Made by a program: the position numbers and the translations under genes
IMG/VR virus record: IMGVR_UViG_3300010885_007584
Location: 1 to 29,531 of that record
DNA length: 29,531 nt
Direction: 5' to 3' (one strand)
Origin: a virus
Notes under the pieces: generated by a model
What the model was told of the DNA's origin: nothing
Databases searched by the model: none
The model's input: the letters and a program-made list of their open reading frames with translations, nothing else
Part shown: piece by piece, positions 1 to 29,531 of the stretch
Numbering within the stretch: the first letter of the stretch is position 1
Layout of the letters: every line of letters begins with the position of its first letter

Positions 1-1
1 A

Positions 2-280
2 TTCCCACGGAATATGCTCTTTGCACGTGCTATGTCAAACGGAGTGCGTTGGTACTGCCCAGATATCTATGAAGGGCCAGTCTACGTGCCAGAAGAGATG
101 CAAGATCCAGAGCATCCGATTCAGACTCCGAAACGCATTCTTGATGAGGAACAATGGGCAAAACTCATTGAGTCGGTAAAGGGTGGTAAAAACTACGATT
201 GGGCAATTGAAAACGTAGAGATGACACCCGACCAACGCTCTGAACTTGAGTCAGCGAATTCCAATAACATAGTATTATGA
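2..280 (+). CDS. RecT/Bet-like single-strand annealing protein, C-terminal part (5' end outside window)
   Basis: The frame is open from base 2 and has no start in the window, so only about the last 92 residues are visible. They begin FPRNMLFARAMSNGVRWYCP, followed by DIYEGPVYVPEE. The pattern PRNMxFARAxSNGxRWxxPD near the C-terminus is typical of RecT/Bet-family phage annealing proteins, which coat single strands and anneal them during recombination. The downstream PD-(D/E)XK exonuclease (1352-1912) is the expected partner and supports the call. The stop codon overlaps the next small ORF in an ATGA arrangement (277-280). The methionine at 14 is internal to the conserved motif and is not the true start. 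The subfamily cannot be fixed from this fragment. Confidence 0.8.
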   Translation, partial: FPRNMLFARAMSNGVRWYCPDIYEGPVYVPEEMQDPEHPIQTPKRILDEEQWAKLIESVKGGKNYDWAIENVEMTPDQRSELESANSNNIVL

Positions 281-369
281 AAAGATGGAAATTCCGATTG
301 ATTTGGTCGTTAATTATATTATTAATCGCTATGATTTGGGCAACAATAATAACAAAAATATGGAACTAA
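277..369 (+). CDS. 30-residue single-pass membrane miniprotein
   Basis: This short frame starts at the ATG that overlaps the recT-like stop codon (ATGA, 277-280) and ends with TAA at 367-369. It begins MKRWKFRLIW and continues with about 18 very hydrophobic residues (SLIILLIAMIWATII) before a short KIWN tail. The basic N-terminus followed by one membrane helix predicts a small inner-membrane protein with its N-terminus in the cytoplasm. The tight coupling to the gene before it and the 10-base overlap with the next gene (start 360) suggest a real gene. No function can be assigned. A chance ORF of this length is possible, but a complete membrane-helix pattern placed exactly between two overlaps is less likely by chance. 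Confidence 0.55.
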   Translation: MKRWKFRLIWSLIILLIAMIWATIITKIWN

Positions 370-1361
370 CAACACAACAAAACGGGTGGCTGCGTATGGC
401 AGACATGAAAAATACACTCTTTGATGAACTCCAAAAGGCTGAACTTCAAGTTCAGTCTTCTCTTGAGGAAATCAATACTGACAATCTTAAATCGGCTAAA
501 TCCATCATGGCATCAGCCAAAGATAAACGAATGGCATTTACTGGTATGATTACGGATAAGCTGATTAATCCTGCGATGGAGTATGAGAAACGAATGCAGA
601 ATGTCATTAATGCTGCTGCTGTCGTAGAACTTCAGATGAGGAAAAAACAAGAGGAAGAGACCTTACAGGCTCAAGCACTTATCAACGAAGAGACCGTATT
701 GCGTAATCACATTACGAATGAATACTTCAGGATTGCTGCTGAGAATCGGCTGAATTATCAGAAAGGTATTGACGCCTCATATCGGAACTGCCTTGCCAAC
801 CGTGTTCCTGTTGAGAAAATACCTGCAATGATAGCCGACATGAAACGGATACTATCACTATTTGAGGTACCTGAGATGACTAAATTTCAGCGGACACTTG
901 TTTCAGATGAGAGGGCATTGCAGATATTCCAATCCATTGAGAAGTATGATCCGAAAATGGATTTAATGCGTTATCAATCCGAGGCAGAAAAGAAATGGAT
1001 AAATTATGAGATGGACTTAGCAAATGCCGATTTAGCCATCAAGGCACTTGAGAAACAAGCAGCCGAGAGAGAGGCTGAAATCGCACAAGAGATAGCCATT
1101 GAGACTGCAACGAATACCCTCATTGCCCAAGCGGAGTCAATTACACTTGAAACGCCACGCATCAAACGTGAGGTTAAAGTCATCGTTATCGAATCGGAGG
1201 CATGGGCAAAGGCGGTGATTGTTAATTTTATACGTGTATTCCCCGTTGATAAGTTACGTGTAAAGTCATGGAGTAAACTAACACTTGCTCAAATGGCTGA
1301 GGCACTCGCTAAGTCTGGAGCGGAATTGCATAATCTTAAAACTGAAGAAATATGCAAGTGA
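360..1361 (+). CDS. Coiled-coil protein of unknown function in the recombination operon
   Basis: The predicted protein has 333 residues from the ATG at 360 (MELTTQQNGWLRMADMKNTL). A longer reading from 285 exists, but its extra 25 residues overlap the membrane miniprotein in another frame and look unlike the rest of the protein, so 360 is preferred. Most of the protein is charged and helical. Long Glu/Lys/Gln/Ala stretches with heptad character lie at roughly residues 15-130 and 215-260, so it probably forms coiled coils. No catalytic motif is seen. It lies between an annealing protein and its exonuclease and overlaps the exonuclease start by 10 bases. That suggests a role in the recombination complex, but this is inference from position only. 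Confidence 0.75.
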   Translation: MELTTQQNGWLRMADMKNTLFDELQKAELQVQSSLEEINTDNLKSAKSIMASAKDKRMAFTGMITDKLINPAMEYEKRMQNVINAAAVVELQMRKKQEEETLQAQALINEETVLRNHITNEYFRIAAENRLNYQKGIDASYRNCLANRVPVEKIPAMIADMKRILSLFEVPEMTKFQRTLVSDERALQIFQSIEKYDPKMDLMRYQSEAEKKWINYEMDLANADLAIKALEKQAAEREAEIAQEIAIETATNTLIAQAESITLETPRIKREVKVIVIESEAWAKAVIVNFIRVFPVDKLRVKSWSKLTLAQMAEALAKSGAELHNLKTEEICK

Positions 1362-1912
1362 GTAATATCCAGTATTATAGGAACAACTTCGAGGCTTACA
1401 ATACCATGAAGGGGTACTCATATAGTGGTATAACCAAAGGAGCAGGATTCACACCATCAGCAAAGATGCGCCTTGGTACTGCGGTGCATGAGTATCTCCT
1501 TGAACCTGAAAACTACAACCATGAGAATAGGGATATCGTAGTGCCACTTGCCAACGCAGTTAAAGCCGAATTAGGGGCGTTATTGCCATTCTTGGATACT
1601 GAGTTATCTGTTTATGCTGAGTTCGAAAATAATGGTCTCATATTGCCTTACAAGGGTAGAGTTGACATGGTAAGAACGGGTAAAATAGTCTTAGATTTAA
1701 AGGTCTCACAAGTTCCTCTGCGAAATTCAATAGCATTCTTTGGTTATGGTAACCAAGTAAATGGATACATGGCAGCAACTATGTGTGACTATGGCATGAT
1801 TATCCGCATTGATCCAAAAACTTCAAAGGTTGAGAAGAAAATGATACCTAAAGACCATTCATGGTGGGAAGATCAGATATCACGTTTAGGAGTTCCAAAA
1901 GAAATTTATTAA
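1352..1912 (+). CDS. PD-(D/E)XK exonuclease (recombination partner of the RecT-like protein)
   Basis: A 186-residue nuclease of the YqaJ/Cas4/lambda-exonuclease superfamily. Visible motifs in order are RLGTAVHEYLLEP (His46), an acidic strand with Glu90, YKGRVDMV with Asp105, IVLDLKVS with Asp115 and Lys117 (the D-x-K core), and QVNGYMAA (the helix with Gln and Tyr). The family binds metal through the acidic residues and degrades one strand of double-stranded DNA, leaving the other strand for the annealing protein. It overlaps the upstream coiled-coil gene by 10 bases. It is shorter than lambda Exo (226 residues) but keeps all core motifs, so it is probably active. Confidence 0.85.
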   Translation: MQVSNIQYYRNNFEAYNTMKGYSYSGITKGAGFTPSAKMRLGTAVHEYLLEPENYNHENRDIVVPLANAVKAELGALLPFLDTELSVYAEFENNGLILPYKGRVDMVRTGKIVLDLKVSQVPLRNSIAFFGYGNQVNGYMAATMCDYGMIIRIDPKTSKVEKKMIPKDHSWWEDQISRLGVPKEIY

Positions 1913-1922
1913 AACAAATACA

Positions 1923-2183
1923 ATGAGTACACTTTACACAGGCAGCATCTGCGTTTCAGACATTGACAAGTCAAAACTACAACAGTCTAAAAATGGAAAA
2001 CTTTACCTCCAGATTGATATCTGGATAAACGACCAAGCCGACAACTACGGCAACACTGGTTCAATCTCAATCCGCCAATCTAAAGAAGAAAGAGAAGCCA
2101 AGACAAAAAAGACCTATATTGGTAACCTAAAGCCCGTTGAAAAATCCAATAGTGCAGCACCTATAAATGATTTACCTTTTTAG
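1923..2183 (+). CDS. Small SSB-like protein with an acidic-tip C-terminus
   Basis: An 86-residue protein. The first 65 residues have alternating strands (LYTGSICVSDI, GKLYLQIDIWIND, TGSISIRQSKEER, KKTYIGNLK), consistent with a small OB-fold-like domain. A linker rich in Ser, Ala and Pro leads to the last five residues, NDLPF. This ending resembles the acidic tip (DD[IL]PF) through which bacterial SSB recruits replication and recombination proteins. It sits 10 bases after the exonuclease gene and is followed by a terminator. The tip and the context support single-strand DNA binding. The fold itself is inference because the domain is shorter than classical SSB. Confidence 0.6.
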   Translation: MSTLYTGSICVSDIDKSKLQQSKNGKLYLQIDIWINDQADNYGNTGSISIRQSKEEREAKTKKTYIGNLKPVEKSNSAAPINDLPF

Positions 2184-2203
2184 TATGTTCAATCTGTGAT
2201 TTA

Positions 2204-2233
2204 CCCTCGGTGTTTCTACATCGGGGGATTTTT
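2204..2233 (+). terminator. Rho-independent terminator after the recombination genes
   Basis: A 9-bp stem pairs CCCTCGGTG (2204-2212) with CATCGGGGG (2219-2227) around a TTTCTA loop, with two G-U wobbles. It is followed by A and five T residues (2229-2233). It lies between the SSB-like gene and the VRR-NUC gene. Confidence 0.75.
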
Positions 2234-2244
2234 AACTAATTATT

Positions 2245-2661
2245 ATGAAAGAACGCTACAACGAAGCACACAAAGCATGGTTTCAAGAACAATATCCAAA
2301 CGCTTGGAAAGATGGACTTTATTCGCCCCCTCCAATGCCGACTATCACCAAGGCAAATGGTTTAACGAAGTATATCACAAACTTCCTGTTCTGGAAAGGT
2401 CATCGTGCCACAAGGGTTAATGTACAAGGAAGGATTATAAAGGGTAAATGGATTCCGTCATCTACAAGGAAAGGCACGGCGGATATCTCAGCTACAATAA
2501 AAGGCAGATCAGTAATGATAGAAATTAAGGTAGGCTCTGACAGACCAAGACCAGAGCAGATACAAGAGCAGGAAAGAGAGAGGCGTTCAGGCGGAATTTA
2601 TGAATTCATAAGGACTGCCCATGAGTTTTTGGAACTTTATGATAAAGTTGTAAATTTGTGA
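2245..2661 (+). CDS. VRR-NUC domain nuclease
   Basis: A 138-residue protein with the core KGTADISATIKGRSVMIEIK, followed by a helix RPEQIQEQERERRSGG and then IYEFIRT. The pattern G-(T/x)-(A/P)-D ... I-E-(I/V)-K ... Q ... (A/G)G is that of the VRR-NUC branch of the PD-(D/E)XK superfamily, common in phages and often linked to branched-DNA processing. Asp, Glu and Lys of the catalytic core are present. It starts 11 bases after a terminator, so it may be read by readthrough or from a promoter not recognised here. A promoter for the following RNA lies inside its 3' end. A Holliday-junction-resolving role is possible but not shown. Confidence 0.85.
   Translation: MKERYNEAHKAWFQEQYPNAWKDGLYSPPPMPTITKANGLTKYITNFLFWKGHRATRVNVQGRIIKGKWIPSSTRKGTADISATIKGRSVMIEIKVGSDRPRPEQIQEQERERRSGGIYEFIRTAHEFLELYDKVVNL
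2629..2658 (+). promoter_or_regulatory. Bacteroidetes-type promoter for the structured RNA
   Basis: TTG (2629-2631, inside TTTTTGG) is separated by 19 bases from TAAATTTG (2651-2658), matching the Bacteroidetes -33/-7 consensus TTG-N19-21-TAnnTTTG. Transcription would start about 5-8 bases downstream, near 2664, exactly where the folded RNA begins. It lies within the 3' end of the VRR-NUC gene. Confidence 0.55.
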
Positions 2662-2663
2662 TT

Positions 2664-2775
2664 AATCTGGTGAAGTAGAACCCATCAGGTAATAAAAACA
2701 TTTATGCCCAAAATGGCAGGGAGAGGTTGTAAGCAAACCTCGGTTCTACCCCTGCTGTTTTGGGTTTCTTTTTTT
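2664..2775 (+). ncRNA. Candidate structured non-coding RNA with hairpin-loop to internal-strand pairing
   Basis: About 110 bases between a Bacteroidetes-type promoter (2629-2658) and a U-tract can fold into three helices. P1 pairs 2665-2672 with 2683-2690 (8 bp) around the loop AAGTAGAACC. P2 pairs CCCAAAATGGCAGGG (2707-2721) with CCCTGCTGTTTTGGG (2750-2764), 15 bp with two G-U pairs. P3, inside P2, pairs GAGGTT (2723-2728) with AACCTC (2736-2741). The P1 loop segment GTAGAACC (2675-2682) is perfectly complementary over 8 bases to GGTTCTAC (2742-2749), the unpaired strand beside P3. The sequence TTTCTTTTTTT (2765-2775) then ends at the HNH start codon. It could be a free small RNA or a leader that controls the HNH gene by termination. 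I recognise no known RNA family. Confidence 0.5.
2707..2775 (+). terminator. Strong intrinsic terminator directly before the HNH start codon
   Basis: The 15-bp stem of the RNA candidate (2707-2721 with 2750-2764), enclosing a smaller hairpin, is followed by TTTCTTTTTTT (2765-2775). The next base begins the HNH ATG, so the HNH gene must be expressed by readthrough or through conditional termination. Its leader then has no room for a ribosome binding site outside the U-tract. Confidence 0.7.
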
Positions 2776-3360
2776 ATGCAAGTATGTAAAAAATGCGGAA
2801 GTACAAACATCATTTTACAAGATGTTGAATTCAAACAATTTTTTGGATGCTATGATTGTGGGGAACATGGTAAGACTTACGATTATGGTATATGTTGTAA
2901 GTCAGAAAATCTAATACATATCATGGTTGAGCAATCAAATGGATCTTGGGTTAGAAAAACCGCTTGTAAGAATTGTAAAATAGTAAAAGGAAAAGCAATC
3001 CCAAAGGGTACAGACTACCATACATTGCCACATTTGACAAAAGAAAGACGTGAAGAATACCAAAAAAACCATGATCGTGTTTCTAATCTGTATTACGAAA
3101 TAGTAAGACAATTTAATGAAGAATTAAAAAGAAGAAATCAACTTGAATGGAAAGCTATTTATGATACCTACATAAAATCTGAAAAGTGGAGGCAGAAAGC
3201 TGCAATGGTTAGGAAAAGAGACAATAACATTTGCCAAGCGTGTTTATCTGCTTCTGCACAAGCCGTACACCATTTAAGTTATCGTAATTTAACAAATGAA
3301 CCACTATTTGAATTGGTATCTGTTTGCCATGCTTGTCATTCCCAAATTCATAACCATTAA
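2776..3360 (+). CDS. HNH-domain protein with N-terminal zinc ribbon
   Basis: A 194-residue protein from the ATG at 2776. A longer reading from 2704 would run through the terminator stem and add a spurious hydrophobic stretch, so it is rejected. The N-terminus holds C4-x2-C7 and C25-x2-C28, a probable zinc ribbon. The middle is basic and helical. The C-terminus has the HNH core: ICQACL, AVHHLSY (His165, His166), Asn in RNLTNE, and CHACHSQIH (Cys184, Cys187, His188). HNH proteins nick or cut DNA using one metal ion. It could be a homing-type free-standing nuclease or a packaging or replication helper. It lacks the RuvC and PLMP parts of IscB-type proteins. It lies 12 bases before the primase-helicase gene. 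Confidence 0.8.
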   Translation: MQVCKKCGSTNIILQDVEFKQFFGCYDCGEHGKTYDYGICCKSENLIHIMVEQSNGSWVRKTACKNCKIVKGKAIPKGTDYHTLPHLTKERREEYQKNHDRVSNLYYEIVRQFNEELKRRNQLEWKAIYDTYIKSEKWRQKAAMVRKRDNNICQACLSASAQAVHHLSYRNLTNEPLFELVSVCHACHSQIHNH

Positions 3361-3372
3361 CTTTACTAACCT

Positions 3373-5622
3373 ATGATAGAACAATATTATAACGATTACG
3401 CAGAGTTAGGCTTATTCCCAATTGGTGTTAATTGGGATGCAGATAAGAAATCAACTTACCACCCAGTAGGATGGGAGACGGCAAAAGAACTATTTCCACT
3501 ACATAATACCCATAACGGGTTAATGGTTAGGATTGATGACGACTACGGATGCCTTGACTTTGACCTAAAGAATACCCAAAATAAGGACATATTTAACCAA
3601 TGGAAGGCAATTGTAATAAATACAATGCCTGATGTATATAATAAATTATACATTGAAGAAACAAGAAATAAAGGCTACCACGTTTGGTTTAAGTATACAG
3701 GGCTAACACATAAAACAGGCATAGCCAAATCTGATGAAGGTGCTGAAGTCATCGCAGTTTACTGCAAACGTAAACTTATTTACACCTATCCTACACCTGG
3801 CTATTCTCTTTACCACCAATCAATGGAGGATGTTGGCTATTTGACATCAAAGGAATACCAAAACTTAGTTGAGACAAGTCAGCTTTTCAATGAATATAAA
3901 CCTAAATACGATCCAAATAAGAAGGCGGTAAATTACCCAATAGAACATCAAGATGTTTTGATGAAATTCGATAAAGTGCTATCTGATGAGAATTTTACTC
4001 AGATACTTAATGAGATAGGTCTTGAGCAAGTACATGATTTTAGGTACAAGCAGAAAGATTCTTTTGTTGCATTTAGGCGTAAAGGATCAGAGGCTTTATA
4101 TTCTGCTAAGGTTTATTATAAAAGCAAAAGAATGATGCTATTCACGGCATCAATGCCAGAATACCCATCATGGCATGACAAAGAAGAATATGAAATTTGG
4201 TCTTTGCCTCCATCATTTATATTATTTTATAAGAATAATAGAGACTGGGATACAACTGTTGAAGTATGCAAAATGATTCTTGAAGCACAAGGTGAAGAAT
4301 TACCAATAGTGCAAAATGAAATAAAATTTCCATTGGATGTATTCCCGAATATTATTGCTAAATCAATACTTGAAGTTTCAGAGGCAAGATCACTCGCTCC
4401 TCAATTTGTTGCAACGGCAGGGCTTTGGACAATAAGCAGCCTTGCAGGGGATAGGTATTTTTCTGATTTCAATGGTGACGGCAAAAACATTCTTTTCTGC
4501 CTTATGATTGCTCCTGTTTCCGTTGGTAAAACTCCTGCTTATAAAGTAATGTGTGAAACACCATTAAAAAGAATACAAGAAGAAGGTGATAAAAAGTTTA
4601 ACGAAGAATTAAAGGAATGGACATTAAAAAAATCTAAATCACAAAAAGATAAACAATCTTTTGATGAGCCAAGACCAAAAAGGTACATTCCAATAATTGT
4701 GGATGGCACTACTGAAGGCTATATAAGTAAATCTATGCACCAAAAAAACGGGATGGGGGTATACCAAGATGAAGCCGAAACCATTTTAAACGCAGGAGGA
4801 TACAAGAAAAGCAATGATTCAATATCATTCTTTACTCAGGCTTTCTCTGGTGGCAGGATTACACAAATACGTGCCGATGAGACACTTGAAAGGGTTGTAC
4901 CTAACTTAAACTTAAATTTATTAATGGGTACACAACCAAGCCGATTGAAAAATATATTTACTGATGATAGGCTTGAAAGTGGTTTTGCATCAAGGTTTTT
5001 AATGGTTGATTCCGATTACATTTTATTGAATATTGACGAAGACCCATTCAGTCAAAAAAAGGAGATGTGTACTGAATGGGTTCAGATAGTTGAAGACTTG
5101 TATTCCATTGGTTATCAATACAATAACGATGTTTTGGTAAAGCAAAGGATTATGATTACTGAAGAAGGAAAAGATGCTTTTAGGCATTACAATAAACAAA
5201 TAAAAGGTGAAGCAAATAATAGGATAATAAACAAATCAGAAGGATTTATCATGGGTACAGAGGCTAAAATGTCTGCATACCTGCCACGACTTTGCCAAGT
5301 ACTTGCAATTATGAACGATATAGTAAATCCAATAATTGATGAGAAAACAGTACACAATGCATACAGATTGTATAGGTACTATGCCGAGAACACAATTAGG
5401 ATAATTGGTGGATTGATTAATGAAATTAACACAGGATTAAATAAAGAATCACAAAAACTTTATGATCTGCTGCCTGATGAGTTTACATCTAAACAAGCAA
5501 AAGAGATATGTAAAATAAATAATTTACCAGAACGTAAGTTTGAAATTAGCATGAAAAAAAAGGATTTCGCAAGTATGTTTAAACAAGAAGGAAGGGGTAG
5601 ATTTAGCAAAATAGTGCCATAA
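3373..5622 (+). CDS. Primase-helicase (Prim-Pol-like N-terminus plus DUF3987 helicase)
   Basis: A 749-residue replication protein. Residues 1 to about 180 look like a Prim-Pol domain: CLDFDLKN near 60-66 supplies the D-x-D metal site, and NKGYHVWFKY near 100 supplies the histidine strand. Residues of about 315-700 match DUF3987-type phage helicases, with APVSVGKTPAYK (Walker A, near 379-390), GVYQDEAE (Walker B, near 462-468) and LMGTQPSRL (sensor strand). The last 60 residues (DEFTSKQAKEI ... RKFEISMKKKDF) look like a winged helix, which could bind DNA. The protein would prime and unwind phage DNA. The iteron region immediately downstream (5633-5877) is the likely site of action. No DNA polymerase gene is visible, so host polymerase may be used. 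Confidence 0.85.
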   Translation: MIEQYYNDYAELGLFPIGVNWDADKKSTYHPVGWETAKELFPLHNTHNGLMVRIDDDYGCLDFDLKNTQNKDIFNQWKAIVINTMPDVYNKLYIEETRNKGYHVWFKYTGLTHKTGIAKSDEGAEVIAVYCKRKLIYTYPTPGYSLYHQSMEDVGYLTSKEYQNLVETSQLFNEYKPKYDPNKKAVNYPIEHQDVLMKFDKVLSDENFTQILNEIGLEQVHDFRYKQKDSFVAFRRKGSEALYSAKVYYKSKRMMLFTASMPEYPSWHDKEEYEIWSLPPSFILFYKNNRDWDTTVEVCKMILEAQGEELPIVQNEIKFPLDVFPNIIAKSILEVSEARSLAPQFVATAGLWTISSLAGDRYFSDFNGDGKNILFCLMIAPVSVGKTPAYKVMCETPLKRIQEEGDKKFNEELKEWTLKKSKSQKDKQSFDEPRPKRYIPIIVDGTTEGYISKSMHQKNGMGVYQDEAETILNAGGYKKSNDSISFFTQAFSGGRITQIRADETLERVVPNLNLNLLMGTQPSRLKNIFTDDRLESGFASRFLMVDSDYILLNIDEDPFSQKKEMCTEWVQIVEDLYSIGYQYNNDVLVKQRIMITEEGKDAFRHYNKQIKGEANNRIINKSEGFIMGTEAKMSAYLPRLCQVLAIMNDIVNPIIDEKTVHNAYRLYRYYAENTIRIIGGLINEINTGLNKESQKLYDLLPDEFTSKQAKEICKINNLPERKFEISMKKKDFASMFKQEGRGRFSKIVP

Positions 5623-5676
5623 ATGACAAAGTTTTACACCATTTACACTAAGTTTACACCTATTTGGTGTAAAAGC

Positions 5677-5694
5677 AAACGCAGTCCCACATTG
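5677..5694 (+). repeat. 18-base direct repeat, copy 1 of 2
   Basis: AAACGCAGTCCCACATTG, identical to 5800-5817, 123 bases apart and on opposite sides of the AT-rich core. Its GC-rich centre contrasts with its surroundings. It may be a second protein-binding site in the origin. Confidence 0.9.
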
Positions 5695-5724
5695 AGTTTG
5701 AGCCACTTTTACACCATTTACACT

Positions 5725-5773
5725 AAAATCTCTATTAATATATATTTATATATATATATATTATATACAAAAA
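5725..5773. other. AT-rich core of the putative origin
   Basis: Almost entirely A and T, with a long run of alternating TA (about 5736-5766), lying between two inverted iteron pairs (5708-5724 and 5775-5791). Such a stretch melts easily and is a candidate DNA-unwinding element. Confidence 0.6.
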
Positions 5774-5799
5774 TGGTGTAAATGGTGTAAATAACGCTG

Positions 5800-5817
5800 A
5801 AACGCAGTCCCACATTG
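5800..5817 (+). repeat. 18-base direct repeat, copy 2 of 2
   Basis: AAACGCAGTCCCACATTG, identical to copy 1 at 5677-5694. It lies just downstream of the iteron pair 5775-5791. Confidence 0.9.
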
Positions 5818-5911
5818 GTTTTCCTTTTACACTAACATGGTGTAAATGTGGTGTAAATGGTGTAAATGCGGTGTAAAAAAAAATATTTCGCCATAAATAT
5901 CCAATTCTGAT

Positions 5912-5919
5912 TAATTTTG
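5912..5919 (+). promoter_or_regulatory. Possible -7 box before the packaging genes
   Basis: TAATTTTG matches the Bacteroidetes -7 consensus TAnnTTTG. The -33 element is weak (TTTCG at 5886-5890, spacer 21). Transcription would begin close to the ATG at 5926, giving an almost leaderless message. The position at the start of the packaging and structural operon supports it; the poor -33 element weakens it. Confidence 0.35.
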
Positions 5920-5925
5920 TTTACA

Positions 5926-6138
5926 ATGGCAAAGAAAGGTTTTTACATACGGCATAATACCAAAGACAATAGCATAATGCTCAATGTCTTTGTAAGCGAT
6001 TTTAAGGCGTATTTAGACACTTTGCAGTCAGATGATGGTTGGATAAAGCTGAGGATATTTGAGAGGCAAGAAGTGGACTCTAAAGGCTTTACACACGATA
6101 TGCACGCAATACAAATGAAAACTGGTAATGATGGGTAA
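5926..6138 (+). CDS. Small conserved-looking phage protein of unknown function
   Basis: A 70-residue protein (MAKKGFYIRHNTKDNSIML ... GWIKLRIFERQE ... GFTHDMHAI). A TTG start at 5917 would add three residues, but the ATG at 5926 is preferred. The pattern of short strands and the GFTHDM segment look like a small beta-rich protein. I cannot assign a function. It overlaps the TerS gene by 11 bases, so it is co-translated with the packaging genes. Confidence 0.65.
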   Translation: MAKKGFYIRHNTKDNSIMLNVFVSDFKAYLDTLQSDDGWIKLRIFERQEVDSKGFTHDMHAIQMKTGNDG

Positions 6139-6520
6139 GAAAACGATATTACACAATGATTTGAAAAAAGAGGCTTTCATTAAGGCTTTTCAGAATAACT
6201 ACGGGAACATAACTCAATCCGTTGAGGCTGCGGGTGTTTCAAGGAGTATTTACTATCAATGGGTAAAGGATGATTCTGAATTTGTTTCCAGACTTGAAGC
6301 TATTGAACCAAAGGAAATTAAGAAGGACTTTATTGAAACTGCTCTCATGCGAAAAATCCGTGAAGGGGATACGGCTGCCATAATCTTTGCAAGTAAGACT
6401 CAACTCAAGGATAGAGGGTATATCGAACGCCAGGAACTGACAGGTGCCGATGGGGATAAACTTGGAGCATTCACAGTAGAAATAATCAATGGGGCAACCG
6501 CTGAAAATACAGACAAGTAA
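6128..6520 (+). CDS. Terminase small subunit (TerS)
   Basis: A 130-residue protein. Residues of about 22-50 form a helix-turn-helix (NITQSVEAAGVSRSIYYQWV), followed by a helical segment (FIETALMRKIREGDTAAIIF) and KTQLKDRGYIERQE. This is the usual arrangement of phage TerS proteins, which recognise the packaging site and regulate the TerL motor as a ring. The gene directly precedes and overlaps terL by 32 bases, which confirms the call. The start could be either of the two adjacent Met codons at 6128 or 6131. Confidence 0.9.
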   Translation: MMGKKTILHNDLKKEAFIKAFQNNYGNITQSVEAAGVSRSIYYQWVKDDSEFVSRLEAIEPKEIKKDFIETALMRKIREGDTAAIIFASKTQLKDRGYIERQELTGADGDKLGAFTVEIINGATAENTDK

Positions 6521-7637
6521 AGTTTTCGAAATCCTCAAGGATTCGTCTTCCCGTATCACTGTGATGCAGGGCGGATCACGTAGCGGTAAAACTTACAACA
6601 TAATCCTGTGGTTTATCATCAAACTCCTTCAGGAACGGGGTAAAACGCTCTCAATTGTGAGGCAGTCACTACCAAGTATTAAGGGTTCGGTATTGCGTGA
6701 TTTCATTGAAATCCTGCTGAAAATGGGGATTTACGATGAGTCAAACCACAATAAGACCGAGCAGACTTACAACCTCAATGGGAACCTGGTTGAGTTCGTT
6801 TCCGTTGACCAACCGCATAAAATACGTGGTAGAAAGAGAACTTACTTATTCATGAACGAGTGTACAGAGATGTCTTATGAGGCATGGGTGCAGTTAACCA
6901 TGAGAACTGAAGGTAAAATCGTTCTGGATTATAATCCATCAGACATGTATCATTGGGTATTCGATAAAGTCATTCCAAGGGATGATGCAGATTTCTTCAT
7001 CACCACTTACAAAGACAATCCATTCTTGCCGAAGGAACTCGTTGCGGAGATTGAACGCCTCAAGGATGCTGATGAGAACTACTGGCTCGTCTACGGCTTA
7101 GGACAGAAAGGCAATCAGAATGACACAGTTTACACCCATTGGAGGCCAGTGACTAAGATGCCTGAAGGTGAGACGGTATACGGTTTGGACTTTGGATTTA
7201 ATAACCCATCGGCAATGGTTAAAGTTATATTTTATGATGGTGGCATTTACGCAGAGGAGATGTTGTATGAAACTAAGCTTACCACTAATGACCTTGTAGA
7301 CCGTATCAAGAATCTTGGCATATCAGCGTATGATGAGATATTCTGCGACTCAGCAGAGCCGAAGACCATTGAGGAACTTGTTAGGAATGGGTTCAATGCC
7401 AAGCCATCGAATAAAGATGTCTTTGTAGGTATTCAAAAGATAAAATCTTTACCTTTCTTTGTACTCGACACATCAGCCAATCTCATCAAGGAACTGAAAA
7501 ACTACAAGTGGAAAACTGATAAGAATGGCAAACGATTAGATGAGCCTGTGAAATTCAACGATCACGCAATTGATGGTCTCAGATATAGTGTGTATACTAA
7601 ATTAAACGCACCTCAGTTGACCTGGGGTATAATGTAA
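6489..7637 (+). CDS. Terminase large subunit (TerL)
   Basis: The 382-residue packaging motor. The N-terminal ATPase has Walker A QGGSRSGKTYN (Lys34), an RQSLPSIKGS segment, Walker B YLFMNECTE (catalytic Glu124) and the LDYNPSD coupling motif. The C-terminal RNase-H-like nuclease begins with YGLDFGFNNPSA (Asp234) and has further acidic residues in EIFCDSAEPK and in NDHAIDGLRY near the end. It docks on the portal, pumps DNA into the head using ATP and cuts the concatemer. All key residues are present. The start at 6489 overlaps terS, which fits translational coupling. Confidence 0.95.
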   Translation: MGQPLKIQTSKVFEILKDSSSRITVMQGGSRSGKTYNIILWFIIKLLQERGKTLSIVRQSLPSIKGSVLRDFIEILLKMGIYDESNHNKTEQTYNLNGNLVEFVSVDQPHKIRGRKRTYLFMNECTEMSYEAWVQLTMRTEGKIVLDYNPSDMYHWVFDKVIPRDDADFFITTYKDNPFLPKELVAEIERLKDADENYWLVYGLGQKGNQNDTVYTHWRPVTKMPEGETVYGLDFGFNNPSAMVKVIFYDGGIYAEEMLYETKLTTNDLVDRIKNLGISAYDEIFCDSAEPKTIEELVRNGFNAKPSNKDVFVGIQKIKSLPFFVLDTSANLIKELKNYKWKTDKNGKRLDEPVKFNDHAIDGLRYSVYTKLNAPQLTWGIM

Positions 7638-7641
7638 TCAT

Positions 7642-9018
7642 ATGGGTATTTTAGATATATTCAAGCGAAAAGGACTCAATCCGAATATCGGAGCGCAGCG
7701 TGAAGTTCAGACCGTTAATGGTGTTGTCCTTCAGCCGTACTACTCAGAGGCATACGTGACAGAGGGATACATGGGTAACTCCGATGTTTACTCAATTGTA
7801 ACTTTCCTTGCACGGAAAGCGGGGTCAATACCTTGGTACGTTTACAAGATGAAGCCAGGGGAGAAGGCAAAGACATCATTAGAGCGTTATAAGCAACTAT
7901 CTAAAGGTCTTCACAACAAAGGTGCGTTTGAACGTGCTTTGATGGAGAGAAAAAACGCCTATGAGGAAAACATGGTAACAGGAACTCCACTGGCTAAATT
8001 ATTGGAGAAACCGAATCCACAACAAGCACAAGACCAGTTCTTTCAGAACTTATTCGGTTACCGGATCCTCAGCGGTGAGGGTAATATCTACGGAAACGAT
8101 GGAAACATAGAGAATGGCAAATTCGTTGAACTGAACATTCTGCCAACTCAATTTCTTGAGATTTACCCTGATCCGAATGATCTTTACGGGTTATTGGGGT
8201 ATAAGCTGATGGTCGCTCAAGGTATTAACATTCCAAAGGCTAATGTCTGCCATTGGAAGTCTTGGAATCCAGACTTTAACGATGTGACACGCTCACACCT
8301 TAGAGGTGTTTCTCCACTTCGTTCAGCGTGGAAACTCTTGAGAATGTCAAATAACGCAGCGGATGCAAGTGCGAAGATGACACAAAATGGAGGAGCGAAG
8401 GGTGCGCTCGTTCCGCAGCCTGTGAATAACAACATACCACAGATGACTCCTGAACAGGCATCAATAATCCAACGTGCCATCAATGAGCGAATAAACGGCA
8501 CTGATAATAAAGGCTCTGTTGGCGTTATGCAATATCCGTACAACTATCTCAACTTTGGGTTGTCATCCATTGACATGGAACTTGTAAAGACTCTTCAGAT
8601 GACACTGCATCAATGGTGTCGGGTGTTTGGAATGCCTATTGTATTGTTCGATACTGACACTTCATCTTACAACAACTACACCAATGGTATGCGTGATCTT
8701 ATCACCAACACCATTGCACCGCTTTGTGCGGAGTTGAGGGATGAGTTGAATGCTTGGCTGGTTCCAAGATTCGGTGAAAACGTTTATATAGATTTCGACA
8801 TATCTGCACTCCCAGAACTCCAAAGCGACATGGAGAAGATGGTTGCTCAACTCAAACAAGCCGATTGGCTGACCTTTGATGAGAAACGTACTGCAATGGG
8901 TTATGAAGAAAAGGGAGGTGCTTATTCCTCATCCTATGTAAGCGGAGGCATGATGCCACTTGAGATGTCAATGATGGATTTAACGGTACCTGATGACAAT
9001 AATGGAAATGGTATATGA
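7642..9018 (+). CDS. Portal protein (HK97 family)
   Basis: A 458-residue protein starting MGILDIFKRK. The N-terminal part contains NSDVYSIVTFLARKAGSIPW and TPLAKLLEKPNP, both typical of the phage portal family; EGNIYGNDGN, RGVSPLRSAWKLL and the long helix near residues 265-285 follow in the expected order. Twelve copies form the ring through which DNA enters and leaves the head and to which TerL binds. It begins four bases after terL. The C-terminal tail is Gly/Ser/Met-rich and probably flexible. Confidence 0.93.
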   Translation: MGILDIFKRKGLNPNIGAQREVQTVNGVVLQPYYSEAYVTEGYMGNSDVYSIVTFLARKAGSIPWYVYKMKPGEKAKTSLERYKQLSKGLHNKGAFERALMERKNAYEENMVTGTPLAKLLEKPNPQQAQDQFFQNLFGYRILSGEGNIYGNDGNIENGKFVELNILPTQFLEIYPDPNDLYGLLGYKLMVAQGINIPKANVCHWKSWNPDFNDVTRSHLRGVSPLRSAWKLLRMSNNAADASAKMTQNGGAKGALVPQPVNNNIPQMTPEQASIIQRAINERINGTDNKGSVGVMQYPYNYLNFGLSSIDMELVKTLQMTLHQWCRVFGMPIVLFDTDTSSYNNYTNGMRDLITNTIAPLCAELRDELNAWLVPRFGENVYIDFDISALPELQSDMEKMVAQLKQADWLTFDEKRTAMGYEEKGGAYSSSYVSGGMMPLEMSMMDLTVPDDNNGNGI

Positions 9019-9172
9019 GAAATACCCAAAGACACAAGCCGAAAGGACTTGCTTGATAGAAAGGAGGATGATGGATGCGCTAAGGGCATCGTATAAAATA
9101 AAGTTAGAAAATGAACGCAAAGCAGCGGAAGGAATACTGGATGAAAACGGAGAGACTCAGAGCAGCTCTTGA
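9008..9172 (+). CDS. Possible small overlapping protein between portal and MuF genes
   Basis: A 54-codon frame beginning at an ATG inside the last codons of the portal gene and ending inside the MuF-like gene, which it overlaps by 62 bases. It fills an otherwise unexplained 92-base gap. The product starts MVYEKYPKTQAERTCLIERR and is mostly helical and charged. The MuF gene cannot start earlier because of an in-frame TAG at 9105-9107. I recognise no family. It may be a real miniprotein, or just a translated leader that couples portal and MuF synthesis. Confidence 0.35.
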   Translation: MVYEKYPKTQAERTCLIERRMMDALRASYKIKLENERKAAEGILDENGETQSSS

Positions 9173-9965
9173 CAAAAAGTACTTTGAGCAGGTTCAAGAA
9201 TCTGTTTGGAATACTTTCAAGAGATTCGCTCGTGACATCGAAGTAATCGGCATTGATGCTGCACGTTCACGGCTTGGATTGGATTTGTGGGACAAAGAGA
9301 TGCTCAAGATATTTGAGGCACTCTATAAAGAATCCGTTTTGCTATTTGGCAATAGTGTTTATAGGGCATTGCGAATTGAATCACAAAAGTCAGAAACATT
9401 CGGATTTAATCGTGAGTGGACTGATGTGGTGTTGGAGTTCTTGCTAAAGCAGGGGTTTGTCTTGGTGGCTGATATAACATCAACGACAAAGAAGAAACTC
9501 AATGATATAGTGACCAAAGGAATTGAGGAAGGATTAGGAGTTGATGAGATTGTGAAATTGATTCTTTCTGATGAGAACCTCGCTTATTCAGCAATGAGAG
9601 CAAGGCGCATAGTCAGAACAGAGGTGATGCGGTCAAGCAACATAGGTGCAATGAAAGGAGCGGAGGCACATGGATTTTATGTAGATAAAGAATGGATATC
9701 GGCAAGGGATAAGAGGACAAGGAGAATTCCTGATGATGAATTTGACCACGTGCAGATGGATGGAAAGGTTGTGCCGTTTGAAGAACCATTTACCTCAACG
9801 GGTAAAAAGGGTGAGCCTGTAGTGGCGATGCAGCCAGGTGATTTGTCTGCACCTCCAGGATTTACGATTAATTGCCGTTGCACTGTTGGGTTTATTCCTA
9901 AACGTGATGCCAATGGAAGATTATTAAGGAAACCAAGATTAAATGAACCTCAAATAATATCATAA
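9111..9965 (+). CDS. MuF-like head morphogenesis protein
   Basis: A 284-residue minor head protein. The C-terminal half carries the Mu gpF-type domain: MRARRIVRTEVMRSSNIGAM, then EWISARDKRTRRIPDDEFDH, DGKVVPFEEPF, and the conserved ending SAPPGFTINCRCTV. Proteins of this family bind the portal and are packaged or placed inside the procapsid, where they help head assembly. The N-terminal half is helical and lysine-rich. Its position between portal and protease is standard. An in-frame stop at 9105 fixes the start at 9111. Confidence 0.9.
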   Translation: MNAKQRKEYWMKTERLRAALDKKYFEQVQESVWNTFKRFARDIEVIGIDAARSRLGLDLWDKEMLKIFEALYKESVLLFGNSVYRALRIESQKSETFGFNREWTDVVLEFLLKQGFVLVADITSTTKKKLNDIVTKGIEEGLGVDEIVKLILSDENLAYSAMRARRIVRTEVMRSSNIGAMKGAEAHGFYVDKEWISARDKRTRRIPDDEFDHVQMDGKVVPFEEPFTSTGKKGEPVVAMQPGDLSAPPGFTINCRCTVGFIPKRDANGRLLRKPRLNEPQIIS

Positions 9966-11128
9966 TGCCGATTTCAAGGTGTGACAACGGGAAATATAGG
10001 ATAGGTGATGGTGAATGTGTATTCACCTCAAGAGCATCAGCAGAAAGAGCATATGTTGCTTATTTGGCTGAGGAGGAGGATGAGGAATATGATGGCATGA
10101 AGGAAGAAACATACAACGATTATCCAGAGGCTGCGACTAATAACGCAAAGAAAGTTCTGAAATGGAGGGAAGAATATGGTGATGAAGTAAAGGGCATGAC
10201 TGCCGTAGGTTGGAATCGTGCTAACCAATTAGCTAATAAAGAGCGTTTAAGCCGTGCAAGCATAGCCAAAATGGCTGCGTTTGAGAGGCATAGACAGAAT
10301 GCTGAAGTAGCACCCGAATTTAAAGAAACACCTTGGCGTGATAATGGTCATGTGGCTTGGCTTGGATGGGGCGGTTCAGCAGGAGTAGAATGGGCGCAAA
10401 GAAAGTTAAATCAAATAGACAATAAAAAAAGTATGATATACAATTACAAACATCAAAGCATTGATGTCAAAGATATTGATGCCAAACAAGGTATAGTCAC
10501 AGGCTATTTCTCCGCATTTGGAAATATAGACTCCGATGGTGATATTATGATGCCAGGAGCATTCAAGCGTTCAATCCAAGACTGGGGGCCAGAGGCAAAG
10601 GGAAGAGTAAAACATCTGATGAACCATGATCCGAGTAAACCACTTGGTAAAATCATTGAATTAAAAGAAGACGGCTACGGATTGTACTATCGTTCAAAGA
10701 TAGGCAGTCACAAACTTGGTCAGGACTTCATCAAGATGGTTGAGTCAGACTTAATTAAAGAACATTCAATCGGATTTCGTATTCTGCGTGAGCAAAAGAA
10801 CGCTGAAGCAAACGAGATACATGAAGTGATGCTATTCGAAGGTTCATCACTCACCGCATGGGGTGCAAATGAGGCAACTCCGATTGTGAATATGAAGTCA
10901 ATAAATGATTTAGCTGATTATAAAAATCAAATTCGTAATTTTGAGAAGTTTATTCGTGATAGTGATGTCACCGATGAAACGATTGAACTTTGTCTAATAA
11001 AAGTCAGACAACTCGCACAGGCGGTTGAAAAAATGAGTACCACGATGGTTACTGAAGAAGAGCCAGAGCAGGGAAAAGAGATAAAAGTGCCAGTGGACTC
11101 ATTTATAAACATTATAAAAAACATTTAA
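9965..11128 (+). CDS. Prohead maturation protease (S78-like) with an added N-terminal domain
   Basis: A 387-residue protein in two parts. Residues 1-155 hold a short Cys-containing segment (CDNGKYRIGDGEC) and a Trp-rich domain (VGWNRANQLA, FERHRQN, PWRDNGHVAWLGWGG) that is often seen in phage head genes; its exact role is unknown to me. Residues of about 160-330 form the HK97-type serine protease: GYFSAFGNIDSDGDIMMPGA, HLMNHDPSKPLGK (His217 or His221) and EHSIGF (Ser268), then LTAWGANEATP. The protease trims capsid and scaffold during head maturation. It starts at the last base of the MuF gene and ends two bases before the capsid gene. Confidence 0.9.
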   Translation: MPISRCDNGKYRIGDGECVFTSRASAERAYVAYLAEEEDEEYDGMKEETYNDYPEAATNNAKKVLKWREEYGDEVKGMTAVGWNRANQLANKERLSRASIAKMAAFERHRQNAEVAPEFKETPWRDNGHVAWLGWGGSAGVEWAQRKLNQIDNKKSMIYNYKHQSIDVKDIDAKQGIVTGYFSAFGNIDSDGDIMMPGAFKRSIQDWGPEAKGRVKHLMNHDPSKPLGKIIELKEDGYGLYYRSKIGSHKLGQDFIKMVESDLIKEHSIGFRILREQKNAEANEIHEVMLFEGSSLTAWGANEATPIVNMKSINDLADYKNQIRNFEKFIRDSDVTDETIELCLIKVRQLAQAVEKMSTTMVTEEEPEQGKEIKVPVDSFINIIKNI

Positions 11129-11130
11129 CA

Positions 11131-12300
11131 ATGGAAGAATTAAAAAAATTTGAGGATGCTCTTGCATCCAAACTGGCGGAGCAAAAAGCTGCCGTTTCAG
11201 CAGAAAACGAAAAGGCTGCAAAAGCCTTCGAAACACGCATTGAGCAAATCAATGAGCAACTTGTAAAGAACAACCAATCTCTTGAAGAGGCTCGTAAAGA
11301 AGCACTGGAAGCTAAAGCAGCATTGGGTAAAATCAACGCTAAGACTGAAAGCAAAGTTGCTACATCTTACGCAGAGCATATTAACGTTATCAAAGGCGAA
11401 ATTGCTAATGTAATTGAGAAAGGTTATAACGAAATCAAAAATGCTGCACGTACAAATGGTAAGGGTTTCTCAGCAGACCTTGACCTGAAAGCAGTTGGCA
11501 CTATGACCATTGCAAACAACCTTACTGGTTCTGTTTACACATCTTACGTTGACAATCCTGCACTGCGTTCATTCGTGAACCCACACCTTCGCAGCGTGTT
11601 CAACATCATCCCTGTATCAACTGGTTCAGTATCTTTCCCACGTGGTAATACCCCCACGGGAGAAGGCAGTTTTGGCAAACAATCGGAAAATACTGCTAAG
11701 CCTCAGGTGGATTATGACGTCACTGTTGTAAACACCGCATTGTCTTTCATCGCAGGATACGCTAAAGTATCTCGCCAGATGATTGATGATCTGCCTTTCC
11801 TTCAGGCTTACTTGCAGCAATCTTTAATTGAAGACTTCCAAAGAGCTGAAGATACATATTACCTGAATGCTATTGCATCTTCTGCAACCGCAGGTTCTTC
11901 TTCTGGTGCTAACACTGCCGAGAAGTTCATTGATTATCTTGCTCAGTTGGGTGCAGCGAATTGGACTGCTAATCTCGCTTTGATAACTCATGCAGGTTGG
12001 GCAGGTCTTCTGAAGACTAAGCCTGCTGACTACTCAGTACCTGGCGGTATGGTTATCGACAACAATGGTAATGTACGTATTGCGGGTGTTCCTGTTATAC
12101 CTCATAGCCTTGTAACTGCATCAAGAATGTATGTAATGGATACTACTAAGTTCGCCATTGCACAACAATCTGGACTCGCAGTAAGGTCTACTGAGTTCGA
12201 CCAAGATGACTTCATCAAGAATCTCATCACTTTCCGTTGCGAGGCTCGTTGTGAACTTCTTCAGTTCCAACCAAGCGCAGCAGTTTACGGAGCAATCTAA
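11131..12300 (+). CDS. Major capsid protein (HK97 fold) with scaffolding delta domain
   Basis: A 389-residue protein. Residues 1 to about 100 form a charged Ala/Glu/Lys coiled coil, matching the delta domain that acts as an internal scaffold and is removed by the protease upstream. The remainder follows the HK97 pattern: NPALRSFVNPHLRSVFNIIP, GSVSFPRGN (E-loop region), FIAGYAKVSRQMIDDLPFLQ (spine helix), EDFQRAEDTYYLN, and the C-terminal strand ITFRCEARCELLQFQPSAAV. Several hundred copies form the icosahedral shell. A terminator follows at 12320, as expected for a highly expressed gene. Confidence 0.95.
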   Translation: MEELKKFEDALASKLAEQKAAVSAENEKAAKAFETRIEQINEQLVKNNQSLEEARKEALEAKAALGKINAKTESKVATSYAEHINVIKGEIANVIEKGYNEIKNAARTNGKGFSADLDLKAVGTMTIANNLTGSVYTSYVDNPALRSFVNPHLRSVFNIIPVSTGSVSFPRGNTPTGEGSFGKQSENTAKPQVDYDVTVVNTALSFIAGYAKVSRQMIDDLPFLQAYLQQSLIEDFQRAEDTYYLNAIASSATAGSSSGANTAEKFIDYLAQLGAANWTANLALITHAGWAGLLKTKPADYSVPGGMVIDNNGNVRIAGVPVIPHSLVTASRMYVMDTTKFAIAQQSGLAVRSTEFDQDDFIKNLITFRCEARCELLQFQPSAAVYGAI

Positions 12301-12319
12301 TCCTGTTTCATTCTCATAC

Positions 12320-12354
12320 GGGGGAGGTGTAAAAGCCTTCCCCTATTTTTGTTT
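12320..12354 (+). terminator. Rho-independent terminator after the major capsid gene
   Basis: An 8-bp stem GGGGGAGG (12320-12327) / CCTTCCCC (12336-12343) with one G-U pair and an 8-base loop is followed by TATTTTTGTTTT. It separates the head operon from the methyltransferase gene. The loop contains one copy of GGTGTAAA, the iteron sequence, probably by chance. Confidence 0.75.
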
Positions 12355-12355
12355 T

Positions 12356-12844
12356 ATGCCATATTCATACGATTATTTCAAAGAAGAGTTTTACCACCAC
12401 ATGAAATCTACTTTCCCCGTTGGAATGTATATTTTGGATGTCGGTGCAGGGTCTGGTCAGTATGGTAAAAATCTAAATAGTAAATTTGAGATTGATGCTC
12501 TTGAAATCTTCAGACCATATGTTGAAGAGTTTAATTTAAAAACAATTTACGATAACGTAATTATAGGTGATATACGGGAGTTTGATACCAAAGGTTATGA
12601 TTATGTAATCATGGGTGATATCTTAGAGCATTTGACCTATGATGAAGCCACAGAGGTACTCAATGGGATAAAGTGTAAATATATGTTTGCCGTACCCTAT
12701 AAAATGAAACAAGGCGAAATAAACGGAAACATACATGAAACGCATCACCAAGATGATTTGACACATGATTTGGTATTGGAAAGATATAAAGATGTTAGAT
12801 GTCTATTTAGGAATTTAGACTATGGGTATTATGCAAACTATTAA
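12356..12844 (+). CDS. SAM-dependent methyltransferase (class I)
   Basis: A 162-residue protein from the ATG at 12356. Upstream in-frame codons run through the terminator and the capsid gene and are rejected. Motif I is ILDVGAGSGQYG (residues 26-37). An acidic strand ends the next unit (IDALEIF), and YDYVIMGDILEHL carries the D-x-L-EH motif common in small-molecule and sugar methyltransferases. The core is short, with no obvious target-recognition domain, so a DNA methyltransferase is unlikely. With the glycosyltransferase behind it (two bases away), it probably modifies a glycan, either on the virion or on the host surface. It looks more AT-rich than the capsid gene before it. Confidence 0.8.
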   Translation: MPYSYDYFKEEFYHHMKSTFPVGMYILDVGAGSGQYGKNLNSKFEIDALEIFRPYVEEFNLKTIYDNVIIGDIREFDTKGYDYVIMGDILEHLTYDEATEVLNGIKCKYMFAVPYKMKQGEINGNIHETHHQDDLTHDLVLERYKDVRCLFRNLDYGYYANY

Positions 12845-12846
12845 AT

Positions 12847-13821
12847 ATGAAAATACTTGCATCGATTCATTTATATCCACCTCAACATAATTGTGGTGCT
12901 GAGTATATGCTGCATGGAATACTAAAACACTTACAATCTGAAGGGCATCAGATTAAAATATTACTACATCAAGCGAATCATTATAAAATAACAAATAATT
13001 ACGTTTTTGATGACATTGATGTATTCCCACCGAATGCAAATGTCATTGATGGCTTAATGAGATGGTCAGATGTAGTATTTACCCATTTGGATTACACACG
13101 TTGGACAATTCACACCGCTAAACTTTATCGGAAACCAGTATTTCACCTTATACACAATTCACATCCGTACCCTGAAATTATTGATGCTGAAAATAAGCAG
13201 CACATTATTTATAATTCTTTGTGGTTAAAAGACCTATTGAATTACAAATATCCTAATTTTGTATTAACCCCACCTTGCGACTATCGTTTCTACGATACTA
13301 ATACTGACACTTCTAAGAATAATTACATTACACTAATAAACTTAAACGAAAACAAAGGGGGTAAGGTCTTTGCAGATATTGCCCGTGCGATGCCACATAA
13401 ACAATTTTTAGGTGTTCTTGGTTCATATGATGAGCAAGTAACCGAAAATCTGCCAAATGTGACATATTTTAAAAATAGTCCGAACATACTTGATGCTTAC
13501 AAGCAAACTCGAATTTTGCTCATGCCATCGCATTATGAGAGTTGGGGCAGAACGGCAACAGAGGCAATGAGTAGCGGTATTCCTGTGATTTGTACTGAGG
13601 CGGATGGTTTAAAGGAAAACTGCGGTAAGGCAGGTATATACATTAAAAACAGAACCGATGTTAAGGAATGGGTCAGAAGAATTACTGAACTTGATGAAGA
13701 AAAAGCCTATCAAGGAGCATCAAGAAAAGCAAAAGCAAGGTCAAGAGAACACGATCCGAGAGAAGCACTCAATCACTTTAGCACTTGGTTCAAAGAAAAA
13801 GTACAACAATGGTATACATAA
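12847..13821 (+). CDS. GT-B glycosyltransferase (GT4/GT1-like)
   Basis: A 324-residue protein. The N-terminal Rossmann domain begins MKILASIHLYPPQHNCGAEY, with the Gly-Ala-Glu pattern of family 4 enzymes. The C-terminal nucleotide-sugar domain holds ENKGGKVFADIA, LLMPSHYESWGRTATEAM with the E-x7-E motif (Glu231, Glu239), and SSGIPVICTEADGLKENCG. It would transfer a sugar from a nucleotide donor. Placed between capsid and connector genes with a methyltransferase, it may decorate capsid or tail proteins, or alter the host glycan to block superinfection. No transmembrane segment is seen. Confidence 0.88.
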   Translation: MKILASIHLYPPQHNCGAEYMLHGILKHLQSEGHQIKILLHQANHYKITNNYVFDDIDVFPPNANVIDGLMRWSDVVFTHLDYTRWTIHTAKLYRKPVFHLIHNSHPYPEIIDAENKQHIIYNSLWLKDLLNYKYPNFVLTPPCDYRFYDTNTDTSKNNYITLINLNENKGGKVFADIARAMPHKQFLGVLGSYDEQVTENLPNVTYFKNSPNILDAYKQTRILLMPSHYESWGRTATEAMSSGIPVICTEADGLKENCGKAGIYIKNRTDVKEWVRRITELDEEKAYQGASRKAKARSREHDPREALNHFSTWFKEKVQQWYT

Positions 13822-14366
13822 ATAGCGTAGTTATTCAAGCCGATGCCGTTGCAGAGCCTGTGAGCAGGACTGATGCAAAGAATTGGATGCGAATTGACTA
13901 CACCACCGATGATACTTTAATTGACAACCTAATCTCCGCTGCGAGGCAGCACTTAGAGAAATTAACAGGAAGGTCATTTGCGAATAAGCTAATTCAAGCC
14001 AATGTTGAATGCACTGGCAATAATCCACGTGTATGGATAATTGATTTACCATATTCTCCTTTAGTCTGCGTTAATAGTGTGACGATGAAAGAAGGGATAA
14101 ATGACAATGAGGCTTTGACTGCGAATGATGACTATGAGGTGATAGGTGGTAAATTGTGGTTGTATATCCCAGGCACCTACACTGTTACTTACCAAGCAGG
14201 ATACGGGACACTTCCAAATGATTTAAGGAATGATATACTTACTCTTGTTGCTTGGATGTATGAAAACAGAGGCAAGAAGATGAATGCTGATCCAAGGCAA
14301 TCTATTTCGCAATATCCTTCATGGGAAGGTTTGAATTATCACCAATATAGGCAAGTAGTTATATAA
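13809..14366 (+). CDS. Head-tail connector (gp6-like)
   Basis: A 185-residue protein from the ATG at 13809. A start at 13785 would add eight residues that merely reread the glycosyltransferase end. The segment TDAKNWMRIDYTTDDTLIDN, then LISAARQHLEKLTGRS, is the signature of HK97 gp6-type connectors. The family usually ends in a helix such as ILTLVAWMYENRG, seen here near residue 150. The protein forms a ring below the portal and helps close the head. It overlaps the glycosyltransferase by 13 bases and abuts the next gene. Confidence 0.9.
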   Translation: MVYINSVVIQADAVAEPVSRTDAKNWMRIDYTTDDTLIDNLISAARQHLEKLTGRSFANKLIQANVECTGNNPRVWIIDLPYSPLVCVNSVTMKEGINDNEALTANDDYEVIGGKLWLYIPGTYTVTYQAGYGTLPNDLRNDILTLVAWMYENRGKKMNADPRQSISQYPSWEGLNYHQYRQVVI

Positions 14367-14806
14367 TGGCTAAAGGATTTAACATACAGGTAAATGACAG
14401 AGCAATTAACAATATAGTTAAAAAGTATAAAACACTTGTTAATGATGCTGCCGTTGAAATTGATATGGAATTAGCTGCTCATGGTGAGGATATGGCAAGG
14501 AGTGCAAAGAATCTTGCACCAGTTGACACAGGAAGATTGAGGGCATCAATAAGTCTGAAGAAAGACCAATTTATGAGTTATCAGCTTGTTGCACAAACGA
14601 AATACGCTGCTTATCATGAGTTCGGTACAGGTACATTGTATGAGGCTCCTGAGTATTCTGAATGGCAAGATTTAGCATCAAAGTTCAAAGGAAAAGGTAT
14701 CAGACCTGTGAACATCCCTGCAAGACCATTCATGCGCCCAAGTATTTTGGCTTACTGGCCTAAATTCAAAACAAGAGTTATTGAGGTGCTAAAAATGTAT
14801 AAATGA
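14366..14806 (+). CDS. HK97 gp10-like head-tail joining protein
   Basis: A 146-residue protein with the family pattern: ARSAKNLAPVDTGRLRASIS near residues 50-70, YAAYHEFGTGT near 90, and PARPFMRPSI near 120. Proteins of this family take part in head-tail joining and neck formation. It starts at the last base of the connector gene and overlaps the following gene by four bases (ATGA). Confidence 0.9.
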   Translation: MAKGFNIQVNDRAINNIVKKYKTLVNDAAVEIDMELAAHGEDMARSAKNLAPVDTGRLRASISLKKDQFMSYQLVAQTKYAAYHEFGTGTLYEAPEYSEWQDLASKFKGKGIRPVNIPARPFMRPSILAYWPKFKTRVIEVLKMYK

Positions 14807-15234
14807 AAGACGCATCAAATAACATACGTGTAATATATGTAAACGCCTTAAATGCTAACTTGTCCTACAATGGGCAAGATGTTCCTGTTTATGGACAGAC
14901 ACCATTTCGGACTACTCCGAAAAACTATGTAGTAATTTCATCCATCACCGAATCAGCAAATAATAATAATCAGTATTTCGGAAACTTTGTAGATGTTGTA
15001 ATTGATATATTCAGTGAACAATACAGAGTTTATGATAACGGAGTAGTGGATAATATATCATCACAAATATTAAACATATTAATTCCAGATACTGCGGTGG
15101 ATGGGTTTAGTGATTCTGATTTCGTTGTATATCCAACGGCAAGGACATCGTCAACATATTTACCTCTACAAGACGGAGATAATTTTGTAGCGAGAAAGAT
15201 AATAACAATTAGTAATTTAGTAAATCAAAAATAG
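14803..15234 (+). CDS. Tail terminator / tail completion protein
   Basis: A 143-residue protein. Features are PVYGQTPFRTTPKNYVVIS near residues 27-45, a strand VDVVIDIFSEQYRVYD, and paired strands near the end (RKIITISNLV). Small proteins of this size and layout after the gp10-like gene cap the tail tube and set the join to the neck (DUF3168-like group). The identification rests on gene order and the pattern of secondary structure more than on a strict motif. Confidence 0.75.
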   Translation: MKDASNNIRVIYVNALNANLSYNGQDVPVYGQTPFRTTPKNYVVISSITESANNNNQYFGNFVDVVIDIFSEQYRVYDNGVVDNISSQILNILIPDTAVDGFSDSDFVVYPTARTSSTYLPLQDGDNFVARKIITISNLVNQK

Positions 15235-15240
15235 AATACA

Positions 15241-15672
15241 ATGCCACAAATTTTAGGATCAGTACAAAACATCGAAATAGATGTAACAGGCGCATCATCA
15301 TACAAGAATCTTGTATGTCTTCGCACAAGTTCAGTTAACACAACAATGGATGCCACAGTTGAGCAAACTAATTGCGGAGTTCTTACTTCACCTTCAGAAC
15401 CTCAGATGACCGTTGATTTTGATGCCATCTGCGAGGCTACTCCAACTATTTCTCAAGTATCTTATGAAGACCTTTTAGCTGCAACTGTTAATAAAACACT
15501 TGTTACCGTAAGGGTTCAGAATCCAACTATTACAGGTTCTTCAGTAGGTACAGTTTATTACCATCAATTCGCAGGTTATATAACTGATTTGACATTGAAT
15601 CAGTCTACCACCGAATTCATCAACTTCAGCGGAACTATTCAATCTTCGGGAACTCTTGACGTAACACCATAA
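15241..15672 (+). CDS. Major tail tube protein
   Basis: A 143-residue beta-rich protein, high in Thr, Ser and Val. It has a conserved-looking early segment (SSYKNLVCLRTSS), TTMDATVEQTNCG, and a late pair of strands (FAGYITDLTLNQSTTEFINF then SGTIQSSG) as in TP901-1/lambda V-like tube proteins. It would stack in rings to form the non-contractile tail. Its place between the tail terminator and the chaperone genes supports the call, and no sheath gene is present. A second protein with similar traits lies at 20562-21170. Confidence 0.85.
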   Translation: MPQILGSVQNIEIDVTGASSYKNLVCLRTSSVNTTMDATVEQTNCGVLTSPSEPQMTVDFDAICEATPTISQVSYEDLLAATVNKTLVTVRVQNPTITGSSVGTVYYHQFAGYITDLTLNQSTTEFINFSGTIQSSGTLDVTP

Positions 15673-15673
15673 T

Positions 15674-16057
15674 ATGAACTACTGCACTATAACTATAAAC
15701 GGCACTAAGACTGGTATTAAATTCGGCATGGCATCATTTAGGTACTTAGGTGATGGAAAACTTGTTGAAGGCAAGACTCACAAAGGTGATGAACTTAATG
15801 AAATCGGGATTGCTCATATTCTTTATTCTGGCTATTGGAATAACTGCATTGTAAAGGATGTAGAGCCTGAACTAACTTTCTCTGATTTCGTGGACTATAT
15901 CGAATCCAATTTGCGTAATGAAGAGGCAATGATTGAAATAAAGAACGCATTGGAGATATGGACTAAAAATGAGTTCATCAAGCAAGTAAATGAGCCTGAA
16001 GCAAAAAAAAAGACTTCACCTTCGAAGAAATTGAAGCCTACGCCTTCGGTGAAATGA
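15674..16057 (+). CDS. Tail assembly chaperone, short form (G-like)
   Basis: A 127-residue product of normal reading. The domain covers residues 1 to about 108 (NYCTITINGTKTGIKFGMAS ... LTFSDFVDYIESNLRNEEAM ... IWTKNEFIKQ). The last 14 codons after the A-run (KTSPSKKLKPTPSVK) are a basic, low-complexity tail, as expected of sequence that is only read when no frameshift occurs. These chaperones bind the tape measure protein during tail assembly and are not part of the virion. Confidence 0.85.
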   Translation: MNYCTITINGTKTGIKFGMASFRYLGDGKLVEGKTHKGDELNEIGIAHILYSGYWNNCIVKDVEPELTFSDFVDYIESNLRNEEAMIEIKNALEIWTKNEFIKQVNEPEAKKKTSPSKKLKPTPSVK

Positions 16058-16305
16058 TGCTGCTGCCCAATGAGTTTTATAAGATGTCACCACGGCATTT
16101 TTCATTAATGCTCAAAGGTCATCAGGAGAAGAAGGTTGATGCTTACCGACAGACGAGGTTATTAATGTTTACAATGGTTCGTCTGCATGGTGATCCGAAA
16201 TCTTCACCTAAATCACCTGAAGCATTGTGGGAATTGCCTGGGGATGAGGTCAAAGGAATGTCCGATGAAGATTATAGAGAAATATTTAAAAGATTGGTTA
16301 AATGA
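15674..16305 (+). CDS. Tail assembly chaperone, long form made by -1 frameshift (GT-like)
   Basis: If ribosomes slip back one base at 16006-16012, the first 113 residues of the short form continue at 16012 as DFTFEEIEAYAFGEMMLLPN and onward to the stop at 16303-16305, giving about 210 residues. The added 97 residues contain NEFYKMSPRHFSLMLKGH, typical of the T part of phage GT chaperones. The open frame continues without a break upstream of the Met at 16054 to the slip site, so 16054-16305 is not a separate gene. The long form would link the chaperone to the tape measure protein, whose gene starts four bases before this stop. Confidence 0.85.
16006..16012 (+). promoter_or_regulatory. Programmed -1 frameshift site (A AAA AAG)
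   Basis: In frame with the short form, the run of nine A residues (16003-16011) plus G gives the classic heptamer A AAA AAG; an alternative A AAA AAA lies at 16003-16009. Downstream, TTCACC (16015-16020) can pair with GGTGAA (16048-16053) and GAAG (16024-16027) with CTTC (16044-16047), a bulged hairpin that may stimulate slipping. The two-base spacer is shorter than usual. Confidence 0.85.
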
Positions 16306-18146
16306 ATGAAGACTTTATATTTCGGCTTGGTGCGGATGTCTCATCATTTACCAAGTCTATAACCGAGGTTGAGAAGGAACTTGACTCAGCACGTAAAGCC
16401 ATAAAAGGTGCTTTAGGTGATGACCTTGTAAAAGGGAATCAATATATTAAAGACCTTGAACAATCTCTTAAAAATCTTCGTTCGGTCGGAATACCTGATT
16501 TAAAACCTGGGTTAAAAGACATCCCTCCTGCTGCTCAGAAAGCACAAAACACCCTTACGGGGTTGTCAGGTGTTGTTAGGGATTTACCTTTCGGTTTTGT
16601 TGCGATTCAGAATAACTTACCAATTCTTATTGACCAATTCTCTGCTTTAAGTAAAACAAGTGGCGGAGTAGGTGGTGCGTTGAAGGGATTAGGTAGTGCG
16701 TTGGTAGGCCCTGCGGGCGCAGCCTTTGCCTTTGGTGCGGTTGTTTCCGTAATTACTGGTTTAGTACAAAAGTATGGTAGCCTTTCTTCTGCTATTAGTG
16801 AAGTACTTGTATTACAGAAATCTCAAAAGGATTTAACAAATGAGTTAAATACCTCTATTGGTAAAACTGTTGGAGAGGCACAAGCAGAGATAAATACTCT
16901 GAATAACCTCACTAACATACTTACTAATACTAATAGTACACTAAATCAGCGGAATGGTGCTTATGAGGAACTGAATCAAAAGTACCCAGGTTTATTATCC
17001 AATCTAAGTAAAGAAGAGATTGCATCTGGTAAGGTTAATTCAGTAATTGCGGGTCGTATAGCCTTATTTGCAAAGGAGATTGAATTAAATGGTAAGAGGA
17101 AGGCACTTGAAGGATTAATCGCAAAGGAGGCTGAAAAGTCTTTTACATCATTAAATAAGTTAGCAAATGCCTCATTTCTTGATGCTTTAGTACTTGAATT
17201 GGAAGGTGTTTTATTAGGTTTCAATGCAGGAACGGCAGGTTTACAAGTATTTGCTCAACAAACTCAGAATGGGGCGAAGGCAACACAATTCTTTGAAGGT
17301 GTTTTAAAAGGGGTTCAAGGCGAGTTATCAGAAACTGAAGGAGCAATAAAGACACTTACTGATGCTGAGAAGAAAAGAAAAGAGGAAGAAAAGAAAGCAG
17401 CAGAAGAAGCAGCAAAGAGAGCAGCAAAGGCTAAGGCTGAAAAAGATAAGCAAATAGCAAAACAAAATGCTTTAAACGCTGCAATAGAAAGAGAGACTGA
17501 GGCAGCAATGAAAGCAAACGTTGAGGCTAATAAAAGAGCAGCAGCGACCAAAGCTGAACAACTTGAATCACAAGCATTAAAGAACAGGACTGAGCAATTA
17601 AAAAGGGTTGCAATAGCAGAGAAAGAGGCATTGACTGCCTTTCAGCAAAGGCAACAAGCTGAAATGACTTTCGGCTTAGAAACAATGCCTGTACTGCCAG
17701 GGTTTAAAGACCTTGCTCCGAAATTAGTAAAGGATATCAATACACAAGCAGGACTTGATTTATTAGAAAATACATTCTTTAATCCTGTACAAACTTTATT
17801 CTCTGATTTGATTTCAGGTGCAGACAACGCATTCAAGGCTTTTGCTAAAGCCGTTTTGAGTGCAATTAATCAGATTGTAGCTAAGATTATTGCAACGGGT
17901 ATAATTAAATTACTATCAATGATAGCCTCACCAGGAGGCTTTGGTGGTGCAGGAGGCTTTGCAGGACTATTGAAAGGTATTGGTTCAGCATTAGGTTTCT
18001 CTATCGGTAAAGTAGCCAATCCAAATTTCGGAGGTGTAATGGGTGGGGGAATGGCTATGAGTGGAGCGGTTAATGTAGTTTTAAGAGGGCAAGACTTAGT
18101 TGGATCACTTAATAGAACAAACGCACAAATAAATAGAGTTGGCTAA
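16302..18146 (+). CDS. Tail tape measure protein
   Basis: A 614-residue protein. The N-terminus is helical and starts with the common pattern DFIFRLGADVSSFTKSITEV. A hydrophobic Gly/Ala stretch lies near residues 125-165 (GGALKGLGSALVGPAGAAFA). A long Ala/Lys/Glu coiled coil covers about 350-445. A hydrophobic helix near 517-545 (INQIVAKIIATGIIKLLSMI) is followed by a Gly-rich segment. Such proteins fill the tail tube, set its length and help pass DNA through the membrane. At about 0.15 nm per residue the tail would be near 90 nm. Its position after the chaperones is standard. Confidence 0.9.
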   Translation: MNEDFIFRLGADVSSFTKSITEVEKELDSARKAIKGALGDDLVKGNQYIKDLEQSLKNLRSVGIPDLKPGLKDIPPAAQKAQNTLTGLSGVVRDLPFGFVAIQNNLPILIDQFSALSKTSGGVGGALKGLGSALVGPAGAAFAFGAVVSVITGLVQKYGSLSSAISEVLVLQKSQKDLTNELNTSIGKTVGEAQAEINTLNNLTNILTNTNSTLNQRNGAYEELNQKYPGLLSNLSKEEIASGKVNSVIAGRIALFAKEIELNGKRKALEGLIAKEAEKSFTSLNKLANASFLDALVLELEGVLLGFNAGTAGLQVFAQQTQNGAKATQFFEGVLKGVQGELSETEGAIKTLTDAEKKRKEEEKKAAEEAAKRAAKAKAEKDKQIAKQNALNAAIERETEAAMKANVEANKRAAATKAEQLESQALKNRTEQLKRVAIAEKEALTAFQQRQQAEMTFGLETMPVLPGFKDLAPKLVKDINTQAGLDLLENTFFNPVQTLFSDLISGADNAFKAFAKAVLSAINQIVAKIIATGIIKLLSMIASPGGFGGAGGFAGLLKGIGSALGFSIGKVANPNFGGVMGGGMAMSGAVNVVLRGQDLVGSLNRTNAQINRVG

Positions 18147-20562
18147 AGCACTAAAATATCAAATGGCATTCAAGACAGTTGACAATAAAGATGTCACTGT
18201 TGACTTTAGAGTTGAAGGTGCAACGGGTGCTGTGGTTGAATTACAAGCAGGTGTGAGACCTGTTATATTCCGTGAGTATAATACTGATGAGGATATATTC
18301 AAGCCAATCAGAGCGTTCCTATGTGAGATACAGATAATGACCAATGTCAATGGTGTAACCCTTGACACTTTCATTGCAAATAATGATACTGATATACAAG
18401 TAATTGTACATTACAATGGTTACTATGGTTTATCAACTTGGTATGGGTATATTTTACAAGATGACATTGAAGAGGTATGGGATGATGGTAATCACTACCT
18501 TTTGGTTCGTGCTGCGGAGGGTTTTGGGTTACTAAAAACAATTCCTTTTGCCGTAGCAGGAGCAGAGCCTGTTGGGAAATACACACCATTACAATTCATT
18601 GAAAATGCTTTATCAACAATGTATCCTGCGGGTGTTACGGCTGATTATTTTGTGCTTAATAATCTGTTTCATGATAGTATGTTGGACACTGGCGGTAGGC
18701 ATCCTCTTAATCAATGCTATCTTGATGCTAAGACGTTCCAACAAGAAGGAACGGAATATGATGATTGCTACACAGTTATAGAAAAAATATGTGCTGCATT
18801 TGGTCAATCTATATTTTTTGATGGGCAAATGTGGTTATTTAGACCAGAAGAATTATATACTTCATATAATAATAATCTTAGGGTTGCAAATGCCACATCT
18901 GTGAATCAATTTGAGATACTTACACGATATGACATTGAAATAGGTGTAGGAAGGGAAATGCAGCCGATAATGCCAGAGATGCTACGAAGCCTAAATCGAG
19001 CAACAAAGTTTGATGAGGTTGATTTCTACTATAATGTATTTGATGAGGTTTTAATAAACGAAACATTCGAAAGAGGTACATTAACTTCATCAGGAGCGAC
19101 ATTTAAAGAGTTTAGCGTTAATTCTTGGACTTATGGCTTTGGTTCAATATCAAACACAACGCCACCATCATCAGGGGTTTTAAGGGCGAGAGAAGACTAC
19201 GCAGTTGCATTGACAGGTCAATTGATTGACAGATATATTTATTTTCCGATTCAAAGTTTAGGGGTTGGTGACACATTCCATTGGATTAGGTCACAAAGTA
19301 TAAATGTAAAACAAGGTGGCAGTATTAATTTCACCGTTGACTTTAGATTCCAAAATACCCATCAAGTTGGTAACGCAGTTGGTTTTGTAGTTATACAATC
19401 TGGTTTAACATATTATTCCCTCAATGAAAATGGCACATGGGCATCATCTGCCTCATTAGGGGGAAGTACTGCAATTATTGTTGATCTTACAACTACAAGT
19501 GGCGTTACCTCAACAGAGTGGAACACAATACAAGTTGAATCCTTACCAATCCCTGCTGATGGTACTTTGACAGTTTATTTGTCAGCGACTACATCGGGAG
19601 CGAGTGCCAATAATGCATATTTAAAGAACTTTGATTTTAAAGTGGTATCAGCTTTTGAATCTGAAACCGACTTGAGAAGGATTAAGGGTGAAAATAGTCT
19701 TTATACCAAGTCACTCACGATAAATAACTCATATAAACAAGAAATATATCTCGATGACCATTTTTCACCATCATTTAAGGGGGCAATATTTGAATCAGAC
19801 CAAACAACACTCACCGATGCAGATTGGTACAGATATAGGTTCTTAGGGGAAGCATACGGATTTCGTAGGCAGAATGCCACGGCAAGGTGGGAGCATAACC
19901 GATTCAATCGTAATAAGATTGATGTGAATATGTACGGCATTTCATGGGATACGGGCAGCGGGTTTGAACTCATGAACTTTAAGAATACTTATCGGTTCAT
20001 GGATGATGATGTGAACAAGGTTTATTACCCTGCAAATATTAATGAGATTGACCTTGTCAACAATACTTGGTCAGGTACTCTTGTTGAGGTTTGGGATCAG
20101 ACCAAAGACCTACCAACTACGCAAACATTTGAGGCTGATTTCACACTTGGAACATATACGACTGCAACACTTACTGCTCCTTTAACTTTGTTAACTTCTG
20201 GAGGATTCAGCATTCAGACAAGTAACACGGCAAGGTATGATGCGTTGACAACAATAACATCACCCGTAACGGTTGGTATTTTTGGGAATGTTTCATGCAG
20301 TACTTATCCTAAAAACGTTACCTTTGAACTGCGGAAAAGTGGTACTGCAATACGGACTATAACTTATCCTGTTTACGTGGCAAATCAGCCATTTACTTTT
20401 GACTTATCCGTAGGAACGCAGACAATAGCAACAAATAACACTTTCACTGTTGTGATAATTGGTCATTCATCTGTGACAATAGGAGGAGGAGATATGAAGA
20501 TTAACACACCAGGAACGGCATATACTTTCGACACATATACAGATAATTATTTATATCAATAA
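18139..20562 (+). CDS. Tail tip / distal tail structural protein
   Basis: An 807-residue protein. The only possible start codon after an in-frame stop at 18130 is TTG at 18139, apart from the internal ATG at 18163; TTG keeps the strand LKYQMAFKTVDNKDVTVDFR intact. The first 280 residues have a fold typical of distal tail and hub proteins (PVIFREYNTDEDIFKPIRAF, YYGLSTWYGYI, IEKICAAFGQSIFFDGQMW). The middle and C-terminal parts are Ser/Thr-rich beta domains, perhaps carbohydrate-binding. It overlaps the tape measure gene by eight bases. It would cap the tail and carry the fibres. The precise hub role is inferred from position. Confidence 0.7.
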   Translation: MAKALKYQMAFKTVDNKDVTVDFRVEGATGAVVELQAGVRPVIFREYNTDEDIFKPIRAFLCEIQIMTNVNGVTLDTFIANNDTDIQVIVHYNGYYGLSTWYGYILQDDIEEVWDDGNHYLLVRAAEGFGLLKTIPFAVAGAEPVGKYTPLQFIENALSTMYPAGVTADYFVLNNLFHDSMLDTGGRHPLNQCYLDAKTFQQEGTEYDDCYTVIEKICAAFGQSIFFDGQMWLFRPEELYTSYNNNLRVANATSVNQFEILTRYDIEIGVGREMQPIMPEMLRSLNRATKFDEVDFYYNVFDEVLINETFERGTLTSSGATFKEFSVNSWTYGFGSISNTTPPSSGVLRAREDYAVALTGQLIDRYIYFPIQSLGVGDTFHWIRSQSINVKQGGSINFTVDFRFQNTHQVGNAVGFVVIQSGLTYYSLNENGTWASSASLGGSTAIIVDLTTTSGVTSTEWNTIQVESLPIPADGTLTVYLSATTSGASANNAYLKNFDFKVVSAFESETDLRRIKGENSLYTKSLTINNSYKQEIYLDDHFSPSFKGAIFESDQTTLTDADWYRYRFLGEAYGFRRQNATARWEHNRFNRNKIDVNMYGISWDTGSGFELMNFKNTYRFMDDDVNKVYYPANINEIDLVNNTWSGTLVEVWDQTKDLPTTQTFEADFTLGTYTTATLTAPLTLLTSGGFSIQTSNTARYDALTTITSPVTVGIFGNVSCSTYPKNVTFELRKSGTAIRTITYPVYVANQPFTFDLSVGTQTIATNNTFTVVIIGHSSVTIGGGDMKINTPGTAYTFDTYTDNYLYQ

Positions 20563-21170
20563 TGGCAGATCCCGTAAAAGCAGAAGGTTTAGTCATAGCG
20601 TACACAGTGGGTGCTAATATATACCCGTTAGCCTGTGCGAAAGACGCATCAATGACCATCTCAAGGGATATGCTCGAACTTGCTCCTAAATCAAATAACA
20701 CACATCGTCAATTCATACCTGGTAAAAGAGCATCAACAATAACTGGCTCAGGACTTGTAAAGATTGTGGGTACTACGCAACATGGGATAGATTTCTTTGA
20801 GGATTTGTTAACGACTGTTGACACGAAATATACTGCCTATCTTGACATTATTGACCCTCAGAATAATTACAGAGTTTATCAGTTCCAATGCTATGTTACT
20901 GAGGTTTCTTATGATTCCACGGTCAATAATTTTGCTCAGTATAACTATGCATTGCAGGTAACGGGTGGGTTTACGGAGTTAACTGTGGTTGATACATATA
21001 CTGTTGCATCTGGAACGATAACGGGGCGTTCAACAACTACACACAAACTTGTAGCGGTTGGCTATGTTGGGAAATGGTATTACAACTACACTGTGAGCGC
21101 AGGGCCAGTAATAACCCTTGGGACTGCTTTAAATGGTACTTCAGTCGTTGCAGCTTATATAACATTATAA
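20562..21170 (+). CDS. Second tail-tube-like structural protein
   Basis: A 202-residue protein. Residues 1-145 resemble tail tube proteins: PLACAKDASMTISRDMLELA, then a loop with FIPGKRAST, TGSGLVKI, and DFFEDLLTT ... YTAYLDII, ending with ALQVTGGFTEL. Residues of about 145-202 form an extra beta domain rich in Thr, Gly and Val, possibly Ig-like. It lies after the tail-tip gene, not with the tube gene at 15241-15672. It may form a ring at the tail tip or an adaptor for fibres. It starts at the last base of the upstream stop. Confidence 0.6.
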   Translation: MADPVKAEGLVIAYTVGANIYPLACAKDASMTISRDMLELAPKSNNTHRQFIPGKRASTITGSGLVKIVGTTQHGIDFFEDLLTTVDTKYTAYLDIIDPQNNYRVYQFQCYVTEVSYDSTVNNFAQYNYALQVTGGFTELTVVDTYTVASGTITGRSTTTHKLVAVGYVGKWYYNYTVSAGPVITLGTALNGTSVVAAYITL

Positions 21171-21171
21171 T

Positions 21172-21510
21172 ATGTCAGAACATAATTTAAAAACAATTCG
21201 AAAGGGTGACACGTGGAGCATGGATTTGTCATTTTATGAAGAACCCTGCGAAACAAAGCCTATCAACGTGAGTACATGGACTTTTAAACTCATGGCTAAG
21301 AACGCAGCAGGAGTTACTCAATGGACTTGGAACAATGCGGATTTTGTAGCAGGGGCAACAACTAATCAACGGATCGTTACACTTACTGCCGTTACTACGG
21401 CTACTTATGTTGTGGGTGAATATGCCTATGATTTACAAGTGACTAAGGCTGATGGAGTGTATACCTATATGACTGGTTTTGTAATAGTTGAAGACCAAAT
21501 AACATCGTAA
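21172..21510 (+). CDS. Small beta-rich baseplate protein, perhaps BppU-like
   Basis: A 112-residue protein: IRKGDTWSMDLSFYEEP, STWTFKLMAKNAAG, then RIVTLTAVTTATYVVGEYAY and DLQVTKADGVYTYMTGFVIV. The order (RKGDT start, strand pairs, VGEYAYDLQ, ending GxVxVxDxIT) resembles the N-terminal domain of baseplate upper proteins that attach receptor-binding proteins. It is directly upstream of and overlaps the first fibre gene, consistent with an adaptor. The function is inferred. Confidence 0.55.
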   Translation: MSEHNLKTIRKGDTWSMDLSFYEEPCETKPINVSTWTFKLMAKNAAGVTQWTWNNADFVAGATTNQRIVTLTAVTTATYVVGEYAYDLQVTKADGVYTYMTGFVIVEDQITS

Positions 21511-23765
21511 TGACTATAAAAGTAACATATAATGTAACGGATGTTTATGTAACGCAGGATGTTTCGCCTGTTTACATAAATGTCTCATATAGTGGTGGCA
21601 GTGGCGGTGCAGCGGTTTGGGGTGGGATTACGGGAACGCTTTCGAACCAGACTGATTTGCAAAATGCCTTAAACTCAAAATACAACAACCCAACGGGAAC
21701 AACCTCACAATATCTGCGTGGTGATGGTTCATTGGCTACGTTTCCTGCGATTCCAAGCGGTACGGTGCAATCGGTAGGGCTTACTATGCCAAGTGCATTT
21801 AGTGTCGCCAATTCGCCTATAACGAGTTCGGGGACACTTGCGGTAACGGGTGCAGGTACATCAGCGCAATACATTCGTGGTGATGGACAACTTGCTAACT
21901 TTCCCAGTAATCAAGGTGGCGGTTCAGCATATAACTATTATTTGAATGGTTCTGTAAATCAAGGAACATTTGGCGGTGATGTTTATTATGAAATGAGTAA
22001 AACACCAGTTCTTGGTGCAGGAACTAACTTTACAAGGACAAACGCACAAGGTAATGGCTATATCGCATCATTTATTACGGATGCTGGTGACCCATCACTT
22101 TTGAACATACCCAGTGGTAATTGGAATTTAGAATTTTATTTCCAATCAAGTAGCACGGGTGGAAGTCCGCAGTTTTATGCTGAATTGTATAAAGTTAGTT
22201 CTTCGAATGTTTTTACCCTTATTGCGAGTGGCTCAACTAACCCTGAAGGGATAACTAATGGTACAACTGTTGACCAATACTTTACGAGCATTCCCGTACC
22301 ACAAACATCATTACTTGTAACAGATAGGTTAGCGGTTAGGATTTATGTAATCACAAGCGGTAGGACAATTACACTACATACCGAGAATAGTAATCTTTGT
22401 GAGATATTAACGACATTCTCAACGGGGTTAAACGCGTTAAATGGTTTGACGGCGCAGGTGCAGTATTTCGCAACGGGAACAAGTGGTACTGATTTTGCAA
22501 TCAGTTCAGCAACTGACACACATACGTTTAATATCCCAACGGCATCATCTGTAAATAGGGGTGCATTGAGTAGTGCGGATTGGACTACTTTTAATAACAA
22601 AGTTCCTGCATCACGCACACTAACCATTAATGGTGTTGCATTTGATTTAAGTGCAGATAGGAGTTGGACTGTTTCGGGTGGTATTTCAGGCAGCGGCGCG
22701 AGTGGTCAGGTGGCGTATTGGACAGGTGCGAGTGCGCAGAGTGGGAGTACTGATTTCCAATGGAATGGTACTAATTTACTTTTAGGTAATGATAAAGGGT
22801 TAGTATTACAAACGGCAGGCACTAATAGAAATGTATTATTAAGACCATTAGTAATTATTGATAATTATGCAGGTTTATCAATGTACCCTAATAGTGGTGC
22901 AAATGTTGGGTTTAGTTTATCAGTAGTTCCAAAAGGTACAGGCTTTAGCTCAGTAATTAAGTCGCAAATAACAGTATTCAATACTGATTATAATACAGAT
23001 TCAACTAACTACGAATTAGGAGTATTTAGAGCAGGTGGGGATAATTATTCATTATCTACTGGAAAGTCAGGAACAGGAACAACAAGACCACTATTGTTAA
23101 GTGCAGGATTTGCCACAGATGGTACTACTAATGGTAACCAACTTTGGCTTTATACTAACGGCAACGTAGGTATAAACACCTCATCCGACTCAGGCGAACG
23201 ACTGCAGGTGACGGGGGATGTTAAGATAACGGGTAGTGGTGCAACAAGTGGTACAAGGGCATTGACGGTTCAGAATAGTAGTTCATTAAATGTATTTAGA
23301 GTATTAAATAATGGATTTATTAGGTTAGGAAATACAAATTCTTCGCCTCTTTTATTTCCTCAAACAAATACAGGAACAGGTGAAGATTTAGCAGGTACAA
23401 ATCTATCTTTCTACTCTTATACGGGTTCTCAATCAGCAAGTTCTGGAAGATATTTTTTTGGTGGAGAAAACTTGGTTCAAACTACAGGTGCAAACTATAA
23501 TATTTATTCAAGAGGTGCATTTTTCCCAACAAGTGGAACGGCAACATATGCTGACATTATCATCAATTCACAAATCAACCAAACAGGCGGCGCAAACGGC
23601 ATTACTCGTGGATTATATGTTAACCCTACTTTAACGGCTGCTGCTGATTTTAGAGCAATAGAAACTACTAACGGTAAAGTAATCTTTGGCAATTTGCCAA
23701 CATCATCGGCGGGGTTGCCAACGGGTGCAATTTGGAACGATGCAGGAACAATTAAAATAGTATAA
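21510..23765 (+). CDS. Tail fibre protein 1
   Basis: A 751-residue protein with low-complexity fibre features. Early on it has WGGITGTLSNQTDLQNALNS, a segment common in tail fibres, and two related modules, SQYLRGDGSLATFP and AQYIRGDGQLANFP. It is very rich in Thr, Ser, Gly and Asn, with beta-helix-like repeats. The end reads LPTGAIWNDAGTIKIV, a terminal motif shared by many Bacteroidetes phage fibres. It would recognise the host surface. It is followed three bases later by a small gene and then a second fibre gene. Confidence 0.8.
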   Translation: MTIKVTYNVTDVYVTQDVSPVYINVSYSGGSGGAAVWGGITGTLSNQTDLQNALNSKYNNPTGTTSQYLRGDGSLATFPAIPSGTVQSVGLTMPSAFSVANSPITSSGTLAVTGAGTSAQYIRGDGQLANFPSNQGGGSAYNYYLNGSVNQGTFGGDVYYEMSKTPVLGAGTNFTRTNAQGNGYIASFITDAGDPSLLNIPSGNWNLEFYFQSSSTGGSPQFYAELYKVSSSNVFTLIASGSTNPEGITNGTTVDQYFTSIPVPQTSLLVTDRLAVRIYVITSGRTITLHTENSNLCEILTTFSTGLNALNGLTAQVQYFATGTSGTDFAISSATDTHTFNIPTASSVNRGALSSADWTTFNNKVPASRTLTINGVAFDLSADRSWTVSGGISGSGASGQVAYWTGASAQSGSTDFQWNGTNLLLGNDKGLVLQTAGTNRNVLLRPLVIIDNYAGLSMYPNSGANVGFSLSVVPKGTGFSSVIKSQITVFNTDYNTDSTNYELGVFRAGGDNYSLSTGKSGTGTTRPLLLSAGFATDGTTNGNQLWLYTNGNVGINTSSDSGERLQVTGDVKITGSGATSGTRALTVQNSSSLNVFRVLNNGFIRLGNTNSSPLLFPQTNTGTGEDLAGTNLSFYSYTGSQSASSGRYFFGGENLVQTTGANYNIYSRGAFFPTSGTATYADIIINSQINQTGGANGITRGLYVNPTLTAAADFRAIETTNGKVIFGNLPTSSAGLPTGAIWNDAGTIKIV

Positions 23766-23767
23766 AT

Positions 23768-24061
23768 ATGAAATCAATTAGTCCTTTCGCAGTATGGTTC
23801 AACGGAGCAAACGTTGACGCTGAGTATTTCGCAATGAAGTCTATTGACGATAACCTTGAAGACCAAGCACAGTTTTATTGGCAGCTATTCGCCAAAACAC
23901 AGGATGCTGATGGTAATGATGTCGTAGGTCAGGCATTAAGTCAAGGTAATCTGACGATGAGCGGTGAAAGCTACGTAGAGTGGGGAAATCAAGGCGGTAG
24001 CGATATTAATAATTGGGCGTACACTTGGGCAGCTAATCTGTTGAACATCACGATTATATGA
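23768..24061 (+). CDS. Small protein between the two fibre genes
   Basis: A 97-residue protein (SPFAVWFNGANVDAEYFAM ... QAQFYWQLFA ... LSQGNLTMSGESYVEWG) that I cannot assign to a named family. It has no signal peptide or membrane segment. The layout between two fibre genes, with a four-base overlap with the second, suggests a fibre accessory protein, chaperone or small tail component. Confidence 0.65.
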   Translation: MKSISPFAVWFNGANVDAEYFAMKSIDDNLEDQAQFYWQLFAKTQDADGNDVVGQALSQGNLTMSGESYVEWGNQGGSDINNWAYTWAANLLNITII

Positions 24062-25899
24062 GGATAAACAAATCCTTGATAACTTATCAGCCTTCGTCTG
24101 GAGCGGGTAGTGGTACGGTTACATCTGTGGCGCTATCTGCTCCAACGGGTTTTACTGTGAGTGGATCACCTATCGTGTCATCGGGAACGCTTACTCTTGC
24201 ATTCACAACGGGTTACGGCATCCCACCGCTGATGACGGGTAATAGTGGTAAGTTCCTCACTACCAATGGCACAACAATGTCATGGGTGAATATATCTGGG
24301 ACTGATGTGACGGGTGCTGCTATCAGCACATCGAACGATACAAATATCCTCATAACTGCAAGTGGTAATACTACCAATGCCCTTCTCCGTACTATGACAC
24401 TCACCGCAGGATGGACGGGTCAATTATCGGTAGCAAGGGGTGGAACGGGTGCAGGTACACTCACAGGCGTTGTCATCGGTAACGCCACGGCTAACATGAC
24501 TGCGGTGGCAGGAACGGCAGGGCAATTCCTTCGCAGAAATACTGCAAATACTGCGTATGAGTTCAGAACGCTACAAGGTGGAGACATCGCAGGAAGTGAA
24601 TTGACATTCACGAATGATACAAACGTGCAGATGACCCTTGGTGGTACTCCTGCATCGGCTTTGTTGCAACCCGTCAGTATTAATTTAGGATGGACTGGGC
24701 AATTATCGGTATCAAGAGGAGGCACGGGAGCGAGTACGCTTACAGGCGTATTGATAGGGAATGGAACATCAGCGGTGAGTGGGGTAACGGGTACATCAGG
24801 ACAATTGCTTAGAAGGAACGTAGCGAATACGGCTTATGAGTTCTTTACTGCATCATTACTTACGGGTAATGGTACGGCTAATTTTGTACCCATTTGGACA
24901 TCAGCAACAAATATCCTTGATAGTCCTTTGTCCTTTGTAAGCTCGGAAGCTAACTTTGGAAGTAATAAATTAGTAGCAGGAAACGTATCTGCACCAAACG
25001 GATCAATAATGCTCCAAGATAATTACTCAACGGGGCATCTTGGTAATATCGGAACAATGTACTCAGGTGGAAATCTAATGCTCGGATATTGTGTTACCCC
25101 TTCCACATCTTCCGCTACTGCATTCCTTTCGGCTACGGGATTAACTGACTTTCCGAGGTCTTCTGTTGTTCTTGGCGAGAACGTAAGCATTTATACAGGC
25201 GCAGCACAGACTGTTGCAGTAGGTTCATCAGTTACCATGTCTGAGCGGTTTAGGATGGAGAATAATGGCAGATTAAGACTTAACGCTTATACATCATCAC
25301 TATCATTTACAGGCATCGCAGCAGGATATTTAGCCTTTACAAGCGGTGGTTACATAATCACTACTGCCACTCCAGGTGGTGTATCGGGTACGCAGGATTA
25401 CCTTGCTAAATTCGATTCAACGGGGGTGGCAGTTGCCAACTCACGGATGATTGATAACGGCACAAACTTCCTGTTAAATGGTGCAAGTGCTTATGTAACA
25501 GGCTTAAATCTCATCGGTGATATTGGTATTCAATCCGCATCGAGTCAGGCATCCTCAATAATTATGAGAAGTAATCAAACGCCAACGAGTGGAACATCAA
25601 TCGGAATAATTGATTCCTATGCAATAACTACGGGTTCAACATACACACTATCGGCAGGAATAGATTTCAGAGCCTCACAAAATTGGAACTCCACTTCATC
25701 AGGAACTGATATTTTTGTTCAGACTGCACCTGATAACACTATTGCACCTGCTGATATGTTTGTATTTCTAAATAACGGAGCGGTAAGGTTCATAGGTAGG
25801 ACATCCAACCCATTGAGCCCAGCAGCAGGAACGATGTATTATAACTCATCCGGAAATAATATGCGGTATTACAACGGAACGAGTTGGATAACTTTTTAA
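24058..25899 (+). CDS. Tail fibre protein 2, with internal repeats
   Basis: A 613-residue fibre protein. Residues of about 15-60 share a module with fibre 1 (SGTVTSVALSAPTGF here, SGTVQSVGLTMPSAF there). Residues 80-267 are two tandem repeats of about 94 residues, each with SNDTN or TNDTN and then GWTGQLSV(A/S)RGGTGA and NTAYEF. The C-terminus ends PAAGTMYYNSSGNNMRYYNG then TSWITF, a widespread fibre tip motif. It probably forms a trimeric receptor-binding fibre. A promoter for the lysis operon overlaps its last codons. Confidence 0.8.
   Translation: MRINKSLITYQPSSGAGSGTVTSVALSAPTGFTVSGSPIVSSGTLTLAFTTGYGIPPLMTGNSGKFLTTNGTTMSWVNISGTDVTGAAISTSNDTNILITASGNTTNALLRTMTLTAGWTGQLSVARGGTGAGTLTGVVIGNATANMTAVAGTAGQFLRRNTANTAYEFRTLQGGDIAGSELTFTNDTNVQMTLGGTPASALLQPVSINLGWTGQLSVSRGGTGASTLTGVLIGNGTSAVSGVTGTSGQLLRRNVANTAYEFFTASLLTGNGTANFVPIWTSATNILDSPLSFVSSEANFGSNKLVAGNVSAPNGSIMLQDNYSTGHLGNIGTMYSGGNLMLGYCVTPSTSSATAFLSATGLTDFPRSSVVLGENVSIYTGAAQTVAVGSSVTMSERFRMENNGRLRLNAYTSSLSFTGIAAGYLAFTSGGYIITTATPGGVSGTQDYLAKFDSTGVAVANSRMIDNGTNFLLNGASAYVTGLNLIGDIGIQSASSQASSIIMRSNQTPTSGTSIGIIDSYAITTGSTYTLSAGIDFRASQNWNSTSSGTDIFVQTAPDNTIAPADMFVFLNNGAVRFIGRTSNPLSPAAGTMYYNSSGNNMRYYNGTSWITF
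24295..24858 (+). repeat. Two tandem 282-base repeats in fibre 2
   Basis: Unit 1 spans 24295-24576 and unit 2 spans 24577 to about 24858. The best-conserved part is 156 bases long in both (24409-24564 and 24688-24843), starting GWTGQLSV and ending NTAYEF. DNA identity is partial, so this is an old duplication within the gene. Confidence 0.8.
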
Positions 25900-25914
25900 A
25901 TTTATATAACTTTG
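25884..25914 (+). promoter_or_regulatory. Bacteroidetes-type promoter of the lysis operon
   Basis: TTG (25884-25886), 20 bases, then TAACTTTG (25907-25914), a full match to TTG-N19-21-TAnnTTTG. Transcription would begin near 25920, about a dozen bases before the ATG at 25933. It overlaps the end of the fibre 2 gene and precedes a run of overlapping lysis genes. Confidence 0.65.
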
Positions 25915-25932
25915 TTTATAAAACTTACACCA

Positions 25933-26310
25933 ATGACTTACAAGGAACTAATCGAAGCAATGCAAATCTTGGTTCAGAACATCGGCAACCAAGAGACAAA
26001 AACACAGAAGAAGCTGCTCAAAATTCACGGCAAGCTCAAAGAATACTACGAAGAGTACGAAGAGAAGCTTAATGACATTAGGCTTGAGAATGCCATGACG
26101 GAAGAGAATGGTGCGCTGATTCTTGACGAGAAGCAAGGTTACAAGTACAATAAAGATGGTCAAAGGAAGATGTATAAGGAGATTAAAGAATTACTAAATA
26201 AAGAGTTCAATTATGAACATATTGAAGTAATAAATACAAAAGGACTTGAAGAACACATATATTTAAAATATTTTACCACAGGGATAAATTTTATCGAAGA
26301 CAATGAGTGA
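25933..26310 (+). CDS. Coiled-coil protein of unknown function, first gene of the lysis operon
   Basis: A 125-residue protein from the ATG at 25933; the earlier TTG at 25912 lies in the promoter. Residues 1-60 are strongly helical and charged (LVQNIGNQETKTQKKLLKIH, then KEYYEEYEEKLNDIRLE), a probable coiled coil. A short beta segment follows (NGALILDEKQGYKYNKDGQR). I know no function for it. It overlaps the next gene by eight bases. It may be a structural or regulatory protein expressed late. Confidence 0.7.
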   Translation: MTYKELIEAMQILVQNIGNQETKTQKKLLKIHGKLKEYYEEYEEKLNDIRLENAMTEENGALILDEKQGYKYNKDGQRKMYKEIKELLNKEFNYEHIEVINTKGLEEHIYLKYFTTGINFIEDNE

Positions 26311-26515
26311 GATGCAGTTCATAATAGATCGTTTGGAGGCAATTGATTCAAAGTTTGATGAGAAATTAGATAAGATTCTCATTCAAACTACGAGAACGAA
26401 TGGTAGGGTGACTGGTCTTGAGAACTGGAAACGTGGTGTATCAAAAACGACATGGTGGGTTCTTGGTATAGTGGGCGCAGTTATTCTTTTATTAATCCAA
26501 AAATATCTATTATGA
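26303..26515 (+). CDS. XhlA-like membrane protein (holin accessory)
   Basis: A 70-residue protein. The first 45 residues form a charged helix (IIDRLEAIDSKFDEKLDKIL ... NGRVTGLENWKRG). One transmembrane helix follows at about 49-68 (TTWWVLGIVGAVILLLIQKY). This N-terminal coiled coil plus C-terminal anchor matches the XhlA/haemolysin group found beside phage holins. The stop overlaps the next start as ATGA (26512-26515). Confidence 0.7.
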   Translation: MSEMQFIIDRLEAIDSKFDEKLDKILIQTTRTNGRVTGLENWKRGVSKTTWWVLGIVGAVILLLIQKYLL

Positions 26516-26742
26516 TGAGCAGTTTTTTCAGTCTTAACAAACGTGATGCCATTAATGGTTTAATCGTTGCCTTTCTTTCTGCTGCCCTTGCAGGTACTAT
26601 TGCTGCACTTGAAGCAGGTGTTCTTCCTTCTCTTGATGCTTTAAAAGCTGATGGTTTATTCGGTCTTAAAGCAGCAGGTGCATATCTTCTTAAAAACCTT
26701 TTCACTAATTCACAAGATCAATTCTTGAATGCTGAAAAATAG
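26512..26742 (+). CDS. Holin
   Basis: A 76-residue protein from the ATG at 26512; a reading from 26452 would repeat the upstream gene in another frame. Two hydrophobic helices are visible: INGLIVAFLSAALAGTIAAL (about 13-32) and GLFGLKAAGAYLLKNLF (about 48-64). The ending KNLFTNSQDQ resembles Bacteroidetes phage holins. It would form holes in the inner membrane at the end of infection, releasing or activating the endolysin. It is embedded between the XhlA-like and spanin genes with overlaps at both ends. Confidence 0.75.
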   Translation: MMSSFFSLNKRDAINGLIVAFLSAALAGTIAALEAGVLPSLDALKADGLFGLKAAGAYLLKNLFTNSQDQFLNAEK

Positions 26743-27187
26743 TTTTTTGATTGTTGTTGTTATGGTTCTGGTTGGGTGCAATCCTGTTCGATTCGTTCTG
26801 CGGGATGCACCTTCCTTTCGTATTGTTGCTGATGAAGTTATAAAGCGTGGGTATTGTTTGAATGATACAACGTACATTCATAGCACAGACACGCTTGAAA
26901 TAACGGACACTTTGACAATGGTTTATGTTGATACTGCGGTGGTAAATGATACCACTTACTTTTGGGAAACAAAGTTTGAGACTATAACCAAGACCAAGAC
27001 TATTCGTGATAGCATAAAATCTGTTGTTATTGATTCTGCCCAGGTCAAGGTTTTACGCAGACATTTACAAGACAGTGAAAACAAACTATCCGCTGCGTTA
27101 AAGGATCAGAAAATATTAAAAAGGATTATGTTTTTTATGGGTGGTGGGGCATTGATATTCTTTTTGCTCTTATTCAAACTAAAATGA
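26729..27187 (+). CDS. Unimolecular spanin candidate (lipoprotein with C-terminal membrane anchor)
   Basis: A 152-residue protein. The N-terminus is a lipoprotein signal: hydrophobic residues 6-15, then lipobox LVGC with the lipidated Cys17. The middle is beta- and then helix-rich (DTTYIHSTDTLEITDTLT; coiled coil near 110-128). The last 20 residues (MFFMGGGALIFFLLLFKLK) are one membrane helix. A protein anchored in the outer membrane by lipid and in the inner membrane by a C-terminal helix is the architecture of T1 gp11-type u-spanins, which fuse the two membranes during lysis. The lysis-cassette position supports this. It overlaps the holin by 14 bases. Confidence 0.75.
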   Translation: MLKNSFLIVVVMVLVGCNPVRFVLRDAPSFRIVADEVIKRGYCLNDTTYIHSTDTLEITDTLTMVYVDTAVVNDTTYFWETKFETITKTKTIRDSIKSVVIDSAQVKVLRRHLQDSENKLSAALKDQKILKRIMFFMGGGALIFFLLLFKLK

Positions 27188-28170
27188 ATAAAACTGAAAT
27201 AGTTCGTGACTATCGCAATAAATATGGTATGGATATGCCAAATCTAAAGTTGGCTCGTATCATATACAACGAAAACCCTACTGTTTACCCTAACATTGAA
27301 GCAGTCAGAACTACGCTAAGAAATATACAAAAAGGTCATTTTACACAAGGTCAGAGAAAAGTAACCCATCCTCATCCTGACAGACCACTTAACCCTTACA
27401 AACTTCCAGAGTCTTATAAAAAAAAGCCAGAAGTATTAAAACTACTAACGAATAACGATAGTATACTTGTTATATCCGATTTACATATTCCATACCACGA
27501 CATTGATGCTATCACAATTGCGATTAAGTACGGGATTGATGAGGGGGTAAATACTATCTTTATCAATGGCGATTTAATCGATTTTCACGGCATTTCTCGT
27601 TTTGAAAAAGACCCACGGAAGCGAAGTGTCAAGCAGGAATTTGAGGCTACTAAATCGTTTCTAATAGCTTTAAGGGATGCTTTCCCTACGCAGGAGATTT
27701 ATTGGTTACTTGGTAACCATGACATCAGATATGAGAAATGGCTGATGACAAAAGTATATGAGGTATTTGACGATGAGTATTACCACATGGAACAAAGGTT
27801 ACAACTGAATGAGCAAAGGATAAAACTGGTGAATGACAACGTATTAGTCAAGGCAGGAAGGCTAAGTATAACTCATGGGCATCACGTTATGAAGGGTTTC
27901 TTTGCCCCTGTGAATTCGGCAAGGGGGGCATGGATGAAAGCAAAGCAGAATTTATTAATTAGTCATGTTCATAAAGTGAGCAACCATGTTGAGGTTAATT
28001 TGGATGGGGAATCATTCGGTACCTGGTCAACGGGGTGTCTTTCAGAATTAAAGCCTGACTATAATCCTTTGGTTTCAAATTATCAACATGGGTTCGCTCA
28101 TGTCTTAGTAGATAGTGCAGGTGATTTCCAAGTAAAAAATTATCAAATAATAAATGGCAAAATTCACTGA
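27184..28170 (+). CDS. Calcineurin-like metallophosphoesterase
   Basis: A 328-residue enzyme. An N-terminal domain of about 90 residues is helical (YRNKYGMDMPNLKLARIIY, then VRTTLRNIQKG) and looks DNA-binding or regulatory. The catalytic domain has all five metal motifs: SDLH (Asp99, His101), NGDLID (Asp130), GNHD (Asn178, His179, Asp180), THGHH (His231, His233) and HVH (His261, His263). The family hydrolyses phosphodiesters or phosphomonoesters of nucleic acids, nucleotides or proteins; the substrate cannot be told. It overlaps the spanin gene by four bases, so it is made with the lysis proteins. A role in degrading host DNA or countering host nucleotide signals is speculative. Confidence 0.85.
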   Translation: MNKTEIVRDYRNKYGMDMPNLKLARIIYNENPTVYPNIEAVRTTLRNIQKGHFTQGQRKVTHPHPDRPLNPYKLPESYKKKPEVLKLLTNNDSILVISDLHIPYHDIDAITIAIKYGIDEGVNTIFINGDLIDFHGISRFEKDPRKRSVKQEFEATKSFLIALRDAFPTQEIYWLLGNHDIRYEKWLMTKVYEVFDDEYYHMEQRLQLNEQRIKLVNDNVLVKAGRLSITHGHHVMKGFFAPVNSARGAWMKAKQNLLISHVHKVSNHVEVNLDGESFGTWSTGCLSELKPDYNPLVSNYQHGFAHVLVDSAGDFQVKNYQIINGKIH

Positions 28171-28402
28171 TGAAGACCCAGACCTTAACGAATCAGAAGA
28201 CTTTGTTTTTGAGCCTATTGATTATACTGTTTATATCAATTCGGCTTGTAATGTGTTAGATGTAATAAATCATTATGAGCCTCTAACAAAGGATAATCAG
28301 CTCAAAAAAGCACGAATACTGCGTAAGTGTATGCGAATAGTTGAACATTCAGTTGACGAGATTTATAAAGAATTATTTGACCAAGAAGAAGAAGAAAATT
28401 AA
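28154..28402 (+). CDS. Small acidic protein of unknown function
   Basis: An 82-residue protein with acidic ends (DEDPDLNESED at the start, FDQEEEEN at the end) and a helical middle (KKARILRKCMRIVEHSVDEI). It overlaps the metallophosphoesterase by 17 bases and ends four bases before the endolysin start. There is no membrane segment. No function is recognised; a regulator or partner of its neighbours is possible. Confidence 0.65.
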   Translation: MAKFTDEDPDLNESEDFVFEPIDYTVYINSACNVLDVINHYEPLTKDNQLKKARILRKCMRIVEHSVDEIYKELFDQEEEEN

Positions 28403-28406
28403 AAAT

Positions 28407-28901
28407 ATGGACAAGATAACACTTGAAAGAATTAAATTAATCCATCCAAAATTAGAGAAGGAACTAAATAAGATTTACGCAGAGATTTGTGAGGCTCTTG
28501 ATGGCAGGGCAGAATGCAGATTTACGCACACTTTACGGACTTTTGTAGAGCAAGATGCTTTATATGCACAAGGCAGAACAAAGCCTGGCAAAGTGGTTAC
28601 AAGAGCCAAAGGAGGAGATTCTACGCATAATTACGGACTTGCAGTTGATATCGTTCTCATGGTTGCAGAAAAGCCTGTGTGGGATATAAAAATGGACTAT
28701 GATAAAGACGGCAGATCAGATTGGATGGAGGTGGTAGACATATTTAAAAGATACGGATGGATATGGGGAGGAGATTGGAAATTTGTCGATAATCCACATT
28801 TTCAAAAGACTTTAGGTCATACTATTGCTGAATTAAAGACTTATTGGAAATCTAAAAAAGTATATACTGCCGATAATGGTCAGCAGTATATAAGATTATA
28901 A
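28407..28901 (+). CDS. Endolysin, M15 peptidase (L-Ala-D-Glu endopeptidase type) with EF-hand-like loop
   Basis: A 164-residue protein from the ATG at 28407; the longer reading from 28341 overlaps the previous gene in another frame. The M15 motifs are STHNYGLAVDIVL (zinc ligands His74 and Asp81) and VDNPHFQ (catalytic Asp128, zinc ligand His131). Between them lies DYDKDGRSDWME (97-108), with Asp at loop positions 1, 3, 5 and 9 and Glu at 12, a canonical EF-hand calcium loop. T5 endolysin, of the same family, is known to be calcium-activated. No signal peptide is present, so export depends on the holin. It is the last gene on the + strand. Confidence 0.9.
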   Translation: MDKITLERIKLIHPKLEKELNKIYAEICEALDGRAECRFTHTLRTFVEQDALYAQGRTKPGKVVTRAKGGDSTHNYGLAVDIVLMVAEKPVWDIKMDYDKDGRSDWMEVVDIFKRYGWIWGGDWKFVDNPHFQKTLGHTIAELKTYWKSKKVYTADNGQQYIRL

Positions 28902-29111
28902 AATATATTCCTTATTAGGATTTTCAGGAAAACGCCTGAATTCAACCTTTGGAAAGTAGTAATCAAACTGATCCGCTTTTATCCACTGATCTTTAAATTG
29001 GAATTTTAAGCCGTTTTTATAACGCCATAAAACGTTATAGCGATTTAATTTTGCCTCCATATAGTATTTAACACTACTACTTATCGTAACGTTCCGCATA
29101 TCCATTTTCAA
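28896..29111 (-). CDS. Small protein of unknown function, - strand
   Basis: A 71-residue protein from the first of three close Met codons (29111, 29105 or 29099 are all possible). It is basic and aromatic-rich (YYMEAKLNRYNVLWRYKNGL, then KFQFKDQWIKADQFDYYFPK). It overlaps the nuclease gene by about 35 bases and ends convergently, overlapping the endolysin stop by six bases. The size and residue make-up suggest a small nucleic-acid- or protein-binding protein, but nothing specific. Confidence 0.6.
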   Translation of the reverse strand: MKMDMRNVTISSSVKYYMEAKLNRYNVLWRYKNGLKFQFKDQWIKADQFDYYFPKVEFRRFPENPNKEYIL

Positions 29112-29373
29112 TCATTTTGTCGTTTATGTTGCCAATTTTAACCATTGGCCTCCCGTACTTATCCAATCCCGTTGACTCAATTATGAATTCAGGTGGTAGC
29201 ATCTGCATTAGTGCCACCTTAGATACTTTACCCTCTTCAGTGTTCATTTCAGGAGCATTAATCCCCGCCAGACGGCAATTAGCGGTGTAAGTAAGTCGGA
29301 ATCCAAGATCAATCGTTAAATTGACCGTGTCACCGTCTACTACTCTGTTTAGTTTTGCTTTGTAGGTGTACAT
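29077..29373 (-). CDS. Staphylococcal nuclease-like protein
   Basis: A 98-residue protein from the ATG at 29373; a start at 29436 would add 21 residues overlapping the upstream gene. The motifs are RVVDGDTVNLTIDLG, NCRLAGINAPEMNTEE (Arg and Glu of the active site with the metal-binding Asp replaced by Asn in GINAPE) and GLDKYGRPM (second catalytic Arg). The family degrades DNA or RNA using calcium. The length is shorter than full staphylococcal nuclease, as in many phage homologues. No signal peptide is seen, so it acts in the cytoplasm. It overlaps the gene before it by 25 bases. Confidence 0.8.
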   Translation of the reverse strand: MYTYKAKLNRVVDGDTVNLTIDLGFRLTYTANCRLAGINAPEMNTEEGKVSKVALMQMLPPEFIIESTGLDKYGRPMVKIGNINDKMIENGYAERYDK

Positions 29374-29531
29374 TGTTTTATTTTTTCTAAGTAAATAATC
29401 GAATCCATTAACTCCTCCTGTAGATGTGTGAGCCACTCAGCATAAGACAAGTCATCTCGCTCCATTGTCGTGCCATACTTCTTAATTCCCACCTGGCTGC
29501 GTTGGTACATTTTGCGGATTACTGCTGGGAC
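29349..29531 (-). CDS. MazG-like / nucleotide pyrophosphohydrolase-like protein, C-terminal part (5' end outside window)
   Basis: The frame is open from base 29531 back to a TAA at 29349-29351; 60 residues are visible. Key segments are QVGIKKYGTTMERDDLSYAE and WLTHLQEELMDSIIYLEKIK. The E-E-x-x-D pattern in a long helix after KYGTT is seen in phage proteins related to the MazG/dUTPase-like all-alpha pyrophosphohydrolases, which hydrolyse nucleotides. The last ten residues (KQCTPTKQN) look unconserved. Because most of the protein is missing, activity cannot be judged. Confidence 0.6.
   Translation of the reverse strand, partial: VPAVIRKMYQRSQVGIKKYGTTMERDDLSYAEWLTHLQEELMDSIIYLEKIKQCTPTKQN

Follow-up and report, generated by a model that had tools for sequence, protein, structure and literature searches.

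An endolysin encoded in the window (the whole stretch of DNA analysed here, a virus record of 29,531 bases) carries a conserved, acidic 12-residue loop that we interpret as a calcium site. On balance, we consider it probable that a single EF-hand-like (strand-loop-helix) Ca2+ site has been inserted between W92 and the helix of residues 105–115 in an M15 L-Ala-D-Glu peptidase. The conserved ligand motif, the silent variation of its codons, and the predicted strand-loop-helix arrangement make bound Ca2+ likely, and a need for the ion in full activity or stability is a reasonable but less secure expectation. A true on/off calcium switch, in which the enzyme stays off for as long as the site is empty, is speculative and in our judgement rather unlikely.

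The record encodes terminase, portal, prohead protease, and capsid genes, and its endolysin belongs to M15 (Peptidase_M15_4). The Pfam match to PF13539 (7.5e-19, 68.5 bits) is above the cut-off of 25, the SxHxxGxAxD motif and a further histidine supply the zinc ligands, and the predicted fold is that of M15. Peptidase_M15_4 and VanY were the only Pfam models matching at E ≤ 0.1, PHROG matches were to endolysin families, including phrog_465, and NCBIfam gave a sub-threshold vanXY match and nothing else. Cleavage at L-Ala-D-Glu is the predicted activity, taken from the annotation of relatives. The mechanically called reading frame opens at a TTG at 28341, but the ATG listed in Table 1 is favoured by 11 of 12 aligned relatives, the twelfth being phiSM, which was entered with its longer annotated start. 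By eye, the N-terminus (MDKITLERI) contains no signal-peptide-like segment, which fits a cytoplasmic enzyme released by a holin and is no demonstration of calcium control.

The sequence-only reading, an earlier set of notes made from this DNA, had assigned it to a Bacteroidetes phage. That assignment is reasonable, as the 15 best-listed terminase matches are Parabacteroides and Bacteroides phages (36%–38%) and the named endolysins that match best come for the most part from phages infecting Riemerella, Cellulophaga, Elizabethkingia, and Flavobacterium, genera of the class Flavobacteriia. We note that one database entry, OQ791282.1 (Shigella phage Henu10), holds a lysin of the Riemerella-phage type at 40873–41349, the same coordinates as in Riemerella phage PT15 (ON933637.1), so its Shigella host label looks doubtful.

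Several other reading frames in the record drew our attention. By eye, a 152-residue frame at 26729–27187 (+) is arranged like a single-protein spanin, in that an LVGC resembling a lipobox lies close to the start and the C-terminal segment is hydrophobic; it had no Pfam or PHROG match, and NCBIfam gave a weak TcpD match only. Two small frames precede it (26303–26515 and 26452–26742), with weak hemolysin- and holin-like PHROG matches. Between the major capsid and head-tail connector genes lie a frame with a weak methyltransferase match (12206–12844, +) and a GT4-type glycosyltransferase (12847–13821, +), a pair that may point to virion modification. Additionally, a Staphylococcal-nuclease-like frame at 29077–29436 (−) matches at the Pfam cut-off (21 bits).

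Table 1. Endolysin gene, active-site residues, and loop in the window
Feature	Position	Strand	Basis
M15 (Peptidase_M15_4) endolysin, 164 aa, probable L-Ala-D-Glu peptidase	28407..28901	+	Pfam, PHROG, starts of relatives, Ply500 and LysB4 folds
H74, zinc ligand, pairs with T5 H66	28626..28628	+	Alignment; invariant in 13- and 57-sequence sets
D81, zinc ligand, pairs with T5 D73	28647..28649	+	Alignment; invariant in 13- and 57-sequence sets
W92, counterpart of T5 W84; loop begins five residues later	28680..28682	+	Alignment
EF-hand-like loop D97–E108, DYDKDGRSDWME	28695..28730	+	Translation, conservation, shuffles, AlphaFold2
W124, counterpart of T5 W114; no Ca2+ loop after W124 here	28776..28778	+	Alignment
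D128, probable catalytic Asp, three residues ahead of H131	28788..28790	+	Invariant in relatives; spacing of T5 D130 to H133
H131, zinc ligand, pairs with T5 H133	28797..28799	+	Alignment; invariant in 13- and 57-sequence sets

The coordinates and residue numbers first given for the loop were exact when counted from this ATG, and the loop does lie between the two zinc motifs, flanked by SxHxxGxAxD (H74, D81) and the PHF motif (H131). Its described ligand pattern, acidic residues at positions 1, 3, 5, and 9 and glutamate at 12, is likewise present and is conserved in relatives. Translated in six frames, the window contains the strict pattern D.D.D...D..E a single time. The pattern averaged 0.0 per six-frame residue shuffle (60 shuffles) and, when the residues of the endolysin alone were shuffled, appeared in 62 of 200,000 trials. 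Synonymous codons alternate at the ligand positions across 98 rows, with GAT/GAC at 56/42 in position 1 and GAA/GAG at 48/47 in position 12, which argues that these residues are kept by selection. Short acidic motifs do arise randomly, and a looser pattern was found twice in the window against 0.83 times per six-frame shuffle, as a chance pattern without function would predict. However, the strict pattern averaged 0.0 in the same shuffles, and 159 of 212 distinct sequences carry the motif with silently varied codons. We therefore rejected a chance origin, which is very unlikely, and give a functionless pattern negligible weight. Conservation is a stronger argument than the shuffle counts that the loop is real.

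Conservation was counted in two sets of sequences. The first alignment held 109 rows (the window and 108 loci), with 98 distinct domain sequences; an ungapped 12-mer was available for 89 distinct sequences, the window included and the distant L009, L011, L012, and L013 left out. One of the 89 (L026) looks misaligned. The remaining 88 had aspartate at position 1 (88), position 3 (87, with one asparagine), position 5 (88), and position 9 (88), and glutamate at position 12 (85, with three glutamines).

The larger set came from three IMG/VR protein-alignment scans, led by the window protein, the loop-free Ply500, and SP-15, together with single-protein scans and named phages. Each alignment-led scan kept the best 80 of up to 600 pattern matches, ranked by similarity to the first query, and the resulting proportions describe this fetched sample, chosen by similarity, and are not a census of nature. 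After prior exclusion of 15 distant, duplicate, or control loci, 274 loci were scanned on the plus strand and 268 yielded a domain. When both strands were read for the other six (L122, L123, L124, L126, L127, and L128), the loop was present in L128 and absent from the remaining five. Deduplication left 214 distinct sequences, window included, and dropping the distant L125 and L129 left 212.

The spacing from W92 to W106, counted without reference to the motif, was 13 residues in 160 of these 212 sequences and 3–9 residues in 52. The full ligand motif was present in 159 of the 160 longer segments, the single exception looking like a stray alignment, and in none of the 52 short ones. Ligand letters in the 159 loops were aspartate at position 1 (158/159) and position 9 (159/159), aspartate or asparagine at 3 and 5, and glutamate, glutamine, or aspartate at 12; the motif limits the letters countable here, while the counts by column (89 sequences) and by length (212 sequences) do not use it. 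Positions 4, 6, 7, and 11 varied widely, position 6 was not glycine in 63 of the 159 loops, and position 8 was leucine, isoleucine, valine, methionine, or cysteine in none. Changes at ligand positions are thus mostly those tolerated by EF-hands. Elsewhere in the domain, L005 and L023 carry extra residues (about 19 and 15, respectively) between the equivalents of R57 and V64, shortly upstream of the first zinc motif.

A quick tree was made from 82 representatives (60 with the loop, 22 without) with the loop columns omitted; it rests on few columns and has 44 of 79 inner branches unresolved. On this tree, loop presence needs at least four changes, three of them forced by well-supported branches. 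Shuffled labels needed 19.7 changes on average (500 shuffles), and none needed as few as four. Apparent losses within loop-bearing branches were seen in L008, L184, and the long-branched Pan5. Named carriers include Riemerella phage CRP19, Cellulophaga phiSM, Elizabethkingia TCUEAP1, Flavobacterium fF4 and 1/32, and Bacillus SP-15 and Goe8, and named phages without the loop include Listeria A500 (Ply500), Bacillus SPO1 and Pony, Pseudanabaena Pan5, and Pseudomonas LPPA15. Profile matches were also found in 9 of 299 genomes of the family of a Flavobacterium hungaricum genome; that genome has the loop in two (L119 and L128) of its three matches, and copies in two other genomes (L120 and L121) have none. 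Absence of the loop from L008, L184, Pan5, the Ply500 and SPO1 branch, and LysB4 shows that the M15 fold does not need it, and its presence or absence as a unit, with few signs of decay, is in keeping with a cooperative metal site. Alternatively, the acidic loop could contact the substrate or a partner without any metal, for example at amidated or basic groups of the peptidoglycan stem, which would agree with its location between the zinc motifs and its presence in some branches and absence from others. We find this quite improbable, as one would not expect a contact loop to preserve the EF-hand spacing 1-3-5-9-12, with aspartate and asparagine exchanging almost only at 3 and 5, or to be common to Flavobacteriia and Bacillus phages.

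AlphaFold2 modelled the window endolysin, as protein alone with no ion, at a mean pLDDT of 96.5 (57-sequence alignment), with block means of 95 and 97 over residues 91–110. In this model, the ligand residues do form a loop, lying between a strand (89–91) and a helix (105–115) that begins at loop position 9. The exit helix of EF-hands starts near position 9–10. The helix start in the window loop is thus as in EF-hands, but the entering helix is missing and a strand takes its place. In its own model (mean pLDDT 92.6), the loop-free relative L008 shows this succession of elements too, with the helix at 98–109 and lower confidence, at block means of 79–86, in parts of its second half.

Whether the loop is an EF-hand depends on the definition. 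The sequence-only reading had called it a canonical EF-hand, and the spacing of ligands, a 12-residue loop with oxygen ligands at 1, 3, 5, and 9 and glutamate at 12, bears this out, but the word canonical does not hold. The predicted structure is not helix-loop-helix, Pfam EF-hand models gave no match to the endolysin at E ≤ 0.1, and the PROSITE EF-hand pattern PS00018 matched none of the 89 12-mers, because position 8 is never leucine, isoleucine, valine, methionine, or cysteine. That pattern expects a hydrophobic residue at position 8. Strict EF-hand membership was ruled out by the Pfam result, position 8 of the PROSITE pattern, and the strand before the loop.

The closest solved structures by both sequence and fold were Ply500 (2VO9, 36% identity) and LysB4 (6AKV, 29% identity), top matches of the window model in Foldseek (E ~1e-11) and VIA (Z ~16). 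They differ from the window endolysin in having the segment shortened and no loop. From their titles, the 50 VIA-align rows displayed look like M15/LAS-fold entries, a listing that excludes no alternative; T5 endolysin (2mxz) scored Z 7.2 and hedgehog domains about 6, and a score below 8 may reflect no more than a shared arrangement. In BFVD, the best fold match was the endolysin of Bacillus phage SP-15 (A0A127AWA8), with TMq 0.79 and an rmsd of 1.4 over 140 columns; this protein carries the same loop, as DFDGDGVADWKE, in the corresponding position. Unlike the window protein, it has 313 residues, a C-terminal extension, and a Gram-positive host.

Calcium control is known for T5 endolysin, as the earlier notes stated. 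In EndoT5, the ion gates activity, and no added calcium is needed because the cell-wall substrate brings enough (excerpts of PMC10487532). Consequently, a simple assay may fail to reveal calcium dependence even where the switch is genuine. EndoT5 (PDB 2MXZ and 8P3A, as cited in the same excerpts) resembles the window endolysin in its M15 type, equivalent zinc ligands, and small single domain, and its calcium loop also lies between the second and third zinc ligands. However, the T5 loop follows GADW, the window loop follows W92 ahead of the WGGDW strand, and the sequences differ. According to these excerpts, the T5 loop contains W114, G118, and H121, its fixation is linked to I82 and W84, and T5 D130 is named catalytic. 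The counterpart of T5 D130 in the window protein would be D128.

Two MAFFT alignments of 20 M15 proteins paired T5 H66, D73, W84, W114, and H133 with window H74, D81, W92, W124, and H131, and agreed at the zinc ligands and GxDW anchors. Direct similarity between the two proteins was not significant (BLASTP E 0.33; hhalign probability 2.5), so the alignment leans on bridging sequences. In both alignments, the window protein has gaps where T5 has its calcium-loop residues S117, G118, H121, and D122, and T5 has gaps along most of the window loop, which ends 16 residues ahead of W124. No calcium loop follows the GxDW tryptophan in the window protein, where 6 residues separate W124 from H131 against 18 in the T5 equivalent. 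By their alignment, the two loops are distinct insertions beside the same tryptophan pair, and we rejected equivalence with the T5 calcium loop because of the different insertion points. The suggestion that this enzyme has the same switch as T5 is accordingly not supported, since the T5 loop follows W114 and the window loop is a separate insertion that T5 lacks.

A shared switch inherited from a common ancestor of both enzymes would account for two loops between the second and third zinc ligands, adjoining W84/W114 and W92/W124, but we consider it highly improbable. The insertion points and the spacing to the third zinc ligand differ, T5 has no insert before the helix, and the T5-related RB43 and RB49 enzymes have no calcium control (excerpts of PMC10487532); we note that the site comparison rests on bridging sequences and the middling fold match to 2mxz. 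Because both inserts adjoin equivalent tryptophans, the two sites, although different, may have similar effects, and the T5 and window loops could act on the same rim.

Known calcium sites in other proteins bear on what a bound ion would do. In the CHAP domain of LysGH15, the site has a single helix and is termed 'EF-hand-like' with a 'loop-F' pattern by its authors; mutation of aspartate ligands abolishes lysis, and Ca2+ gates activity while adding little thermostability (excerpts of PMC4022735). That 12-residue loop, with one flanking helix near an endolysin active site, is a close likeness, with calcium required there for lysis, but its fold is unrelated and its ligands are at 1, 3, 5, 7, and 12, with backbone oxygens at 5 and 7 (same excerpts). 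No CHAP domain was found among Pfam matches to the window endolysin at E ≤ 0.1. The N-terminal domain of Sonic hedgehog, a LAS-fold relative by its VIA score, has calcium beside its zinc site, held as two ions in two loops (88–94 and 128–139) with no 12-residue EF-hand loop; calcium is proposed to switch its activity off, and one of the two ions mainly stabilises (excerpts of PMC4102407).

The stabilising ion of ShhN suggests a purely structural role, in which tight, constant Ca2+ binding stiffens the strand-helix junction, providing thermal or protease stability outside the cell with no regulation. The clean presence or absence of the loop with little decay (212 sequences) and its place at the N-terminus of a helix in the AlphaFold2 model agree with such a role, but in EndoT5 and LysGH15 the ion gates activity (excerpts of PMC10487532 and PMC4022735). 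We hold this alternative just short of probable, and it overlaps our preferred explanation, which leaves stability or activity open.

In the inserted EF-hand-like site that we favour, one Ca2+ would be held by the side chains of D97, D99, D101, and D105, directly or via water, and of E108, with the backbone oxygen of R103 completing the ligands. By pinning the segment after W92 to the beginning of the helix, the ion would fix one rim of the zinc cleft, where the loop probably lies. The enzyme would be made in a Ca2+-poor cytoplasm, where the site is possibly empty, and the site would fill once the holin lets the enzyme reach the periplasm and murein. Affinity could be modest, as position 8 lacks its usual hydrophobic residue and position 6 is often not glycine.

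Some relatives carry a second optional insert just ahead of the W92 equivalent. In 55 of the 212 sequences, the V83–W92 segment has 17 residues and contains D-x-[DN]-x-[ND]-[GS]-x-[FYH]-[EDT]-x-[AT]; in the other 157, it has 3–13 residues and the searched motif is never present. Carriers of this insert (DxDxNGxFE) include L002, L007, L008, L015, L016, L019, and L032, the EF-like loop co-occurs in 54 of the 55 (the exception is L008), and the window endolysin lacks the insert. From its letters, the insert resembles a further DxDxNG calcium loop, one in which position 12 is not acidic. A wider proposal is that the EF-hand-like loop is a second, separately placed calcium module of M15, gained and lost as a unit, common to Bacteroidota and Bacillus phages and reaching the W92/W124 rim that T5 controls, so that two insertions would serve one gate, with the DxDxNGxFE insert adding a second ion and graded, calcium-dependent timing of lysis. 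We regard this combination as unlikely.

Excerpts of the open-licence literature on calcium and M15 endolysins did not describe the loop for this branch, with no mention of it in those from PMC7882524, PMC10588457, PMC12992299, PMC10706753, and PMC11597070, and they contained no binding or activity data for the window protein or its branch. Should the loop bind calcium and influence activity, T5 would no longer be the odd case among M15 endolysins, and calcium control would have arisen at two separate sites of the fold. The loop is frequent in the branch examined, at 159 of 212 distinct sequences in a sample picked by similarity, and the natural loop-plus L007 and loop-minus L008, which share one well-supported branch, form a clean comparison pair. 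If the proposal is true, assays in chelating buffers may misjudge such endolysins.
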